NCBI RefSeq assembly: GCF_001746835.1
Contig: NZ_CP016094.1
Coordinates: forward strand, 3,301,501-3,365,500
DNA: 64,000 nt
Source: Lacunisphaera limnophila
GTDB taxonomy: Bacteria > Verrucomicrobiota > Verrucomicrobiia > Opitutales > Opitutaceae
Reading direction: 5' to 3'
Made by a program: the position numbers and the translations under genes
In this document: one piece after another, positions 1 through 64,000 of the stretch
How positions within the stretch are numbered: the first letter of the stretch is position 1
Layout: every line of letters starts with the position of its first letter
The notes under the pieces: model-generated
What the model saw: the letters and a program-made list of their open reading frames with translations, nothing else
Databases searched by the model: none
Told to the model about the DNA's origin: nothing

Positions 1-1128
1 GCGCTGGATCACGCCGAGGGCGGCGGGCGAGGGCAGGAGGTCGAAACGAAACTCGGGCAGGCGTTCCTGGACGCGGTGGTAGCGGTTGGGGTGGAAGCGA
101 CCGAAAAGGCTGAGGGAAGTGTTGTCCGTGGTGTAGGCGGCCTCGAGGAAGGAGTCGGGCTCCTGGATGCGGCGGAATTCCTTGCCGCGGAAATCGCGCA
201 GCACCTCGGAGTCGCTCCAGTAATTGAAGGTGCCGTCGAGGGTGAAGTGTTCCCCGACGGTCTGGCGGTGTTCCCAGGTGAGGAACTCGCGGTCGCGGGG
301 CACGGGCCGGCCGAGTACGTCGGTGCGGCGGGCGCCGCTGTCGTTGATGTAACCGGAGCGAAAGAAGCCGCGGAGCGTGCCGTCCGCGTCGTTGTGCCGG
401 TAGCTGCCGGCCGGCCCGATCATGACCCCGCGGGCGGAATAGAGGCCGACATCGGCGCCGAGTTTCACGCCCTCGGCCACGGGCAGGTCGAAGCCCAATT
501 CGGCGAAGACCCCGAGGCGTCCGCGGTAGCCGACCTGGGCGGTGACGTAGGAAAGGAAGTCGGTGTCGAGCGAGTGCTCAAAGCGGGGCAGGCTGAAGAT
601 CTGGCGGCCGCGCAGGCCGACGCCGAGACCGTCGGCGCTGACGATGCGGTCCTTGGTGTAGGTCAGGCGCGAGGCGGTGATGGCCGGGGTGTAGGCGGCG
701 TCCTCGCGGAAGAATACGGTGGCGTTGGTGAAGACGAGGGCGTCGAACGTTCCCTCGACCGTCTCGCCCGTCACATAGACCGGGAACTGGCCGACGCGGA
801 GGTTGCGCGCGGAGATCTGGCCGGTGGTGGTGTTGTAGGTGCCCTCATCGGCCACGAGCCGCCGGGAGTTGGCGGTGAGGACGAGATGGCCGCGGGCGGT
901 CGCGGTGCGGGTGCCGGTGTTGAAACGAATCTCGTCGGCGGTGAGCACGACCCCGGGGTAGGTGAGCCGGGCGTCACCGGTGAACACGGCTTCCTGGGTC
1001 GTTGCGTCGAAGGTGAAATCCCGGCCGGTCAGGTCGGGTTGCGCGGCCTGCCCGAACGCGGCGGCCGCACCTAGGAACAGGGTGGTCCCGAGGAGGAGCA
1101 GGCGGTGGACGGCGCGGACGGATGGCAT
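1..1128 (-). CDS. LPS-assembly protein LptD/OstA-like, partial at left edge
   Basis: Reading the minus strand from ATG at 1128 gives an open frame of 376 codons that runs off the left edge. It starts with a signal peptide (MPSVRAVHRLLLLGTTLFLG, cleavage near AFGQAAQ). An OstA/LptA-type segment follows at about residues 30-120 (FTFDATTQEAVFTGDARLTY, then LTADEIRF and LVADEGTYN), the pattern of N-terminal LptD/LptA repeats. After that come aromatic-rich alternating strands expected of the outer-membrane barrel. LptD inserts lipopolysaccharide into the outer leaflet. The C-terminal barrel lies outside the window, so an LptD-like paralogue of other function cannot be excluded. It is divergent from glgB. 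Confidence 0.8.
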   Translation of the reverse strand, partial: MPSVRAVHRLLLLGTTLFLGAAAAFGQAAQPDLTGRDFTFDATTQEAVFTGDARLTYPGVVLTADEIRFNTGTRTATARGHLVLTANSRRLVADEGTYNTTTGQISARNLRVGQFPVYVTGETVEGTFDALVFTNATVFFREDAAYTPAITASRLTYTKDRIVSADGLGVGLRGRQIFSLPRFEHSLDTDFLSYVTAQVGYRGRLGVFAELGFDLPVAEGVKLGADVGLYSARGVMIGPAGSYRHNDADGTLRGFFRSGYINDSGARRTDVLGRPVPRDREFLTWEHRQTVGEHFTLDGTFNYWSDSEVLRDFRGKEFRRIQEPDSFLEAAYTTDNTSLSLFGRFHPNRYHRVQERLPEFRFDLLPSPAALGVIQR

Positions 1129-1375
1129 GGAATGGAAGTGGCGGCGGGGGCGGGCTGGTGCAATGAGATTTCCGGGAGCGAAGGCAGGACAATTTTCCGG
1201 TCGCGCGGCCCCACAAAGACACAGAAAAAGGGAAAGTGTTCGCCGCCGGGCAGTCCCCGGGAAGCCGTGCTCGAAAGTGTCGCCGAGCCGGGTGTCGGGA
1301 CTGGTGGACTGAAGCTCCGCAGATTTTGTCCTGCGCTCCTTTCGGCTAGACGCGGGGGGGGATCGGGTCAGTGTA
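1129..1375. other. Divergent intergenic region between the lptD-like gene and glgB
   Basis: About 247 bp between two divergent starts, so it must contain promoters for both genes. I could not identify convincing -35/-10 pairs by eye. A run of eight G precedes the glgB start by roughly 20 bp, and no clear Shine-Dalgarno is visible for glgB. Confidence 0.4.
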
Positions 1376-3610
1376 ATGTCCTACCCCGTGATCATTCCGG
1401 AAACAGAACTCAAAGCGTTCCTCCACAATCATCAGGCCAACCCCCACGGGTGGCTGGGGATGCACCCGGCGAAGGTCAAACGGAAGGCCGGCGTGATCGT
1501 GCGCGCCTTCCGGCGCGACGTCGCGCGTTGCTCCGTGATCGAGCTGGATGCCCCCGGGCAGCCGGCCTGGCCGATGGAGCGACTGGCGGACGAGGGCTTC
1601 TTCGAGGTGTTTATCCCGGGGAAGAAGATTTTCCGTCACCAACTGCGCTACGAGACAACCTGGGGTGACATCCACCAGATCTACAACGCCTATTCTTTCC
1701 TGCCGACGCTGTCGGAGCAGGACCTGTATCTCTTCAACGAAGGCAACGAGCACCGCATCTACGAGAAGCTGGGCGCGCATCCCCGGAAGCTGGGCGATGT
1801 GCCGGGCACAGCTTTCGCGGTCTGGGCGCCGGCAGCGTCGCGGGTGTCCCTGGTGGGCAATTTCAACGGCTGGGATGCGCGTTATCACCCGATGCGCCCG
1901 CTGGGCGGCTCGGGCGTGTGGGAGCTCTTCGCCCCCGACGTCGGCGAGGGCGAACTCTACAAGTTCGCGATCTGGGACCAGCAGGGCAACATGCGGCTCA
2001 AGACCGACCCGTATGGCACGCGCTTTGAGGGCCCGCCGAACAACGCCGCGATCGTGCACGCCACCAACCGCCACCAGTGGGGTGACGGGGACTGGATCGC
2101 CCGCCGCGCCGCCCTGGCCGGGCAGGCCGACCGGCCGATGTCGATCTACGAGATCCATGTCGGCTCGTGGAAGCGCAACCTCGACGAAGCGGGCCGCGCC
2201 TACAATTACCGCGAACTCGCGCCGTTATTGGCGGACTACGCGGTGGAGATGGGCTTCACGCACATCGAGGTCATGCCGGTGGCGGAGTTTCCGTTCCCCG
2301 GCTCATGGGGTTACCAGGTCACCGGTTACTTCGCGCCCACGCACCGCTGGGGCACGCCGGAGGATTTCCAGTTTTTCGTCGACCACCTGCACCAGCGGGG
2401 CCTCGGCGTGATCGTGGACTGGGTGCCGGCGCATTTCCCGCGCGACGCCTTCGCCCTGGCGGAGTTTGACGGCACGCACCTCTACGAGCACGCGGATCCG
2501 CGGCTGGGGGCGCACCAGGACTGGGGCACGCTCATCTTCAACTACGGCCGGCACGAGGTACGCTGTTTCCTGATCGCGAGCGCGCTCTCGTGGCTCGACC
2601 GCTACCACATCGACGGCCTGCGCGTCGACGCCGTCGCCTCGATGCTGTACCTCGACTACTCCCGCAAGGAGGGCGAGTGGATCCCGAACCGCTACGGCGG
2701 CCGCGAGAACATCGAGGCCATCAGCTTCCTGCGCCAGGTGAACGACCTCGTGCACCATTATTATCCGGGCGCGCTGACGATCGCCGAGGAGTCCACCGCG
2801 TTCGCCAAGGTCAGCCATCCCACGGCCGAGGGCGGCCTGGGCTTCGACTACAAGTGGAACATGGGGCTGATGCACGACACGCTGCTCTATTTCCAGAAGG
2901 ACCCGATCCACCGGAAGTGGTCGCACGACAAGCTGACCTTCGGGATGATCTACCAGTATTCGGAGAAGTTCATCACGGTGTATTCCCACGACGAGGTCGT
3001 GCACCTGAAGGCCTCGATGCTGGGCAAGATGGGCGCCGGCACGCTGGCGGACAAGGCCGCGACGCTGCGCGCCCTGTACGGCTACGTCTGGATGTACCCG
3101 GGCAAGAAGCTCCTCTTCATGGGCAGCGAGTTCGGCCAGCGCTCCGAGTGGAACTACGACACCGGCCTGGAGTGGCAGTTGTTGCAGCACCCCGAGCACG
3201 AGGGCCTGCGGGTGCTGGTGCGCGACCTCAACCGGCTCTACACCAGCGAACCCGTGCTGAGCACGACGGATTACCGGCCGGAAAGCTTCCGCTGGGTGAA
3301 CGCCAGCGACGGCGACCACAGCACGATCAGCTTCCTGCGCACGGATCCCTCCGGCCGCACGGCTTGGCTCGTGGTCTGCAATTTCACGCCGCTCACCCGG
3401 ACGCGGCATCACGTCGGCGTGCCGCACCGCGGCTACTGGCGCGAGGTGCTCAACACCAATTCCGCCTACTACGGCGGCGCGGGCTTCGGCAACCATGGCG
3501 GCCGCACGGCGTCGACGATCCCGGCGGATGGCTTCGAGCAATCGCTCAGCCTGACGCTGCCGGGCCTGTCAGTGCTGGTGTTCAAGTGGGCGGCCGAGCT
3601 GCCGGGCTGA
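1376..3610 (+). CDS. glgB: 1,4-alpha-glucan branching enzyme
   Basis: The 744-residue protein matches the usual GlgB length. It transfers alpha-1,4 glucan segments to make alpha-1,6 branches in glycogen in the cytoplasm. A CBM48-like region is at about 125-230 (FAVWAPAASRVSLVGNFNGW). The GH13 barrel follows with DWVPAHF (348-354), DGLRVDAV with likely nucleophile D418, AEES with likely acid E471, and the HDE motif at 538-540 with D539 as stabiliser. The 53- and 121-residue spacings between these match the spacing in E. coli GlgB. No other glycogen gene is adjacent. The start MSYPVIIPE is chosen because it gives the complete N-terminus. Confidence 0.96.
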   Translation: MSYPVIIPETELKAFLHNHQANPHGWLGMHPAKVKRKAGVIVRAFRRDVARCSVIELDAPGQPAWPMERLADEGFFEVFIPGKKIFRHQLRYETTWGDIHQIYNAYSFLPTLSEQDLYLFNEGNEHRIYEKLGAHPRKLGDVPGTAFAVWAPAASRVSLVGNFNGWDARYHPMRPLGGSGVWELFAPDVGEGELYKFAIWDQQGNMRLKTDPYGTRFEGPPNNAAIVHATNRHQWGDGDWIARRAALAGQADRPMSIYEIHVGSWKRNLDEAGRAYNYRELAPLLADYAVEMGFTHIEVMPVAEFPFPGSWGYQVTGYFAPTHRWGTPEDFQFFVDHLHQRGLGVIVDWVPAHFPRDAFALAEFDGTHLYEHADPRLGAHQDWGTLIFNYGRHEVRCFLIASALSWLDRYHIDGLRVDAVASMLYLDYSRKEGEWIPNRYGGRENIEAISFLRQVNDLVHHYYPGALTIAEESTAFAKVSHPTAEGGLGFDYKWNMGLMHDTLLYFQKDPIHRKWSHDKLTFGMIYQYSEKFITVYSHDEVVHLKASMLGKMGAGTLADKAATLRALYGYVWMYPGKKLLFMGSEFGQRSEWNYDTGLEWQLLQHPEHEGLRVLVRDLNRLYTSEPVLSTTDYRPESFRWVNASDGDHSTISFLRTDPSGRTAWLVVCNFTPLTRTRHHVGVPHRGYWREVLNTNSAYYGGAGFGNHGGRTASTIPADGFEQSLSLTLPGLSVLVFKWAAELPG

Positions 3611-3620
3611 GGGTGGGGGT

Positions 3621-3701
3621 TGTAGGGCGGGATCGCCGAATCCCGCCTCGCCTGTGGCATTGTGATCGAACCTAGGCGGGATTCGGCGATCCCGCCCTAC
3701 A
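3621..3701. repeat. REP-like perfect inverted repeat, 28-bp arms
   Basis: The arm at 3621-3648 begins TGTAGGGCGGGATCGCCGAA. Its exact reverse complement is at 3674-3701, separated by 25 bp. Each arm is itself a small hairpin (GCGGGAT / ATCCCGC). The head-to-head arrangement of GTAG-started palindromes is typical of REP/BIME elements. It lies between two co-directional genes. Confidence 0.75.
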
Positions 3702-3709
3702 GCCAGGCA

Positions 3710-3738
3710 TTGACCGGGCAGGATAGGGCGAACATATT
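3710..3738 (+). promoter_or_regulatory. Candidate sigma70-type promoter, possibly leaderless
   Basis: TTGACC at 3710-3715 and CATATT at 3733-3738 are separated by 17 bp, a good match to a vegetative promoter. The start codon of the DUF1080 gene is at 3745, only 7 bp beyond the -10 box. Transcription would therefore begin at or near the A of ATG, implying a leaderless mRNA. No Shine-Dalgarno is visible. Inferred by eye only. Confidence 0.45.
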
Positions 3739-3744
3739 CCTCGC

Positions 3745-4395
3745 ATGAACTACCCCCGGCTGTTGCTCGCGGCCTGCGCCCTACTGGGCGCGACAGCGGT
3801 CGCGCAGGAAAAACCGAAGATCACGGCGGTCGAGCGGTCCCAGGGCTGGCGTTTTCTCTTTGATGGCGGCTCGCTCGCCGACTGGCGCGGCTACGGGCAG
3901 AACCGGGTGCCGAAAAACTGGACGGTGCTTGACGGCTGGCTGACCTCGACTGGCGGACCGGCGCTGGTGTCGGAGGAGGAATTCAAGGATTTCGAACTGC
4001 TCTTTGATTGGAAGGCCGACGAGGGCGGCGTGTGCGAGGTCTACCTGCGGGCCGACGAGGATCGCGCGATGCCCGAGGAATCGGGCCTGCTCGTAGAGCT
4101 GGCCGGCGGGACCGGCATGGGCGGCAACGGCGGGCTCACCGAACTTTGGCGCACGATCACCCCGCAGCCCGGACTCTGGCATCGCAGCAAGGTGACCGTC
4201 TACGGCAACCAGGTGGAGCACTGGGTGGATGGGGAGCGGGTGCTGACCTACATGGTCGACACGGCTGCCTGGCGCGCTGCGGTGGCCGCGAGCCGGTTCA
4301 AGGATGTCCGGGCCTATGGCATGCACCGCGAGGGTCGCATCGTGTTGTCGGGCAAGAACGCGTCGTTTCGGAATATCAAGATCCGGCCATTGTGA
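3745..4395 (+). CDS. Secreted DUF1080 (3-keto-disaccharide hydrolase-like) protein
   Basis: 216 residues with a signal peptide (MNYPRLLLAACALLGATAVA) and a single DUF1080 domain, a LamG/concanavalin-like beta-sandwich. Family hallmarks visible are FDGGSLADWRGYG near residue 39, the GVCEVYLR strand, WHRSKVTVYGNQVEHWVDGE, and the closing GKNASFRNIKIRPL. Members are secreted in Verrucomicrobiota and Planctomycetota, and some cleave 3-keto-glucosides. The activity of this copy is not determined. It is flanked on both sides by REP-like repeats and converges with the TolC gene. Confidence 0.85.
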   Translation: MNYPRLLLAACALLGATAVAQEKPKITAVERSQGWRFLFDGGSLADWRGYGQNRVPKNWTVLDGWLTSTGGPALVSEEEFKDFELLFDWKADEGGVCEVYLRADEDRAMPEESGLLVELAGGTGMGGNGGLTELWRTITPQPGLWHRSKVTVYGNQVEHWVDGERVLTYMVDTAAWRAAVAASRFKDVRAYGMHREGRIVLSGKNASFRNIKIRPL

Positions 4396-4397
4396 GT

Positions 4398-4476
4398 TGT
4401 AGGGCGGGATCGCCGAATCCCGCCTCGGCTGTGATGGAGTTGTCGGGCAAGGGGGATTTGAAAATCCCGCCCTACA
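4398..4476. repeat. REP-like inverted repeat between convergent genes
   Basis: The 28-bp arm at 4398-4425 is identical to that at 3621-3648. The opposing arm, about 4451-4476, has diverged (GGGGGATTTGAAAATCCCGC then CCTACA). It lies between the 3' ends of the DUF1080 gene and the TolC gene, where it could act as a bidirectional transcript end. Confidence 0.7.
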
Positions 4477-4488
4477 CGCCTAGCCCCG

Positions 4489-5997
4489 TTACTTTGGCGT
4501 ATCCAGCGTGACGTTGAGCTTCTCGAGGGTGAGGCCGAGCTGGCGGTCGTATTCGGCGAGGGCTTTGTGGTAGTCGGACATCGCGGCGGCCTCGCGGACC
4601 TCGGCGATGGAAAGGAGCTCCTGTTGCTGGGCGACGAAGAAGGTGCTGCTCTGGCCGACGCGCAGGCGCTTCACCTCGGCGTCGAGGGTGGCTTGGGCGA
4701 GTTCACGCGCTTCGCGGTTGGCCGAGATGCGTTTCTGGGCGGTCTCGATCTGGCCGGCGGCGTTGCCGACGGAGACGACGATGGCCTGCTCCACCTGCTC
4801 AAGCGAGGTCGCGGCCTGGCGCTGCTGGAGTTTGGCGGCGCGGTAGCGGCCGCGTTCGGTCGTGAAGGTGAGCGGGACGGAAACGACCACGCCCCAGCTG
4901 TAACTGCGGTAGTCCTTGTCCTCGACCTGCCGGCGGCTGGCGGAACGGTCGGCGTCGAGGCCGTTGTACCCGTAGCTGCCGACGAGGTCCACGCGGGGGA
5001 GGAGCTGATTGCGCTGGAGGCGGGAGTTGAGGTCGCTGCGCCTGAGCGAGAGCTTCGCCTGCTGGTAGTCGGGGCGCTTTTCCAGCGCGACGCGGAAGTC
5101 GGCGGCGGCGTCCACCACGACGATCGGCGCCGGGGCGGGCGGCTCCAGGGCGAGGCGGCGGCCCAGCAGGGCGGGGGTGCGGTCGTCCGAGATGAGCTGT
5201 TTCAGGAAGTTCTCGGCGTTGCGCACCTGGCGCTCGGCGGAGAGGAGATCCTCCTCGCGGCCGGCCACGCGGGAGCGGGCGGCGGTGACGTCGTACTCGG
5301 ACATGGAGCCGACCTTGAAGCGCTTCTCGTTCTCGTCGAGCAGGCCGGCGGCGAGATCGCGGGAGCGGGTGGCGGTGCGCAGGGCGGCGTAGGCGAAGTT
5401 GAGGTCGTGGTAGGCGTAGGTGACGCCGGTGATGACATCGATGACGGTCTGGCGGTATTGCCATTCGCTGATGGCGCGGTTGGTGCGTGCGATGCGGATC
5501 GAGGCGAGGGTCGGGCCGAAACCAAAGTCGCGCAGCAGCGGTTGGGTACCGGAGAAGCCGGCGAAGGAGTCGTAGTTGTCGGCGTAACCGTTGAAGGTCC
5601 CGCGGGCGTTGGTGGTGCTGGCGCCGAGCCGGTAGGTCAGGCCCCAGGGAAGGAGTCCGCTGACGCCGACGTCGTACGAATCGGCGGTGTCGTAGGTCGT
5701 GTTGCGATCACCGGAGGTGGGATCGAAGGTGAGCAACGGGTTCCGATTGCCGCTGGTGGTATAGGCCCCGCTGAGGACCGGGTCGAATTTGCCGAGCGAC
5801 TCGGTCACGCGCGCGGAGGCGATGGCGGCATCGTAGCCCTCGACCTGGATGGAAAAGTTCTTGGCGAGGGCCAGTTCGATCGCGCGGGCCAGGGAGAGGG
5901 GCTCCGCGTTGGCCGGCATATCATCGGCCGCAGCCAGGGACAGACAGGTTCCAATCGAGAGGCAAAGGGCGAAAATTAAACTCCGGAGGTTCGACAT
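4489..5997 (-). CDS. TolC-family outer-membrane efflux protein
   Basis: 502 residues with a signal peptide (ending LSLAAADD). Two outer-membrane efflux repeats follow, built of long helices rich in Ala, Gln and Arg alternating with short strands. Typical elements are LSLARAIELALAKNFSIQ near the mature N-terminus, SEYDVTAARSRVAGREEDLL, and the second repeat with LRRSDLNSRLQRNQLLPRVD. TolC-like trimers form the outer-membrane and periplasmic exit duct for tripartite pumps or type I secretion. No inner-membrane pump is adjacent. The RND/adaptor pair at 23-27 kb lacks its own outer-membrane partner, but a link to this gene is speculation. Confidence 0.9.
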   Translation of the reverse strand: MSNLRSLIFALCLSIGTCLSLAAADDMPANAEPLSLARAIELALAKNFSIQVEGYDAAIASARVTESLGKFDPVLSGAYTTSGNRNPLLTFDPTSGDRNTTYDTADSYDVGVSGLLPWGLTYRLGASTTNARGTFNGYADNYDSFAGFSGTQPLLRDFGFGPTLASIRIARTNRAISEWQYRQTVIDVITGVTYAYHDLNFAYAALRTATRSRDLAAGLLDENEKRFKVGSMSEYDVTAARSRVAGREEDLLSAERQVRNAENFLKQLISDDRTPALLGRRLALEPPAPAPIVVVDAAADFRVALEKRPDYQQAKLSLRRSDLNSRLQRNQLLPRVDLVGSYGYNGLDADRSASRRQVEDKDYRSYSWGVVVSVPLTFTTERGRYRAAKLQQRQAATSLEQVEQAIVVSVGNAAGQIETAQKRISANREARELAQATLDAEVKRLRVGQSSTFFVAQQQELLSIAEVREAAAMSDYHKALAEYDRQLGLTLEKLNVTLDTPK

Positions 5998-6119
5998 CGA
6001 GAATAGGGATGCCGCCTCTTTGCAACCCTTGTGCCAGCCATCCGAATAAATGCAGCTAGCTATCTATCAGTGAGTAACGATAAATCAAAGCCGGCGCGCA
6101 GGGGGTGGTTTGGTCGGGG

Positions 6120-6139
6120 TCGGGATTTCGCCATCCCGA
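6120..6139. repeat. Short palindrome, possible degenerate REP-like element
   Basis: TCGGGAT at 6120-6126 pairs with ATCCCGA at 6133-6139 around TTCGCC, recalling the core of the 3.6- and 4.4-kb repeats. The GTAG head is missing. It sits in the gap upstream of the TolC gene and downstream of the YCII gene, where it could also be a simple minus-strand terminator. Confidence 0.4.
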
Positions 6140-6158
6140 AAATGGGAACGCCGGGTGG

Positions 6159-6563
6159 CTACATTTTCCGCATCAGGACCAAGGCGAAGGGGCGCACTTC
6201 GACGGTCATGATGCCGCCGGTGACGGCCGGGTCGCTCTCGGCGAAGGTTTGGGCGGCCTCGGGGCTGTCGGCCTCGAAGATCACGAGGCCGAAAGTCTTG
6301 TCGCCCGCCTCGAGGGTGCGGCCGACGACGATGGCCTGGCCTTGTTCGGTGGCGGCCTTCAGGTGGCGGAAGTGGCGGCTGATGATCTCCTCATCGGCCT
6401 TGGTCCAGCCGGCGTCCGTGTGCAGGCGCTCGACGAGGCTCAGCAGGTAGATGAAGCGGGGGCGCTGGGTTTGGGCGGCTTCCTGGGCCGGGAGGGCCGG
6501 CAGGGTGACCGAGGCGAGCAGCAGGGAGAGAACCAGGGCCAGGCGGGGTAAGGGCGGGGTCAT
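6159..6563 (-). CDS. Secreted YCII-like domain protein
   Basis: Reading from ATG at 6563 gives 134 residues. The open frame extends upstream, but only this start gives a clean signal peptide (LALVLSLLLASVTLPALPAQ). The rest resembles a YCII fold: FIYLLSLVERLH, then a helix with HFRHLKAATEQGQAIVVGRT, then FGLVIFEADSPEAAQTFAESDPAV and a final strand. YCII domains are ferredoxin-like dimers with unclear chemistry, usually cytosolic, so a secretion signal is less usual. It lies downstream of the TSUP gene and is distantly similar to the N-terminal half of the 7112-7855 product. Confidence 0.75.
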   Translation of the reverse strand: MTPPLPRLALVLSLLLASVTLPALPAQEAAQTQRPRFIYLLSLVERLHTDAGWTKADEEIISRHFRHLKAATEQGQAIVVGRTLEAGDKTFGLVIFEADSPEAAQTFAESDPAVTGGIMTVEVRPFALVLMRKM

Positions 6564-6646
6564 GCCGCACCAGCCAAGCCGGCGGCCGGACGCAGCACAA
6601 TTCCAATTCCTCGGGTGGGGCCCGGGCCAGGTGGCGTCAGGCCGGT

Positions 6647-7003
6647 TTACTTCGTCCACAACCGCGCGGCGGCGTAGAGCAGGAAAACCGCGAAGGCGCG
6701 CTTGGCGTACAGGGGCGGGATTTTCTGGATGAACAGGGAGCCGAGCACCGCGCCGACGGCACCGGCGACGGCGCAGGCCCAGAAGATCGGCCAGTTGATC
6801 TTGCCGAGGCTGAAATTGGCGGCGCTGCCGGCCAGCGAGATCGGGATGATCATGGCCAGGGAGGTGCCGACCGCCACATGGTAGTCGACCTTGAAGGCCA
6901 GCATCAGCACTGGCACGATCACGATGCCGCCGCCGATGCCAAAGCAACCGCTGGCGAAACCGGCGACAAGGCCGAGAAGAATGTAGCCGAGGGTCGGAAT
7001 CAT
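6647..7003 (-). CDS. Half-size TSUP (TauE/SafE-like) membrane protein
   Basis: 118 residues with three to four membrane segments. The N-terminal motif GLVAGFASGCFGIGGGIVIVPVL is characteristic of the sulfite exporter TauE/SafE (TSUP) family, followed by VAVGTSLAMIIPISLAGSAAN. Most members are about 250 residues with two such repeats. Single-repeat forms are known and would need to dimerise. The substrate (sulfite, sulfoacetate or another organic anion) cannot be told from sequence. The flanking genes encode secreted YCII-like proteins. Confidence 0.85.
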   Translation of the reverse strand: MIPTLGYILLGLVAGFASGCFGIGGGIVIVPVLMLAFKVDYHVAVGTSLAMIIPISLAGSAANFSLGKINWPIFWACAVAGAVGAVLGSLFIQKIPPLYAKRAFAVFLLYAAARLWTK

Positions 7004-7055
7004 GGAAGAGGAGCGTGACCGGCGGGACGCATCGCCACAAGCCGCAGTTCGGAAA

Positions 7056-7082
7056 TGTAGCGCGGGGTTTCCGAACCCCGCC
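7056..7082. repeat. REP-like palindrome, single copy
   Basis: Begins TGTAGCGCGGGG and ends AACCCCGCC around TTTCCG. The head TGTAG, the GCGGG...CCCGCC stem and the central CCGAA match the 3.6- and 4.4-kb elements, with compensating changes in the stem. It sits just upstream of the TSUP gene, between it and the YCII/SnoaL gene. Confidence 0.65.
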
Positions 7083-7111
7083 AGCCGGCATGCGGAGACG
7101 CCGACCGACAG

Positions 7112-7855
7112 CTACTTGGCTGAGGCGGCCCCGGGCGCGTCCTTCACCGAGGGAAAATACCAGACGCGGCGTATGTGGTTGTCGCGGATCTCGTAGACGC
7201 CATGGGCCTGCTGGGAGACGCGTTTGCCCTCCTTGTCATCCCACGAGGGGCGCTCGCGGACGGTGAGGTAGGGCCCGGTCTGTTCGACGGAGAGAAATTC
7301 GGAGCGCACGGTCGGGAAGGATTTGAAGTAGCCGACGAGCCAGTCGCGGAGCTGGGCGCGGCTGGTGGCATCCGTCGAGGTCTGGCCGCCATCCACCGAA
7401 TAACACGTGAAATCCTCCGCGCAGAAGGCGGCGACGGCGACGGCGTCGTGGCGGTTGAAGGCCTCGAGGTAGGCGCGCAGCAGGACGGCCTCGGGCGTTG
7501 TGAGCCAGGCGGTGGTGCCGTGGGCGAAGGGGGTGAAGACGTCGATCTGGACCTTGAACACCCCGGCCGCGATGGCCGGGTCGGGTGCGAGCTGGGACTG
7601 GACGGCCGCCTCGTCGGGCAGGCGCAGGACCAGCAGGCCGAGTTCGCCGAAGCGGGCGCCGAGAACGAGCAGGCTCTCGCGGCGCAGGCGGGCGATGTTG
7701 GCGGAATGCTCGCGCATGCCGGCTTGGTCGTGGGGCGGTTTGGCGGCATCCCAGGCCGGCCCGGTGGTGAGGCGCACGGCGTAGAGCGTCGGGGGAGTGG
7801 CGGGCTGGGCCAGGAGGAACAGTGGGAGCAGGATGAGGAGGAGCAGCGGTTTCAT
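7112..7855 (-). CDS. Secreted YCII-like plus SnoaL/NTF2-like fusion protein
   Basis: 247 residues from ATG at 7855. An upstream in-frame ATG at 7885 is disfavoured because the later start begins a proper signal peptide (MKPLLLLILLPLFLLAQPA). Residues about 22-115 resemble a YCII domain (LYAVRLTTGPAW to the QIDVFTPFAH strand). Residues about 120-240 form a SnoaL/NTF2-like domain with LLRAYLEAFNRHDAVAVAAFCAEDF, a DWLVGYFKSFPTVRSEFLSV helix-strand and HGVYEIRDNHIRRVWYFPS. This cone fold is used by isomerases and ketosteroid-like enzymes. The role is unknown. Confidence 0.75.
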   Translation of the reverse strand: MKPLLLLILLPLFLLAQPATPPTLYAVRLTTGPAWDAAKPPHDQAGMREHSANIARLRRESLLVLGARFGELGLLVLRLPDEAAVQSQLAPDPAIAAGVFKVQIDVFTPFAHGTTAWLTTPEAVLLRAYLEAFNRHDAVAVAAFCAEDFTCYSVDGGQTSTDATSRAQLRDWLVGYFKSFPTVRSEFLSVEQTGPYLTVRERPSWDDKEGKRVSQQAHGVYEIRDNHIRRVWYFPSVKDAPGAASAK

Positions 7856-7900
7856 GGGCGGGCGCGGGTGGCTGTTTCCAAGCAAGGCAGGACAGGCAGT

Positions 7901-7930
7901 GGGATCGGCCCTGGCCGGCCAGCCGATCCC
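7901..7930 (-). terminator. Strong hairpin downstream of the ABC ATPase gene
   Basis: GGGATCGG at 7901-7908 pairs with CCGATCCC at 7923-7930, and the loop itself contains the palindrome CTGGCCGGCCAG. It lies just after the ATPase stop codon on the minus strand. There is no T-tract, so intrinsic termination is uncertain. It could instead protect the 3' end. Confidence 0.4.
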
Positions 7931-7946
7931 TCAGGAGAAAGGGGGA

Positions 7947-8633
7947 CTAAGGCACCATCATGCCGTCGGCCAGACGGATCACGCGGGAGCCGAAGGTGGC
8001 GTTCTCCGCCGAGTGGGTGACCTGGATGATCGTCGTGCCTTCACTGTTCAGCTGCTTGAAGAGGCGCATGATCTCGCGGCCCTGGTCGGAGTGGAGGTTG
8101 CCGGTGGGCTCGTCCGCCAGGATGAGCGAGGGCTTGGCCACGAGGGCGCGGGCGACGCCGACCAGCTGTTGCTGACCGCCGGAGAGCTGGTTGGGATAGA
8201 GGTCCTTCTTGCCGACGATGGCGAAGCGGTCGAGGACGTCGCACACCACGGACTCGCGCTCCTTCTTGGGCATGTCGCGATAAGAGAGGGGAATTTCCAG
8301 GTTCTCGTACACTGTGAGGTCGTCGAGCAGGTGATAGCTTTGGAAGACGAAGCCGATGTGTTTCTTCTGGAGTTCAAACCGCTTCTTCTTGTCGAGTTGG
8401 TGCACGGGCTGTCCCACCAAGTCGTACTCGCCGTTCCAGGCGCTGTCGTGCAGGCCAAGAATATGCAGCAAGGTGGATTTGCCGGATCCGGACGGGCCCA
8501 TGATGGACACGAATTCTCCTTCTTGAATCGTGAGATTGATGTGGCGGAGGGCGTAGAACACGCCGCCCTTGAGCGGATAGACCTTCTCGATATTGCGCAG
8601 GGTGATCATGGGAGAAATGGGAACGGCGGTCAT
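7947..8633 (-). CDS. ABC transporter ATP-binding protein, LolD/MacB type
   Basis: 228 residues. Walker A GPSGSGKS is at 46-53, the Q-loop is FVFQSYHLL, the signature LSGGQQQL is at about 150-157 and Walker B ILADEP is at 171-176, followed by TGNL. The DEPTGNL and LSGGQQQ style is typical of LolD/MacB/FtsE-type ATPases that drive lipoprotein release or mechanotransmission. In-frame ATGs at 8633 and 8609 are both possible starts. MITLRNIEKVY from 8609 is the usual N-terminus of the family. No MacB/LolC permease is adjacent, which is unusual. Confidence 0.9.
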   Translation of the reverse strand: MTAVPISPMITLRNIEKVYPLKGGVFYALRHINLTIQEGEFVSIMGPSGSGKSTLLHILGLHDSAWNGEYDLVGQPVHQLDKKKRFELQKKHIGFVFQSYHLLDDLTVYENLEIPLSYRDMPKKERESVVCDVLDRFAIVGKKDLYPNQLSGGQQQLVGVARALVAKPSLILADEPTGNLHSDQGREIMRLFKQLNSEGTTIIQVTHSAENATFGSRVIRLADGMMVP

Positions 8634-8690
8634 GGGTTTGGGTTCCGGGGAAGGCCGCTCCAGTTAGGAACACGCAGGCATGGACAATAG

Positions 8691-9692
8691 TTACGGCGAC
8701 TCAATCCGGGTTATCCGGCCGTTTTCGTGGGACCAGTGGTGCAGGGAGGGCCCGGCGCCATGCTTGAGTTCCTTGAAGAGGAGGGGGGCGTCGCGCTTCT
8801 GCAGCATCAGCTCCGCCACGCCGCCGGCGTCGCAGTTGAAGATCTTGGCGTAGCCTTTGTAGTGCCTGGCTTCGCCAATCATGACCGAGGGGGCGGGGAT
8901 GGGTGGATTGCCGAGGGCAACGGGCGTTTTCCGCTCCAGGACCAGGAAGGAATAAGGCAGGGAACGGAGGTCGATACCGGCGCGCTGGCCGAAACGCACC
9001 CAGCCCGAGTCGGCGTAGACGCCCACGGGCGGGGGCGCGAAGAAGTGGCACCAGTGCCGCTCGTTGCCGGCCGTGAGCACGCCGCAGGTGGCCTGATGCG
9101 GGCAGGGCGCGATGACCTGAAATTGATCCCGGAGCTGTTCGCGCCAGCCGCCAAGCAAGCGGCTGACCTCGTGGGTGCCGGGTTCGACCCAAAGCACGGC
9201 TTGGGCGCGGGCGCAGAGCGCGGTCAGTTCCGCCCGGGCGATATCGGTCAGCTCGTTCACAACATGGCTGACCACAAGGAGGCCGATGGGCTCGTCACCG
9301 TTGAGGTCACGGTAAGTGGCCCGGTCCACCGGCAGTCCCGGGAAGGCCTTGCGGCCGTAATGCTCGGCAAAATCCATGGCCAGGTCCGAGTGATCGTGGA
9401 GTTGCAGCCGGGTGAAATTCTGCGGGCCGAAAAAATTGACCACCCGCCGGCCCGCGATGCCGCTGCCGCAGCCCCAGTCGAGCACGGTGCCGCCGGTCGG
9501 GGCGGACCAGCCGCGTCGCTTCAATTCCTGGAGCATGGCGTCCCATTTCCAACCGATGCGCTCGCCATAGGTGAAGTCGTAGCACTCGAGGTCGGTGATC
9601 GTATGCCAGTAGGGCCCGCCGGTTTTGTCGCCGGCGAGAAAGGTTTCACGGAGGCGATCGAGCACCTCCCAGTCGAGGGATTCCCAATTCAT
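8691..9692 (-). CDS. Rsm22-like SAM-dependent methyltransferase
   Basis: 333 residues from ATG at 9692. A class I methyltransferase core has motif I as VLDWGCGSGIAGR. The C-terminal part has the Rsm22 layout: VIAPCPHQATC, then HWCHFFAP, then SLPYSFLVLER. In that family the Cys residues bind an Fe-S cluster and the protein assists small-ribosomal-subunit assembly or rRNA modification. The first codon overlaps the stop of a possible 43-residue ORF (ATGA). Assignment rests on motif layout only. Confidence 0.75.
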   Translation of the reverse strand: MNWESLDWEVLDRLRETFLAGDKTGGPYWHTITDLECYDFTYGERIGWKWDAMLQELKRRGWSAPTGGTVLDWGCGSGIAGRRVVNFFGPQNFTRLQLHDHSDLAMDFAEHYGRKAFPGLPVDRATYRDLNGDEPIGLLVVSHVVNELTDIARAELTALCARAQAVLWVEPGTHEVSRLLGGWREQLRDQFQVIAPCPHQATCGVLTAGNERHWCHFFAPPPVGVYADSGWVRFGQRAGIDLRSLPYSFLVLERKTPVALGNPPIPAPSVMIGEARHYKGYAKIFNCDAGGVAELMLQKRDAPLLFKELKHGAGPSLHHWSHENGRITRIESP

Positions 9693-9820
9693 GCCGGCCA
9701 AGGGGCGAGTTTTACGGTGGTGAGCATCGCGCCTAATTCGACACGGACGCAAAGGAGTTGGGCTGGGCGGTCGTTGCGGCCTTCGCGCGGGACATCAAGG
9801 GACGCCAGGGTGAGGTCCAT
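9689..9820 (-). CDS. Possible 43-residue coupled small protein
   Basis: The ATG at 9820 starts just after the stop of the upstream methyltransferase gene (TGA-C-ATG). Its own TGA overlaps the ATG of the Rsm22-like gene (ATGA). The sequence begins MDLTLASLDVPREGRND and ends TVKLAPWPA. Third-position GC is lower than in its neighbours, and no family is recognised. Its placement exactly filling the gap suggests either translational coupling or a genuine small protein, but it may be fortuitous. Confidence 0.4.
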   Translation of the reverse strand: MDLTLASLDVPREGRNDRPAQLLCVRVELGAMLTTVKLAPWPA

Positions 9821-9821
9821 G

Positions 9822-11009
9822 TCAGAAATCAAAGGACAAGTGCCGGGCAAGGGCCTGGGTCTTGATGCCGTAGAACGCGGCGAGGTCGCGGACCTTGGCA
9901 GCGGTGGCCTCATCGCGGGCGAGGCCGGGGCGCTTGGTGGCCGCGATCATCAGGTTTCGCGCGGTGTGCTCGGTCGAGATGAACTCAAACACCTTGGTCT
10001 CGTAGCCGGCCCACTCGAGGAGCAGGGCGCGGAGGGCGTCGGTGACGAACTCGGCGTGGCGTTCCTGCCAGATGCCGTGGCGCAGGGCGGGGGCGAGCAC
10101 GGGCGCGGCGTGCAGCTGCGGACGGAGTTCCTTCTGGCAGCAGGGCGAGACGACGAGGAGTGTGGCACCTGCCTTCACGCCGCGGGCGAGGGCGTCATCG
10201 GTGGCGGTGTCGCAAGCGTGCAAGGCAATGAGTACATCGGGGTCCGGGAGCTCGGCCTCCTGGATGGTGCCACCGACAAAGGAGAGCTTGGTGCGGCCGG
10301 TGTCGTGGGCGATGCGGTTGCAGAGCGTGACGAGTTCGGGGCGGGCCTCGACGCCGCAGATGCGGGCGGAGCGCTGCAGGGCGCGATCAAAGTAGTCGTG
10401 GGTGGCGAAGGTGAGGTAACCCTTGCCGCAGCCCATGTCGGTGATCTCAACCGGCCGGTCGGCGGCCAAAGGAGCCTCCGCGACGAGGTGGCTAAGGATT
10501 TCCGTGAACTTGTGGATCTGACGGTGTTTGTCGGTCATGCCCTCACGGACGATGCCGGCGGCGTTCGTGACGCCCAGCGCCTGCAGCCAGTCCTGCGCAT
10601 CGGGTGCGAGCAAGCGGGGCTTCGCGCGGTCGTGGGCGGTGTCGGGCGGCGGCTCGACGGCCCGGCCGAGGTGCAGGCGGGGTTCACCCTTCCGGTTGAA
10701 CTCGAGCTGGGCACTTTGCCGGGTGGTTGCCAGGTGGGCGCTGTGGAACACGGTGCCGATCAGCCGGCTGATCTCGCGGACAGCCTCGGCGGGCGGAAGG
10801 TTCTTGGTCAGGTCGCGTGTATCGTGGCGCCAGACGAAGGAGAGATGCGGCCCGGATTTCAGGGTCACCGGCCGGACGATGAGTTTCTGCAGCGTGGGGT
10901 CCTCGCCTCGCGGCTTGCCCAGGGTGATGCGCGCGAAGGTACCGTCGCTGACGGCAGCGTCGAGGCGGGTAGCGAAATCTTCCTGGGGCGTGACCGTCAT
11001 CCGCACCAT
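9822..11009 (-). CDS. Class I SAM-dependent methyltransferase
   Basis: 395 residues from ATG at 11009; ATG at 11000 is three codons later and equally good. The frame extends further upstream into the neighbouring gene, but that part looks non-coding. The SAM motif is ITDMGCGKGYLTFATHDYF near residue 200, followed by ICGVEARPELV, LIALHACDTATDDALA and VVSPCCQKELRP. The SPCCQ motif recalls the methyltransferases of the METTL/GSTCD type. The N-terminal ~180 residues are a separate, mostly alpha/beta region. The substrate, possibly RNA, is unknown. It is co-directional with the LMF-like gene 23 bp upstream. Confidence 0.8.
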   Translation of the reverse strand: MVRMTVTPQEDFATRLDAAVSDGTFARITLGKPRGEDPTLQKLIVRPVTLKSGPHLSFVWRHDTRDLTKNLPPAEAVREISRLIGTVFHSAHLATTRQSAQLEFNRKGEPRLHLGRAVEPPPDTAHDRAKPRLLAPDAQDWLQALGVTNAAGIVREGMTDKHRQIHKFTEILSHLVAEAPLAADRPVEITDMGCGKGYLTFATHDYFDRALQRSARICGVEARPELVTLCNRIAHDTGRTKLSFVGGTIQEAELPDPDVLIALHACDTATDDALARGVKAGATLLVVSPCCQKELRPQLHAAPVLAPALRHGIWQERHAEFVTDALRALLLEWAGYETKVFEFISTEHTARNLMIAATKRPGLARDEATAAKVRDLAAFYGIKTQALARHLSFDF

Positions 11010-11032
11010 CAGACAGCGCCGGAAGCCATTAG

Positions 11033-12628
11033 TCAACCGGCGGGCGGAGCGGGTGGGGGCGGACCGGTGAGATTGCCGTCCGCGTCGAGGGAGAGGGGTT
11101 GGGTGAAGTCGGCGACATAGCCCTTGGTCCAGAACCGGCCGGTTTCCCGCCACGTGGGCAGGTCGGTGAATTTGAATTCAAAGACCACGATGCGGATCAT
11201 CGTGGCGGGCCGATCCTCGAACGGGTCGTCGCGGAAGAGGCCCATCACGTCGGGGTTGCGCCGGAGCAGTTGCCGGGCGACCCCCGGCAGCACGGGGGAC
11301 TGCTCGTAGAGCGCCAGCTGCAGGGACGATTCGAAGCGGGCGAAGCGCGGGGCGAGGAACGGCGAGATCCGATCTTCGAGCTGTGGTTTGTAATGGAAAA
11401 GGTAGGGGCGCCAGGTGGCGCCGCCGTCGTTGGAGCCGGCGAATTCGACCTCGAGCTTGGTGGCAGGGAAACTGGCGAAGGGCACGTAGGCGTTGGCGAG
11501 GCGGAAATCGCGGAACAGGTAGTCGACGGGGCGTTCGCGAGGGTCGGGCTTGCCGATCACGGTCCGGCCCGTGGCCTCGACCACGAACGCATGGAGGCCC
11601 AAGCCGAAGTGCAGCCAAAGCAGCGCGGTCAGCCCATGGTGCATCCAGCGGCGGGACGGCGCCACCTTGGCGGCCGGGGCGCCTTCGAACCAGGCGGCCA
11701 GGCGTGACGCGCGCAAACGGCGGGCGGCGGCGGCCAACATCTGGTCGTCGAGCAGCAACAGGCCAAGGGCGATGGCCGCGGTGTTGAGCCAGCCGAAATT
11801 CCCGGTCAGCTGGATGCCGCCCTGCAGGGCGACCCAGAGCCCCAGCGCCACCCAGCGTCCCCGCGCCCCACCGAACACGGCGAGCAGCGGAGCCAGCAAC
11901 TCCGCGGCGAAGGTCAGGCCGATCTCGCCCACGTGCCAGGCATGGGGCAGTTGGTGGTCGAAAAAGCCGAGGATCGTCGGGGCCGGGCTGGTTTCGTACA
12001 TCACATCCAAGGCAGTGAAGTCGCGCCAGTGGGTGTCGCCGGCGAAGGCCTTGATCAGCCCGGAGCCGAACATGATGCGGAAAAGCAGCCAGCGCATCAT
12101 GAAGACCGCGAGGGCACTGGGCGGGCGGGACGCGCCCAGTCCGGGCCGCAGCCCGGCGGGCGCAAAGACGATGGCCAGCAGCGCGGTCTCCAGCATCAAC
12201 TGGTCGATGATGGTGGGGGAGAACAAGCCCCAGGTGGAAACGAAGGATAAGAAGCAGGCCCAGCAAGCAAACAGGGCCATGCGTGGCCACAGGTTCAGCA
12301 CCAGTGCCGCCGCCGCGCCGAGCCCGGTCCACGTGAGCAGGGTGATCATGCCGGGGCCGGAGCTGACCCAGAAGAGACTGGGGGCGCGGATGAACCGCTC
12401 GAGCGGGTGGGGGAATACCTCGCGCAGGTGCGCGCAGAAGCGTTCGACCGGGGCCAGTCCGTCGGGACCGATCAGGGCGCGGCCCTCGGTGTGAATGCCC
12501 CAGAAGATGAGCAGGTACACGATACCGATGGCCCGCAAGACCAGCCAGCGGGGCCAGAGGTAGGTGGCGCGGCCGTCGCGGGCCGCGAAGTTGCCGAGTT
12601 CGAGCCAGGCGCGGCGAAGGAGAGTCAT
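11033..12628 (-). CDS. Lipase maturation factor (LMF1)-like membrane protein
   Basis: 531 residues with several membrane segments in the first ~340 positions. Visible family features are WPRWLVLRAIGIVYLLIF at the first segment, FWVSSGPGMITLLTW, LMLETALLAIVFAP, MMRWLLFRIMFGSGLIKAFAGD and TSPAPTILGFFDHQLPHAWH. The soluble C-terminus has ATKLEVEFAGSNDGGATWRPYLFHYKP and ends PPAPPAG. In animals LMF1 helps fold lipases in the ER. The bacterial role is unknown. Confidence 0.85.
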   Translation of the reverse strand: MTLLRRAWLELGNFAARDGRATYLWPRWLVLRAIGIVYLLIFWGIHTEGRALIGPDGLAPVERFCAHLREVFPHPLERFIRAPSLFWVSSGPGMITLLTWTGLGAAAALVLNLWPRMALFACWACFLSFVSTWGLFSPTIIDQLMLETALLAIVFAPAGLRPGLGASRPPSALAVFMMRWLLFRIMFGSGLIKAFAGDTHWRDFTALDVMYETSPAPTILGFFDHQLPHAWHVGEIGLTFAAELLAPLLAVFGGARGRWVALGLWVALQGGIQLTGNFGWLNTAAIALGLLLLDDQMLAAAARRLRASRLAAWFEGAPAAKVAPSRRWMHHGLTALLWLHFGLGLHAFVVEATGRTVIGKPDPRERPVDYLFRDFRLANAYVPFASFPATKLEVEFAGSNDGGATWRPYLFHYKPQLEDRISPFLAPRFARFESSLQLALYEQSPVLPGVARQLLRRNPDVMGLFRDDPFEDRPATMIRIVVFEFKFTDLPTWRETGRFWTKGYVADFTQPLSLDADGNLTGPPPPAPPAG

Positions 12629-12990
12629 CGAGGGGCGGGGCGGGGTCGCGCCAGCACAAACCCGACCGGCGGCAAGTCAAGGGAGGAGTGCCCCCGCCGC
12701 CGAGGGAACGGGCAGGGTGGGTGAAGTTCCCGGCGTCACCGACATGGTTCCATGGCGTCGTCGCGCTCCGCACCCGCCGGCGCAGCGGCGCAAAAATGGC
12801 ATTGGTCATCGTTGCGGATGCCGGCCGCTCGCGCCGCGCCGCGCGCCGGTGCGCGTCAAGCCGTTGCGCTGGCTGGGTTCCATGGGTCCTTAAGAAAAGA
12901 ATTCATAGCGAGGCGCGCCGGCTAGCGGTGGCACCGCGGGTGCTAAACAAGAGCCTGTCAGACACTACACACCAAACCACCTGCGAAACC
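12629..12990. other. 362-bp region upstream of the TonB-dependent receptor
   Basis: No gene is supported here. The open frame that extends upstream of the receptor start has non-coding composition. The region must hold divergent promoters for the LMF-like gene and the receptor. I see no convincing -35/-10 pair and no strong ribosome-binding site. It contains GC-rich short hairpins (for example GCGCGCCGGTGCGCG near 12840) and an AT-richer stretch near 12890-12905 that may be part of the receptor promoter. Confidence 0.4.
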
Positions 12991-15681
12991 ATGAAGGCTA
13001 AGTCTAGACCCATCCACGCGTTGTTCGTTTCAGCCCTGATGCTGTCCCCCGCGGCGCTCCTTGCCCAAGTGAAGCCCGCCGACACCACCAAGCCGGCCGA
13101 GCCGATCCTTGTATTGGAGAAATTTGTCACCGATGGAAATGTCAACGATCCCCTCGGCGTGATGCCGACCACGCCGAACGGATCGGCCTTCGGATTCGAC
13201 AAGACCATTTTGGATACTCCGCGCTCGGTCTCGGTCATTAGTGCCGACGTAATCGACAAGATGTCGCTCTCTGCCGTCGAGGACCTCGTGCGCGTGGTGC
13301 CCGGCGTCTTCACGGTCACCCGTTTCGGCATCCAAGGCGCGATCGACGTCCGAAACGTCCCAGCCGACACCTATTTCCGCGGCATGAAGCGCATCAACCT
13401 CCAGGGTCACGGTCGCTCGGTGCTCGCCGCTATGGACCAGATCGAGGTCGTGAAGGGCCCGCCCTCGCCGATCTACGGCATGGGCAAGATTGGCGGCTAC
13501 ACCAATATGGTGCCGAAGGCCGGCCGCGCCAAGACGGGCGCCTATCTCACCGAGAATGAGGGTACCATGCAGCTCACGCTGGGCAGTTACAACAAGTTCG
13601 AGGCCACCTTTGGCTATGGCGGCCCCCTGTCGGTCGCGGGTAAGAAGGGTGGTTTTTATGTATATGGCCTGGTGGAAGATTCGGACGCCTTCGTGCAGGA
13701 TGTTGGGGTGACGCAGAAGATCATGCAGGCCGCGGTGAGTCTCGATGACGCCGTCGGCAAGATGCGCCTCGAATCCGGATTCAGCTACCAGCTTGGTGGT
13801 ACGGCGGGTGGTTTTCCTGGCCGCATCACGCAGGACTGGATCGACAACGGCACCGTCATCACCGGTGTGCCGCTGAAGAATCTCGACGCGAACGGCAACG
13901 GGTCCGTCGGTTACTACGAACTCTACCGCGGTTCCCCGGTGCGGGGCAACCTGAGCGGCAACAACGCCCCGCTGAGCCAGCGCTTCAACTGGCCGCGTGA
14001 TCCCAACGGCAACTACTACGCGCTCGGTTCCTTCCCGACCGTGGCCGGCATCCCGCGGACCATGTACGACTACCTCGTCGCCAATCCCGCAGCTGATCCG
14101 ACCGGTCTGTTGCGCGCCCAAGGCGTGGGTTCGCCGCTGCCGACTTCCGCCCAGCTCCCGATCGGCTTCGTGCTCGATCCCCGAACGGTGGGCACCGCCA
14201 CCGTCGACTATAGCCGCGCTAGCGCCTACGAGCGCGACCTGGAGGCCGAGTTCATCGTGGGTTACATCGACCTCATCTACGATCGTGACCCGGACTTCGG
14301 TTTCAAAAACCAGCTCTTCTTCGACAGCCAGGACCAGTACAAGGTCTCCAACACCCCCAGCGGCGGCAAACAGGACGTCTACGTGATCGAGAACAAGTTC
14401 ACGATGACCAAGCGTTTCACCCGACTGCCGGACTGGGTTGAGGTCAACAGTCTTGTGTCCGCCAACGTACGCGGCACGCGTTCCACCGGCTACCGCTGGG
14501 GTGGTGACTTCGGCGGCGGCTACCGGGTCGACGCCACGCTGCCAGTCGCGGTGTACGACAACTTCACGCACGCCTTCGAGAACAACGACATCAACAATGA
14601 CGGTGCCCCCTGGACAAGCCGGTATCGCACGCTGTACACCGAGGTTGGCGGCGGCGTGCTCCTCGACATCGACCTGTTCTCCAAGCTGAACGTCATGGTC
14701 GGCGGTCGTATCGACGGTTCAGAGGCTGAGAATCTCAACGTCGCTTCTTTCAACGCCAACACTGGCACTTCTGCCAATCCCGGCCGCATGAATACGGCTG
14801 ACGAATACGCCAAGGGCTGGGACCGCGGCGGCTCTTGGAGCGCCAGTTTGAGCTACAAGGGCATTCCGAAGGTCGTGCCTTATGCGACCATCGGACGGTC
14901 CAGCCTGACTCTGGAGTCGAACAACAATAGCCTCGACAACGCGGTGATCAACGCCGGCCACATCGGTGAAGGCGAAATCCTCGAGGCTGGCATCAAGACC
15001 AGCCTCCTGAAGAATACCGTCTTTGTCACGGTCGCGGCGTTCGAGCAGACGCGCACCGACGTCAGCCCTAATTCCGATTCTTCCATCATTAGTGCCGAAG
15101 TCTCATCGACGAAGACGCGAGGCACCGAAATGGAAATCAAGTGGGTGCCGAACAAGGCATTCTCCGCCTCGGCCTATGCCTTGGTGCAGCGTACCACCTA
15201 TGAACCCATCACGGCCGGTACGATCTGGCTAAACGCCAGCTGGCTCGGATTCAAGGATGTCGTTGATCCCGCCACCGGTCAGATCATCTACTACGCCGAC
15301 GCCTTCGGTTACGGCGGCAAGCTGAACTTGGTCGTGCCGCAGGAAGTAGCGGTGCAATACGATGTGAAGCAGGGCGTCCCGGAAAACCAGTTCGGCCTGA
15401 ACACGATCTATACGCATGCGAGCGGCTTCGGTTTCACGCTGAGCGGAAACTACTTCGCCTCGACCTACTCGGGCCGCTTCAAGCTGCTCAAGCTCCCGCC
15501 GACCCGGACGGTGAACGTGGGCCTTTTCTACCGGCTCGGCGACTGGCGCGCCAAGGTCGACGTCTTCAACGTCACCGATGACGTCAGCTTCCGCGCCCGC
15601 AGTGGCGGCAACGGCAGCGAGACGCTGCTCACGGTCAATCCCGAGCGCCGCTACCAATTCACCATCAGCCGCGCCTTCTGA
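12991..15681 (+). CDS. TonB-dependent outer-membrane receptor
   Basis: 896 residues from ATG at 12991, chosen because it gives a signal peptide (MKAKSRPIHALFVSALMLS, cleavage near ALLAQ). A possible TonB-interacting segment is LVLEKFVTDGN (41-51). The plug domain is about 70-190, with DTPRSVSVISADVID, VEDLVRVVPGVFTV and IEVVKGPPSPIYGMGKIGG, a siderophore-receptor-like style. The rest is a 22-strand-type barrel ending in YQFTISRAF with the C-terminal Phe required for outer-membrane insertion. It imports a ligand using the proton motive force. Ligand unknown. A terminator separates it from three secreted hydrolase-like genes. Confidence 0.93.
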   Translation: MKAKSRPIHALFVSALMLSPAALLAQVKPADTTKPAEPILVLEKFVTDGNVNDPLGVMPTTPNGSAFGFDKTILDTPRSVSVISADVIDKMSLSAVEDLVRVVPGVFTVTRFGIQGAIDVRNVPADTYFRGMKRINLQGHGRSVLAAMDQIEVVKGPPSPIYGMGKIGGYTNMVPKAGRAKTGAYLTENEGTMQLTLGSYNKFEATFGYGGPLSVAGKKGGFYVYGLVEDSDAFVQDVGVTQKIMQAAVSLDDAVGKMRLESGFSYQLGGTAGGFPGRITQDWIDNGTVITGVPLKNLDANGNGSVGYYELYRGSPVRGNLSGNNAPLSQRFNWPRDPNGNYYALGSFPTVAGIPRTMYDYLVANPAADPTGLLRAQGVGSPLPTSAQLPIGFVLDPRTVGTATVDYSRASAYERDLEAEFIVGYIDLIYDRDPDFGFKNQLFFDSQDQYKVSNTPSGGKQDVYVIENKFTMTKRFTRLPDWVEVNSLVSANVRGTRSTGYRWGGDFGGGYRVDATLPVAVYDNFTHAFENNDINNDGAPWTSRYRTLYTEVGGGVLLDIDLFSKLNVMVGGRIDGSEAENLNVASFNANTGTSANPGRMNTADEYAKGWDRGGSWSASLSYKGIPKVVPYATIGRSSLTLESNNNSLDNAVINAGHIGEGEILEAGIKTSLLKNTVFVTVAAFEQTRTDVSPNSDSSIISAEVSSTKTRGTEMEIKWVPNKAFSASAYALVQRTTYEPITAGTIWLNASWLGFKDVVDPATGQIIYYADAFGYGGKLNLVVPQEVAVQYDVKQGVPENQFGLNTIYTHASGFGFTLSGNYFASTYSGRFKLLKLPPTRTVNVGLFYRLGDWRAKVDVFNVTDDVSFRARSGGNGSETLLTVNPERRYQFTISRAF

Positions 15682-15686
15682 TCTCC

Positions 15687-15726
15687 CGCGCCGGTCTCCT
15701 TCCGGGACCGGCGCGACTCTTTTTCA
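15687..15726 (+). terminator. Rho-independent terminator after the receptor gene
   Basis: CGCGCCGGTC at 15687-15696 pairs with GACCGGCGCG at 15706-15715, followed by ACTCTTTTTC. It lies six bases after the receptor stop. It may attenuate rather than block expression of the hydrolase genes, the first of which starts at 15748. Confidence 0.75.
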
Positions 15727-15747
15727 ACCGTCCCTCGCTCCCTTCCC

Positions 15748-17163
15748 ATGGCCCGTTTATCTACTTTCCTGACTTGTCCCGTGGTCGCCCTGCTGGCGAT
15801 CGCCTCCCCGTTGCACGCCGATCCGGCGGCCGTGGAGAAAAAAATCCATGCCTTGCTCGACCAGGACAAGATCTTCGCCTCCTTGCCGGGGGCGGACTTC
15901 TTGTCCTTGGGCGTCGGCTTCGAATTGCCGGATGGGGGCAAGCAGGTCACCGCGCTCGCGCTGGCTGCTCCAGGCGGGGCGTTTGATCCGCGTGATCTGG
16001 AGAAGTTTCCCGCCGCCACCCTCGGTTACGAGGCCAAGTGGTGCGTGGAACGCTTCAAGTTCTACAATATGGATTGGGACATCACCGGTCTGCGCCTGAC
16101 CTCGCTCGATCCGGAAGCGAAGAAGTACCCGTGGCTGGTGATCATGAACGGTGGCGCCGCCAACGTTTATGAGTTCTACGTGGACCTGAAGAGCCAGCCT
16201 GGCTGGGGCCAGTTTCTCGCCCAGAAGCTCAACGTCATGATCGTGTCCATTCCGGGCAATTTCAAATACGGCGGATGGAAAGAGCCGATCGAGAGCAATG
16301 ACCGCCAGCCGGCCTACCTGTTGAACCAGGATCTCCCGATGGCCGAGAACAACGTCCGCCACGCCATCTATACCAACCGTCTCATCATGCACGGCCTCGA
16401 GCAGCTCATGATGAAGCACACGACGGGCGATCTCTTCATGATCGGCCATTCGACCTCCGGCGAACTGGCTTTCCTCTCCTATGAGTACCCGGCGCTGGCC
16501 GCCCGTTTGAAGGGCCGTTTCCTCGGCTGGGGCTCGGGTGGTCCCGCCCGCGTCCACGCCATCCGGGCCGTAAAGGAGCCGGAAAAGGGCCGCGGTTACG
16601 GCGGCGAGCGCAAGCCGCCGGCCCTGCACGAACTCAACCGCCGCAGTGCTTCGGGTTACAGCGGTGGCTACAGCCGCTGGCTCAACCCGCTCTACGTGGC
16701 CGGCGACTCCACCTACCAGATCGCCGAGAAATGGATGGCCGCCGAGGGTGTCCGTCGCCCGATGTTCAAGCAGCCCTTGCAGGACCTCGAGCATTCCGCC
16801 GCCGGCTGGAGCCGGATCGGGGATGTCACCCGCCAGATCGAGGTGCTCCTCGCCGAGGCCGGCAATCCCTGGGGCGTGAACATCGACGAGGTCCAGAAAG
16901 ACCTGTTCTCCACCGCCTACACCCGCATGGACGGCTTCAACCAGATGGTGTGGTGCGTCGCGCACTACGACCGCAACCACTGGGTGCCGGAGACCCCGAT
17001 GGACAGCTGGGAGGTCTTCCTTGCGAAGGAATTTCGCCTGAAGAACCCGGACGCCAAGGTCCGCATCATCGTCTGGGACCTGCCCATGACCCACTACGGC
17101 CACGTTGAGAAACCCCAGCAACTCGCGGCCGCCTTCTACAGCGTCGTGCGCTGGTACAAATAA
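15748..17163 (+). CDS. Secreted alpha/beta hydrolase-like protein, paralogue 1
   Basis: 471 residues with a signal peptide (LTCPVVALLAIASPLHADP). The fold looks like an alpha/beta hydrolase. The core strand before the oxyanion loop is WLVIMNGGAANVYEF (about 129-143), the nucleophile elbow is MIGHSTSGEL with Ser235, and the C-terminal His region is WDLPMTHYGHVEKP (443-456). A conserved YSGGYSRWLNPLY and a VAHYDRNHWVPE stretch may shape the pocket. The elbow reads G-H-S-T-S rather than the usual GxSxG. It is clearly homologous to the next two genes, and I do not recognise a named family. Probably periplasmic or exported. Confidence 0.75.
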   Translation: MARLSTFLTCPVVALLAIASPLHADPAAVEKKIHALLDQDKIFASLPGADFLSLGVGFELPDGGKQVTALALAAPGGAFDPRDLEKFPAATLGYEAKWCVERFKFYNMDWDITGLRLTSLDPEAKKYPWLVIMNGGAANVYEFYVDLKSQPGWGQFLAQKLNVMIVSIPGNFKYGGWKEPIESNDRQPAYLLNQDLPMAENNVRHAIYTNRLIMHGLEQLMMKHTTGDLFMIGHSTSGELAFLSYEYPALAARLKGRFLGWGSGGPARVHAIRAVKEPEKGRGYGGERKPPALHELNRRSASGYSGGYSRWLNPLYVAGDSTYQIAEKWMAAEGVRRPMFKQPLQDLEHSAAGWSRIGDVTRQIEVLLAEAGNPWGVNIDEVQKDLFSTAYTRMDGFNQMVWCVAHYDRNHWVPETPMDSWEVFLAKEFRLKNPDAKVRIIVWDLPMTHYGHVEKPQQLAAAFYSVVRWYK

Positions 17164-17183
17164 GCCCCTTTCGCTCCACCACC

Positions 17184-18626
17184 ATGAAATCCCTTTTTTC
17201 CGTCCTCACGCTGGCGCTCGCCGCCGGCCCGGCTCTTGCCGATTACTCGGGCGGCAAGATCGCCTCGCTGCTCGACCAGCCCACGAGTTATGTGATGCTC
17301 TCCGAGACCGACTTCCGCGCCCTCGACATGGGCGTGCTGCCCGACGGCGGTAAAACCGTCACGGACCTCGCCTTGGCCGCCCCGGGCGGCGCCTTTGACC
17401 CGCGGGATCTCGCGAAGGTCGACCCGAAGATTCTCGGATACAAGGCCGACTGGTTCGTCGAGCGGTACACCCGGTACAACCTGCCCTGGGACATCGGCGG
17501 GTTGCGCCTGACCAGCAACGACCCCGAGGCCAAAAACAAGCCCTGGGTCCTCATCCTCAACGGCGGCGCGGCCAACATCTACGAGTTCTTCATCGACCTG
17601 AAGAACCGGCCGGGCTGGGGCCAGTTCCTCGCCCAGAAGCTCAATGTGCTGATCGTTTCGATCCCCGGTAATTTCAAATATGGCGGCTGGGCCGAGCCGA
17701 TCGCAACCCGCAAGCCCGCGTTCCTGCTCGACCGCGATCTCACGGACGACGAGGAGCTGGTCTACAACTCGGTCTTCACCTTCCAGGTCATCCTGCAGGG
17801 CCTGAAGCAACTGGTGGTCAACCACACGACCGGCGACCTGCTGATCGTCGGACACTCGACCGGCGGCGAGCTGCCCGCGCTGGCGGAGACCGATCCCGAG
17901 CTCAAGGCCCGCCTCAAGGGCCGCTACCTCGGCTGGGGCTCGGGTGGCCCGGTCAGCCTCAAGGCGGTGGTCTCCGCCCAGAAGGCCGCCAATCCCGACT
18001 ACAAGGCTCCGCCCACGCTCACCGGGGGCGGTGGCGGCGAAGGTGGCGAGCGCAAGTGGACCGAGCCCGGCCCGTTCTGGATGAACGTCATGGCCCGTCG
18101 CACCCCCACGGTCTACGCCCGCACCTACAGTCGCTGGCTCAACCCGCTCTATGAGACCGGTGATTCGGTCTTCACCATCGCCACGAAATGGCTCGATGCG
18201 GAAGGTCGGCGCCGCGCGAATTTCAAGCAGCCGCTGCAGGACCTCGAGCACAGCGACAACTTTGACATGAAGGGTGAGGTCGAGGTCGCCATCGAGCGGG
18301 CCCTGGCCAAGACCGGCAATCCCTGGAAGATCAACGTCGAGGATGTCCAGAAGGATCTCTGCTCGACCAGCTTCGCCCCGACCACCGGGTACAACACGAT
18401 GGTCTGGTGTGTCGCCAAACTCGACGGCCATTGGAACGCGCTTTACCCGGGGCAGGGGGGCGACGTCACCCTCGCCAAGGAGTATCTTCGGCGCAACCCG
18501 ACGGCCAAGGTCCGGGTGATCGGCTGGGACCTGAACATGACCCACTATGGTCACGTCGAGCTCCCCGAGCAACTCGCCGCCGGTGTCGTCGATGTCGTCG
18601 ACTGGATGATGAAACAGGGCTCCTGA
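17184..18626 (+). CDS. Secreted alpha/beta hydrolase-like protein, paralogue 2
   Basis: 480 residues with a signal peptide (LTLALAAGPALADY). It has the same architecture as its neighbours: WVLILNGGAANIYEFFID (121-138), IVSIPGNFKYGGW, and MTHYGHVELPEQLA near the C-terminus. The elbow here is the canonical G-H-S-T-G with Ser225, unlike paralogues 1 and 3. A Gly-rich insertion (TGGGGGEGGERK) follows the elbow region. It is the most diverged of the three. It starts 20 bp after paralogue 1 and ends 20 bp before paralogue 3, suggesting one transcript. Substrate unknown. Confidence 0.75.
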   Translation: MKSLFSVLTLALAAGPALADYSGGKIASLLDQPTSYVMLSETDFRALDMGVLPDGGKTVTDLALAAPGGAFDPRDLAKVDPKILGYKADWFVERYTRYNLPWDIGGLRLTSNDPEAKNKPWVLILNGGAANIYEFFIDLKNRPGWGQFLAQKLNVLIVSIPGNFKYGGWAEPIATRKPAFLLDRDLTDDEELVYNSVFTFQVILQGLKQLVVNHTTGDLLIVGHSTGGELPALAETDPELKARLKGRYLGWGSGGPVSLKAVVSAQKAANPDYKAPPTLTGGGGGEGGERKWTEPGPFWMNVMARRTPTVYARTYSRWLNPLYETGDSVFTIATKWLDAEGRRRANFKQPLQDLEHSDNFDMKGEVEVAIERALAKTGNPWKINVEDVQKDLCSTSFAPTTGYNTMVWCVAKLDGHWNALYPGQGGDVTLAKEYLRRNPTAKVRVIGWDLNMTHYGHVELPEQLAAGVVDVVDWMMKQGS

Positions 18627-18646
18627 ACCGCTCGCAACACTCTAAC

Positions 18647-20101
18647 ATGAAATCACCCTTCCGTATTTTTACGCTGGCCGCCATTGGTTGCCTGCTGGCC
18701 GGCACCGCCCTCGCGACGCCTGAAGTTGAAAAGAAGATATGGGCACTCCTCGATGACCCGAAGTCCGTGTACGTGTCATTGGACACGCCGTCCTTCATGT
18801 CGCTCGGGGCGGGCTTCGAGTTGCCCGACGGCGGCAAGCAGGTCACCGCCCTGGCCCTCGCGGCCCCCGGCGGGGCCTTTGATCCGCGGGACTTGGAGAA
18901 GATCCCCGCCGCCTCGCTCGGCTATGAGGCGAAGTGGTGCGTTGAGCGCTACAAGCACTATAACCTCGATTGGGATATCACCGGCCTGCGCCTGACCTCG
19001 CTCGATCCCGAGGCGAAGAAGTACCCGTGGCTCGTGATCATGAACGGCGGTGCCGCCAACGTGTATGAGTTCTATGTGGACCTGAAGAACCGACCGGGCT
19101 GGGGCCAGTTTCTCGCCCAGAAGCTCAACGTCATGATTGTGTCCATCCCGGGCAATTTCAAATACGGCGGGTGGGATGAGCCGGTGAAGAGTGAGCTGCG
19201 CCAACCGGCCTACCTCTTGGACAAGGAGCTCTCGATGGAGGAATACGAACTCCGGAACTGTCTTCTCACGAACACCAACGTGATGAAGGGCCTGAAGCAG
19301 CTGCTGATGAAGAACACGACGGGAGACCTTTTGCTGATCGGTCACTCGACCTCCGGTGAAATGGCAATGCTGGCCAACAACGATCCCGAACTGCGGGCGC
19401 GGACCAACGGGAGGTACCTCGGCTGGGGGTCAGGTGGCCCGGCCCGTCTGGACCGGGTTCGTGAGGCTCGCGAGGGAGTGTCAGCCGGTGAAGATTCCGC
19501 CCGTCCGGCCCGGGCGGTCGCGGCCGGGAGCACGCCGCCCGGACCGCGCGAGCGCACGCCCTTGCACAAGCTTTCCCGTCGAGATGCCAAGGGGTACTCG
19601 GGCGGGTACAGTCGCTGGCTGAATCCGCTCTACGAACCCGGCGACTCCACCTACCAGATCGCGGAGAAGTGGATCGTGGCCGAGGGACGCCGCCGGGCGC
19701 AGTTCAAGCAGCAGATTCAAAGCATCGAACACGGCGGCGGAATCGACCTCAAGGGCTGGATCGAGTATTCGATCGAGCAGATCCTGGTAAAGACCGGTAA
19801 TCCCTGGGGAGTGAACCTCGAGGAGGTCAGCGCCGAGCTGTTCTCCACCCATTACACCAAGATGGACGGCTATGACCGCATGGTCTGGACGGTCGCCCAC
19901 TACGACCGCAACCACTGGGTGCCCGAAGATCCGATGAAGAGCACCGAGGTCTTCTTCGCCAACGAATATCGCCGGGTGAATCCGAAGGGGGAGATCCGCC
20001 TCATCGTGTGGGATCCGCTGATGACGCACTACGGCCACGTCGAGCTGCCGCAGCAACTGGCCTCGGCTACCTACAGCGTGGTCCGCTGGCTCGACCGGTG
20101 A
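18647..20101 (+). CDS. Secreted alpha/beta hydrolase-like protein, paralogue 3
   Basis: 484 residues from ATG at 18647. The frame is open further upstream inside paralogue 2, but this start gives the signal peptide (IFTLAAIGCLLAGTALATP). It is closest to paralogue 1, with long identical blocks such as GYEAKWCVERY, LRLTSLDPEAKKYPWLVIMN and the elbow IGHSTSGE (Ser234). It has an extra Ala/Arg/Pro-rich insertion at about 270-305 between the elbow domain and GYSGGYSRWLNP. It ends with MTHYGHVELPQQLA and is followed by a strong terminator. Confidence 0.75.
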   Translation: MKSPFRIFTLAAIGCLLAGTALATPEVEKKIWALLDDPKSVYVSLDTPSFMSLGAGFELPDGGKQVTALALAAPGGAFDPRDLEKIPAASLGYEAKWCVERYKHYNLDWDITGLRLTSLDPEAKKYPWLVIMNGGAANVYEFYVDLKNRPGWGQFLAQKLNVMIVSIPGNFKYGGWDEPVKSELRQPAYLLDKELSMEEYELRNCLLTNTNVMKGLKQLLMKNTTGDLLLIGHSTSGEMAMLANNDPELRARTNGRYLGWGSGGPARLDRVREAREGVSAGEDSARPARAVAAGSTPPGPRERTPLHKLSRRDAKGYSGGYSRWLNPLYEPGDSTYQIAEKWIVAEGRRRAQFKQQIQSIEHGGGIDLKGWIEYSIEQILVKTGNPWGVNLEEVSAELFSTHYTKMDGYDRMVWTVAHYDRNHWVPEDPMKSTEVFFANEYRRVNPKGEIRLIVWDPLMTHYGHVELPQQLASATYSVVRWLDR

Positions 20102-20146
20102 GTTCCGCGCCGACGGGGTACTTTGTTTGAGACATTTACTGGGTTT

Positions 20147-20182
20147 CAGGCGGTGGTCGCAAGACCACCGCCTGTTTCTTTT
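20147..20182 (+). terminator. Rho-independent terminator after the hydrolase cluster
   Basis: CAGGCGGTGGTC at 20147-20158 pairs perfectly with GACCACCGCCTG at 20163-20174 around a GCAA tetraloop, followed by TTTCTTTT. This is a textbook intrinsic terminator closing the three-gene hydrolase unit. Confidence 0.9.
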
Positions 20183-20420
20183 GACCACCGGCCGCGGGTC
20201 CGACGCGCGGGAACAGCACGAGCTCGTCATGTTCGTATTACGAACATGGGGTTCGAGGCCGACGCCTATTCCCCTCAATCCTCGGGTTGGGGATTCCGGT
20301 TGAGTAGAGCGTGCTTGATCCTCCGTGCGTTGTCGTTGGTTCGCCGCTGCGACGACCGTGCGCCTCAGGTCGGTGGAAGCACCACCCCGACAGGCCATCA
20401 AGCCGGCCAAACCTCCGGAT
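20183..20420. other. Convergent intergenic region with a 21-bp palindrome
   Basis: No gene is supported between the hydrolase terminator and the 3' end of the molybdenum hydroxylase gene. At 20228-20248 there is a perfect inverted repeat, CATGTTCGTA and TACGAACATG with a single T between. It could fold as an 8-bp RNA stem with a five-base loop or be a protein-binding site. No T-tract follows on either strand. Confidence 0.5.
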
Positions 20421-22678
20421 CTAAGCGGGAACTGCGCCGGCGGCCTGGAAAGCAGCGACGAGCGCCGGGCGGGTGAAGGGAATCGTGCGGACGCGGACGC
20501 CCGTGGCATCGAATAGGGCGTTGCCGATCACGGCCGCCACGGGGCGGGTGGCGGGCTCGCCCGCACCGTACAATTTGGTGTCGGGGCGGTTGTTCAGCAT
20601 GACCACGTCAACGGCGCCGGGGGTTTCGGTGCTGTTCAGGATCGGGTATGTCACCCAGTCCCGGCTGAGGACCTCGCGTGCATTGAACTGCACCGCCTCG
20701 TGCAGGGTGCGGCTCAAGCCCTGCACCAGGTTGGCCTCAATCGTGCCGAGCAGGCTGCTTGGGTTGATCACGTGGCCGCAGTCGTGGGCCACGACAAAGC
20801 GCTTCACCTTAAGCTCACCCGACTCGAGGTTGACGGCTACTTCCGCGACGAGCGCCACCATCGTGCCATTGCGCGGCGCGTAGGCGATGCCCGGCCGGTG
20901 CGCCACGGGCCGCTCTGGTCCGGCTTGGGCGATGGCCGCGTGTCCCAACCGGCCCGTTCCGCGGCGGCCTGCACGACCGCCCGGTCGCGGGCACCCTTCA
21001 GATATTTCAGACGGAAGGCAACGGGGTCGGAGCCCGCGATGGCCGCGAGTTCGTCGATGAAACCCTCGCTGGCGAAACACACAGCCATGCCATCCGGGTC
21101 ACGCAGGTGTGCCGTGCGCAGTCCGGTGCTGAGCGTGTGTTCCCACGGGATGAGGTGGGAAACCTTCCGCTTGTGGGGGAAAGCGTAGGACTCGGCGGAG
21201 AATTGAAAACGGTCGGTGCTCTTGGTCGGCAGACCGCCGATGAGCTGGGCCGACAGGGCATCGCCCGGTTCCGACGTGCTGGAGGGGCGCACCCGGCCGG
21301 AAAAGCCGCGGGCCTCGTAGTCGAAGGCGAGGACCGCGCCCTGTGCGTCGAGTCCACCGCGGAGGCGCACAGTGATGGGCGGTCCTTTCGGATCCCACGC
21401 CGTGCCGTCGGCACGCATGTATTGCACGCGCACCGGGCGGCCAACGGCCTCGGATAGGATGACGGCATCCATCGCGGCGTCGTCGGCGTCATTCATGCCG
21501 TAGGAACCGGGCCCCGGCAGCCAGATCACGCGTACGTCGCTGGCCGGTCGATTCAGCCAGCCGGCGGCGGCCGTGCGGAGCGGGTAGGGCTTCTGGCCGC
21601 CCATCCAGACGGTCACACCGTCGGCGCGCACGTCAGCCACGCCGCAGCCCGGGCTCATGCAGGCATGCGATTGGAACGGATATTCGTAGATCGCCTCGAG
21701 CCTCGTGGCGGCCGCAGCCAGGCCGGCCTCAATATCACCGGTGGCCCCCTTCTCGGTCTGGGAGCTTTTCGGGGTTGCGCCAAGGAGGTGGGCATACAGG
21801 GCGGAGTAGCTTTCCGGGAAAAGCGCTTCGCCGTCGGTCCATTTCACCTGTAGTTGCTCGGCGGCACGCACCGCCTGGTATTCCTCGGTGCAGACGACGG
21901 CCACAAAGTCCCCGCGGGTTACGACCCGCACCAGGCCCGGGAAATCCTGGCCCGGGACTACCGCGACTAGGTGGGCGTTGGCGTGGGGCGGACGGATCAC
22001 CCGGCCGTGCACCATGCCGTCCAGCTTCAGATCCACCAAGTACGTGTACGCGCCGGTTACCTTCGGCGGGATGTCCGTGCGCGGGACGGCCTGGCCCACG
22101 ATCGTGTAGTCGGTCGGCGGTTTCGGTGTGGCGGTATCCGTGAGCGTCAGTTCGAAACGCTGGCCGCCGATCAGCTCGCCATAGGTCACGGAGCGGGACA
22201 GATCCGAGCGCAAGCGGATCACGCCGGCCGAGACAATGAGGGCGTCGGCGGAAACGCCCCAGCGCGCGGCGGCCCGGGCGATTAGTTCGCGGCGGGCCTC
22301 GGCCGCGGCCTGGCGCAACGCGGGCACACCCTGCATGATGCCATTGCTGGAGCCGGTTCCACGCTGGTCGACAGTGGTAGCGGTGTCACCCATGCGCAGG
22401 GTTACGTGGTCGAGGGGGACATCAAGCTCCTCGGCGACGATCATGGCGAAGGCGGTGCTGACACCCATGCCAGCCTCGATCTTGCCCACGGAGGCGAGCA
22501 CGCGACCATCGGGTTGCACGGCGAGCCAGGAGTCGAGCTTCGTGGGATCGACCAACGGGCCACTGTCGCCGCCCTCGTCGTCTTCGGCGCCGCGCAGCGG
22601 AAGCGCAAAAGAGACGAGGAGCACGCCGGTGGCGTGCAGAAAGCCGCGCCGGGTCCAACGGGAATCGGGGGCGTTCAT
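20421..22678 (-). pseudogene. Molybdenum hydroxylase large subunit (IorB-like), frameshifted
   Basis: Starts at ATG 22678, overlapping the small-subunit stop, with a Tat signal (TRRGFLHATGVLLVSFALPL). It resembles the large subunit of isoquinoline 1-oxidoreductase-type xanthine dehydrogenase-family enzymes, which bind molybdenum-cytosine-dinucleotide cofactor. Segments include RMGDTATTVDQRGTGSSNG, YPFQSHACMSPGC and VLRVKRFVV-type strands near the C-terminus. The frame breaks near 20890-20892. Adding one C to that run (a G on the coding strand) restores TGRGIAYAPRNGTMVAL and a 752-residue protein ending at the 20421 stop. It could be a true disrupted gene or a homopolymer sequencing error. Confidence 0.85.
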
Positions 22679-23157
22679 GATGCGGCCTCCGCCGCCAGCG
22701 TGGCGGCTGCTCGCTTGACTGCCCGCAGCAAGCTCATGTGCGTGCCGCAGCGGCACTGCAGTCCGCTGAGAGCCTCGGCCAACTCGGTGTCGGTGGCGCG
22801 GGGGTTGGTGCGGAGGAATGCCGCGGCGGTCATGATCCAGCCGTTGATACAGTAGCCACATTGGGCGGCCTGTTCGTCCACAAAGGCAGCCTGCACGGGG
22901 TGCAGCTTATCGTCCTGGGCGAGGCCTTCGAGGGTGGTTACTTCCGCTCCGCCGACGATGCCCACCGGGAGCACGCAGGAGCGCACCGCGACGCCATCGA
23001 TATGGACGGTACAAGCGCCGCATTGGGCGAGTCCGCAGCCAAAGCGAGGTCCCTTCAGGCCGAGGGCATTGCGGAGGACATAGAGCAGCGGGGTGTCGGG
23101 ATGGTCGGTCACCGGGCACGCGCGGCCGTTGACCTTCAATTCGAGGGGGAGGGACAT
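22675..23157 (-). CDS. (2Fe-2S)-binding subunit of molybdenum hydroxylase (IorA-like)
   Basis: 160 residues. The plant-type [2Fe-2S] site is C41, C46, C49 (CGLAQCGAC) and C61. The second, helical [2Fe-2S] site is C100, C103, C135 and C137 (QCGYC...QCRC). This is the electron-transfer subunit of two-subunit enzymes that hydroxylate N-heterocycles or oxidise aldehydes. No FAD subunit is nearby, so electrons probably go to another acceptor, as in IorAB-type enzymes. It overlaps the large-subunit start by 4 bp and follows the RND pump gene by 13 bp. Confidence 0.93.
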   Translation of the reverse strand: MSLPLELKVNGRACPVTDHPDTPLLYVLRNALGLKGPRFGCGLAQCGACTVHIDGVAVRSCVLPVGIVGGAEVTTLEGLAQDDKLHPVQAAFVDEQAAQCGYCINGWIMTAAAFLRTNPRATDTELAEALSGLQCRCGTHMSLLRAVKRAAATLAAEAAS

Positions 23158-23170
23158 GGTAGGTTCGGAT

Positions 23171-26100
23171 TCAGGCGCGGTGTTCCGCGGGGGCCAAAGT
23201 GGGCAAGATAGGAGTGGTGGGAGCCGGCGCGGTGGCGGGCTGGTCGCACCCGGTCAACAGCAAGTAGACGGACGGAATGACATAGAGCGTCAGCGCGGTG
23301 CCGACGACGAGGCCGCCGATCACGCCGATGCCCATCGAGACACGGCTCTCGGCCCCGGCGCCCAGCGCGAGGGCGATCGGCAGCACGCCGAGGATGGTCG
23401 CGATGGTCGTCATGAGAATGGGGCGCAGCCGCAGGTCGGCGGCCTCGAGCACGGCCTCGCGGGGCGCGACCCCGGCGTGCTGGCGTTGCTGGGCGAATTC
23501 GACGAGGAGGATGCCATTCTTCGTCACGAGGCCCACCAACATGATCATGCCGATCTGGCTGAAAATGTTTATGGTCTGGCCGCAGGCCCACAGCGCACCG
23601 AGCGCCCCTGCGAGGGCGAGCGGTACCGTGAGCATGATGACGAACGGGGCGCGCCAGCTTTCGAACTGCGCGGCGAGCACCAGGAATACGAAGGCCAGGG
23701 CCAGACCGAAGCTCATGAGCAGGCTCGAGCGGCTCTCGGCATATTCCAAGGCGCCACCGGTTAGCGCGGTATTCAGGCCCGCCGGGAGCGTGGACGCGGC
23801 CACCCGGTTCATGGCATTGATACCGTCCTCGAGGGTGTAGCCCGCCGCCAAACGGGCCGACACGGTCGCTGCAATCTGGCGGTCGTAACGGAAGCGCTGG
23901 GGTGCGGCGATGGCTTCATCGACCTCGACCAGGTTGTCGAGGGTCACCAGCCTTCCTCCGGGAGCGTGCACGCTGAGCTGGCTGAGGATGCCGGGATCGG
24001 TGCGGAATTCATCCGCGACCTGCTGCACGACCTCGTACTGACGTCCGTCACGGTTGAAGTAGCCCACGCGTTGGGCTCCGAGTGAGGTTTGCAGCGTCTG
24101 GGCGACATCGGTCGCAGAGATTCCCATGGTGTGGAGGCGTTCGCGATCAAGGCGCACCTGCAATTCCGGCCGGGTGAACTTCAGATCCACCTCCACGCTG
24201 GAAAAGGCGGGCTCGTTCTCCAGCGCCTCCATGAATGTGGGCAGTCCGTCGCGCAGCTCCGGGAGGTTGGTGGCGCGGACCACGAACTGCACGGCGTTGC
24301 CGCCGCGGCGGTTGCCGATACTCGGCTCCTGGGAGACGCTGAAGCGCGCGCCCGGGGTGCGGCGCGTCAGACGGGTGAGGCGTTCGGCGATGTCCGCCTG
24401 GGAGGCTTTGCGTTCGGATTTCGGCTTCAGCACCAGCTCGATGAGGCCGGTGTTGGCGACCCCGGTGCCGCTGCGCGCGCCGGAGGCGGGCACCTGGCAG
24501 TTTATGAGGGCGGCCTCAGGGGTGTCCCGGTCGATGCGTTTCGCCAGATCCTCCATGAGGACCAGCATGTAGTCGTAGGAAGCGCCCTCGGGGCCGGTCG
24601 CGGAAATCGTCACGCGGTTGCGATCCTCCAACGGTGCGAGCTCAGACGGCAGGTTGCGGTAGAACAGCGCGATGAGCACAAAACTCCCCGCCAGCACGGC
24701 CGCGGTGACCCAGCGCCGCGGCAGGATCCAGACGAGGCTGTGGCGGTAGGCGTCGCGGAGCCTTTGCACGAGGGCGTTGAATCCACCGACGATCCGGCCC
24801 TGGCTGACCTGGGCGTGGCCCATGCGCGCGGCCATCATCGGGGTGAGGGTGAGGGCGACGAAGGCCGAGATGGCCACGGAGCCGGCGATCACCAGGCCGA
24901 ACTCCCGGAACAGGCGTCCGGTTGCGCCTTGGAGAAACACGATGGGGGAGAACACGGCGATCAGGGCGAGGGAGGTGGCGATCACGGCCACAAAGACCTC
25001 GCGTGTGCCCTCGGCCCCGGCCTCGAGCGGGGCGAGCCCTTCCTCCTGCTTGCGGTGGACGTTCTCGACCACGACGATGGCGTCGTCGACCACCAGGCCG
25101 ACCGCGAGCACGAGACCCAGCAGGGTGAGCACGTTCAGCGAGAAGCCGCAGACATACATCACGAAGCAGGCGCCGATCAGTGAAATGGGGATCACCACGG
25201 CGGGCACGAGGGTCGCGCGCCAGGAGCCGAGGAAGAGGTAAATCACGCCGACCACCAGCAGGAGGGCAAGGACGATGGTCTCCCGCAGCTCGGTGATGGC
25301 GTGGCGCACGAAGCGGGTGTTGTCGGAAGCGATCTCCAGGGTGACATCCGGGGGCAGGGATTGCCGGAGGGCCTCGAGGCGTTTGAAGGCCTCGTCGGCG
25401 ATGGCGATCTGGTTGGCGCCCGGCTGGGCCCGCAGCGCGAGGCCCACCATGGGTACGCCGCGCAGGGTGAAGGAAATCCGCTCGTTGAGCGGGGCAAGCT
25501 CGGCGGTCCCGATGTCACCGAGGCGCACCACCTGGTCGCCGGACGTCCGGATGGCCATGCGGTTGAACTGTTCCGGCGTGGCTAGGCGGGCGACGGCCTG
25601 CACGGTCATCTCGGCCTGGCTGTTCTCGATGCGACCGCCGGGCAGCTCAACACTCTCGCGGCGCACGGCGGCCTGGACATCGAGCGCGGTGAGACCGTGG
25701 GCGGCCATCCGGTCGGGGTTCAGGCGCAGCTTCATCGAGTAACGTTTCTCGCCGAGGATGTCGACGGCGCCGACCTGGGCGATGGTCTGCAGCTGCTCCT
25801 TGACGCGGTCGGCTACGTCGGTGAGCGACATGAGGTCGCGACCGGCGCTGCGCAGCACGAAGGTAAGCACGGTGCCGCCGTCGGCGTCGGCCTTGGAAAT
25901 GAAGGGAGGGTCGACGTCGCGTGGCAGGAGACGAACGGCGCGCCCCACCTGGTCGCGCACGTCGTTGGCGGCGGCATCAAGGTCCACGCCGAGCTCGAAT
26001 TCGACGCGGATGCGACTGGCGCCGTCGCGGCTGGTCGAAGTGAGTGACTTCACCCCTGCGACCGTGTTGACGGCTTCCTCTATGGGTTCGGTGATCTGCG

Positions 26101-26281
26101 CCTCGATCGCCTCGGCGTTGGCGCCGCTGTAGTTCGCGTTGATGGAGATGACGGGAGAGTCGGTCGCCGGATATTCGCGGATCCCGATCAGGCGCAGGCC
26201 GATGAGGCCCAGGAGGGTCACTACGGTGGACAGGACGATCGTGAAGACCGGCCGGTGGATGCAGACTTCGTGCAGGCGCAT
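23171..26281 (-). CDS. RND efflux permease, HAE1/AcrB type
   Basis: 1036 residues, the normal size for hydrophobe/amphiphile RND pumps. The first membrane segment is VFTIVLSTVVTLLGLIGLRLIGIREYPATDSPVI. Porter-domain features include GRAVRLLPRDVDPPF. The proton-relay motif is LAVGLVVDDAIVVVEN in TM4, with the paired Asp. The second half repeats the layout (QIGMIMLVGLVTKNGILLVEFAQQ). It takes substrates from the periplasm or inner membrane to an outer-membrane channel. The adaptor gene is 5 bp upstream. No outer-membrane factor lies in the operon. Confidence 0.95.
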   Translation of the reverse strand: MRLHEVCIHRPVFTIVLSTVVTLLGLIGLRLIGIREYPATDSPVISINANYSGANAEAIEAQITEPIEEAVNTVAGVKSLTSTSRDGASRIRVEFELGVDLDAAANDVRDQVGRAVRLLPRDVDPPFISKADADGGTVLTFVLRSAGRDLMSLTDVADRVKEQLQTIAQVGAVDILGEKRYSMKLRLNPDRMAAHGLTALDVQAAVRRESVELPGGRIENSQAEMTVQAVARLATPEQFNRMAIRTSGDQVVRLGDIGTAELAPLNERISFTLRGVPMVGLALRAQPGANQIAIADEAFKRLEALRQSLPPDVTLEIASDNTRFVRHAITELRETIVLALLLVVGVIYLFLGSWRATLVPAVVIPISLIGACFVMYVCGFSLNVLTLLGLVLAVGLVVDDAIVVVENVHRKQEEGLAPLEAGAEGTREVFVAVIATSLALIAVFSPIVFLQGATGRLFREFGLVIAGSVAISAFVALTLTPMMAARMGHAQVSQGRIVGGFNALVQRLRDAYRHSLVWILPRRWVTAAVLAGSFVLIALFYRNLPSELAPLEDRNRVTISATGPEGASYDYMLVLMEDLAKRIDRDTPEAALINCQVPASGARSGTGVANTGLIELVLKPKSERKASQADIAERLTRLTRRTPGARFSVSQEPSIGNRRGGNAVQFVVRATNLPELRDGLPTFMEALENEPAFSSVEVDLKFTRPELQVRLDRERLHTMGISATDVAQTLQTSLGAQRVGYFNRDGRQYEVVQQVADEFRTDPGILSQLSVHAPGGRLVTLDNLVEVDEAIAAPQRFRYDRQIAATVSARLAAGYTLEDGINAMNRVAASTLPAGLNTALTGGALEYAESRSSLLMSFGLALAFVFLVLAAQFESWRAPFVIMLTVPLALAGALGALWACGQTINIFSQIGMIMLVGLVTKNGILLVEFAQQRQHAGVAPREAVLEAADLRLRPILMTTIATILGVLPIALALGAGAESRVSMGIGVIGGLVVGTALTLYVIPSVYLLLTGCDQPATAPAPTTPILPTLAPAEHRA

Positions 26282-26286
26282 GACGG

Positions 26287-27411
26287 TCAGCGGACGGGCG
26301 AAGAGTCGACGGCGGCGCCGGCGCGGACCAATTGCGTGCCGGCCACGATAACGACATCGCCCTGATGCAGGCCGGCGGTGATGAGCACCGAGTCCGCGCG
26401 CCGGAGGCCGGTCTGGACGACCTGACGCCGTGCCTTGCCATCCTCGACGACGAAAACCGATTTTTCCCCGGCCTCGGCCTCGAGCGCGGTCGTCGGGATC
26501 ATGACGGCGTGCTCGTGGCGCATGATGGGCACGGTGACCCGGGCGAAAGCGCCGGGGATGAGCGATTCATCGGGATTGGGCGCGCGGGCCCGGATCAACC
26601 GGGTGCGGGTGACCTCGTCGAGACGTGGTTCGACGGCGTACACCTCGGCGGTGTAGACCCGGTCCGAACCGGCCACCGCGAAGGTCACGCGGCTGCCGGG
26701 GACGAGCACGGCGGCATGCTTTTCGGGCACGGTGAAGTCGACCTTCATGCGGCGCAGGTCCTGCAGCGTAGTGAGGCGCGTGGTGGGGGAGACCTGGGCA
26801 CCCTCGCTGATGCTGCGCAGGCCGATGACCCCGTCGAACGGGGCGCGAATCTCGGTACGGGCGAGCTGGGCCTTGATGAGCTCGACCTCGGCCCGGAGCA
26901 CGCTGACCTCGCTGGCGGCGATGTCGTATTCCTGCTGAGGTACGCCACCCCGGTCAACGAGGGCGGTAATACGCCGGGTCTTGAGTTCGGCAAGTTCCTG
27001 CCGATAGACGGCACGCTGGAGGGAGGCGCGCAGGTCGGCGTCGTTGATCACCGCGAGGAGGTCGCCGGCGTGCACGCGTGAGCCCTCGGCAAAATGGATG
27101 CGCAGAAGTTTGCCGGAGGTTTCGGGCTGCAGATCGACACTCTCCTCGGCGCGCACGGTCCCGGTTGCGACAATGGATTCCTCCACCGGGCCAGACTCGA
27201 CCACGAGGGTCTGAACCGGAGTTCCCGCGCGTGGGCGCGGGGCCGACGGCGTGGATTTCGCTGATTCGGGCTGCGGAAAAAACAAAGCGAAGGCGACGCA
27301 ACCTCCGGCTGCCAATCCCAGTGCCGTGATAAGAAATCTCTTTTTCAAGTGTGCCCGTTGCTGCAGCACGAAGCATGCGCAAGTGCCACGCACCCAATGA
27401 AATCTTTTCAT
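26287..27411 (-). CDS. RND periplasmic adaptor (membrane fusion protein)
   Basis: About 374 residues. The order is an N-terminal membrane anchor (FLITALGLAAGGCVAFALFF), a lipoyl/barrel-sandwich hybrid half (ATGTVRAEESVDLQPETSGKL), a coiled-coil hairpin (about 110-170, rich in Arg, Glu and Leu), the second half (TEIRAPFDGVIGLRSISEGAQV), a beta-barrel and a membrane-proximal domain. It links the pump to an outer-membrane channel. The start is uncertain: ATG 27411 is used here, but a TTG at 27348 would give MKKRFLITALGL, a more typical N-terminus. Confidence 0.9.
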   Translation of the reverse strand: MKRFHWVRGTCACFVLQQRAHLKKRFLITALGLAAGGCVAFALFFPQPESAKSTPSAPRPRAGTPVQTLVVESGPVEESIVATGTVRAEESVDLQPETSGKLLRIHFAEGSRVHAGDLLAVINDADLRASLQRAVYRQELAELKTRRITALVDRGGVPQQEYDIAASEVSVLRAEVELIKAQLARTEIRAPFDGVIGLRSISEGAQVSPTTRLTTLQDLRRMKVDFTVPEKHAAVLVPGSRVTFAVAGSDRVYTAEVYAVEPRLDEVTRTRLIRARAPNPDESLIPGAFARVTVPIMRHEHAVMIPTTALEAEAGEKSVFVVEDGKARRQVVQTGLRRADSVLITAGLHQGDVVIVAGTQLVRAGAAVDSSPVR

Positions 27412-27521
27412 CGGCTGCCGGCTTTACTGTCGGCCCTCCGGTCCTATCGTATTAGAAATACCTCCTGCTGATCCGTGGCAGGATTAACCCATCTGTCAGC
27501 TAGCACCCTCAACATACCCCC
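27412..27521. promoter_or_regulatory. Divergent promoter region, efflux operon / secreted protein gene
   Basis: This 110-bp gap between divergent starts must contain promoters for both the efflux/molybdenum-hydroxylase operon (minus) and the 27522 gene (plus). AT-richer sequence near 27445-27465 (CGTATTAGAAATAC) is the likely core. I cannot pick reliable -35/-10 hexamers. Confidence 0.4.
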
Positions 27522-28208
27522 ATGAAAAACGCCAAACTCCTCATCAGCGGGCTGAGCCTCGCTCTCACCCTGGCCGCCGCTGCGCCGGTCGCCGCCGCCA
27601 CGACCGATTGGTCGGGCTGGATGGAAAACTATTATCTTAATCCGGAGGCCGACAAGGTGGTCCCGGCGGTCTACGCGCTGAGCCGCTCGGGCCACTTCGA
27701 GCAGGAAGGCCAGACGGCCGCCGCCATCGGCTTCTTGGGCGCGGTTTTTGCGCAAAACCCGGACCGGGCGGCCGATTGGATGTATCAATTCCGCCAGCTG
27801 CCGGCCGCCCACCAGCGCCTGGTGGCGGCCGCGTTGTGGTACTCCGGCCTGCCGGAGGGCGTCGAGGTGGTTCGTCAAGCGGCCCAGGGCACGAGTGCCG
27901 ACATCCGCACCGATGTGGAGAACCTGATGGCCTGGCAGCAGCCGGTGCTGAGCGAGACCCCGGTGCAGTCGGTCTCCTCCCTGAACCTGCAGTGGGGCGC
28001 ATTCCTCGCCAGCGGTAACCCGCAGCACATCGTCAAGGTGCTCGCTGCGCTGGGTTCTGATCAGCCGGTGCTCGGCACGCAGGTGCGCATGGCCCTGGCG
28101 GAAAAGGCCCTGGCGCATCCGCGCGTGTATGAGATCTGCCAGAGTGAGATCGCCCGTCAGCCCGAGGGTGTGCGCGAGCAGCTCCGCACCGCGCTCGGCA
28201 CCCGCTGA
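27522..28208 (+). CDS. Secreted protein of unknown function
   Basis: 228 residues with a clear signal peptide (MKNAKLLISGLSLALTLAAA, cleavage near PVAAATT). The mature part is mainly helical and begins DWSGWMENYYLNPEADKVVPAV. It has further amphipathic helices rich in Ala, Gln and Trp, such as QNPDRAADWMYQFRQLPAAH and LVAAALWYSGLP. No catalytic motif or Cys pair is evident, and I do not recognise a family. It is divergent from the RND/molybdenum hydroxylase operon and followed by a terminator. Confidence 0.75.
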   Translation: MKNAKLLISGLSLALTLAAAAPVAAATTDWSGWMENYYLNPEADKVVPAVYALSRSGHFEQEGQTAAAIGFLGAVFAQNPDRAADWMYQFRQLPAAHQRLVAAALWYSGLPEGVEVVRQAAQGTSADIRTDVENLMAWQQPVLSETPVQSVSSLNLQWGAFLASGNPQHIVKVLAALGSDQPVLGTQVRMALAEKALAHPRVYEICQSEIARQPEGVREQLRTALGTR

Positions 28209-28233
28209 GGAACTCGACCCGTTCGTTTGATTC

Positions 28234-28270
28234 ACGGCCGGACCCGCCCCGCGGGACCGGCCGTTTTGCT
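28234..28270 (+). terminator. Rho-independent terminator
   Basis: ACGGCCGG-A-CCCG pairs with CGGG-A-CCGGCCGT (28234 to 28264) with one A-A mismatch, followed by TTTGCTT. It lies 25 bp after the stop of the 27522 gene. Confidence 0.75.
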
Positions 28271-28384
28271 TATGGGGGAACGCAGCCGGAGAAGCGGAAG
28301 TAATGGGTGAGGCACCGCTAGGAATTTATTTCATAGCGCATCGGTGCACCCTCCCGCGGCACATGAGATGCTAAGGGGGGGGCT

Positions 28385-28921
28385 ATGCGCTCTTCATCCA
28401 GGTACTTGTTCGCGGCCGGCCTCGCGCTGGGCCTCGCGCTGGTGGCAACCGCTGGCGAAGTAGGGACAGCACCACAGGTTCATGTAGTGCGGACGTCGGG
28501 CTGGTCCCAGGGTGATCCAGTCAAAGAAGGTGCGGCTGAGTTTGTCATCTTGTTGGAGATAGCGCGACTCGGCCGGACCCCGGCCAACTGCGGTCTGATT
28601 GGCGTGGGCGATCGGCGTGGACTTTTTGCCCCCGGCGCCGAGCAGGCGATGCAACGCGCGGTGCTGCACGGCCTGCCGGTGGTGAAGCTGGCCCCCAGCG
28701 GACGCGTACTGCCGGCCCCCCACGGGCTGTTTCTCGATGGCACCGGTTTGAACGAGCAGGAGGCAACCGAGGTCCTGGCCCGTTGCATGGAGACGCACGG
28801 GGCTCTGCCCATCGTTCGTGAACCCTCCGCCACGGCCGAAATGGCCGCGTTGCGCCAGCGCCTCAGTTCTTACCAGCAGGAATTTACCCTGGCCGCCGCC
28901 ACCCGGTTGGCCGTCCGTTAA
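28385..28921 (+). CDS. Small secreted protein of unknown function
   Basis: 178 residues with a signal peptide (LFAAGLALGLALVATAGE). A purine-rich AAGGGGGGG stretch just before the ATG is one of the few convincing ribosome-binding sites in the window. The mature sequence is alpha/beta in character (AEFVILLEIARLG, GLIGVGDRRGLFAPGAEQAMQ, GLPVVKLAPSGRVLP, GLFLDGTGLNEQEATEVLA). The layout faintly recalls asparaginase or sugar-isomerase folds, but no family is assigned. It is followed by a LysR regulator gene. Confidence 0.65.
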   Translation: MRSSSRYLFAAGLALGLALVATAGEVGTAPQVHVVRTSGWSQGDPVKEGAAEFVILLEIARLGRTPANCGLIGVGDRRGLFAPGAEQAMQRAVLHGLPVVKLAPSGRVLPAPHGLFLDGTGLNEQEATEVLARCMETHGALPIVREPSATAEMAALRQRLSSYQQEFTLAAATRLAVR

Positions 28922-29008
28922 CCCCAAAACGAAACACTCCGTCGGCATGCTCCATCTTCTCACCTAAACCAGACCTCATGCTGGATCACACTTAATCACG
29001 GGCCAGTG

Positions 29009-30025
29009 ATGAACTCAGTATTGGACAGCAGACAATTGCTCGCCGCCCGTGTGTTGGCGGACACCGGCAGTTTCACCCTGACCGGGCAACAGCTTTCGCT
29101 GACGCAAAGCGCGGTCAGCCATGCGATCAAGGCCTTGGAGGAGGAGGTGGAGTGCCGGTTGTTTCATCGCACTGGGAAGGGGGTCAAGGTGACGGCGGCG
29201 GGGAAGCACTTTCTGGAGTACACCGACAAGATCCTCGCCCAGATGGAGACGGCGCGGACGCTGGTCAGCTCCCGCACCACGCACGGCAAGGAAAGGCTGC
29301 GACTGGGGGTCAGCAACCGGGCCCGGCAGATCATCCTGCCCGTGGTGCAGCCGTTGTTTCACCGGGAATACCCGAACCGGCTCGTGCTGATCGCGCCCGG
29401 AGAATACCGGCGGAACTTCCAGCTGATCGACTCCGGGTTGCTGGATCTCTCGTTCACGGTGCGGGCGGGCCACCGGCCCGACCTGGAATTTGTGCCGCTG
29501 TTCGAGGACGAACTCCGGTTCATCGTCGCCGCCACGCACCCGTGGGCGCGAAGTGGGCGCGCCTCCTTCGACGACCTGACGCGCGACACGCTCATGCTCT
29601 TCCAGGATTTCAACAACACGGCCGAACTGCTGAAGGAGCATCTCGACGCCGAGCAGGTCACGCCGCGCCACGCGGTACAGTTGCCCGACTATGAATCCAT
29701 CAACGTGATGGTGCGCACGGGCCGGGCGGTCGGCGTTTTCTCCCCGTTTTTGGTCAGCAAGGAATTGCAGGAAGGCTCGCTGGTATCCCTGCAGCTGGGG
29801 GCGCGACCGCTGAGGCGGCAGTGGGGCCTGACCTACCTGGGTAACCGCCATCTGGGCGCGATGGAAAAGCGCCTGATCGAACTGTGCCAGCAGGCGGTCC
29901 CGGGCATTCTGAGCCGCTTGCAGGGGCAGACCGCACTGTCGCGCGAAAAAAAAGAGTCGCCGATCACACCGATCGGGCAACCGGCGGCGGTAGCCGGCGC
30001 AAACTACGCCCGCGTCGCGTTGTAA
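29009..30025 (+). CDS. LysR-family transcriptional regulator
   Basis: 338 residues from ATG 29009; a GTG one codon upstream is also possible. The winged helix-turn-helix is at about 5-64: LLAARVLADTGSFTLTGQQLSLTQSAVSHAIKALEEEV, then LFHRTGKGVKVTAAG. An effector-binding domain of two alpha/beta lobes follows, for example LRLGVSNRARQIILP. LysR proteins bind as tetramers and respond to a small co-inducer. The usual divergent target is absent: upstream lies the co-directional 28385 gene and downstream a convergent reductase gene. Target unknown. Confidence 0.93.
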   Translation: MNSVLDSRQLLAARVLADTGSFTLTGQQLSLTQSAVSHAIKALEEEVECRLFHRTGKGVKVTAAGKHFLEYTDKILAQMETARTLVSSRTTHGKERLRLGVSNRARQIILPVVQPLFHREYPNRLVLIAPGEYRRNFQLIDSGLLDLSFTVRAGHRPDLEFVPLFEDELRFIVAATHPWARSGRASFDDLTRDTLMLFQDFNNTAELLKEHLDAEQVTPRHAVQLPDYESINVMVRTGRAVGVFSPFLVSKELQEGSLVSLQLGARPLRRQWGLTYLGNRHLGAMEKRLIELCQQAVPGILSRLQGQTALSREKKESPITPIGQPAAVAGANYARVAL

Positions 30026-30191
30026 AGCTGGGTCGGATTCGTCGCCGGCCCTGACCCCGGAGATGCGGGCAGACGACGTCCCTTCGCAGGGCCAGTCACC
30101 AGGCCTCTGACGCGCTGAACAGGTTAGGCCGGTGCCCCGTCAGCACCACATGCCCAGGTCGCCGGTGGCGGTGTGGTCCACTCCCGTCGGC

Positions 30192-31571
30192 TCACAGCTT
30201 CCCGGCGATTTCCTCGAGAGGATACGTGATGATTTCCGCGAGGGTGGGGTGGTACCAGGGAGCGCGGAGCATGTCATGGACGGTGGCACGCATCGCGAGG
30301 GGAGTGGAGAAGCAGTGGATGAGTTCACCCGCGTCCTGGCCGACGATCTCGGCCCCGAGGATGCGGCCGCGTTTCGGTTCGGCGAGGACCTTCACGTAAC
30401 CGTAGTTGGCTTCCATCAGGATAGACTTGCCGTGGTCGTTGAAGGGGTAGCTGGCCTTCAGGAATTTCTTGCCCTGCGCCTCGAGATCCCGCTCCAGCAC
30501 TCCGATGGTGGCGAGTTGTGGCGTGGTGAAGACCACATTGAGCAGGAGCGAGTAGTCGACCGGTTTGAGCTTTTTCAACCCGGCGGCGTGGCGGGCGGCG
30601 AGTTCACCCTGGGCAATGGCGACGTGGACGATCTCATGCGGGCCGGAGCAGTCGCCCGCGGCATAGATATGGGGCGCGCTGGTCTGCTGCCAGCGGTTGG
30701 TGATGACCTGGCCGCCGGGGCGCGTGGTGACGCCGGCGGCGTCGAGGCCGAGGCCGACGGTGTGGGGTTCGCGGCCGAGGGCGTTGAAGAGATGGGCGGC
30801 GCGGCGGGTGACGAGGCGGCCGTTATGGCGGAACTTGACCGAGGCCCCGCGTCGGTCCGTGGTCACCGACTCGAGCTTCGTGTCGGTGAACAGCGCGATG
30901 CCCTCGTCGCGGAAGGCCTGTTGCACAACGCAGGAGGCATCATCGGAATGGTCGCGCAGGATGTTCGGGCTGCGCTGGACGAGGGTCACCTTGCTGCCGA
31001 TGCGACGAAGGAATTGGGCCAGTTCGCAGGCGACAATACCACCGCCGAGCACGAGCACGCTCTCCGGCACGTAGTCGAGTTCGAGAACGTCATCGCTGGT
31101 CCAGGTCCGGGCCTCCTTCAGGCCGGGGATGGGCGGGGTGCTGACCTGGGAGCCGGTGCCGATGAGGAAATGGCGACCGCGGATCTTGCTGCCGTTGGAC
31201 AACTGCAGGGTGTGGGGATCGAGGAAGCGGGCGTAGGCGGGGATGAGATCGAACTTGCCGCTGGTGAGCGCCTCCAGACGGTACCGGGCGAAATCAGCGA
31301 TGATCCGCTTTTTGCGCGCATGGACGGCCTTCATATCGGCGCGGGCGCCGGTGACCTTCAGGCCGAAACGGCCGGCGTGCCGGGCGTGGTGGAGGACCTC
31401 GGCGGCGTAGAGGAGGGTCTTCGAGGGCATGCAGCCGCGGAGGATGCAGAGTCCACCGAGGAGGCGGGCGCCATCGACGATCGCGACCTTCAGGCCGAGA
31501 TCGGCGGCGACGCGAGCGGCGTTGAACCCGGCGCTACCGCCGCCGAGACATATGAAGTCGTAGGTTTTCAT
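30192..31571 (-). CDS. FAD-dependent pyridine nucleotide-disulfide oxidoreductase
   Basis: 459 residues of the dihydrolipoamide dehydrogenase / mercuric reductase / glutathione reductase group. The FAD-binding motif is CLGGGSAGFNAARVAADLG (8-26). The redox-active pair is C42 and C47 in GGLCILRGCMPSK. The NAD(P) Rossmann motif is SVLVLGGGIVACELAQFL. The C-terminal dimer-interface motif WYHPTLAEI supplies the active-site His. It has neither the extra Cys pair nor the heavy-metal domain of MerA. It is the last gene of the co-directional run below the polysaccharide cluster, after a 60-bp gap. Physiological substrate unknown. Confidence 0.88.
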   Translation of the reverse strand: MKTYDFICLGGGSAGFNAARVAADLGLKVAIVDGARLLGGLCILRGCMPSKTLLYAAEVLHHARHAGRFGLKVTGARADMKAVHARKKRIIADFARYRLEALTSGKFDLIPAYARFLDPHTLQLSNGSKIRGRHFLIGTGSQVSTPPIPGLKEARTWTSDDVLELDYVPESVLVLGGGIVACELAQFLRRIGSKVTLVQRSPNILRDHSDDASCVVQQAFRDEGIALFTDTKLESVTTDRRGASVKFRHNGRLVTRRAAHLFNALGREPHTVGLGLDAAGVTTRPGGQVITNRWQQTSAPHIYAAGDCSGPHEIVHVAIAQGELAARHAAGLKKLKPVDYSLLLNVVFTTPQLATIGVLERDLEAQGKKFLKASYPFNDHGKSILMEANYGYVKVLAEPKRGRILGAEIVGQDAGELIHCFSTPLAMRATVHDMLRAPWYHPTLAEIITYPLEEIAGKL

Positions 31572-31631
31572 GCGCAGGTATCACGGGATGGACGGAATCG
31601 GGGAAAGCCAGATTTAAACGCAGCCGATCCT

Positions 31632-33158
31632 TCACGGTGACGGGCCGGAACCAGGCGCGCCAGGCGTTGGCTCGACGAGGCGAAATATCCGCATGTTGCC
31701 CATGGTCTCTCCCCCGCGGTAGCGGTCGAGCCGCCCGCCGTCATAGACCTCCCCCGTGTCGCGCGGCAGGAGCAAGCTGCGGAAATAACCGCGGCTGATC
31801 AGTCCGCCGATGCCGTCGTCAGCAAAGCGCCGTCCGGCCTGCCGGTCCGCCTGATAGTTGTAGGCCAGAACGAAAGGCGGCGACGATGCGTTGAGCCAGG
31901 GCAGGTTGAGGTTGGTTCGGTGGGAGAATCGCGGTTCGGCTTCATTCTGCCAAACCTGCCAGATGGCGGCCAGTTCGTCGGCCTGCTCGTCGAGGGTAAG
32001 TCGGCCGACGCGGCCGGAAAGGAGCAGGAGTGACAGCGTGCCTGCCAAGGCGAAACCGGCAAGGCACAGCATGGGGCGCCGCGGGTGCACCAGCCCGCCC
32101 GTGGCGACCAAGCCCAGCATGGGCAAAACGGGTAAGTAATAATAGGAGGATGCGCCCAGCTTGCAGTTGGCGATGAATAGCAGCGGAAGGGTCAGACCAA
32201 GGCCAATCAGGCCACAGTGGCGGAGATCTTTTGCCAGCGGCCGATCCGCGTCGATCGTGGCTAGAAATCCGACCCAGCCGAGAAGCCACAGCGGGGCGGT
32301 CTTGAGCAGCATGTCACTCGTGTTGGTCAGGCCGAGGCTCAGGGAATAGGCGTTGGCCACCGTGGTTTCGCGGAAGGCTGCCTGGTAGGTGGGGCCAAGC
32401 AGCGCCAACGTCAAATGCCCAAGCAGCCCGCAGCCCCCGCTCAAAACCAAGGCGTGGCGGGGTAAACGCCGACTAAAAAGATACAGCACCGCGGTGCCGG
32501 CCCCAAACACGTAGGTCTGCTTGCATGCCCAGGCCCCATAGAAACATAATCCGCCGAGGAGCACGGCGGCCCAAGGGCGAGAGCGTGCCCCCAGTAGCAC
32601 AATCGCCAAACCCATGGTCTCGAGCATCAGCGCGCCCATGTCCGGCCTGACCGTGTGCGCCCACCAGCCGCTCAGGGGTCCAAGAAAAACCAACGTGGCA
32701 AGACCGAGTGCAGGCAACCGGCCCTGCGGGGTCAGGGCACGGCCCACGACCAGAAAAAAAGCGCCGGCACCCGCCAGGGTAAAGGTCGCGGTGATCAGCC
32801 GGCCGGTGAAGGGAATGCACGCGTCGCCCCAGAGGGCCACGGCCGGACGGAGCAGCCAGGCGTAGCCGGAGTAGAACAACCAGTTGAAATAAGCGGAGGC
32901 GAAAGGCGGCCGCGCGGTGTCGGCGTAAAGCGGCTGGTCGTGCAAGACCCGCCAGAGGGCATAGTGGCTCTCCTCCTCCCACCCCGAGGTGAAAGCCACG
33001 CCCGGCGGGATCCCGGCGGCTTCGACGGCGGCGAAACCACGGACGGAAAACACCGCGAAGGCGAGAAGCACACTGGCGACAATGGCGATCGCCACCAGGG
33101 CCTGGCTCCGACCTGTGGGTGCGGCGGCGCGCGGGAGGATGTCAGCGGCCTTTGCCAA
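31632..33158 (-). CDS. Polytopic membrane protein, GT-C/GT39-like glycosyltransferase
   Basis: 508 residues with roughly ten to twelve membrane segments. After the first segment is a long external loop with acidic and His residues (GVAFTSGWEEESHYALW, then DQPLYADTARPPF), the position where GT-C transferases carry catalytic acids. Later segments include LGLTLPLLFIANCKLGASSYYYLPVLPMLGL. It would use a polyprenyl-phosphate sugar on the periplasmic side. The start is a TTG overlapping the sugar-transferase 3' end by 17 bp, as no upstream ATG fits. Function by analogy only. Confidence 0.65.
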   Translation of the reverse strand: MAKAADILPRAAAPTGRSQALVAIAIVASVLLAFAVFSVRGFAAVEAAGIPPGVAFTSGWEEESHYALWRVLHDQPLYADTARPPFASAYFNWLFYSGYAWLLRPAVALWGDACIPFTGRLITATFTLAGAGAFFLVVGRALTPQGRLPALGLATLVFLGPLSGWWAHTVRPDMGALMLETMGLAIVLLGARSRPWAAVLLGGLCFYGAWACKQTYVFGAGTAVLYLFSRRLPRHALVLSGGCGLLGHLTLALLGPTYQAAFRETTVANAYSLSLGLTNTSDMLLKTAPLWLLGWVGFLATIDADRPLAKDLRHCGLIGLGLTLPLLFIANCKLGASSYYYLPVLPMLGLVATGGLVHPRRPMLCLAGFALAGTLSLLLLSGRVGRLTLDEQADELAAIWQVWQNEAEPRFSHRTNLNLPWLNASSPPFVLAYNYQADRQAGRRFADDGIGGLISRGYFRSLLLPRDTGEVYDGGRLDRYRGGETMGNMRIFRLVEPTPGAPGSGPSP

Positions 33159-34512
33159 AGAGCATGATATGGATCGTCTTCAGGACGATCGAGGCGTCGA
33201 GGACGAAGGAGAAGTACCGGATGTAATAGAGGTCGTACTCCAGTTTGCGGAGGGTGTCCTCGAGGTTGGCGCCGTAGGGATAGTTGACCTGGGCCCAGCC
33301 GGTGATGCCGGGTTTGACGAGATGGCGGAAGTGGTAGCAGGGGATTTTTCTTTCGTACTCCTCGACGAGTTTGACCCATTCCGCGCGGGGGCCGATCAGG
33401 CTCATGTCGCCGACCAGCACGTTCCAAAGTTGGGGCACCTCGTCAAGCCGCGTGGCACGCAGGAAGCGGCCAATCGGCGTGATGCGCGGATCATTGGTGC
33501 CGGTGTAGAGCGCGCCGGTCTGGTGCAACCGCATCGTGCGTAACTTGTAGACATCGAAGAGCACCCGATTTTTGCCCACGCGGGGTTGCCGGAAAAAGAT
33601 CGGGCCGCGGTCCGTCAGCCAGATCGCGGCGGCCACGGGAGGCAGGAAGGGGAGCACGAGCAGGAGACCGAGACCGGCGAGGACCAGATCGCTGACGCGT
33701 TTCAGGCGTTCAAAGACCGGTTCGCGGGCGATTTGGAACCCCTGCTGGAAGAGCCAGGTCTGGTTGAGGCGGTAGAGGGGGATCTTGCGCCAATAGACCT
33801 CATGAAAGAGCTCGAGGGTGTAGGTGGGGACACCCGAGAAGTGCAGGTGCATGAGTTTCTCCGCCACATCCGGCGGCAGGTCCTGGCTGGATTCGCGCAG
33901 GATGATGGCGTCGAGGTTGGATTCGTACTCCGCGAGGTAGTGCACCACATCGCCCATCGGCGGGGTGGAAACCCCCGTGCGTTCCGAGTCCGTGCGGGCG
34001 AAGGTTTCGTGGGTCGCGTACAGCACCGCCTGCGACATGCCGGACCGCCGGCATTCCTCCTTGAAGGCGAGGCAGCTTTCCGCGCTGCCCAGGAACAGAA
34101 AATAGCGCTGCTGCTTGCGCGCCTGCTGGCGCTGGTAGAATATTCGCCGGTAAAACAGCGTGGTCGGCATCAGCAGCACGGAGGCGGCGACCGGGACAAA
34201 GCGGCTGACCTGCAGGGGGAAACCCGAGGGGATGACCACGAAGGTAAGCAGGAGCGTGAGCACCGCGACCGCCAGCAGGGCGATCGCGTGCAGGCTCGTG
34301 TAAGTCACCGACATCATGTCGGAGCGGGAGCTGTAGCCGTCGATCAAGTAGACCGCCAGCACATGCATGAAAACGGGCAGGATCAACGGGGCCAGAATCG
34401 GCGCATCCCAACTGGCCACGCCGCGGGTCCACGCCACAAAATTGAAGACGAGGAAGACCGCCAGGATATCCAGCCCGAGAAGGGCAAGGGTGATGAGTCG
34501 GCCCTGGGTCAT
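33142..34512 (-). CDS. Initiating polyprenyl glycosylphosphotransferase (WcaJ/WbaP-like)
   Basis: 456 residues. Five N-terminal membrane segments and a nucleotide-binding-like domain come first. The conserved C-terminal transferase domain starts near 270: FERLKRVSDLVLAGLGLLLV, GPIFFRQPRVGKN, VYKLRTM, LRATRLDEVPQLWNVLVGDMSLIGPR, then HLVKPGITGWAQVNYPYG and KLEYDLYYI. This enzyme transfers a sugar-1-phosphate from UDP-sugar to undecaprenyl phosphate, the first committed step of repeat-unit assembly at the inner membrane. It is near the 3' end of the polysaccharide operon. Confidence 0.93.
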   Translation of the reverse strand: MTQGRLITLALLGLDILAVFLVFNFVAWTRGVASWDAPILAPLILPVFMHVLAVYLIDGYSSRSDMMSVTYTSLHAIALLAVAVLTLLLTFVVIPSGFPLQVSRFVPVAASVLLMPTTLFYRRIFYQRQQARKQQRYFLFLGSAESCLAFKEECRRSGMSQAVLYATHETFARTDSERTGVSTPPMGDVVHYLAEYESNLDAIILRESSQDLPPDVAEKLMHLHFSGVPTYTLELFHEVYWRKIPLYRLNQTWLFQQGFQIAREPVFERLKRVSDLVLAGLGLLLVLPFLPPVAAAIWLTDRGPIFFRQPRVGKNRVLFDVYKLRTMRLHQTGALYTGTNDPRITPIGRFLRATRLDEVPQLWNVLVGDMSLIGPRAEWVKLVEEYERKIPCYHFRHLVKPGITGWAQVNYPYGANLEDTLRKLEYDLYYIRYFSFVLDASIVLKTIHIMLFGKGR

Positions 34513-34556
34513 GTCAGACGATTAACTCGGAGGGGGAGGCGCATGGCAAACTGAAC

Positions 34557-35759
34557 TTAGGCGACGGTCCCGGCCTGGCGCAGCGTTTGCTCCCATTGCG
34601 TGAGCGCCGAGTCGTAGGTGAAACGGCGGACGTAGACAGAACGGGCGGCGGCCCCAAGGTCACGGGGCAGCGCCGGGTCCGCGTGCCAGCGTCGGATGGT
34701 GGCGGCCAACCCGGTGCCATCGCCCGGGGCAAAAGCCGCGCCGCAGCCCTCCTGCCTGATCAGGCGGGCGATGTCGCCGCTGGACGGGCCGACATACAAC
34801 ACCGGCCGGGCGGCGGCGAGCACGCCGGCGAGTTTACTGGGGTAGACCAGGGCACCGTAGTCCGGTCGCAGCGTCACGCAATGGGCGTCCGGGGCGGCCA
34901 AGGCCGCGGCCAGGCGCTCGCGGGGCTCGGGTGGCAGGATCCGGAGATTGGTCAGCCCGCGGGCGGCGGCCGACCGGGCGACCTCCTCCAGGCGGGCACC
35001 GCGGCCGATGAGCAGCAGGATGATTTCCGGCGTGGACCGGAGCTGCTCGGCCGCGGCGAGCACGGTGTCAAATTCGTGGACGCGCCCGAGGTTGCCCGAA
35101 TAGGCGACGACGAACTTGTCGGCCACGCCCCAGGCGCGACGGCGTTCGTCAATGGCAGCCCGGTCGGCCGATGCATCGAGTTCGCGCGGCGCCCAGTTAG
35201 GAATAAGGCAGGTCCGGTCCGGCGGCACACCCTGGCGCAGCAGCATGGCCCGCATGTCCTCGCCGAGGGTCACGCACGTCCGGGCGGCCAGCCAGGCGGC
35301 CGTGCGCCGCCTTTGCGACCGGGACAGGAGCCAGCCGGCGAGGCGTCCGAAATGGACCGCGGCGATCTCCGGGTAGATATCCTGGACCCAGGGAACGAGC
35401 CGCAGGCCGAGCCGGGCGGCGACTGGGGCCAGGCTGGTGACCAGCAGCGGGGGGTCGGTCATGACCACCAGCAGGTCACCGGGCCGCCCGAGGGTGGTGA
35501 GCCGGCGGCGCGCTGAAGCCTGAAAACGATGGAAGTTCCAAGCGCGCGATACCATGCCGCCGTGCTGTTCGCCCGGGCCGGTGCGGTGGATCGTCACACC
35601 GTTGCGCGGGCCGGAGTCCCCGCCCGCGGCGATGACGTGGACCGTCCAGCCGCGGGCGGCCAGACCCTCGGCGAGATCGGTCAGCAACTGGGCCGTGGCC
35701 TCGGTCGAGGGCCAGTAGACGCGGTTGACGAAGATGACCCGTGGCAGGGACTCGCTCAC
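34557..35759 (-). CDS. GT4-family glycosyltransferase (WbuB-like)
   Basis: 400 residues with a GT-B fold. The N-terminus VIFVNRVYWPSTEATAQLLTDLAEGLAARGW is typical of WbuB-like transferases. The C-terminal half has FVVAYSGNLGRVHEFDTVLAA and ILLLIGRGARLEEV. An acidic residue sits near PDAHCVTLRPDYGALVYPSKL, where the family has its E/D-x7-E-like motif. The GTG start overlaps the stop of the upstream GT2 gene (GTGA), which supports translational coupling. The donor sugar cannot be predicted. Confidence 0.88.
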   Translation of the reverse strand: MSESLPRVIFVNRVYWPSTEATAQLLTDLAEGLAARGWTVHVIAAGGDSGPRNGVTIHRTGPGEQHGGMVSRAWNFHRFQASARRRLTTLGRPGDLLVVMTDPPLLVTSLAPVAARLGLRLVPWVQDIYPEIAAVHFGRLAGWLLSRSQRRRTAAWLAARTCVTLGEDMRAMLLRQGVPPDRTCLIPNWAPRELDASADRAAIDERRRAWGVADKFVVAYSGNLGRVHEFDTVLAAAEQLRSTPEIILLLIGRGARLEEVARSAAARGLTNLRILPPEPRERLAAALAAPDAHCVTLRPDYGALVYPSKLAGVLAAARPVLYVGPSSGDIARLIRQEGCGAAFAPGDGTGLAATIRRWHADPALPRDLGAAARSVYVRRFTYDSALTQWEQTLRQAGTVA

Positions 35760-36598
35760 GATTTGCGCCGCAGTTCCGCGGCCTTGGTGGCGTTGAGAAA
35801 TTCGTACCAGCCCATCAGGCGGCAGAACACGAATCCCCGGTACCCGTCGAGGAAGCCGGCGCGCACCACGTAATGATAGAGGAAGCGCAGCGTTGGTCGG
35901 AACGGCAGCCCCCAGGCCAGACGGCGCAGGCGGCGCTTGCGCGCGAGGGCCGGGTCAAGTCCGGCGGCGTCCGCGGCATTGCCCTGGGTCTGCATGCGGG
36001 CCTCCCAGCTGCTGTAGCGGTTGTGTTTCTCGACCCACGTGGCGATATCAGGAAACGCGTGGTGTTCCATCTCCCCGGCGAGGTAGCCGGCGGAACCCTG
36101 CAACTCGACGTGCTCGTGCACTTCGTTGTCGCCCGAGCCGGTGGCGGCGGCGCCCTCCGGCTGCTCGTAGCGGCCGAGGCGGTGGCGGAACAGGCGCAGA
36201 TTCCAGCTGGGAAAATAACCGCAGTGGTTGAGCCAGCCGTCGAGGAACCAGAAGCGGCGGTTGACGTACCAGCCGGAGTGGGGGCCGGCGAGGGCGGCGC
36301 GCATGGCCTGCTCGAGCGGCGGCGTGACCCTTTCGTCCGCGTCGATGATGAAGACCCACTCGTTTTTCCAGGCCACGTTGGCCAGCGCCCAGTTTTTCTT
36401 CTTGGGAAAATGGCCGTCCCACTTGAAATCCACGACACGGGCGCCGGCGGCGCGGGCGATCTCCGGCGTGCCATCGGTGCTGCCGGAGTCGACGACCACC
36501 ACATCGTCGCACCACGCGACGGACGCGAGGCAGGCGGCGAGGTTGGCGGCCTCGTTCTTGGCGGGGATCAGGACGGAGAGGGGGGCGTGGTCGGCCAT
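35756..36598 (-). CDS. GT2-family glycosyltransferase (WaaE/KdtX-like)
   Basis: 280 residues with a GT-A fold: LSVLIPAKNEAANLAACLASV at the N-terminus, VVVDSGSTDGTPEIARAAGARVV, and the DxD motif in FIIDADERVT. The pattern WYVNRRFWFLDGWLNHCGYFPSWNLRLFRH matches WaaE/KdtX-like transferases that add sugars to LPS core or exopolysaccharide. It starts one base before the stop of the ligase gene and overlaps the following gene by 4 bp. Confidence 0.9.
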   Translation of the reverse strand: MADHAPLSVLIPAKNEAANLAACLASVAWCDDVVVVDSGSTDGTPEIARAAGARVVDFKWDGHFPKKKNWALANVAWKNEWVFIIDADERVTPPLEQAMRAALAGPHSGWYVNRRFWFLDGWLNHCGYFPSWNLRLFRHRLGRYEQPEGAAATGSGDNEVHEHVELQGSAGYLAGEMEHHAFPDIATWVEKHNRYSSWEARMQTQGNAADAAGLDPALARKRRLRRLAWGLPFRPTLRFLYHYVVRAGFLDGYRGFVFCRLMGWYEFLNATKAAELRRKS

Positions 36599-36599
36599 G

Positions 36600-38072
36600 T
36601 CAGGGGCTGGTTTGTCCTGCTTCGCCGCGTTGGTCGAGCCCGGCGTAGCGGCACCCCAGATAGAGAGAGATCCAAAAACCGGTCATCACCGAGGGATTGG
36701 CAAAGGGAAACTCCACCCAGGCATACACCAAGAGGAGGCCGCACCCGGTGAGCAGGTAGCGAGGAATGGGCGAGCCTGTCTTGCGCCAGGCGGGACCGAT
36801 CAGGGGCACAAGGCCGAGGAGGACCAGCAGGCCGGTGCCGACGAATCCGCTCTCCGCGAGCGATTGCAACCAGTCGCTGTGCGCCTCGCTGAAGCGCGCG
36901 CGGAAGCGATCGCGATAGGTGTAGTAGGATGAATCGTAGATGCGGAAAACGGTGGCGTAGCTCTCCAGCCCCCAGCCGGTGTAGGGCCGCGCCTGGGCCA
37001 TGCGCCATGTGTCGCGGTAAACCCGGAGACGTGACGCCACATAGCTGTCCCGGTAGGTGCCAAATTCGGACAGGCCGCTGGCGGTGCGGATCTGCTGGTC
37101 GGTCAAGCGGGCGCGTTCGCTGATCACCCGCCGGCCCAGATAGCCCGTGGCCCCGAGGGCGAGGAGGGTGAAGAGCAGCAGGGCGGACACCGCCAGCCAG
37201 GTTGATTGGCCGCCCCGCCGCCGGTCGCGGATGATGCGGGCGCAGGCGTGCAGGAGAGCGCCAAGCAGCAAGGCGGCGCCGAGCACGGTGCAGGAACGGG
37301 AGGCGCTGAGGGGCAGGCTGATGGCCAGAATCACCAGGGCCAGCGCCCCGGTGAGCAGGGGGGAATGCCGCACGTTGCGATGGCCGCCCCGGCGCCAGGC
37401 GTCGAACAGCAGGGCGAGACCGGCCGTGAGGTTCAGCAGGGTAAACGCGCCCCAGTGGTTGTGGTAAATGAAGGTCGAGAAGAACAGCGGCTGCGGGGAC
37501 GCAACCAGGCCGAACCACAGGCCATCGGCCCCGACCAATTTCTGGAGGGTGCCAAAGATCGCGAGCACGAGCGCATTGCCGGCAATCACCGCCAGCAGGG
37601 TGCGGATCCGGCGGCGGCGCTGCAGGAACAGGAACCCGTTGAAACAGGAGAGCACGATGCCATTGAACTGCCAGAGTTCGCGCAGGGTGAGATCGGGCCG
37701 GGCGCTGCTCGGCAGCCAGGCGTACAGCGGGTCGACGACCACGAACGAGGGGGTACCGAGGCGCATCACGCTCTGCATTGACGGGTTGAAGGCGCTCACG
37801 AGGGTCAGCAGATCAAAGAGGAGCAGCGGCCACAGGTAGCGGACGGCGGTGCGGAACGCCGTCTTCCCCGGCGAGAGAAATGCGCCGGTGCCGAACAGCA
37901 GCATGCCCAGCGTGCCCCACAGCATGAGGGCCTGTCGGGCGAAGGGGGATTGGCCGCCGAAGGCCCACGACAGACCGACGATGAGGATCGCCAGGTGAAA
38001 AAACACCGCGCGTTCCACGAGTGCCGTCCGGGGATCGCGCACCACTGACGAGGTTTGGGTTCGTTCGCTCAA
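36600..38072 (-). CDS. O-antigen ligase-family (WaaL/Wzy_C) membrane protein
   Basis: 490 residues from a TTG at 38072 that overlaps the upstream stop as TTGA. The frame is open further upstream, but that part is a shadow of the neighbouring gene. About ten to twelve membrane segments. The large periplasmic loop carries the Wzy_C pattern: RLRVYRDTWRMAQARPYTGWGLESY, then EAHSDWLQSLAESGFVGTGLL. Such proteins either ligate polysaccharide to lipid A core or polymerise repeat units. As a second polymerase-like protein lies at 40985, this one may be the ligase. Confidence 0.82.
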   Translation of the reverse strand: MSERTQTSSVVRDPRTALVERAVFFHLAILIVGLSWAFGGQSPFARQALMLWGTLGMLLFGTGAFLSPGKTAFRTAVRYLWPLLLFDLLTLVSAFNPSMQSVMRLGTPSFVVVDPLYAWLPSSARPDLTLRELWQFNGIVLSCFNGFLFLQRRRRIRTLLAVIAGNALVLAIFGTLQKLVGADGLWFGLVASPQPLFFSTFIYHNHWGAFTLLNLTAGLALLFDAWRRGGHRNVRHSPLLTGALALVILAISLPLSASRSCTVLGAALLLGALLHACARIIRDRRRGGQSTWLAVSALLLFTLLALGATGYLGRRVISERARLTDQQIRTASGLSEFGTYRDSYVASRLRVYRDTWRMAQARPYTGWGLESYATVFRIYDSSYYTYRDRFRARFSEAHSDWLQSLAESGFVGTGLLVLLGLVPLIGPAWRKTGSPIPRYLLTGCGLLLVYAWVEFPFANPSVMTGFWISLYLGCRYAGLDQRGEAGQTSP

Positions 38073-39190
38073 GGCCTGAGTTCCCGGTAGAAATCGAGCA
38101 ACCGGCGGGCGCTGCTGGCCCAGGTGAAGTCGCGGGACACCCAATCGCGGCCGCGGCTGCCGCGGGTGCCGAGCGCGGCCACGGGCTGCGCGAGCGCGGC
38201 GGTCAGGGCGGCCGGGTAATCCGGCCAAGCGACGCACCAGCCGGCCTGCTCGCGCTCCAGGCCGCGCCACGGGGTGGTGTCAGTGGTGAGTACCGGCACG
38301 CCTGCCGCCAGCGCCTCGGCAATGACCAGCCCGAAATTCTCTGAGTGGGAGGGGAGCAGGAACAGCGACGCGATGGCGTAGGGCGGCGGCCGGCCGGCCC
38401 CGGATATCACGCCGACGCGGTCCTGGGCACCGGCGGTGGTGACCCAGCCTTTCACCTCCTCGGTGGAGAATTCCTCAGGCAAGCCAGCGAGCAGGAGGTA
38501 CCAACCGTCGCGCGGGGCGGCGAGCCAGAGATCGAGTAGTTCGCGCAGGCGCTTTTTGCGGTGAAAGCGGGAATAGAACAGGGCGATCCGCCGCGGCCCG
38601 GCGGCCGCCAGCATCGGCTGCCACGCACGGCGGGCGCCGGCCAGCGCGGCCTCGTCCGGCAGGACGACCCCATTGGGGGCGACACACACGGGTTGGGTAA
38701 ATCCAAGGCGACGGACATCGTCCGCCTCCTCGGGGCTCGTGACGTGCCAACCCGTGGCCCGGGAAAAGGCGCCGGGATGGATCAGATAATTGGCGAGCAC
38801 TTTGCGCCCCCGGTGATGACGATAGGCCCACTCGGTCAGCATCCCGCGGGGGGACAGCACCAGCGGGACCCGATGGGCCTCGGCGGCGGCGAGCGCGTAC
38901 CGCACCGTGAGGATCCAGCAGGCGTGGCTGTGCACGCAGGCGTAGGGCGTGGTGCGGAGGTGGTCGCGCAGGCCGGACGAGCGATACAGCTGCCGCGGCC
39001 ATTGGCGGGCAAAGTTCAGATTGCGCGCGGTGCCGGGCACGACCGGACCCGGCGTGGCGGGCGGAGGTTGGGTCGCCAGCAGGTCGACGTCCGCCCCGAG
39101 TGCCGCCTGCGCATCGGCGATCGCGCGCACGGACTTGGATGGCCCCCCGTGGCGTTCCTCGAGGCTGGGCACGATATGGCAGAAACGCAT
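38069..39190 (-). CDS. GT4-family glycosyltransferase
   Basis: 373 residues from ATG 39190. A GTG at 39202 that overlaps the upstream stop (GTGA) is the alternative. The N-terminus FCHIVPSLEERHGGPSKSVRAIADAQ is the usual GT4 acceptor side. The donor side has FYSRFHRKKRLRELLDLW and LLPSHSENFGLVIAEALAAGVPVLTTDTTPW, containing the E-x7-E motif. It is predicted to be cytoplasmic and membrane-associated. Confidence 0.9.
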   Translation of the reverse strand: MRFCHIVPSLEERHGGPSKSVRAIADAQAALGADVDLLATQPPPATPGPVVPGTARNLNFARQWPRQLYRSSGLRDHLRTTPYACVHSHACWILTVRYALAAAEAHRVPLVLSPRGMLTEWAYRHHRGRKVLANYLIHPGAFSRATGWHVTSPEEADDVRRLGFTQPVCVAPNGVVLPDEAALAGARRAWQPMLAAAGPRRIALFYSRFHRKKRLRELLDLWLAAPRDGWYLLLAGLPEEFSTEEVKGWVTTAGAQDRVGVISGAGRPPPYAIASLFLLPSHSENFGLVIAEALAAGVPVLTTDTTPWRGLEREQAGWCVAWPDYPAALTAALAQPVAALGTRGSRGRDWVSRDFTWASSARRLLDFYRELRP

Positions 39191-39198
39191 GGGCAGGG

Positions 39199-39765
39199 TC
39201 ACACCGGTTCCGAGCGTGGGCGCAGCGGCCGGCAGGGATTGCCCGCACAGACCATGCGGGGGGGCAGGTCCTTCACGACCACCGAACGCGCCCCGACCAC
39301 GCTGAGTTCGCCGATGGTGACCCCGGGGCCGACAAAGACATCGGCGCCCAGCCAGGCGTTTTCACCGACGATAATCGGGGCAAGCACGAGGGGCATCGCC
39401 CAGCGCTGAAAATCATGCGTACCGGCACAGAGGTGCGTGTGCTGGCTCAGGGTGGCCCCGCGGCGCAGGGTGGCGGGGGCGAGATTGTAGACGCGGACGT
39501 ACGGTCCGATGACGGCGTGCGGCTCCAGAGTGAGTTTCCAGGGGAAGATGATCTCGGCGGTGGGATAGACCTTGATGCCCGTCAGATCGGGAATCTGGGC
39601 CCCAAAGCGACGCAGCAGTCCCAGGCGCCACCGGTGCAGAGGGCGCGGGCTCCACCGGAAGAGAGTAGCCTGCACGAGCGACCAGCCGAGTCGGCGGAGA
39701 TGTTCGCCCCGGGTATACGGGTTCACATTTCCTTGGCCGAGGTGGGGTGAGGGGGCGGATGACAT
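39199..39765 (-). CDS. WcaF-like left-handed beta-helix acetyltransferase
   Basis: 188 residues. The N-terminal NVNPYTRGEHLRRLGWSLVQATLFRWSPRP matches colanic-acid WcaF-type acyltransferases. Hexapeptide repeats follow: VYPTAEIIFPWKLTLEPHAVIGPYVRVYNL, and IIVGENAWLGADVFVGPGVTIGELSVVGARSVV, with the TH dyad in HTHLCAGTHDF. It transfers an acetyl group from acetyl-CoA to a sugar. Confidence 0.9.
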   Translation of the reverse strand: MSSAPSPHLGQGNVNPYTRGEHLRRLGWSLVQATLFRWSPRPLHRWRLGLLRRFGAQIPDLTGIKVYPTAEIIFPWKLTLEPHAVIGPYVRVYNLAPATLRRGATLSQHTHLCAGTHDFQRWAMPLVLAPIIVGENAWLGADVFVGPGVTIGELSVVGARSVVVKDLPPRMVCAGNPCRPLRPRSEPV

Positions 39766-39795
39766 CGGGCGATGCGGAAGGATGGTGCCGGGGAA

Positions 39796-40995
39796 TCAGC
39801 GGCGGGCAAGCGCCACGGTCACAGCCTCCGCCAGACCCGCGGCCGCGGTGGCGTAGGTGTAACCGGCGATGCGTTGGGCCCCATTATCACGAATCCGGGC
39901 CAGCGCGGTCGGATCAGTCGCCAGGACGCGGCCGAGCGCGGCTGCCAGGGCGCCGGGTTCGTGCGCCGAAAACACCCAGCCGGTTTCCCCCTCCGTAACC
40001 AGATCCTGCTGGCAGCCCACCCGGTCGCTGACGAGACAAGGCACACCGAGGTGCATGGCCTCGTTCACGGCCAGGCCCCAGGTCTCTTCCGGACCGCGGG
40101 AGGGCAGGACGAAAACGTCAGCGAGCAGGTAGCGCACCGGCATCTCGCTCTGATTGGCGAAAGGCAGGAAACGCACGGAGCGGTCCGGCCGCGTGGCGGC
40201 GAGGGTCTCGAGCGCGGCGCGTTCCTGGCCGTCGCCGACGAACACCAGCGCGGTGCCGGGCTGACCGGCTGCCAGAAAGGCCTCAAGCAATTCAAGCGGT
40301 TGTTTTTTCGGGATGAGTTTGCCCGCGAAAAGCAGGACCCGATGGCCGTCGAGTCCAAGATCCGTGCGGAGGCGGGCCGCTTGGGCTCGTCGCTCCGGGG
40401 TCGCGGTGAAATGCGCGGCGTCCACCGCATGGGGCGCGTGGACCAGTCGGGTCTCCGCGACCCCCAGCGCCCGGAAGTAAGCGCGGTTGGCCCGGCCGAC
40501 ATAGGTGACCGCGGCAAAGCGCCCGTAGATCAGGCCGAGCAACCAGCGTTTGGCGAAGGCGAGGTTCGGGGCGTCGAGGAGATGGGAGTCGCCGCGAAAA
40601 ACCAACGGGTACCGGGCGCCGAAGATCAGCCGCAGGTGCGTGAGGTATTTGTAGCCGAAAAGCAGAACCACATCGGGTTGCCAGGCCCGCAGGCGGTCCG
40701 GCAGCGTGGGATTGTCGAGCCCGCGCAGGTGGTGGGTGCCGGGTTGCGCGGCCCGGTTGGGCATGAACTCGTGTTCATAACCGGACAGCAGGTCGACATC
40801 CCAGGTGAGCGGGCGTCCGAATTCGCGGTCGGTCCGGGGGACGATGCCAAAATCCCAGAGGTAAAAGACGCGGAGGTTCCAGCCGGCGGCGGCCAGCCAG
40901 CGAAACCAAGGGCTGTAATACTGGATCGGGTGGGAGATCACGATCGCCAAACGCGCGGTAGGCGGCCGGCCACTTTTGGGGGCATCAATAAGCAT
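39796..40995 (-). CDS. GT4-family glycosyltransferase
   Basis: 399 residues from ATG 40995, which lies 10 bp inside the end of the upstream polymerase gene. An upstream in-frame ATG at 41040 is less likely because it would overlap more. The N-terminus has LAIVISHPIQYYSPWFRWLAAAGW. The donor domain contains RVLLFAGKLIPKKQPLELLEAFLAA, LVFVGDGQERAALE and VFVLPSRGPEETWGLAVNEAMHLGVPCLVSDRVG with the E-x7-E motif. Confidence 0.9.
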   Translation of the reverse strand: MLIDAPKSGRPPTARLAIVISHPIQYYSPWFRWLAAAGWNLRVFYLWDFGIVPRTDREFGRPLTWDVDLLSGYEHEFMPNRAAQPGTHHLRGLDNPTLPDRLRAWQPDVVLLFGYKYLTHLRLIFGARYPLVFRGDSHLLDAPNLAFAKRWLLGLIYGRFAAVTYVGRANRAYFRALGVAETRLVHAPHAVDAAHFTATPERRAQAARLRTDLGLDGHRVLLFAGKLIPKKQPLELLEAFLAAGQPGTALVFVGDGQERAALETLAATRPDRSVRFLPFANQSEMPVRYLLADVFVLPSRGPEETWGLAVNEAMHLGVPCLVSDRVGCQQDLVTEGETGWVFSAHEPGALAAALGRVLATDPTALARIRDNGAQRIAGYTYATAAAGLAEAVTVALARR

Positions 40996-42535
40996 CGGGG
41001 CGGACCGTACTTTGCCTTTCCACGAAAGGACTGCAGCCAAGGATCACGGGGAACAGGGATTGGAAGACCGAGGTGACCAGGACGCTCGCCACCATCTCGT
41101 AGGAATTGAGGACGCCCATGAAAATGACCAAGCCGAGCAAGCCTTCCAGTGAGAAGAGTAGCTTGTTGGACGTTTGCACCTCAATCCACGCCGCCAGGGC
41201 GCCGAGGCAGATGCCTAGCAGAATGGCTCCGTAGATCGGTCCAAAATTCCCGCAGGCCTCGGGCAAAAGCCCCCAGGCGATATAGGTGCCGAAGGTAGCT
41301 TGGAGATCCTGGCGACCAAAATGCACGTTCAGTAGTATCTGTCCCTCGTGGGCGCGTGGCTTGTCCGGCCAAAAAAATCGCGGAATAAGCAAGGGTGGAA
41401 TCAGAGTGTATGTTTCGCCATATAGCAGCGGGGCGTTGTCATATTTAATTGTCTCCATGACAAAGAGCAGATTCTGCATGTTGTTCACCCGGCTCAGGAG
41501 GCTTTGGCCTTCCTTCTCCTCTTTGGGGCCGAATCCGGTCTGCGACGCGGGCGAATCTGACGAGCCAGTCAGTAGTAGATAACTGGCTTCGGCCCACTCC
41601 GAATAGACGGCGGGCATATCGGCGAAGCCAACCTCCTGCATTCCACTCCCGGTCTGCGGATCCCAGTACTTTTCCCGCATGACGAATTTCCCAAAATTAA
41701 GAAAGGAGAGGATGATGGCGAGGAAAGCGAAGTAACGCCAAGGTACCCGGCCGCTCCCCCACAGCAGGCCGATAAAAACGGCTCCCATCAGCAGCATCCC
41801 AGCCGACAGGACGAATCCGGCCGAAAGCATGAGGAAGTTCAGGGCGAACATCAGCCAGAAGGCGACCCGCTGCCCGGAGCCCATACTGTTACCGCCAATG
41901 AGCATCGCGACCAGGAAGAAGCCACAGACACTGATGGCAGAGGTCAGCGCACTCACAATCGCTTGGCTACCCGAGGGCAGCGCGGCAAACAAGGGATCGG
42001 TCAGGTGCATCATTTGAGCCACCCGGTATACAGTAAAGACCGAGATAAGAGTGAGGCCGATACCGCGCAGCTTCTTTACCCCATCCTTTTGGAAACCCTG
42101 CAAGGCATAGCAGTAGGGTGCGCCCGGTTGTAGTTGGCGGATTAACAGCGCCCAAGTCCCGGTCATGGTCAGGCAAAACAACAGCACATCCAGGCCGGCC
42201 GGCAGGAGCAACTCGGCAGGATAGTGATCCAAGGTTTCGTTGCGGGTAATAATCGGCAGCGCAAAGGTGAACAGCGTCTGCAGGACAAGCATCGGCAACA
42301 TGGGCAGACCCATGCCATGGGCACTCCAAACCGCCAGAGAGAGCCAGGCACCGAGGGCAATGAGGATGTAGCCCAAGAGGCCGGGATTATTGTCGTACCA
42401 AAGCGGGATCATGATGAGCACGCAGAGTGCCGCCAAGGGCAGGAGGGAGGTCCGCAGACGTTGCCGCAGGGGCAAGACGATTTCCTGAAAAGTGAGGTGC
42501 CGATCGAGCGTTTGGCCGTCGGGGTTGGTTTGCAT
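40985..42535 (-). CDS. Wzy-like polysaccharide polymerase membrane protein
   Basis: 516 residues with about twelve membrane segments and a long loop in the second half (about 310-400) containing WDPQTGSGMQEVGF and GQSLLSRVNNMQNLLFVMETIKYDN. The layout FGTYIAWGLLPEACGNFGPIYGAILLG resembles O-antigen polymerases. Its base composition is lower in GC than its neighbours (for example around 41400-41460), a common trait of Wzy genes exchanged between strains. Motif evidence is weak, so Wzx-like or unknown roles remain possible. Confidence 0.65.
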   Translation of the reverse strand: MQTNPDGQTLDRHLTFQEIVLPLRQRLRTSLLPLAALCVLIMIPLWYDNNPGLLGYILIALGAWLSLAVWSAHGMGLPMLPMLVLQTLFTFALPIITRNETLDHYPAELLLPAGLDVLLFCLTMTGTWALLIRQLQPGAPYCYALQGFQKDGVKKLRGIGLTLISVFTVYRVAQMMHLTDPLFAALPSGSQAIVSALTSAISVCGFFLVAMLIGGNSMGSGQRVAFWLMFALNFLMLSAGFVLSAGMLLMGAVFIGLLWGSGRVPWRYFAFLAIILSFLNFGKFVMREKYWDPQTGSGMQEVGFADMPAVYSEWAEASYLLLTGSSDSPASQTGFGPKEEKEGQSLLSRVNNMQNLLFVMETIKYDNAPLLYGETYTLIPPLLIPRFFWPDKPRAHEGQILLNVHFGRQDLQATFGTYIAWGLLPEACGNFGPIYGAILLGICLGALAAWIEVQTSNKLLFSLEGLLGLVIFMGVLNSYEMVASVLVTSVFQSLFPVILGCSPFVERQSTVRPDAY

Positions 42536-42583
42536 GGGTTGCGCGTGGAGACTAGGCTGGGCTCAGGATCAGGACAACGGGTG

Positions 42584-43894
42584 TCAGATTCCGTGGTGCT
42601 GGGTCACGGCAGCCTCAAAGCTGGCGCTCAGCGCCCGGGTCATGCCCTCGGCTGTGTACGGAGCGAAGGCCTGAAAGTTCGTGGAGTGAAGCCGTTTCAT
42701 CCCACCCTGCTCAAACCAGGTTGTGCAGATGTCCTCGGCTATCTGGCTGATATCGGCCGGACCGGTGAAAGCATACCGCAAGCCGCTATCGGTCTGCCGG
42801 GCGAAGGCCAGGATCGGACTTTGGTGGTTGAAGACGACCAGCATCGGCCGCTCGGCCAGGATGTAGGGAAAAATCTTGGACGCGCTGTAGGTTGGATCAT
42901 TCGAACCCACGGCGAGCAGGGCGCCGGCATTGACCAGGTAGGAAAGCGCATCGAAATACGGTACGCGGTAGCAGTGCTCGCGAACGTACGCACCGAGACC
43001 CTCGGCATGGGCGATGGGCATGGCCCACTCCCGACCCAGCGGCGGCGGGGCGTAGTCTGTCCCGATGAAGTGAAAACGGATTTTCTCCGCCTCAGCGGGA
43101 TGCCTCTCCCGAAACAGCTTGAAGGCACGGAAGATGATCGTGAGCGAGATGGACATGTCCGGCCCGCACCGGCCGGTGTATACGTGGTGAAAACAGCCAT
43201 CACTGAAGTCGACCAACGGGTTCCGGGGCGTGTGCTGCCGGGCGGTCGCCAGGTCCGCCGCGGCCGCGCCGAAGGGCAGCAACTGGACGAACTCGGCGCG
43301 GAACCATGGATATTGGTTCGCCAGCGTGCGCCCGTAGGCGTCCGAGACCGCGATCACGCCCGCCGCCTCGCGCAGCACGGTGGGTTCCTGTCGCCGGGCG
43401 CGCCACTGGGAGAAGGCGAACTTCAGCCGGCCGCCGGGCGGGGCGGTGTGGGTGCGCGCATAATAATCGTTCACCCAGGGGTCCTGGTAGTCGAGCACGT
43501 AGGGCACGCCGAATTTTCGTTTCCACCGTGGTCCGAGGGTGAAGGCGTCGAACTGGGTGGTGCTGAAAAACACGAGGTCGAATTGCTCCCCGGCGAGCAG
43601 GCGCTCGCCCGCGAGCCGTAGGGCCCGGCCGCAACGCAGCCACAATCCGCCGAAACCGAACCGACGGGTGGTGGCGGGCGCGAGTCCCCGTACCCGGATG
43701 ATCCGGACGTCTGCGGGGTAAGTGGTTTCGAGCAACGGGTCCATGACGCCGCCCTCAATGGACTCCGGCGCGACGGCCAGCACGACCGGTTCCCAGCCGC
43801 AGGCGCGCAGGTACGGCAGCGCCAGTCGCACGCGCTGCATGTCGGGAGCGTTGGTCGGCGCGAAGTGCGGGCTGACGATGAGGACTTTCTTCAC
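42584..43894 (-). CDS. Glycosyltransferase, GT-B type
   Basis: 436 residues from a GTG at 43894, giving VKKVLIVSPHFAPTNAPDMQRVR. The longer frame to 44125 is a shadow of the methyltransferase gene. The first half has a GT4-like acceptor domain (FDLVFFSTTQFDAFTLGPRWKRKFGVPYVLDYQDPW). The second half contains IFPYILAERPMLVVFNHQSP. The usual E-x7-E motif is not obvious, so the exact family is uncertain. Confidence 0.78.
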   Translation of the reverse strand: MKKVLIVSPHFAPTNAPDMQRVRLALPYLRACGWEPVVLAVAPESIEGGVMDPLLETTYPADVRIIRVRGLAPATTRRFGFGGLWLRCGRALRLAGERLLAGEQFDLVFFSTTQFDAFTLGPRWKRKFGVPYVLDYQDPWVNDYYARTHTAPPGGRLKFAFSQWRARRQEPTVLREAAGVIAVSDAYGRTLANQYPWFRAEFVQLLPFGAAAADLATARQHTPRNPLVDFSDGCFHHVYTGRCGPDMSISLTIIFRAFKLFRERHPAEAEKIRFHFIGTDYAPPPLGREWAMPIAHAEGLGAYVREHCYRVPYFDALSYLVNAGALLAVGSNDPTYSASKIFPYILAERPMLVVFNHQSPILAFARQTDSGLRYAFTGPADISQIAEDICTTWFEQGGMKRLHSTNFQAFAPYTAEGMTRALSASFEAAVTQHHGI

Positions 43895-43910
43895 GGGTGG
43901 TGGGTTGGAT

Positions 43911-44540
43911 TCAGGCGCCAGGCGGGCGGGGACGGAGCACCTTGAGGTCCCAGACCTGACCTTGGTCATTGGTGGCGCTCGCGGTGGCGACGACCGTGAA
44001 CTCCTTCTCCACGCTCCGCCAGATTTCCCGCCAGTTGCCCCAGCGGAAATGGGACACGATGAGCACGCCGCCTGGCGTGAGGTGCCGGCCGAAGGCCGCG
44101 GCCGTGACCGCGGGATGCCGGGCATAACCGAGGCACTCGTTGAAGGTGATTACGTCGTAAGGTTTCGCCGGGCGCCAGGTTTCGAAGTTGCCGGATTCAA
44201 ACCGGGCGTGCGCCAGACCGAGCGCACGGGCGCGGGCGAGGCCCTCCTCGGACAGGTCGACCCCAAGGTGTTCGCTGATCCGGCGGGGATCCAGCATGGC
44301 TGCCAGCCGGCCGCTGCCGCAGCCGAGGTCGAGCAGCGTGGGTCCGGGGGCATGCGCGTAGATCAAGGCGACCAGTTGTTCATGGCGGGCCTGCTCGGAC
44401 GGACCGGTGAAGTGGTCCCAGTGGCCGGAGCGATATTCCTCGTCCAGTGCCGTGGCCGGCACCGGTTTGCCTCCGCCCCGCGGGGCGTGGATCAAGCGGT
44501 AATGGATAAAGTTCCAGGCGCGTTGGAGCAGGTTGGGCAT
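43911..44540 (-). CDS. Class I SAM-dependent methyltransferase
   Basis: 209 residues from ATG 44540, five bases after the deacetylase stop. The SAM motif I is LLDLGCGSGRLAAML (69-83), motif II LGVDLSEEGLARARALG, and motif IV YDVITFNECLGYARHP. A Methyltransf_11/25-type enzyme, probably methylating a nucleotide sugar or a glycan end. Substrate not predictable. Confidence 0.88.
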   Translation of the reverse strand: MPNLLQRAWNFIHYRLIHAPRGGGKPVPATALDEEYRSGHWDHFTGPSEQARHEQLVALIYAHAPGPTLLDLGCGSGRLAAMLDPRRISEHLGVDLSEEGLARARALGLAHARFESGNFETWRPAKPYDVITFNECLGYARHPAVTAAAFGRHLTPGGVLIVSHFRWGNWREIWRSVEKEFTVVATASATNDQGQVWDLKVLRPRPPGA

Positions 44541-44544
44541 GGGA

Positions 44545-45411
44545 TCAGTGGGGAAATTCGAGAAAATATTCCTCGGGGGCTTGGAACAGCTGGGCGAAGC
44601 CGGGCGGCAACACCGGTTGAGTCCAAGGAGGCAGCGGCGCGAACTGGGAACGGAAGACCCCGAGGGCGTCGTGCTTGAGGCCAGCCTCCCGGGGCGACAG
44701 GGCATGACGGAAGACCGTCGCCGGGGCGCGGCACGCGGTCTGCAACAGCCGTGGACTCCAGCGGGACCAGACCAGATATTCCAGCAGCCGCGGGCGGCCT
44801 GCCGGCAGGCCGGCGAGCGCTTCCTCCGTCAAGGCCTGGGCGGCCGTGTGCTCGCTGCTGCCATCCGTTCGCGCAGTGACCAGCACCTGGTCCGGACGCA
44901 GTTGGCTGATGAGAAGCTGCAGACGCTGGATCAGGCCGGTTCGCAATGCGGGTGGCAGGTGCGGCAACTGACCATCGGGGGCATGCATGAAAGTGAGCTG
45001 AGCCTCCGGCACACCCAGAAGGCCCGTGGCTCGCCGCGCCTCTTCTGTCCGCAAGTGCGCGATGGATGCTGGATCGTGCACCGGATGCCCGGGATGAGAG
45101 GCCGAGCCGTCGGTGAGATAGACGATATGCACGGATTCACCACCGGCGACCAGGTGTGCGATGAGTCCGCCGCAGCCCAGGACCTCGTCATCCGGGTGCG
45201 GGGCGATGACCAGACTCGTCGCCGTGTTTCGGGTGGGCAGCGGAGCGGCTCGCCGCTGCAACCGGGCATGCATCAGGCGGCCCAATTGCACCCTCAGCCA
45301 GAGCTTGGGGCGATGCCGCCAGCCGATCAGCGGCGTCGAGGCAAACGCGGTCGGGTGAGAGGGTGCAGGCATGGGGGCAGGTGCGAGAGGCAGCGAGGGG
45401 ATTGAGGTCAA
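44545..45411 (-). CDS. PIG-L/LmbE-type deacetylase
   Basis: 288 residues. The zinc-binding signature is PHPDDE (71-76) followed by VLGCGGLIAHL; a second conserved stretch is VYLTDGSASHPGHP. TDGSSEHTAAQALTEEAL supplies the distal His. Family members remove N-acetyl groups from GlcNAc-containing substrates, so a free amino sugar in the polysaccharide is likely. The ATG overlaps the upstream glycosyltransferase stop (ATGA). Confidence 0.9.
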   Translation of the reverse strand: MTSIPSLPLAPAPMPAPSHPTAFASTPLIGWRHRPKLWLRVQLGRLMHARLQRRAAPLPTRNTATSLVIAPHPDDEVLGCGGLIAHLVAGGESVHIVYLTDGSASHPGHPVHDPASIAHLRTEEARRATGLLGVPEAQLTFMHAPDGQLPHLPPALRTGLIQRLQLLISQLRPDQVLVTARTDGSSEHTAAQALTEEALAGLPAGRPRLLEYLVWSRWSPRLLQTACRAPATVFRHALSPREAGLKHDALGVFRSQFAPLPPWTQPVLPPGFAQLFQAPEEYFLEFPH

Positions 45412-46532
45412 CGCAGGGCGTGCTGCACCAGCCGGGCGACATCCTCCGGGCGAGGACTGTGGAGAGCAAGATTGTCCACCGCCGGACGCTGACGCCCAGC
45501 CTCGACCGGGTCAGCGAGCCGCCGGATGAGGGCGGCGAGTTCGACTGGCGTCTCCACCAGCGGCACCAGCGTCTCGTCCCAGTGATACCCGCGCGCGCCC
45601 GCCCGGGTGGTGGCGACGGGCAGGCGCCACTCCAGCGGCAGGGCCAGCTTGGTGCTGCAGCCGCGGGGGTAACAGAACAAGGGGTTGGCGAACGCACACC
45701 ACGTGCGCGCCTCCTCGGCCAGCGCGGCATCACTCAGCGCTCCCAAGTAGTCGACGAAGGGAAATTGGCGGGCGAGTTCCTGACCAAGCGCCTGCGGGGA
45801 GCCAACCAAGCGGAGGCGCAGTCCGCGGACCGGCGTGCGCGCGAGTTCGCGGCCGAGCAGGACCAATCCTTCGAGATTGGGTTCATGGGTCAGCGTGCTG
45901 ACCGTGCCGATCCGACCCGCGACCGGTTGCCAGTCCAGGCGGCGGTCGCCAATGACCCGAGGCACGACGGTCACCCGCCCAGCACCGAGCCATTGTTCCT
46001 GGACGCGGTCGGTTTCCGACAGGCAGAGCACGGCATCCACATTGCGGTGCTGCCGCTGTTCCTCAAAGAGGGTCAGCCCCAGCCACTGATTGTCGCGGTT
46101 GTTCCACGGGGCGCCCCGGTGGAGTTCCTCACGGATGCGCGCAACATGGATGTAGTCGGTGCTGTCCACGCCATGCGACAGCAGGGCGATGCGGCAGCCG
46201 GCCTGGCGCAGGTCGGCCAACTCGAGGGCGAGCGGGGCGGCCTCGCTTTGGTTGAGCAGGATCCAACCGGCTTGGTGGGTGAGGGCCGCCTCGCGGATGC
46301 GGTCGGCGAAACCGCGGGGCACGGCGTCACGGTACGGCTGCGGCCGGATCTTGCGCAGGACACGCACCCAAAGGCGGTGCTCGAATGGGTAAGGGGTAAG
46401 GTGGAGCTTGAAGCCGGCGGCACGCAGCACGGTGAGATACTCATGCGTGCAGCGCTGGACGCCGCCGCCCTCTGCGTTCAGGGCGACCTGGGCGGTGACA
46501 AAAATCGCGGACCGGGGATCGGGTGCGGGCAT
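45408..46532 (-). CDS. GT4-like glycosyltransferase
   Basis: 374 residues from ATG 46532; the longer frame upstream is a shadow. It begins AIFVTAQVALNAEGGGVQRCTHEYL, where the GGGVQ motif marks a GT4 acceptor domain. The donor region has GRIGTVSTLTHEPNLEGLVLLGRELAR and LRLVGSPQALGQELARQF, then CYPRGCSTKLALPLEWRLPVATTRAGARGY. Donor and acceptor unknown. Confidence 0.85.
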   Translation of the reverse strand: MPAPDPRSAIFVTAQVALNAEGGGVQRCTHEYLTVLRAAGFKLHLTPYPFEHRLWVRVLRKIRPQPYRDAVPRGFADRIREAALTHQAGWILLNQSEAAPLALELADLRQAGCRIALLSHGVDSTDYIHVARIREELHRGAPWNNRDNQWLGLTLFEEQRQHRNVDAVLCLSETDRVQEQWLGAGRVTVVPRVIGDRRLDWQPVAGRIGTVSTLTHEPNLEGLVLLGRELARTPVRGLRLRLVGSPQALGQELARQFPFVDYLGALSDAALAEEARTWCAFANPLFCYPRGCSTKLALPLEWRLPVATTRAGARGYHWDETLVPLVETPVELAALIRRLADPVEAGRQRPAVDNLALHSPRPEDVARLVQHALR

Positions 46533-46534
46533 GG

Positions 46535-47776
46535 TCAGCGGGTGGCTGGCTCCGAGGTGTCGCGCAGGGCGTCGGCAATGAGGGCGACCCGGCGTGGCCC
46601 CTCCCGATCCCAGCAATAAATCCGTTCGGCCAAGCCCCGGGCAGCCTGGCGGCGCCGGGCGAGCGCGACCGGGTCGGCGAGCAGCCCGTCGAGGGCGCGG
46701 GTGAAGGCAGCCGGGTCCTGGACATCGACGATCACCCCGGCGGTGGGATCGTGGGCAAGCACCTCCCGCTGGCCCGCGGTATCGGAGGCCACGATGGCCA
46801 GCCCCGCGTTGAGGTACTGGAGGATTTTGTTCGTGATGGTGAGGTTCCGGCTTGGGATATCGCCCTGTTCCAACGCAAGGCCAACGTGGTGACCGGCGAT
46901 CAGCGCGGGTAGATCGTCCGGAGGGACTAAGGCCAGGAACGCCACCTGACTGCGACGTTCCGGGGGCAACAGGGCGAGCAAGCGCTGATCATAGCCCGGG
47001 GTGGGCGTGCCCAGCAGGACCACGCGGCTCGGATGGGACGTCCGGCTCCACGCGGCGAGGAATTCCTCGAGCCCGCGGCCCGGTCCCAAGGTCTGGGAGA
47101 ACCAGAAGAAAGCAGGCGGACCCTCGGGCTGATCAAGCGGCGGTCGGGACTGGAGCGGAAAGGAGTTGGTAATGACCGCCGCCTGGCGGCCCCCATAGCG
47201 GGTGAACAGCGCCCCGGCGAGGGCGTGAGACGTGGTGGTGGTGTGGACCGCGTCATGCAGCAGGATGGACTCGATGCGGCGGAGCAAGGCGACCGGCCGG
47301 CCGCCGCGACTCTCGGGCAGGAGGTCCTCGGAGTGCCAGTCTTCCAGGTCGGCGCACACCCGGCGCCCGGTGGCGAGGAGGCGCGTGCCGACCCAATGCG
47401 GCACCTCATTGTGGGTGATCACGAGGTCAGCGGGCAGGCGACGGGCCCGGGCGAGGAGCGCAGAGGCCGGACCGAGGGCGTGGATACTTTGCCAGCCGAG
47501 CGACCCGCAGGCCCGGCGGGCCGCCCAGGCCACCCCGCGACGCCACAGGACAGTGGCCGCGCCAGCGTCATATCCCGGGAGGATGTCGACGGTCTCGCGC
47601 CGGAAGGGCGCGGTTCGCATCAGGTCCCGGTCGATGGTCTCCGAGGGCCGATGGTTGCGGATGGTCAGGACAGTCACGTCGTAGCCGGCCTGCCCGAGGG
47701 CTGTCGCCTCCTTGAGCACGCGCGGATTGCGGCAGAGGTGGCCGTTGCTGATGATGAGGATCCGGGCCGGAGTCAT
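46535..47776 (-). CDS. GT4-family glycosyltransferase
   Basis: 413 residues. The N-terminus RILIISNGHLCRNPRVLKEATALGQAGYDV is typical. The donor half contains FWFSQTLGPGRGLEEFLAAW, VVLLGTPTPGYDQRLLALLP and a terminal segment YLNAGLAIVASDTAGQREVL in the place of the E-x7-E loop. The ATG at 47776 overlaps the upstream stop. Confidence 0.87.
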   Translation of the reverse strand: MTPARILIISNGHLCRNPRVLKEATALGQAGYDVTVLTIRNHRPSETIDRDLMRTAPFRRETVDILPGYDAGAATVLWRRGVAWAARRACGSLGWQSIHALGPASALLARARRLPADLVITHNEVPHWVGTRLLATGRRVCADLEDWHSEDLLPESRGGRPVALLRRIESILLHDAVHTTTTSHALAGALFTRYGGRQAAVITNSFPLQSRPPLDQPEGPPAFFWFSQTLGPGRGLEEFLAAWSRTSHPSRVVLLGTPTPGYDQRLLALLPPERRSQVAFLALVPPDDLPALIAGHHVGLALEQGDIPSRNLTITNKILQYLNAGLAIVASDTAGQREVLAHDPTAGVIVDVQDPAAFTRALDGLLADPVALARRRQAARGLAERIYCWDREGPRRVALIADALRDTSEPATR

Positions 47777-48776
47777 GCGGGGACCGCCGGGTGGCGGATG
47801 CCGGCGCTCAATTTCAGGTAGGCGGCGGCCCGGTCAGCGAGCAGGAAATTTTCGACCACGTAGTCGCGGGGACGGAACTCGCGACGGGCGACTCCGGCCA
47901 GAAACCCGGGCAGCTCGTCCTGAAAGCCGGCGAGGTCCGCAAAGCGGCGGCCGCAGCGTTCATCGAAGTACGGCACGGAGCAGACCGGGGCAAATTGGAC
48001 GAGGTGCGGGTAGTAGTTCGGATCCCGCCAGAGGCCGCCGCGATCCCAAGCGAGGATCGGCACCCCGGACGCGAGCGCCTGCAGGTAGGCGAAGCCCTGG
48101 GTTTCATGTTCGCAGAGGAACACCATCGCCCCCACGCGCTGCAGCAGGGCCCGGTAGTCCTCTTCCTGGTACTGGCCGTAGCGCAAGTGGTGCACCCGGC
48201 AGCCCGCCTGCTGGAGGGCGGTGAGGATCGGGGTGAGCAGGGTTGGTTCATAGTGCTCCCGTTCCCAATGAATTTTGTCGTACAGGAGCACTTCGGTTGC
48301 CGGGGCCGGGACCGCGGGGGCTGCCAGTGGTCGGTGTCGACGCCTGCGGGCCAGATGGCACGGGGGCCGGTCCAGGCCAGGTCGCGATCGTACATGGCCT
48401 TGAACCACGCGCAGGGTATGAGCAGCAGGCGGATGTCGGCGCGGCCGAAGAAGTCGCTGTCGCGCGGATGATCGGCGATGGCCGGACCATAGATGATGGG
48501 ATGACCGGCCGGGATCCGGTTGATCACATGCGGCTGGCCGATCACGTGCGCCCAGGCGCCAGGCGTCTGCGCGAGGCCACGGTAATCGTTGACCCGGTAG
48601 GTGACGCCGAGGCGGTCCAGGCCGGCCCGCAAGTTGAGGTACCAGCGCATGACCCCGCCCGGCTTGTGCGGGCCGCGCACCAGGCGACGGACGATTCGCC
48701 GAAAATGGCGATCCCCGCGGAACCACCGGTCAGGGTCGGGCTCCTCATAAAAGAGAAACAGGGGTTCGTTGCTCAT
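47773..48776 (-). pseudogene. Glycosyltransferase-like gene with one-base frameshift
   Basis: Starts at ATG 48776 (MSNEPLFLFYEEPDPDRWFR). The frame is correct through AIWPAGVDTDHWQPP and then shifts by one base. The other frame continues PATEVLLYDKIHWEREHYEP and runs to the stop at 47773. The total span plus one base is divisible by three. Inserting one G in the G-run at 48316-48320 (C on the coding strand) restores a 334-residue protein, colinear with the gene at 48773-49765. The joined product is a paralogue of that gene. It could be a real mutation or an assembly error. Confidence 0.85.
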
Positions 48777-49765
48777 GCGATCGGGCCGAAGGTGGCGGAC
48801 CACTGGTCGAGATAGAGCCGGGCGCAGCGTTCGAGCGTGAGGTTGGCCAGGATGTAGTCCCGGGGCTGGTAGTGGCCGGCTTGCAGCTGGGCCCAGAAGG
48901 TGTCAAAGGCGACGGGAAATTCCGCGCCCGTCGCAAAGGTCGCGCCGCACCTTTCGTCCCAGTAAGGGACCGAACTCACCGGGGAAAACTGCACGCGGGC
49001 GGGATAAAATTCGGGGTCTTGCCAGCAACCGCCGCGGTCCCACGCCAGGATCGGCACCCCGCAGGCCAGCGTCTGCTGGTAGGCGATGCCCTGGGTCTCG
49101 TGCTCGCAGAGAAAGACCATGGAGCGGGAGCGTTGCAGCAGGGCGGCGAAGTCTTCCTCGCGGTAGTAGCCGTAGCGAATCACGGCGACGCGGAGACCCC
49201 GGAGCGTGAGATGGGTGCGGATCGGATCGATCAGTTCCTGCGTGTAGCGGTCGTGCTCCCAGCGGACCTTGTCGTAGAGCAGCACATCGATATCGCGTTG
49301 CCCAGGCGCCGGGGACCAGGCCGCGGTATCAATGCCGACAGGCCAGACGTGGACGCGGTCGCCCCAGTGCGGGACGCACATGCGGCGCATCCATTCCCCG
49401 GGCACAAGGATGCGGCGGAGGTTCGGGTGGCGCGCAAGCAGGCCGGGGTCGGCCAGGGGGTGGGACATCACCGATGCACCGAAAAGAATCGGGTTGCGCC
49501 AGGGTTGCAGCTCGAGGACGTGCGCCTTGCCGATGATTCCCACCGGCATCCCGGGGTTGCGGCGGGCCGCACGGTAACGGTTGACGGTATAGGTCACGCC
49601 CAGCCGGTCGAGTCCCGCGCAGAGGTTGAGGAAGACGCGCTCCTGTCCGCCTGGGCGGCGGGGACCACGGATGATCCGCCGCAACCACCGCCGGGGATGC
49701 CGATCGCCGGGCAGCCAACGATCGGGATCGGGTTCCTCGTAGAAGAGTGAGAGCGGCGGGTTCAT
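48773..49765 (-). CDS. Glycosyltransferase-like protein, intact paralogue
   Basis: 330 residues from ATG 49765, overlapping the upstream stop (ATGA). Its N-terminus NPPLSLFYEEPDPDRW is nearly the same as that of the frameshifted neighbour. A shared core is LLYDKVRWEHDRYTQELIDPIR and FLCEHETQGIAYQQTLACGVPILAWDRGGCWQDPEFYP. The AxxxGVPILAWDRGG stretch resembles the donor-binding loop of GT-B enzymes. No exact family is recognised. Confidence 0.8.
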   Translation of the reverse strand: MNPPLSLFYEEPDPDRWLPGDRHPRRWLRRIIRGPRRPGGQERVFLNLCAGLDRLGVTYTVNRYRAARRNPGMPVGIIGKAHVLELQPWRNPILFGASVMSHPLADPGLLARHPNLRRILVPGEWMRRMCVPHWGDRVHVWPVGIDTAAWSPAPGQRDIDVLLYDKVRWEHDRYTQELIDPIRTHLTLRGLRVAVIRYGYYREEDFAALLQRSRSMVFLCEHETQGIAYQQTLACGVPILAWDRGGCWQDPEFYPARVQFSPVSSVPYWDERCGATFATGAEFPVAFDTFWAQLQAGHYQPRDYILANLTLERCARLYLDQWSATFGPIA

Positions 49766-50793
49766 CGGGTCAGCTCGGCGAACAGCTCGCGCCAGCGCTG
49801 GGTCGCGGCCGCCATGCCGGACAGGCTGAGGAAGAGGTCGCGCGGGGTGCGTCCATCCGGCCAGATGCGCGGGTGGCGATCGGCGGCGGCGATGGCCTCG
49901 ATCCACGCGTCAACGCTGCGGGGTTGGGCGATGGTCAGGTAAGGCTTGAAACCGTCGGGGAATTGGTAGCCCGCGCTGCTGTGGCCGGCCGGGGTGACCA
50001 CCAGGGCATTCATCGCGAGGCCCTCGAGGAAGGAGGTCATGCCGGCCGAGGTCTCGGTATCGTCGGTGACGTTCAGGACCAGGGCGGTTTCCTGGTAGAA
50101 GCGCAGCAGCAGTTCCCAGCGCGCGTAGTAGTGGAGCTCGATGTTCGGGCAGGCCCGGTAGGCGGCCAGCACCGGTTCGGGATAGTAGCGCGACACGCGT
50201 ATGATCCGCCGGCCCGTGCGGCGCGCGATTTCCAGTACCACGTCGTCCAGGCGTCCCCGGTCGCCGGGCACGAAGAGGGTGGCGGTGCGCGTCGGCGCGG
50301 GGACTGCAGGCCGGAAAAAGACATCGTCCACGATCCAGGGAAAGAAACGCGTGCGGCTGGCCCCGTGGGTGGCGGCAAAACTCGCCAAACGAAGTGTGTC
50401 TTGCACGAGGATGAGGCGGGCGCGCCCGAGTGTGTGGCGCACGAACAATCGTTTGAGCCAGGGCATGCGCTCGGGGGCGATGTTCTGGTAATAGACCGCC
50501 ACCGGGACCCGGTGCGCGTACAGGCTCAGCGCGAGGACATCGTAGGCGCGGAGGCTGTACACGAAGATCATGGCCTTTTGTCCGGCGGCGCGCGCCGCGG
50601 CCAGGGCGCCGCGCAGTCGCGGCAGGGTGTCGCCGCGGACCACGTCGAAACCGGCCATGAGGGCACCGTGATGAAACTCGAGCGGGAACACACCGAAGCG
50701 CTCGATCAAGTCGGGCGTCGGCGGCTCGGGCAGTTCCGAGGTCCAGATGATGACCCCGCGGGGCGGGGCGGCCGGCTCAGCGGGAACGGACAC
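49762..50793 (-). CDS. Glycosyltransferase-like protein, GT-B type
   Basis: 343 residues from a GTG at 50793. Acceptor-side features include MIFVYSLRAYDVLALSLYAHRVPVAVYYQNIAPERMPWLKRLFVRH. The donor side has LFVPGDRGRLDDVVLEIARRTGRRIIRVSRYYPEPV, then LVLNVTDDTETSAGMTSFLEGLAMNALVVTPAG. The loop SFLEGLAMNALVVTP stands in the position of the GT4 E-x7-E motif. The enzyme class is inferred from the overall layout and context. Confidence 0.72.
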   Translation of the reverse strand: MSVPAEPAAPPRGVIIWTSELPEPPTPDLIERFGVFPLEFHHGALMAGFDVVRGDTLPRLRGALAAARAAGQKAMIFVYSLRAYDVLALSLYAHRVPVAVYYQNIAPERMPWLKRLFVRHTLGRARLILVQDTLRLASFAATHGASRTRFFPWIVDDVFFRPAVPAPTRTATLFVPGDRGRLDDVVLEIARRTGRRIIRVSRYYPEPVLAAYRACPNIELHYYARWELLLRFYQETALVLNVTDDTETSAGMTSFLEGLAMNALVVTPAGHSSAGYQFPDGFKPYLTIAQPRSVDAWIEAIAAADRHPRIWPDGRTPRDLFLSLSGMAAATQRWRELFAELTR

Positions 50794-51868
50794 GATTTAG
50801 CACGGAGTTGACCAGGCGCGTAAGGAACCACTTGGGTGGCCGGAGCAGTTCGCGCAACCAAATGATCCAGTAATCCAGCGAACCCCGGTCCAGCCGGCCG
50901 GTGCGGAAGAGCAATCGGCGGAAATCCGCGGTCAGCCGCGTGCCCGCGAAACGGGCGAACGGGTAGGGCACGGCCGGGTGCCCGCTCTCGTGGCGAGCGA
51001 GGCCCTGATGATAGGCGGTGAGCACGTCCTTGAACCACGGGCTGCGCTCCAGCAGGGCGTGGTTCGAAGAGTCCGGCATGTAGACGCAGGGGATGCCAGG
51101 CCGGGAGGTGCGGTAGCCGCTGAGGTGGAAAAAAATCACGGGCTGGCCGGCGACCGACCAGCGGCCAGGTCCGTCCGGCTGGACTGCGCGCTCATGAACG
51201 TTCCAGAAGGCGATGTTCAGGCGCGGATCGCGCAGGATCTTCACGGCAGCTGGATAATACTCGGCCAGCAGCGGCAGCAGCTTCTGGTCGACAAACATGC
51301 CGTGGGCGCGATCGGCGAAGCCGTAGACAGGGAAACGCGAGTGCATCCACGCCAGCATGCGGTCGGCCTCGGGCCCGCGGCGCCAGGCGGAAAAGCCTCC
51401 GTTAAAAAGCCCCATGTCGACGATATCGATCTCGGTGATATAGGGCAGATCCAGCGGCGGGGGCGCAAGCTGGTGCGGCGTAAGCAGGAGCGGGGCCTGG
51501 TCGAGTTGCTGCCAAACCGGGGCGAACGAGCCGGTGACAAAAAGATCGCAGTCGAGGTAGATGACTCTTTCGCAGCCGGTGCCGAGCAGGTGGGCGACGA
51601 GGAAGGGCTTGAGCGTGTTGCAGAGCTCGAAGGCATTGAAATAATATACCATCCGCGCCGGTGGCGTCGGCACGAGCTCGGCGAGCGTCACGAAGACCAG
51701 ACCGTCCTCGCTGCGTGGGGGCAGGCCGGCGGGAGCGTCGGGGATCAGGACATGGAAGGGCTCCCGGTTGCCGGTTGCTTGCAGTGAATCGCGAAGCGCC
51801 CGCACGTAGGGCAGGTGGGACCAAGTGATGACCGTGGCGAAGCAGCGGGGAGGAGGGAGTTCGGGCAT
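50777..51868 (-). CDS. GT8-like glycosyltransferase with DxD motif
   Basis: 363 residues from ATG 51868; the longer frame from 51904 is less likely. It starts CFATVITWSHLPYVRALRDSLQATG. The DxD motif YLDCDLFVTGSF (near residue 115) coordinates the nucleotide sugar and metal. VDMGLFNGGFSAWRRG and DQKLLPLL are typical of GT8/GT-A enzymes. FFHLSGYRTSRPGIP supplies the C-terminal His strand. It follows the GT4 gene by 5 bp and overlaps the next start by 17 bp. Confidence 0.8.
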   Translation of the reverse strand: MPELPPPRCFATVITWSHLPYVRALRDSLQATGNREPFHVLIPDAPAGLPPRSEDGLVFVTLAELVPTPPARMVYYFNAFELCNTLKPFLVAHLLGTGCERVIYLDCDLFVTGSFAPVWQQLDQAPLLLTPHQLAPPPLDLPYITEIDIVDMGLFNGGFSAWRRGPEADRMLAWMHSRFPVYGFADRAHGMFVDQKLLPLLAEYYPAAVKILRDPRLNIAFWNVHERAVQPDGPGRWSVAGQPVIFFHLSGYRTSRPGIPCVYMPDSSNHALLERSPWFKDVLTAYHQGLARHESGHPAVPYPFARFAGTRLTADFRRLLFRTGRLDRGSLDYWIIWLRELLRPPKWFLTRLVNSVLNRVRSR

Positions 51869-51873
51869 GCAGA

Positions 51874-52968
51874 TCAGGAGCGGGTCAGGCGTTGCATCCG
51901 CCACGCGCGGACGGAACGGATCAGCGCGGCGGGCAGCAGCGAGGTGTGGTCGAGCCAGCTTCCCGGGGCGAAAGCCGGGCGCGGGCCGGCGGCCCGGGGG
52001 ACGGCCTTGAGCTGCCGGAGGAATGCCTCGTTGAGCTCCGGGTGGTTGATGCGGCGCGGCGCGGGCGGTTCGCTGAAGGTGAACGTCTCCATGCGCGCGA
52101 GCAGGTCCGCGGGAGTGGAGTGCAGCAGGTAGTTCGCGCCCAGCACCTGGGCGCTCGTCTTGTCTACGTAGTTGCAGATCACACCCAGCCGGAAATGCAT
52201 CGCCTCCGCGTAGGTGATGGGGAGTCCCTCGACGTAGGAGTTAAGGCAGAGGAACCGGGCGGCGGCCATCTCCTGCAGCACGGCGGCGCGCGGAATGCCG
52301 ATGCGGACCTCATCGGGGGCGAGGGCAGCCCGCACGTCATCAGCCAGACTGCCGACCCCGATCATCCGCACGGTATAACCCTGCTGCCGGAAGAGGCGGA
52401 ACAGCTCGATCGTTTCCAGGATGTTCTTGTCCGGCTCCAGGCGGCCGACGTACAGCACGCGATTTTCCTTCGTGGGGAGCGGGGCGACATCCACGAAAGT
52501 CGAGTACTGGAAAGCGCTGATGCGGCTGATGCCGCGTGCCCGCAGGTAGGCGGCGGCCGTCTCCGAGACGCAGAAGAAATGGTCGACACGCCCGGCGTGG
52601 CGGAAGGCGAGGCTGTAGGAGTGCTCGTGGTTGGTGTGCACGATGAACAGGACGGGGCGCGCGGTCCCGGTCCAAAGGAAGAATTCCAGCTCGAAGCGCT
52701 CATTGGCCACGAGCGTGTCGTACTGGTCCACCTGGATATGGGCAGCGAGGGTCCGGTAGACATGTGTGAGCGGATCGTAGACGCAGTAGTGCAGGGTCCG
52801 CGTCGCGGCGTCGAAGTAGGTGCGCTCACCCTCGGCAAAATACACGACGTCCACCTCGGGGAATTGCCGGCGCATGTTCTCCCAGAAGACGGCGACGCCG
52901 CCGACATGCCGGGCGACCAGCGAGAGGATGCGGCCCGTTGTCCGGGGGGGGAAGGATGCGGGGTTCAT
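51874..52968 (-). CDS. GT4-family glycosyltransferase
   Basis: 364 residues from ATG 52968, overlapping the acyltransferase stop (ATGA). The acceptor half contains VSETAAAYLRARGISRISAFQYSTF. The donor half has VLYVGRLEPDKNILETIELFRLF, VRMIGVGSLADDVRAALAPD and FLCLNSYVEGLPITYAEAMHFRLGVICNY with the E-x7-E motif in EGLPITYAEAM. Confidence 0.88.
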   Translation of the reverse strand: MNPASFPPRTTGRILSLVARHVGGVAVFWENMRRQFPEVDVVYFAEGERTYFDAATRTLHYCVYDPLTHVYRTLAAHIQVDQYDTLVANERFELEFFLWTGTARPVLFIVHTNHEHSYSLAFRHAGRVDHFFCVSETAAAYLRARGISRISAFQYSTFVDVAPLPTKENRVLYVGRLEPDKNILETIELFRLFRQQGYTVRMIGVGSLADDVRAALAPDEVRIGIPRAAVLQEMAAARFLCLNSYVEGLPITYAEAMHFRLGVICNYVDKTSAQVLGANYLLHSTPADLLARMETFTFSEPPAPRRINHPELNEAFLRQLKAVPRAAGPRPAFAPGSWLDHTSLLPAALIRSVRAWRMQRLTRS

Positions 52969-53546
52969 GCGGGACGGGCGGGGTTGCCGTGCCAGATCTG
53001 GCGGGCGGGCACGGATTTTGTCACCACGCTGCCGGCCCCGATCACGGCGCCGTCGGCGATGGTGACCCCGGGCAGGATGATGGCGCCGGCCCCGAGCCAG
53101 CAATCACGGCCGATCGCGACACCGGTTTTGGCTGGATCCCAGCGATCCGCGTGCACGCGTCCGTCCGCCCGGTCGATGAGATGGTTTGAGGCGATGAGGC
53201 TGACGTGCTGGCCTACCTGTGTGCCGGAACCGATCTCGATGGTGCCGCCGGCCGCGCGGAGGTTGGCGCCCATGCCCAGGCGCACGCCCGCGCCGAGGGT
53301 GAGCCGGCCGGGGATGGGGCTGAGAGGGGACTGACGCAGGACTACAATCTCGGAGAACGGGCCGATGAGTGACCCCGGTGCAATTGTCAGTGCGGAAAAA
53401 TCGTCCACGACAAACTGGACCGGCCACTCGATCGCCACGCCGGGGTAGCGGGATTGAATCTCGCGGCGCTGCCAGTCCTGCTGGACCTGCTCTGTCAGAG
53501 TTCGGGCTAGGGCGCCCAGCGCGGCGGGGAGGCGGGTGAGATTCAT
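52965..53546 (-). CDS. Left-handed beta-helix acyltransferase
   Basis: 193 residues from ATG 53546. Hexapeptide-repeat turns are visible through the middle and C-terminus: LTLGAGVRLGMGANLRAAGGTIEIGSGTQVGQ, then VAIGRDCWLGAGAIILPGVTIADGAVIGAGSVV. It ends VPARQIWHGNPARPA, the usual close of the maltose/virginiamycin-type O-acetyltransferase group. It presumably acetylates a sugar of the polysaccharide. Both ends overlap neighbours by 4 bp. Confidence 0.87.
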   Translation of the reverse strand: MNLTRLPAALGALARTLTEQVQQDWQRREIQSRYPGVAIEWPVQFVVDDFSALTIAPGSLIGPFSEIVVLRQSPLSPIPGRLTLGAGVRLGMGANLRAAGGTIEIGSGTQVGQHVSLIASNHLIDRADGRVHADRWDPAKTGVAIGRDCWLGAGAIILPGVTIADGAVIGAGSVVTKSVPARQIWHGNPARPA

Positions 53547-54625
53547 CGGGAGGCAGCGCGCAGGAAGGATAGGAGGCGCAGGAAAGGCTCGGGGAGTAGG
53601 GCCATGAAGTGAAGCTTGGATATGCGCGTGCCCTGCAGACCTGGGTGGGCTTGCCGGAAGGCGCGGACTTCGCGCTTGAACCCGGTGTACTCGTGCCGGC
53701 GCCAGGCACCCTCGACCGTGCCGTTCCACCAATACTTGCGGGCGAGGAGTTCTTCAAGCCGGACGGGGTCGAGGGGGGCGGCGACCGGCACATACAGCAG
53801 GGACCCGTCGGCCGGCAGGTGGCGCAGGATCCGTTCACCCAGACCGGCGGCCCGGGCGAGGCCCGCCGCCACGCGTTCTTCCTCCGCAAAGAATTTGCCG
53901 GCGGACGTGGCGGTCTTGGCGGCGGCATGTTGGCGGAAAAAGGCAACCGGGGCGGACGATTCCTGCACCGAGGCGCGGCCGCCCCGCAGGAGCACGCGGG
54001 CGAACAGGTCCAGATCCATCACATAGTGCAGTTCCTCGCGCACGCCCCCGAGTTGCTGCACGGCGGAGGTGCGCAGGAACAGGCCCTGCTGGCAGATGTA
54101 ATGGTTTACCAGCGCCTCTTCCACGGTCGGGCCGGTTTTCGTGCAACCCAGCGGCCGGGCTTCGGCGAGGGTCGGACCAGTCAATTCGCCGGCGGAGAAG
54201 ATCAAGCGCGCGGGATCCGCCACCCCGATGGTCGCCAGGGCACCGGGCAGCAGGCAGTCGTCGCTGTTGATCCAGTTGAACCAATCGCCGTCACACCGGG
54301 CCAGGCCCTTGTTGATGGCGTGGGACTGGCCGCGATCGCGTTCGCTTTCCCAATGATTCAGCCAAGGGGCGTACCGGGCGATGATCTCGCGGCTGCCATC
54401 GGTGCTGCCGCCGTCGACGACGAGATACTGCAGGTTGGGGTAATTCTGCAGGAGAATGGAGCGGATGGTTTCCTCGAGGTAGTCCCCCTGCTGGTAGGAG
54501 GGGGTGACGATGCTGATGCGCGGCCAGTAGGTGCGGCCCGCATAGGAGGCAGGCGGTGTTTCCTCAGTCCATGGCCAACCGATGCGGCCCGGGGGTGGCA
54601 GGGGCAGTTGGTTGAGCAGGCTCAT
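53543..54625 (-). CDS. GT2-family glycosyltransferase
   Basis: 360 residues. The GT-A core is ISIVTPSYQQGDYLEETIRSILLQNYPNLQYLVVDGGSTDGS. RDRGQSHAINKGLARCDGDWFNWINSDDCLLPGAL has the DxD-type SDD. The C-terminal region (about 240-360) is specific and includes ARKYWWNGTVEGAW and ends FLRLLSFLRAASR. Confidence 0.92.
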   Translation of the reverse strand: MSLLNQLPLPPPGRIGWPWTEETPPASYAGRTYWPRISIVTPSYQQGDYLEETIRSILLQNYPNLQYLVVDGGSTDGSREIIARYAPWLNHWESERDRGQSHAINKGLARCDGDWFNWINSDDCLLPGALATIGVADPARLIFSAGELTGPTLAEARPLGCTKTGPTVEEALVNHYICQQGLFLRTSAVQQLGGVREELHYVMDLDLFARVLLRGGRASVQESSAPVAFFRQHAAAKTATSAGKFFAEEERVAAGLARAAGLGERILRHLPADGSLLYVPVAAPLDPVRLEELLARKYWWNGTVEGAWRRHEYTGFKREVRAFRQAHPGLQGTRISKLHFMALLPEPFLRLLSFLRAASR

Positions 54626-55869
54626 GCGCAGGCGCGGCGGTGAAAGTCGGCCAACTGGCGACCTACGGCGGCGGGATTGTGGCGGGCGATCACACTCTGG
54701 CGTCCGTTGGTGGCGCGCTGTTCGCGGCGCGCTGCGTCCGAGAGCAGGCGTTCGAGGGCGGCGGCGAGGTGCTCGGGAGAAGGCGAACCCTCTCCGTAGT
54801 CCTCCCGGGCGGTGGGCACGGCTTCGAGCAGGCCGCCGACTGGCGTCGCCACCACGGGCACGCCCGTCGCCTGGGCTTCGATCGCGGTGAGGCCGAAGGC
54901 CTCGGCACGGGACGGGGCGACGAACAAGTCCATCGCTGCGTAGGCGGCGACCTTGGCCTCTTCGGTCTCGAGGTAGCCAAGGTGGCGCCAGGGCAGGTTG
55001 ACGAGAGCGCGCAGGTCTGTGGCCGGGTCGCGGCCGAAGCTCAGGAGTGTGATCTTGCCCCGTAGGTCCGCAGGCAGCAACGCCAGCGCCGCGACGAGGT
55101 CGGCAAACCCCTTGCGTCGGTTATTGAGGTTCTCGCAAGCGAAGCCGACAACCAGCTGGTTCGCGGCAAGGTCCAGGGCTGCTTTGGCGGCCGCCTTCGG
55201 GCGTGGGGCGTAGAGCGTTGTGTCCAGAGGATACAAGATGGTTTCGATAGGCGTGCCGGCGGGAAAGAAGCCGCTGGCCGCGGCCTCGGTCGCATTCCAA
55301 GCGCTGTTGGCGATCACGCACAGACGGTGATCTTGCAAGGCGCGCTGCTTGATGGTCCGCACCTCTGCCTCAAGTACGGCAAGCGCCGGGTTCGCAGCCG
55401 CGTCGAGGGCGTAGTGGAACCCGCCGAGGTAGGGCTGCTGGTCGTGCAGGGTCAGGACAACCGGTTGCGTGCAGGTACCTAGGAATCGTGGCCAATCGAG
55501 GATGCCAGCGACCCAGTGCAGGTTGATGACCGCCGCCGATTGGACCCAAGGATGATCCTCTGGGCGGTAATCACTGTGAGGCAGTGTGAAGAGTTCATAG
55601 GCCGCGGCATCCGCCGGGCCGGCTAGCGCGACGAGGCGGCGGTGCAGGCGCTGCTCGGGCGTGTGCGCCAGGCCTAGGCGCTGGGCCAGGCGAAAGGGCA
55701 GGGGGTGCTTCTGCCAGGTGATACTGTCGGCCTCGGACCCGAGACCGGCGGGTGGCTTGAGGACGAGCAAACGCGAGTCCACGCCCTGAGCGCGCAGGGC
55801 CCGATGGTAACGCAGCAGACCCAGGCCAGCGCCGCCGGCCAAGCTCGTGGCGATGTGGACCACGATCAT
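54622..55869 (-). CDS. GT4-family glycosyltransferase
   Basis: 415 residues. The N-terminus is IVVHIATSLAGGAGLGLLRYHRALRAQGVDSRLL. Donor-side features are LVVGFACENLNNRRKGFADLVAALALLP, ITLLSFGRDP and VAPSRAEAFGLTAIEAQATGVPVVATPVGGL with the E-x7-E motif. The ATG overlaps the upstream methyltransferase stop. Confidence 0.92.
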   Translation of the reverse strand: MIVVHIATSLAGGAGLGLLRYHRALRAQGVDSRLLVLKPPAGLGSEADSITWQKHPLPFRLAQRLGLAHTPEQRLHRRLVALAGPADAAAYELFTLPHSDYRPEDHPWVQSAAVINLHWVAGILDWPRFLGTCTQPVVLTLHDQQPYLGGFHYALDAAANPALAVLEAEVRTIKQRALQDHRLCVIANSAWNATEAAASGFFPAGTPIETILYPLDTTLYAPRPKAAAKAALDLAANQLVVGFACENLNNRRKGFADLVAALALLPADLRGKITLLSFGRDPATDLRALVNLPWRHLGYLETEEAKVAAYAAMDLFVAPSRAEAFGLTAIEAQATGVPVVATPVGGLLEAVPTAREDYGEGSPSPEHLAAALERLLSDAARREQRATNGRQSVIARHNPAAVGRQLADFHRRACA

Positions 55870-56681
55870 GTGGCGGGTGCGGGCGGCTTGACTGCCTCGA
55901 GGTAGAGGCTGTCGGGCTTGCGGGGAGAACCTGCCTCGACGTCAAGCCAGAGGCCATCCGTCGCCCAGTCCGGTTGCCGGCTCGTGCCCGCGGTCGTAAC
56001 TTCGCAGCCGGTGAAGCCGGTGCTGTTCAGAAGCGTGGCAAGGGAAACCCGGTCGTACATCCAGAGGTGGGCCTCACCGAGGCGGCGGTAGCGCAGCCAG
56101 TCCCACTCGGTTTCGCTTACCCCGGCCAGCTGGCGGAGCCGGCGGGCCAGGCGTTCCCGGACGCCCGGTCGGGGCGCCGGCCCGCGTGGCGCCGCCACCT
56201 GGCGAGCGCCGGCTTGCGCACGCTGGAATTCATCGCCGATCCGCCGCGCGGCGAAAGAGTCGGGCGCGGCCTCCTGTAGCCAGCGCAGCATCTCACCTCC
56301 GGAGCGGGTGCGCACGAGCTGATCGATCATCTCCACCACCGTCCACTCATGGTCGGCGAGGGTGCGGGCTTCGGACCTGGTGGCGGCGAGTTCGAGTTTC
56401 TCGAGGTAGAGTCGCGCCTTTTGCTCGAGGTCGGGTACCACGACGCGGAGGAGTCCGCCGGGTTGGAGGACGCGGTGGCATTCTTGGAGGAGCCGCCGGG
56501 CCCCATCTCGGTCAAGGTGCTCAAGAACGTGGGAATGGTAGACCAGCGCGAAGCTGCCCGCGGCAAAGGGCAGCGGTTCACGCAGGTCATGGGCCTGGAC
56601 TAGGCCGGGCACGCTGACGAAATCCACGTTGGTCCAGCCGGGTAGGGCGCGATGACCGCAGCCAATGTTGAGTTTATTCAT
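55866..56681 (-). CDS. Class I SAM-dependent methyltransferase
   Basis: 271 residues from ATG 56681, which lies 8 bp inside the upstream gene end; the longer frame is a shadow. It begins LNIGCGHRALPGWTNVDFVSVPGL, the motif-I style of Methyltransf_11-type proteins in polysaccharide clusters. YHSHVLEHLDRDGARRLLQECHRVLQPGGLLRVVVPD is the motif IV-V region. Late sequence has EAHLWMYDRVSLATLLNSTGF. Confidence 0.9.
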   Translation of the reverse strand: MNKLNIGCGHRALPGWTNVDFVSVPGLVQAHDLREPLPFAAGSFALVYHSHVLEHLDRDGARRLLQECHRVLQPGGLLRVVVPDLEQKARLYLEKLELAATRSEARTLADHEWTVVEMIDQLVRTRSGGEMLRWLQEAAPDSFAARRIGDEFQRAQAGARQVAAPRGPAPRPGVRERLARRLRQLAGVSETEWDWLRYRRLGEAHLWMYDRVSLATLLNSTGFTGCEVTTAGTSRQPDWATDGLWLDVEAGSPRKPDSLYLEAVKPPAPAT

Positions 56682-57654
56682 CGGGGCGATGGGAGAGAGG
56701 GACACGGAGGATCCGAGCGATGCGCCGGGGCAGGTTGCGGAGGGCGAGAACGGGGATTTGCACCGCCGGGCTCCGAGCCAGACGGTCGAGCCGGTGGGCG
56801 ACGTCGCCACGGGTCAGGCGGAAGACCCGGCGCTGGATGCGCTCCGGCAAATCCGGGTCCACCCGCGGGCTCCAGGCGGGTGGCGGCTCGGTCCATGGCG
56901 CGGTGCTGGTAGGGGCGAAGAAGTACTGCACGCCGGGCACCGTATGGGTGGCTTGGGCGGTAAAGCCGATGTTCTCGACTAGGGAGGCGGCGGGAATGAG
57001 GGCCTGGCCACCTGCCTGCCACAATGTGTATACCCATTGATAGTCCCAAGTGTTGATTGCGCCGGCGCGCGTCGCTTGGAATTTCTCAAGCCAGTGCTCG
57101 CGCCGTTGTGCGGTGGTCAGGTGCGCGGTAACCAGGCGACGGAATTCCACGTCGGTGGCGGTCAGGTCGACCCGGTAGTGTTGCCAGCGGTCCCGCCAGG
57201 TCCCCCAGCCCCAGATGAAAGGCATGGGCGCCAGGGCGGCGGGCTCACCGCGGCTGTTCTCCATGCCCATGCCGGCCACGTGCCAGATGCGGGTGTCGCC
57301 AGCGAAGCGGCCGAGGGCCCAGGCCATGTAAGGGAAGAAGCCAGGCAGCGGCAGGCAGTCATCTTCGAGCACGATCCCATGCGGCTCACGATCGAAGAAC
57401 CAGTCGAGAGCACCGGCCACCGCCGCCCGGCAACCGAGGTTCTCAGTCCGGAAAAGCCGGTGCACGACCAGCTCACCCGTGGTGGCGGGAATCAAAGCGC
57501 GGGCCGCCGCGCACTGAGCCGCGTCCCCGGGCACGGCGGGCCGGGGGCCGTCGGCGGCGACATAAAGTTGGCGCACCCCTGCGGCAAGGATGCCCTCGAG
57601 CACCCGCTGGGTTTCCGCGGGCCGGTTGAAGATCAGGAAGAGGACGGGGGGCAT
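56674..57654 (-). CDS. GT-A type glycosyltransferase, GNT-I-like
   Basis: 326 residues. It starts PVLFLIFNRPAETQRVLEGILA and has GIVLEDDCLPLPGFFPYMAW with an E-D-D metal-binding triad, then WGTWRDRWQHY. This arrangement recalls GNT-I/PgaC-like nucleotide-sugar transferases of bacterial surface loci. It ends near LSHRPDE. The donor is unknown. Confidence 0.8.
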   Translation of the reverse strand: MPPVLFLIFNRPAETQRVLEGILAAGVRQLYVAADGPRPAVPGDAAQCAAARALIPATTGELVVHRLFRTENLGCRAAVAGALDWFFDREPHGIVLEDDCLPLPGFFPYMAWALGRFAGDTRIWHVAGMGMENSRGEPAALAPMPFIWGWGTWRDRWQHYRVDLTATDVEFRRLVTAHLTTAQRREHWLEKFQATRAGAINTWDYQWVYTLWQAGGQALIPAASLVENIGFTAQATHTVPGVQYFFAPTSTAPWTEPPPAWSPRVDPDLPERIQRRVFRLTRGDVAHRLDRLARSPAVQIPVLALRNLPRRIARILRVPLSHRPDE

Positions 57655-57661
57655 GCGAAGC

Positions 57662-58525
57662 TCAGGTCGCTTGGGTGGCCACGGTGGTCATGCCGGCCAT
57701 GAATTTGGTCTCGATGGGGATCGAGCCGTCGACGGACCAGCGGTCGGGGGCCAGGACCTGTCGGCCGGGGTGCGCGTTAAGCCAGGCGCCCCACCAGGAG
57801 AAGCTGCTGTTGGCGATGATCTGGTGGTGGCAGGCGGAAAGAAGAGCCAGGTCGGTCAGCATGGCGTAGGGCTGGCCGCGGTTGTCCACCAGCAGGGGAT
57901 CGAGGGCGGCAAAATGCTCGCTGCACCATTCGGGGTCATCGGAAAAAATCGCGAAGCGCGCGCCCGGCACCCGCTCCCGCATCAACCGGATGGCGCGGGT
58001 GTAGTAGTCCTGGCCGCACACGTTGAAGACGGGATGGACGAGGAAGTCCGTGCGTCGCACGTGCAGCCCGACCACGGCCGGCTGGTCTAGGATGTAGCGC
58101 AACTGGGGAAGGCTGGCCCGGTCCAGCCAGCGCGCCGGTCCGAACCACTCGCGCAGGCTCGCGGCCAGCGGCCGGAAGTAACGCTCGTCCTGGAAAAAGC
58201 CGTCGAGCCACACGTCCCCTGGCAGCGCCAGAACCGCCGGGTCGAAGGCCGGGGAGGATTCGCGGAAGGTTCGCCGGTGCAGGATCGCGCCCGTGGTCCG
58301 GCCTGCCACCCGCTGCCACAGGAGGTTGCCCGCGACGGACGCGAGGTGGCGCGGGAAGTCCAGCTGCAGGACTGGCAGGCGGGTGAAGACCAAATCGCTG
58401 GTCACCTCCGGCAGGTCGCAGGGATCGACCACGACCGAAGTGCGGTGCCGGTCGGCCAAGGCCAGGGCGGTGGCCACCTGGAAGAGGTGGTTGCCAAGGC
58501 GGCCCTTTAACCGGACGCGGATCAT
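57662..58525 (-). CDS. Alpha-1,2-fucosyltransferase (GT11)
   Basis: 287 residues from ATG 58525. The N-terminal IRVRLKGRLGNHLFQVATALALA is the GT11 hallmark. HVRRTDF is at 155-161, ANSSFSWWGAWLN at 238-250. GT11 enzymes transfer fucose from GDP-fucose in alpha-1,2 linkage. Fucose on the exported glycan is thus a fair prediction, though some GT11 relatives use other donors. No GDP-fucose synthesis genes are in the window. Confidence 0.92.
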   Translation of the reverse strand: MIRVRLKGRLGNHLFQVATALALADRHRTSVVVDPCDLPEVTSDLVFTRLPVLQLDFPRHLASVAGNLLWQRVAGRTTGAILHRRTFRESSPAFDPAVLALPGDVWLDGFFQDERYFRPLAASLREWFGPARWLDRASLPQLRYILDQPAVVGLHVRRTDFLVHPVFNVCGQDYYTRAIRLMRERVPGARFAIFSDDPEWCSEHFAALDPLLVDNRGQPYAMLTDLALLSACHHQIIANSSFSWWGAWLNAHPGRQVLAPDRWSVDGSIPIETKFMAGMTTVATQAT

Positions 58526-59313
58526 GCGGGCTGATTGCGGATGTAGATGTCGGCAAAGAGGTAGGTTTCCTCGCTGAACTGATTGATCAGCGTGGTGATT
58601 TCCGCGTGGTTGAGCCAGCGCTGGCGCGCGAAGCGCATGCTCTCGCCCCACGAGAGGTTGAAACTCACGGGTCCGAGCCGGGCCAGGTGGTCGAGGCACT
58701 GGAGGGTGGTGGTGCTGACCTCCGGCGCCCACTCGATGGCGACAAGGTTGACTGGCTGGCTGAGGCCGAGGAGGACCTCGTGCTCATAGCCCTCCACGTC
58801 GATCTTGATGAAATGAGGCCGGCCGTGGGCGGCGATCAACGCGTCGAGGGTCGTCAGCTCAACCGTCAGGCGCTGGTCCCAGCGGATGCCGGCGAAGCGG
58901 CCGGAGCGCGTCGTGGCGGCGATAAACTCGGGGGAGAGGCTCGAGAGCACGGAGAGGTCGGAGACCTGCATCTCCGCCGTGCCCGGCTGCCGGCCGATAG
59001 CCGAGGGAACGAGGTGCACGAGCGGATCCGAATCGAAGCGGGTCCGCAGGACCTGCTGGCAGGCTGGCTGGGGCTCCGCGGCCACGACGCGGCAGCCGAG
59101 CCGGCGGAAAGAGGCCAGGCGATTGCCGACGTTGGCGCCAATGTCGAAGCACAGGCTGCCGGCGGGCAGGAAGGTGCGGTAGAACTCATCGCTGAGCGCC
59201 TCCTGCGCATCGGGTGACTGCGACGCCACGGGCGGCGCAGGGCGCAGTGCCCGCAGCAGCACGGGGGGCAGCAGGTCGCGGAGGACGGACTTGGCGGTCG
59301 ATCGCAGAGACAT
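58522..59313 (-). CDS. FkbM-family methyltransferase
   Basis: 263 residues from ATG 59313. FkbM landmarks are LCFDIGANVGNRLASFRRLGCRVVAAEPQPACQQVL and LTVELTTLDALIAAHGRPHFIKIDVEGYEHEVLLGL. These proteins O-methylate sugars or polyketides. The ATG overlaps none of the upstream gene but lies 14 bp after it. Confidence 0.9.
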   Translation of the reverse strand: MSLRSTAKSVLRDLLPPVLLRALRPAPPVASQSPDAQEALSDEFYRTFLPAGSLCFDIGANVGNRLASFRRLGCRVVAAEPQPACQQVLRTRFDSDPLVHLVPSAIGRQPGTAEMQVSDLSVLSSLSPEFIAATTRSGRFAGIRWDQRLTVELTTLDALIAAHGRPHFIKIDVEGYEHEVLLGLSQPVNLVAIEWAPEVSTTTLQCLDHLARLGPVSFNLSWGESMRFARQRWLNHAEITTLINQFSEETYLFADIYIRNQPA

Positions 59314-59327
59314 GGGCGTCGGGAGGT

Positions 59328-60107
59328 TCAGGCAGCCGGCTTGGTGAAGTGGAAGCATCCGCAGGCGAAGTGCTGCCCCTGCAACCGGGCGGGGTCGGCG
59401 TGGCGGATGATGCCCCCGCGGTGCTCGTCCGGGATCAGGGAGAATTCCTCCAGGCGCAACCCGCGGAAAAGGGCCATGGCCGCGGCGTAGGAATAAATAC
59501 GGTGGGCGTTGAACTCGATGTTGGCCTGCTCCGCCATCGGGGTCACGAACAGCAGATGCCCGCCCGGGGCCAGGACGCGTGCGAGCTCGGCGGCGGCGCG
59601 GACGTCACCTTCGGGATCGATTGGGTCGCCGTAACGCCCGAGGCCAACGTGCTCGACGACATGCATGCAGGACAGCGATGGGATCGAGCCATCGGCGAAG
59701 GGCAGGGCACAGAGATCCACCCGATGCACCGTCAGCCCGTCCAGCGTCACTTGCGGCGGCTGGTACTCATAGTACTCCGTGGGCCAGAAGGCGGAGATGC
59801 ATCCGGCGAAGGCAAAGATCGACGAGATGTCCACATGGCGCACCGGATTGATGCCGCGCAGTACCCGGCAAGCCCAGGCTGGGTGGTAGAAGTAATGCGG
59901 CTCGAACGGAATCTGGGCGTTGGCGTCGTTCAGGCACGGGAAGTCATGCCCGCGCGCGAAACGCCGCGACCCGCCGGTGGCCATGAAGGCATCCCGCTGC
60001 CGGCCGAGCGCGCGCAACTGCCGGCGCTCGGTCCGATGACCGGTGACTGTGGCGCGTAACTTGCGCAGCAGTCCGCGAGGAGCGAGGTAGCGCAGCGTCG
60101 CGAGCAT
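59328..60107 (-). CDS. DUF268-like SAM methyltransferase-fold protein
   Basis: 259 residues from ATG 60107. A TTG at 60122 that overlaps the transporter stop (TTGA) is the alternative start. Features are SSIFAFAGCISAFWPTEYYEYQPP, LTVHRVDLCALPFADGSIPSLSCMHVVEHVGLGRYGDPIDPEGD and LARVLAPGGHLLFVTPM. The CMHVVEHVGLGRYGD motif marks DUF268 proteins found in glycan clusters. Activity not established. Confidence 0.82.
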   Translation of the reverse strand: MLATLRYLAPRGLLRKLRATVTGHRTERRQLRALGRQRDAFMATGGSRRFARGHDFPCLNDANAQIPFEPHYFYHPAWACRVLRGINPVRHVDISSIFAFAGCISAFWPTEYYEYQPPQVTLDGLTVHRVDLCALPFADGSIPSLSCMHVVEHVGLGRYGDPIDPEGDVRAAAELARVLAPGGHLLFVTPMAEQANIEFNAHRIYSYAAAMALFRGLRLEEFSLIPDEHRGGIIRHADPARLQGQHFACGCFHFTKPAA

Positions 60108-60118
60108 GGGGATGTTGG

Positions 60119-61372
60119 TCAAACCGTCGGACCGAGGGACCAGTCACCCTCGGCGAGCACGAGTCCATGGACGCCTGGGGTGGAGCCGTCCAGGGCATAA
60201 AACGACGCATCCACCACCTGGACCTCGAGTGCGTTGTCTGCCTGGTCCACGAGCGCGCCATGCGCGACCAGGAATGCCGAGACGTAATAGCGCCCGCCCG
60301 GCAGCGGGAGCTTCGGCAGGCAGAAGCGAAAGACCCCCTCCGCCGGCAGGTCGTGGAACACCTGCTGGTTCAGCTGACTGAAATGGTTGAGCACACGAAT
60401 TCCGGTTGCGGTGTAGAAGGTCACCGAGGGGATCAGCGGCCCGACAAAGCCGGGTTTGCAACTGAACTCGATCTGCAGGCAGAGGGGGCGGCCGTTGTCC
60501 ACGGTGGCGGAAGGCTGGCCCTGCTCGTTCTGAATTTCCACGGCGCGGATGGCCACCGCCGCCCGGTCCGCCGGTCGCGGGTTTATCCAGCGGCCACTAG
60601 AAGAGCCCTTGTGCTGGAGGTAACGCGTGACGACCTCCTGGGTGGGTCCATCGAGAGCCAGGGTGCCGTGATCAAGCAGCAGGGCGCGGCCGCACAGGTT
60701 CAGAACAGCTGACATGTTGTGGCTGACAAAAAGCACCGTGCGACCACTGCCGTTGGCGATCGACTGCATCTTGCCGAGACACTTATTCTGGAACTGTTGG
60801 TCTCCCACCGCCAGCACCTCATCGACGATCAAAATCTCGGGATCGAGATGGGCGGCCACGGCAAAGGCCAGCCGGACGTACATGCCGCTGCTGTAGCGTT
60901 TCACGGGTGTATCGAGGAACTTTTCGATCTCGGCGAAGGCTACGATCTCGTCGAATTTCTGCCTCACCTCCTGGCGGCGCATCCCCAGGATGGCGCCGTT
61001 GAGAAAGATATTTTCCCGGCCAGTAAGGTCTGGATGGAAGCCTGTGCCGACTTCCAGCAGCGAAGCCACGCGCCCGCGCAGTCGGATTTGCCCCGTGCTG
61101 GGCTCGGTAATCCGGGAGAGTACCTTAAGCAGGGTGGACTTGCCCGCGCCATTACCGCCGATTACGCCCACCACTTCGCCGGGTTGGATCGAGAAATTTA
61201 TATCCTGCAGAGCCCAAAATTCCTCCGTTTCAAAGCCAGTGCCCCAGCGAAACTTCCGCCACAGGCGACGGGCCGTATGGTGCAGGGTGTCCCGGAGGCT
61301 GTCGTGTCGGGATTCATGGGCGATGACGTAGCGCTTGCCCAGACCGGAAACGGCGATGACGGGTGTGCTCAT
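60119..61372 (-). CDS. wzt: Polysaccharide ABC exporter ATPase with Wzt C-terminal domain
   Basis: 417 residues. Walker A GGNGAGKS is at 72-79, signature YSSGMYVRL at 160-168 and Walker B ILIVDEV at 180-186. The C-terminal part (about 260-417) is beta-rich (SGRWINPRPADRAAVAIRAVEIQNEQ), the position of the Wzt carbohydrate-binding domain that recognises the glycan end. With the permease it exports lipid-linked O-polysaccharide across the inner membrane. It follows the permease gene by 3 bp. Confidence 0.93.
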   Translation of the reverse strand: MSTPVIAVSGLGKRYVIAHESRHDSLRDTLHHTARRLWRKFRWGTGFETEEFWALQDINFSIQPGEVVGVIGGNGAGKSTLLKVLSRITEPSTGQIRLRGRVASLLEVGTGFHPDLTGRENIFLNGAILGMRRQEVRQKFDEIVAFAEIEKFLDTPVKRYSSGMYVRLAFAVAAHLDPEILIVDEVLAVGDQQFQNKCLGKMQSIANGSGRTVLFVSHNMSAVLNLCGRALLLDHGTLALDGPTQEVVTRYLQHKGSSSGRWINPRPADRAAVAIRAVEIQNEQGQPSATVDNGRPLCLQIEFSCKPGFVGPLIPSVTFYTATGIRVLNHFSQLNQQVFHDLPAEGVFRFCLPKLPLPGGRYYVSAFLVAHGALVDQADNALEVQVVDASFYALDGSTPGVHGLVLAEGDWSLGPTV

Positions 61373-61375
61373 GGC

Positions 61376-62206
61376 TCAGATGACGTCAGCGAATTCGCGT
61401 TCGGTGCGCCGGAAGTACCACACGCCGGTGACCAGGAGCAGGAGTCCGATGCAAACTGACACGCCCAGTCCCGGCAGATAGATTGCCGTGCGACCGCCGA
61501 GCAGGCACCAGCGGAAGCCGTCGACCACGCCGGAGATCGGGTTCAGCGCAAGCAGGTCGCGCCAGTTGGGTACGGAGTCGCTCAGGTAACCGATCGGCGT
61601 GGCAAACATGCCAATTTGCACGAGAAAGGGAGTGATGAATCGGAAATCGCGGAACTTGACCGTGAGTGCCGTGATCCAGAGGCCGGCCCCTACGGCGATG
61701 ATCAGCGTGAGGATAATAAATAGCGGCAGCACCAGCAACTGCCACCCTGGGTAGAGGCCGAAGAAACAAAGCAGCGGGATCGTAAGCCCGAGCATAATGC
61801 TGAAATCGGCCAGGGCCACGGCCAGCGCCGAAAGCGGTACGAGGAGGCGCGGAAAATAGACCTTGCTGATCAGGTGGCTGTTGCCAACCAGGCTGTTGCC
61901 GGCCCCGGTAAAAGCGGTGCTGAAAAGCTGCCACGAGAGATTGCCTGTGAGGACCAGTGCAAAGTAGGGCAAGCCCGCGTCGGGCATTTTGGCCAGCTTA
62001 CTGAAGATGAAGGTGAGCAGCGCCGTCTGTGTGACCGGCTGGATCACCGCCCAGGCAATGCCAAGTACTGCCTGCTTGTAACGGACCTTGAGATCGCGCC
62101 ATGCCAGGAAGCCCAGAAGTTCGCGGAAGCGCCACAGGTCCTGCCAATAGGTGCGGCTGGTGCGGCCGGCTTCAAGCAGGAGGACGGGTATTTCGGCGGA
62201 AGCCAT
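61376..62206 (-). CDS. wzm: Polysaccharide ABC exporter permease (Wzm)
   Basis: 276 residues with six membrane segments. It has the ABC-2 signature of polysaccharide exporters: LWRFRELLGFLAWRDLKVRYKQAVLGIAWAVIQP near the N-terminus and LLALNPISGVVDGFRWCLLGG near the end. It forms the channel with Wzt. Its GC content is lower than that of its neighbours. It follows the glycosyltransferase stop by 2 bp. Confidence 0.94.
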   Translation of the reverse strand: MASAEIPVLLLEAGRTSRTYWQDLWRFRELLGFLAWRDLKVRYKQAVLGIAWAVIQPVTQTALLTFIFSKLAKMPDAGLPYFALVLTGNLSWQLFSTAFTGAGNSLVGNSHLISKVYFPRLLVPLSALAVALADFSIMLGLTIPLLCFFGLYPGWQLLVLPLFIILTLIIAVGAGLWITALTVKFRDFRFITPFLVQIGMFATPIGYLSDSVPNWRDLLALNPISGVVDGFRWCLLGGRTAIYLPGLGVSVCIGLLLLVTGVWYFRRTEREFADVI

Positions 62207-62208
62207 GT

Positions 62209-63288
62209 TCAGGCCAGGGCCGCGGCGAGGCGGCGGGTGAAGGCGGGGAAAGCAAAGGTGTCGGCGTGGCGGCGCACAACCTCCGAATCGCGGTGATGGC
62301 GGACGAGTTCGTCCACGGCGGTGGCCAGTTCCGGGATGTTGCCGTAGGTGACGAGCACACCGGTGTCGGGGGTGATCACCTCGGGCGCGCCCCCGGCGCG
62401 GGCGCCGATGCAGGGTTTGCCGTAGACCATGGCTTCAAGGTAGACGAGGCCGAAGCCTTCCTTCCGGCTGGGCAGCGCGAATAAGTCACAGGCGGCGTAC
62501 TCGGCCCGCAGGGCCTCGTCGCTGATCGGGCCGAGAAAGTCCACGGAGCCGGCGACGCCGAGCTCGGCGGCGAGGGCTTGCAGCCGCGGCAGGTCGTCGC
62601 CCTTGCCGACGATGCGCAGGCGGGCGGCGGGGTACTCGCGACGGATGGCCGGCATGGCCTCGATCAGAGTGTCGAATCCCTTGTAGGTGTCGGACGAGCT
62701 GAGGCGACCCACCGTCAGGATCCGGGGGATCGCAAAGGGCGCGTTTGAGAGCTGGTCATTGAGCTCGGGCGCGAAATGAGGATCGAGCGTGTTGGGCACC
62801 ACCACCAGCCGGTCGGGGCGCAGCGCCGGGCAGAAGCGCAGCATTTGGCGGCGGGTGTATTCGCTGACGCACAGGATGCCGTCCGCGCCGAGCAGGGCGC
62901 GTCGTTCCAGCCAGGTGTAGGGACGCCAGACCTCGATGCCGTGGGCCACGAGATGATATTTCAAGGCCGGACGCAGCCGCTGCGCGAGCCAGACGATGGG
63001 CAGTTGGTGCAGGTGGGCGCACACGACCACGTCGGCGCGCCGGGCCAGGCGCAGGGTGTGGCGGACAAAGGCGAGTTTCTGCCGGTTGCAGCCGAGATGC
63101 TCGCCCAGGCGATCGGTGCAGTAACGCATCAGGCGCGGGTCGGTTTCCGGCCGGTCGTTCAGGACCAGGGAATCGACGCGGCCCGCCGGGCCGGCGATCT
63201 CGCACAGGGCCTTAAGGTACAACCGCATGATGCGCGCGATCCCGCCTTCGTGCAGGAAAAGTTCCGGGGAAAGCAGCAGGGTGTTCAC
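62209..63288 (-). CDS. GT4-family glycosyltransferase
   Basis: 359 residues from a GTG at 63288 that overlaps the upstream stop (GTGA). The N-terminus is VNTLLLSPELFLHEGGIARIMRLYL. The donor half has ILTVGRLSSSDTYKGFDTLIEAMPAI, LRIVGKGDDLPRLQALAAELG and LFALPSRKEGFGLVYLEAMVYGKPCIGARAGG with the E-x7-E motif. The preceding frame up to 63732 is a shadow of the asparagine synthase gene. Confidence 0.93.
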   Translation of the reverse strand: MNTLLLSPELFLHEGGIARIMRLYLKALCEIAGPAGRVDSLVLNDRPETDPRLMRYCTDRLGEHLGCNRQKLAFVRHTLRLARRADVVVCAHLHQLPIVWLAQRLRPALKYHLVAHGIEVWRPYTWLERRALLGADGILCVSEYTRRQMLRFCPALRPDRLVVVPNTLDPHFAPELNDQLSNAPFAIPRILTVGRLSSSDTYKGFDTLIEAMPAIRREYPAARLRIVGKGDDLPRLQALAAELGVAGSVDFLGPISDEALRAEYAACDLFALPSRKEGFGLVYLEAMVYGKPCIGARAGGAPEVITPDTGVLVTYGNIPELATAVDELVRHHRDSEVVRRHADTFAFPAFTRRLAAALA

Positions 63289-64000
63289 GAGGCAGCGCTC
63301 CGGTTGGCGAAGGCGATGAGCATGGCGAGGGTCCAAACCCGGGACCAAGCGCGGGTGTCCTGGCCGGTAATGTAGTTTCGCCAGATGGCCTGCGCCTCGG
63401 TGGCTTCCAGCCACGGGCAGGCGGCGAGGGAGCCCGGTGAGAACGTGTGGTCGAGGAAGGGCTTGAGCTCGGCGCGCATCCAATGGGCGAAGGGCAGGGT
63501 GAATCCCTGCTTGGGGCGGTTGCGGATGGCGGCGGGTACGAGGTCGGCGGTCGCGTCGGCCAGGGCGCGCTTGGCCCGGCGCGGGTCGTATTTGAACCAG
63601 GCGGGCTGCGGCCAGAGCCAGTCGACCAGGGCGCGGTCCACGAAGGGCACGCGCAGTTCCAGCGAGTGCGCCATGCTGAAGACGTCGCTGTCGCGCAGGA
63701 GCGTGTCGGCCATGTAGGTGCGCAGCTCCCACGCGCTGATGATCTGGAAGGGGTCCGCGCCGATGAGCTCGAAGGCGAAATCCTCGAGCATGGGGTGGTT
63801 GGGCCCGAGCCGGGTCGCGAGCCGCCGGGCCTCGGGGGTGAGCAGGGACAACCGTTGCGTCTCCGGGAGCACGCGGCGCTGGAGTGAGGCGAGTTCGTGG
63901 AGGTCGCGGGCGTGCGCGAGAAAATCGGCCAGTTTCCGGGCGCGGGTGCCGGGCAGGGCGCGCAGCCGCTCGACCAGCGTGACGCGCAGGCGGCGGGGCA
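63285..64000 (-). CDS. Asparagine synthase (glutamine-hydrolysing), 3' part
   Basis: The frame is open from the right edge to the stop at 63285, about 237 codons, so this is the C-terminal part. The synthetase-domain signature is MADTLLRDSDVFSMAHSLELRVPFVDRALVDW. NRPKQGFTLPFAHWMRAELK is also typical of AsnB. Such enzymes amidate acidic sugars or Asp and often occur in surface-glycan clusters. The N-terminal glutaminase domain is outside the window. Confidence 0.92.
   Translation of the reverse strand, partial: PRRLRVTLVERLRALPGTRARKLADFLAHARDLHELASLQRRVLPETQRLSLLTPEARRLATRLGPNHPMLEDFAFELIGADPFQIISAWELRTYMADTLLRDSDVFSMAHSLELRVPFVDRALVDWLWPQPAWFKYDPRRAKRALADATADLVPAAIRNRPKQGFTLPFAHWMRAELKPFLDHTFSPGSLAACPWLEATEAQAIWRNYITGQDTRAWSRVWTLAMLIAFANRSAAS

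Follow-up and report, generated by a model that had tools for sequence, protein, structure and literature searches.

A locus of Lacunisphaera limnophila in which a TonB-dependent receptor gene is followed by three homologous hydrolase-like genes raises the question of which compounds are imported and which bonds are then cleaved. The locus lies within a 64,000-nt stretch of NZ_CP016094.1, hereafter the window, and all coordinates are window positions (Table 1). On balance and with modest confidence, the unit is read here as a catabolic locus, linked to a receptor, for small organic compounds that bear amide groups, in which an amidase array has been replaced by a hydrolase triplet.

Arrangement of the receptor–hydrolase unit

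The sequence-only reading had described one receptor, three tandem homologous genes with 20-bp gaps and a strong terminator at the end, and the open reading frames agree with this description. H1 and H2, and likewise H2 and H3, are separated by 20 bp, with 66 bp between the receptor and H1. Neither a sugar regulator nor an inner-membrane transporter was seen within the unit. The same receptor with three position-specific orthologues is present in two other Opitutae genomes, giving three genera in all, with identities of 71–73% for the receptor and 70–82% for the hydrolases, compared position by position. Because the arrangement is kept in these two genomes, the combination of receptor and triplet is not attributable to chance, and the unit is a conserved operon.

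Table 1. Features of the receptor–hydrolase unit and adjacent genes (window positions)
Feature	Position	Strand	Remarks
TonB-dependent receptor P0001, 896 aa	12991..15681	+	Plug domain and beta barrel
Hairpin, then T-run, between receptor and hydrolases	15687..15715	+	Terminator/attenuator-like
Alpha/beta hydrolase H1, 471 aa	15748..17163	+	S235-D408-H449; signal-like N terminus
Alpha/beta hydrolase H2, 480 aa	17184..18626	+	Most divergent paralogue; triad intact
Alpha/beta hydrolase H3, 484 aa	18647..20101	+	Nearest to single copies in other phyla
Intrinsic terminator closing the unit	20147..20174	+	z -5.4
IorB-type molybdopterin-binding subunit, Tat-like leader	20421..22861	-	MoCoBD_1/2
IorA-type [2Fe-2S] subunit	22675..23157	-	Fer2 and Fer2_2; 58% to L005 orthologue
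RND efflux pump	23171..26281	-	ACR_tran; 67% orthologue beside L005 locus
Membrane-fusion protein of RND pump	26287..27411	-	HlyD_D23

Within the 66-bp gap lies a hairpin of 12 perfect pairs followed by a T-run (-25.7 kcal/mol, z -4.6), a feature absent from the earlier reading. Hairpins of different sequence also occupy the receptor–hydrolase gap at loci L004 and L005. The hairpin may uncouple the receptor from the hydrolases, and by separating them it lends something to the view that the two are mere neighbours with no joint function. That view is nonetheless very improbable, given that three genera retain both the pairing and the gene order despite receptor identity falling to the level stated above, and that relatives show the same layout of receptor and enzyme array with another enzyme.

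Fold and catalytic residues of the hydrolases

H1, H2 and H3 are 54–67% identical to one another, and each has a hydrophobic signal-like core at its N terminus, as judged by eye and a hydrophobicity rule rather than a trained predictor. No Pfam or NCBIfam family scored above its cut-off, the best matches below cut-off being Lipase_3 (E 0.009) and TTHB210-like (E 0.001), and the amidase-signature family PF01425 gave no match. The earlier view that the proteins cannot be placed in a named family was therefore correct. A sequence search against solved structures returned no useful match. The predicted model (pLDDT 91, pTM 0.90) is that of an alpha/beta hydrolase, so that the fold supposed from sequence is supported by a confident prediction. 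VIA-align of the model gave Z scores of 19–21 across 254–312 residues, with gastric and lysosomal acid lipases at about 21.

Ser235, Asp408 and His449, together with His452, are invariant in 35/35 sequences from several phyla. Ser235 sits on a G-x-S elbow after predicted strand 5 (229–233), Asp408 follows strand 7 (399–405) and His449 follows strand 8 (437–444) within the usual H-x4-E-x-P spacing, which is the order and placement of the triad in the alpha/beta hydrolase superfamily. The possibility that H2 is a degenerate enzyme was rejected, since its Ser-Asp-His triad is intact. Gastric and lysosomal acid lipase and StnA share with H1–H3 the core fold, the nucleophile-acid-histidine order and a lid between strands 6 and 7. 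Identity to these enzymes is however only 6–13%, and H1–H3 have an N-terminal extension (about 90 residues) and a lid (about 130 residues) of their own.

Related receptors carry amidase arrays

The receptor contains a Plug domain (PF07715, E 2e-12, above cut-off), and its model (pLDDT 70) predicts, with medium confidence, a barrel of FhuA-like fold, placing it among the TonB-dependent receptors. The receptor tree places the hydrolase-linked receptors, three in number, in a single clade (100/100) that is sister to amidase-linked ones. The next-closest receptor loci, counting those with a readable downstream side (L093–L097 and L099–L106), all have secreted amidase-signature enzymes downstream in place of the hydrolases (13/13), mostly in tandem and numbering from 1 to about 8 per locus. 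A receptor adjoining degradative enzymes is thus kept as a unit in these 13 amidase versions as in the Opitutae loci. Lys-cisSer-Ser is retained in 55/55 array amidases, nearly all of which have a signal-like core, and in two genomes the amidases form islands, with at least 13 in one and at least 17 in the other. Among solved structures, peptide amidases of the amidase-signature type (PDB 1m21, 1m22 and 5ac3) are closest to the array amidases. The array amidases are unrelated to H1–H3 in fold and catalytic machinery, and only genomic position and a presumed task are common to both.

L-asparaginases lie within or at the end of the arrays in L101 and L102. Among more distant receptors, three amidohydrolases are found in L112 and L113, four formamidase-like enzymes in L116, and AtzD/TrzD with an amidase in L123, while four loci (L114, L115, L119 and L122) show no C-N hydrolase, which counts against the amide reading. 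Type II L-asparaginase and the cyclic-amide hydrolase AtzD/TrzD, in or beside arrays of related receptors, differ in fold from H1–H3, and neither was seen beside the window receptor. The enzymes that accompany relatives of the receptor, namely amidases, asparaginases, amidohydrolases and formamidase-like enzymes, point to amides as the probable substrates.

The sequence-only reading had offered ferric siderophores or plant glyco-esters as examples of substrates, and these gained little or no positive support. For the former, the receptor would import a siderophore and the hydrolases would split it in the periplasm to release iron. The top Foldseek matches of the receptor model are FhuA, Fiu and FoxA, but the same list includes PQQ and copper receptors. 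The siderophore-receptor model TIGR01783 scored weakly (71 bits, under the cut-off of 223.5), and no feature specific to siderophores emerged apart from the general receptor fold. Given also that related receptors carry amidase arrays, formamidase-like or cyclic-amide hydrolases, and that scanning the neighbours turned up no siderophore genes, siderophore uptake is considered improbable.

Exchange of enzymes within one chromosomal slot

Comparison of L004, which encodes hydrolases, with L096, which encodes amidases, revealed a common gene order in which the enzymes are exchanged within the same chromosomal slot. The flanking TauE, RecF-like and SIS proteins are 79%, 78% and 79% identical, two downstream genes 67% and 65%, and the receptor 52%. 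One enzyme set has replaced another in this slot, and the direction was probably from an amidase array to an alpha/beta-hydrolase triplet in the lineage of the hydrolase-linked receptors.

The main rival to amide cleavage is ester cleavage, in which the locus is still periplasmic and receptor-linked, H1–H3 are esterases or lactonases, and the swap marks a change from amide to ester substrates, such as aromatic or plant esters. The solved folds closest to the hydrolase model are lipases, esterases, epoxide hydrolases and dehalogenases, and among alpha/beta hydrolases esterases are commoner than amidases, which counts against the amide reading. The greater divergence of the receptor than of its syntenic flanks would fit a change of cargo, and the genes shared with the amidase loci L093–L100 did not include the molybdenum hydroxylase and RND genes that accompany the hydrolase version. 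Against this, the Opitutae loci showed no ester-specific partner, the one esterase-like neighbour occurring in L015 only, and a link of the hydrolase family to amidases and amidohydrolases exists in other phyla, without an orthologue of the receptor. Ester cleavage is therefore held to be unlikely, while remaining the strongest competitor of the amide reading.

Distribution of the hydrolase family

The family is rare, with representatives in 1/388 Verrucomicrobiota, 2/250 same-family and 4/297 Acidobacteriota genomes, and searches of viral and plasmid sequences returned no relative. Outside Opitutae, in Acidobacteria and Proteobacteria, the gene is mostly single copy. In the tree, H1, H2 and H3 each form one clade across the three genera, and the single-copy genes from other phyla group with H3. 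Given this topology, the triplet is not attributed to a recent local duplication. The division of labour proposed earlier fits three positions that are separate and conserved.

The expected linkage to a receptor gave a mixed picture: it held in 3/3 Opitutae loci, and outside Opitutae no orthologous receptor is linked, though non-orthologous TonB-type receptors are present in hydrolase loci L006, L007, L008, L019 and L029. Independently of the receptor, 6/21 genomes outside Opitutae have an amidase within 5 kb of the hydrolase, against 0.55 expected (P about 2e-5). The third amidase of the Opitutae arrays shares 55% and 50% identity with the amidases of L019 and L008, respectively. In L007, L010, L013, L027, L028 and L033, amidohydrolase genes lie close upstream of the hydrolase. 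The majority of copies in other phyla have neither amidase nor receptor nearby, which counts against the amide reading. In some Proteobacteria the neighbours include TctC and branched-chain amino-acid transporters, which were given no weight because they are too common there.

Proposed function of the locus

Under the amide reading, the receptor would import amide-bearing compounds through the outer membrane, and exported H1–H3 would cleave them in the periplasm via Ser235-Asp408-His449, most likely at C-N (amide-type) bonds. The ammonia or amine and the acid so released would then be taken up. The receptor clade is otherwise amidase-linked, and its array may have been replaced once, in the lineage of the hydrolase-linked receptors, by a triplet whose three positions would have stayed distinct thereafter.

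A broader and more tentative proposal, of which we are slightly more doubtful than confident, is that Verrucomicrobia possess a distinct class of amide utilisation loci that combine one TonB receptor clade with interchangeable tandem arrays of mutually unrelated C-N hydrolases (amidases, asparaginases, amidohydrolases or formamidase-like enzymes). The window would then hold a version with an undescribed alpha/beta-hydrolase family in the amidase slot, itself a new family of amide hydrolases. The CUT loci of Xanthomonas, in which a TonB-dependent receptor is encoded with enzymes degrading the imported substrate (PMC1790865), and PUL-type glycan loci resemble the present unit in joining receptor and degradative enzymes. 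Unlike in those loci, the enzymes here are tandem paralogues and are either C-N hydrolases or members of an unnamed alpha/beta-hydrolase family. Receptor-linked loci for sugars are well described, whereas a literature search for TonB receptor-linked amidase arrays found nothing fitting, nor any amide loci of such build. If correct, the proposal would allow a so far nameless enzyme family to be named by its function, predict the substrates of an entire clade of outer-membrane receptors and account for genomic islands in which 48 kb hold at least 17 amidase genes. It would also offer enzymes for splitting amides, peptide amides and related man-made compounds, and a natural swap of one enzyme fold for another behind the same receptor.

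Genes adjacent to the unit

Homologues of the IorB-type gene lie near hydrolases in L004, L005 and L007. In the window this gene appears frameshifted near 20921–20942, as seen by tblastn with the L005 orthologue.

Structure and distribution of the receptor-linked hydrolases

The locus is well supported as a receptor-linked hydrolase unit. The elements described in the sequence-only reading, a TonB-dependent receptor gene followed in the same direction by three paralogues (H1, H2 and H3) at 20-bp spacing and an end terminator, were all present. The 66-bp space between receptor and H1 contains a terminator-like 12-pair hairpin followed by a T-run (z -4.6), and L004 and L005, the two other Opitutae loci with an orthologous receptor and triplet, likewise carry a hairpin in this gap, of other sequence (-18.6 and -15.9 kcal/mol). 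The hairpin may lower hydrolase expression relative to the receptor or shield the receptor message. Immediately upstream of the receptor lies a lipase maturation factor gene.

Coordinates and content of features in the window and in related receptor loci
Feature	Location	Strand	Description
Lipase maturation factor gene	11033-12628	-	Bacterial, LMF1-like; opposite strand to receptor
TonB-dependent receptor gene	12991-15681		Same direction as hydrolase genes
Intergenic hairpin	15687-15715		Between receptor and H1
H1, H2, H3			471, 480 and 484 residues; 20-bp gaps between neighbours
Terminator	20147-20174		Closes unit
IorB-type gene	20421-22861	-	Molybdopterin-binding; frame broken near 20921-20942
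228-residue protein	27522-28208	+	Secreted-looking; no Pfam match
Amidase island, G088 (L104 and L105 cover parts of this island and the next)	C1:3187847-3235542		Among amidases listed, at least 17 in ~48 kb, with TonB receptors; genome total 28
Amidase island, G711	C1:2082778-2131874		Among amidases listed, at least 13 in ~48 kb, with TonB receptors; genome total 37
L112, L113			Three amidohydrolases beside receptor
L116 (G722)	C271:1-10133		TonB receptor, then four tandem formamidase/acetamidase-like paralogues
L117, L118, L125			Amidases beside receptor
L123 (G715)	C12:589000-605000		TonB receptor beside NMT1-like binding protein, AtzD/TrzD cyclic-amide hydrolase and amidase

No Pfam or NCBIfam model matched H1-H3 above cut-off. 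A structure predicted from an alignment of 35 family members (mean pLDDT 91) was compared using Foldseek and VIA-align, and the model is firmly placed among the alpha/beta hydrolases, bearing out the earlier description of the proteins; the top matches were gastric and lysosomal acid lipases (Z 21). A closer family cannot be named because the leading matches were nearly tied. Invariant in the alignment are Ser235 (H1 numbering) in G-H-S-T-S/G-G-E, Asp408 after strand 7, and both His449 and His452 in T-H-Y-G-H-x-E-x-P after strand 8; of the two histidines, His449 is presumed to be catalytic, as it fits the H-x4-E-x-P spacing that is usual in alpha/beta hydrolases. Residues 266-395 form a predicted lid between strands 6 and 7.

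The 4.2 Mb, single-contig host genome, which its nearest named relatives place in Verrucomicrobiota as Opitutaceae-like, contains three family members only, H1-H3. Scanning one genome per species gave 30 loci in Opitutae, Acidobacteria, Alpha-, Beta- and Gammaproteobacteria and one Myxococcota-like genome, and the family is scarce in every group sampled (1/388 Verrucomicrobiota, 2/250 of the window's family, 4/297 Acidobacteriota). One Acidobacteria genome (G410; L030, L107-L111) holds six dispersed copies, one right behind an amidase.

Across the window, L004 and L005, each of H1, H2 and H3 groups as a clade of its own (support at least 100/99), and the triplet therefore predates the split of these genera. 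H3 clusters with single copies from other phyla (99/98). Orthologues share 72.6% of lid residues and 86.1% of core residues, paralogues 47-54% and 68-76%; H1-H3 diverge most in the lid and N-terminal extension and, for H2, also in the C-terminal part. Such lid-centred divergence would fit related yet distinct substrates and, with the separate clades, agrees with the proposed division of labour.

Amidases in the enzyme slot behind related receptors

With only the receptor as query, 250 genomes of the family yielded orthologues in five genomes from a second genus (53-55% identity) and further relatives of 34-40%; a scan of the 250 for the hydrolase family found no member in the genomes carrying them. 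Amidase-signature enzymes, which differ in fold from H1-H3, lie downstream of the receptor in all 13 loci with a readable downstream side (the contig stops at the fourteenth, L098): one in L093 and a tandem of at least three in each of the other twelve. Because receptor similarity alone chose the loci, this association is not circular. The Lys-cisSer-Ser residues are intact in 55/55 array amidases, nearly all with a signal-like N-terminal core, and the nearest solved structures of two are peptide amidases. L-asparaginases also occur within arrays (at least one in L101, two in L102).

A tree of the receptors puts the three linked to hydrolases in a single clade (100/100), neighbouring that of the five from the other genus, which are linked to amidases (100/99); additional amidase-linked receptors branch outside both (midpoint rooting). 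L004 and the amidase locus L096 agree in the order and direction of their genes: TauE, RecF-like and SIS, then the receptor, the enzymes and a pair of small conserved genes. The enzyme slot holds three hydrolases and an RND pair in L004 versus three amidases in L096. The receptors are 52% identical and the flanking genes 65-79%; since the receptor is less conserved than its flanks, receptor and enzymes may have changed jointly, perhaps through rapid divergence or as a single imported cassette. Homologues of the window's 228-residue protein occur near receptors in L004, L093, L095, L096 and L097; it may be a mere syntenic neighbour.

Outside Opitutae, an amidase lies within 5 kb of a hydrolase gene in 6/21 genomes (L008, L011, L019, L022, L029, L107), against 0.55 expected from amidase number per genome (P ~2e-5). 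The anticipated linkage of hydrolase homologues to a receptor held in part: beyond the three Opitutae loci no orthologue of the window's receptor is linked, but the Acidobacteria operons L019 and L008 contain a non-orthologous TonB-type receptor and an amidase that matches the third one of the Opitutae arrays at 55% and 50% identity, and receptors of this type also lie within L006, L007 and L029. In L007, L010, L013, L027, L028 and L033, of which L010 and L013 are closely related, an amidohydrolase assigned by Pfam match or likeness to matched ones adjoins the hydrolase, or nearly so, on its upstream side. Two separate kinds of context evidence are best explained if H1-H3 cleave amide-type bonds, a reading that is modestly favoured; the main rival is that they cleave esters instead.

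The general plan of a receptor encoded with its own enzymes is already known from CUT loci (PMC1790865), which share it with the window locus. A literature search, with many subscription papers outside its reach, found no description of receptor-linked amidase/hydrolase loci, and loci of such build are likely newly recognised.

Distant receptors and neighbouring genes

C-N hydrolases adjoin the receptor in 7/14 more distant loci (L112, L113, L116, L117, L118, L123 and L125); two of the 14 belong to additional receptors of the host genome. The gene set of L123 may allow receptor-linked use of compounds resembling cyanurate or barbiturate. L124 has an amidase ~4 kb off on the opposite strand; no C-N hydrolase was seen beside the receptor in L114, L115, L119, L120, L121 and L122, absences that are less certain than presences because gene calls are rough and the loci GC-rich.

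An IorB-type molybdenum hydroxylase lies near the hydrolases in the window, L004, L005 and L007, and an RND pump orthologous to the window's in L005; neither is among the genes common to amidase loci L093-L100. Hydrolases and molybdenum hydroxylase could possibly act in one pathway, such as aldehyde or N-heterocycle oxidation. The break in the window's IorB-type gene reflects either a recent frameshift or a fault in the assembly.
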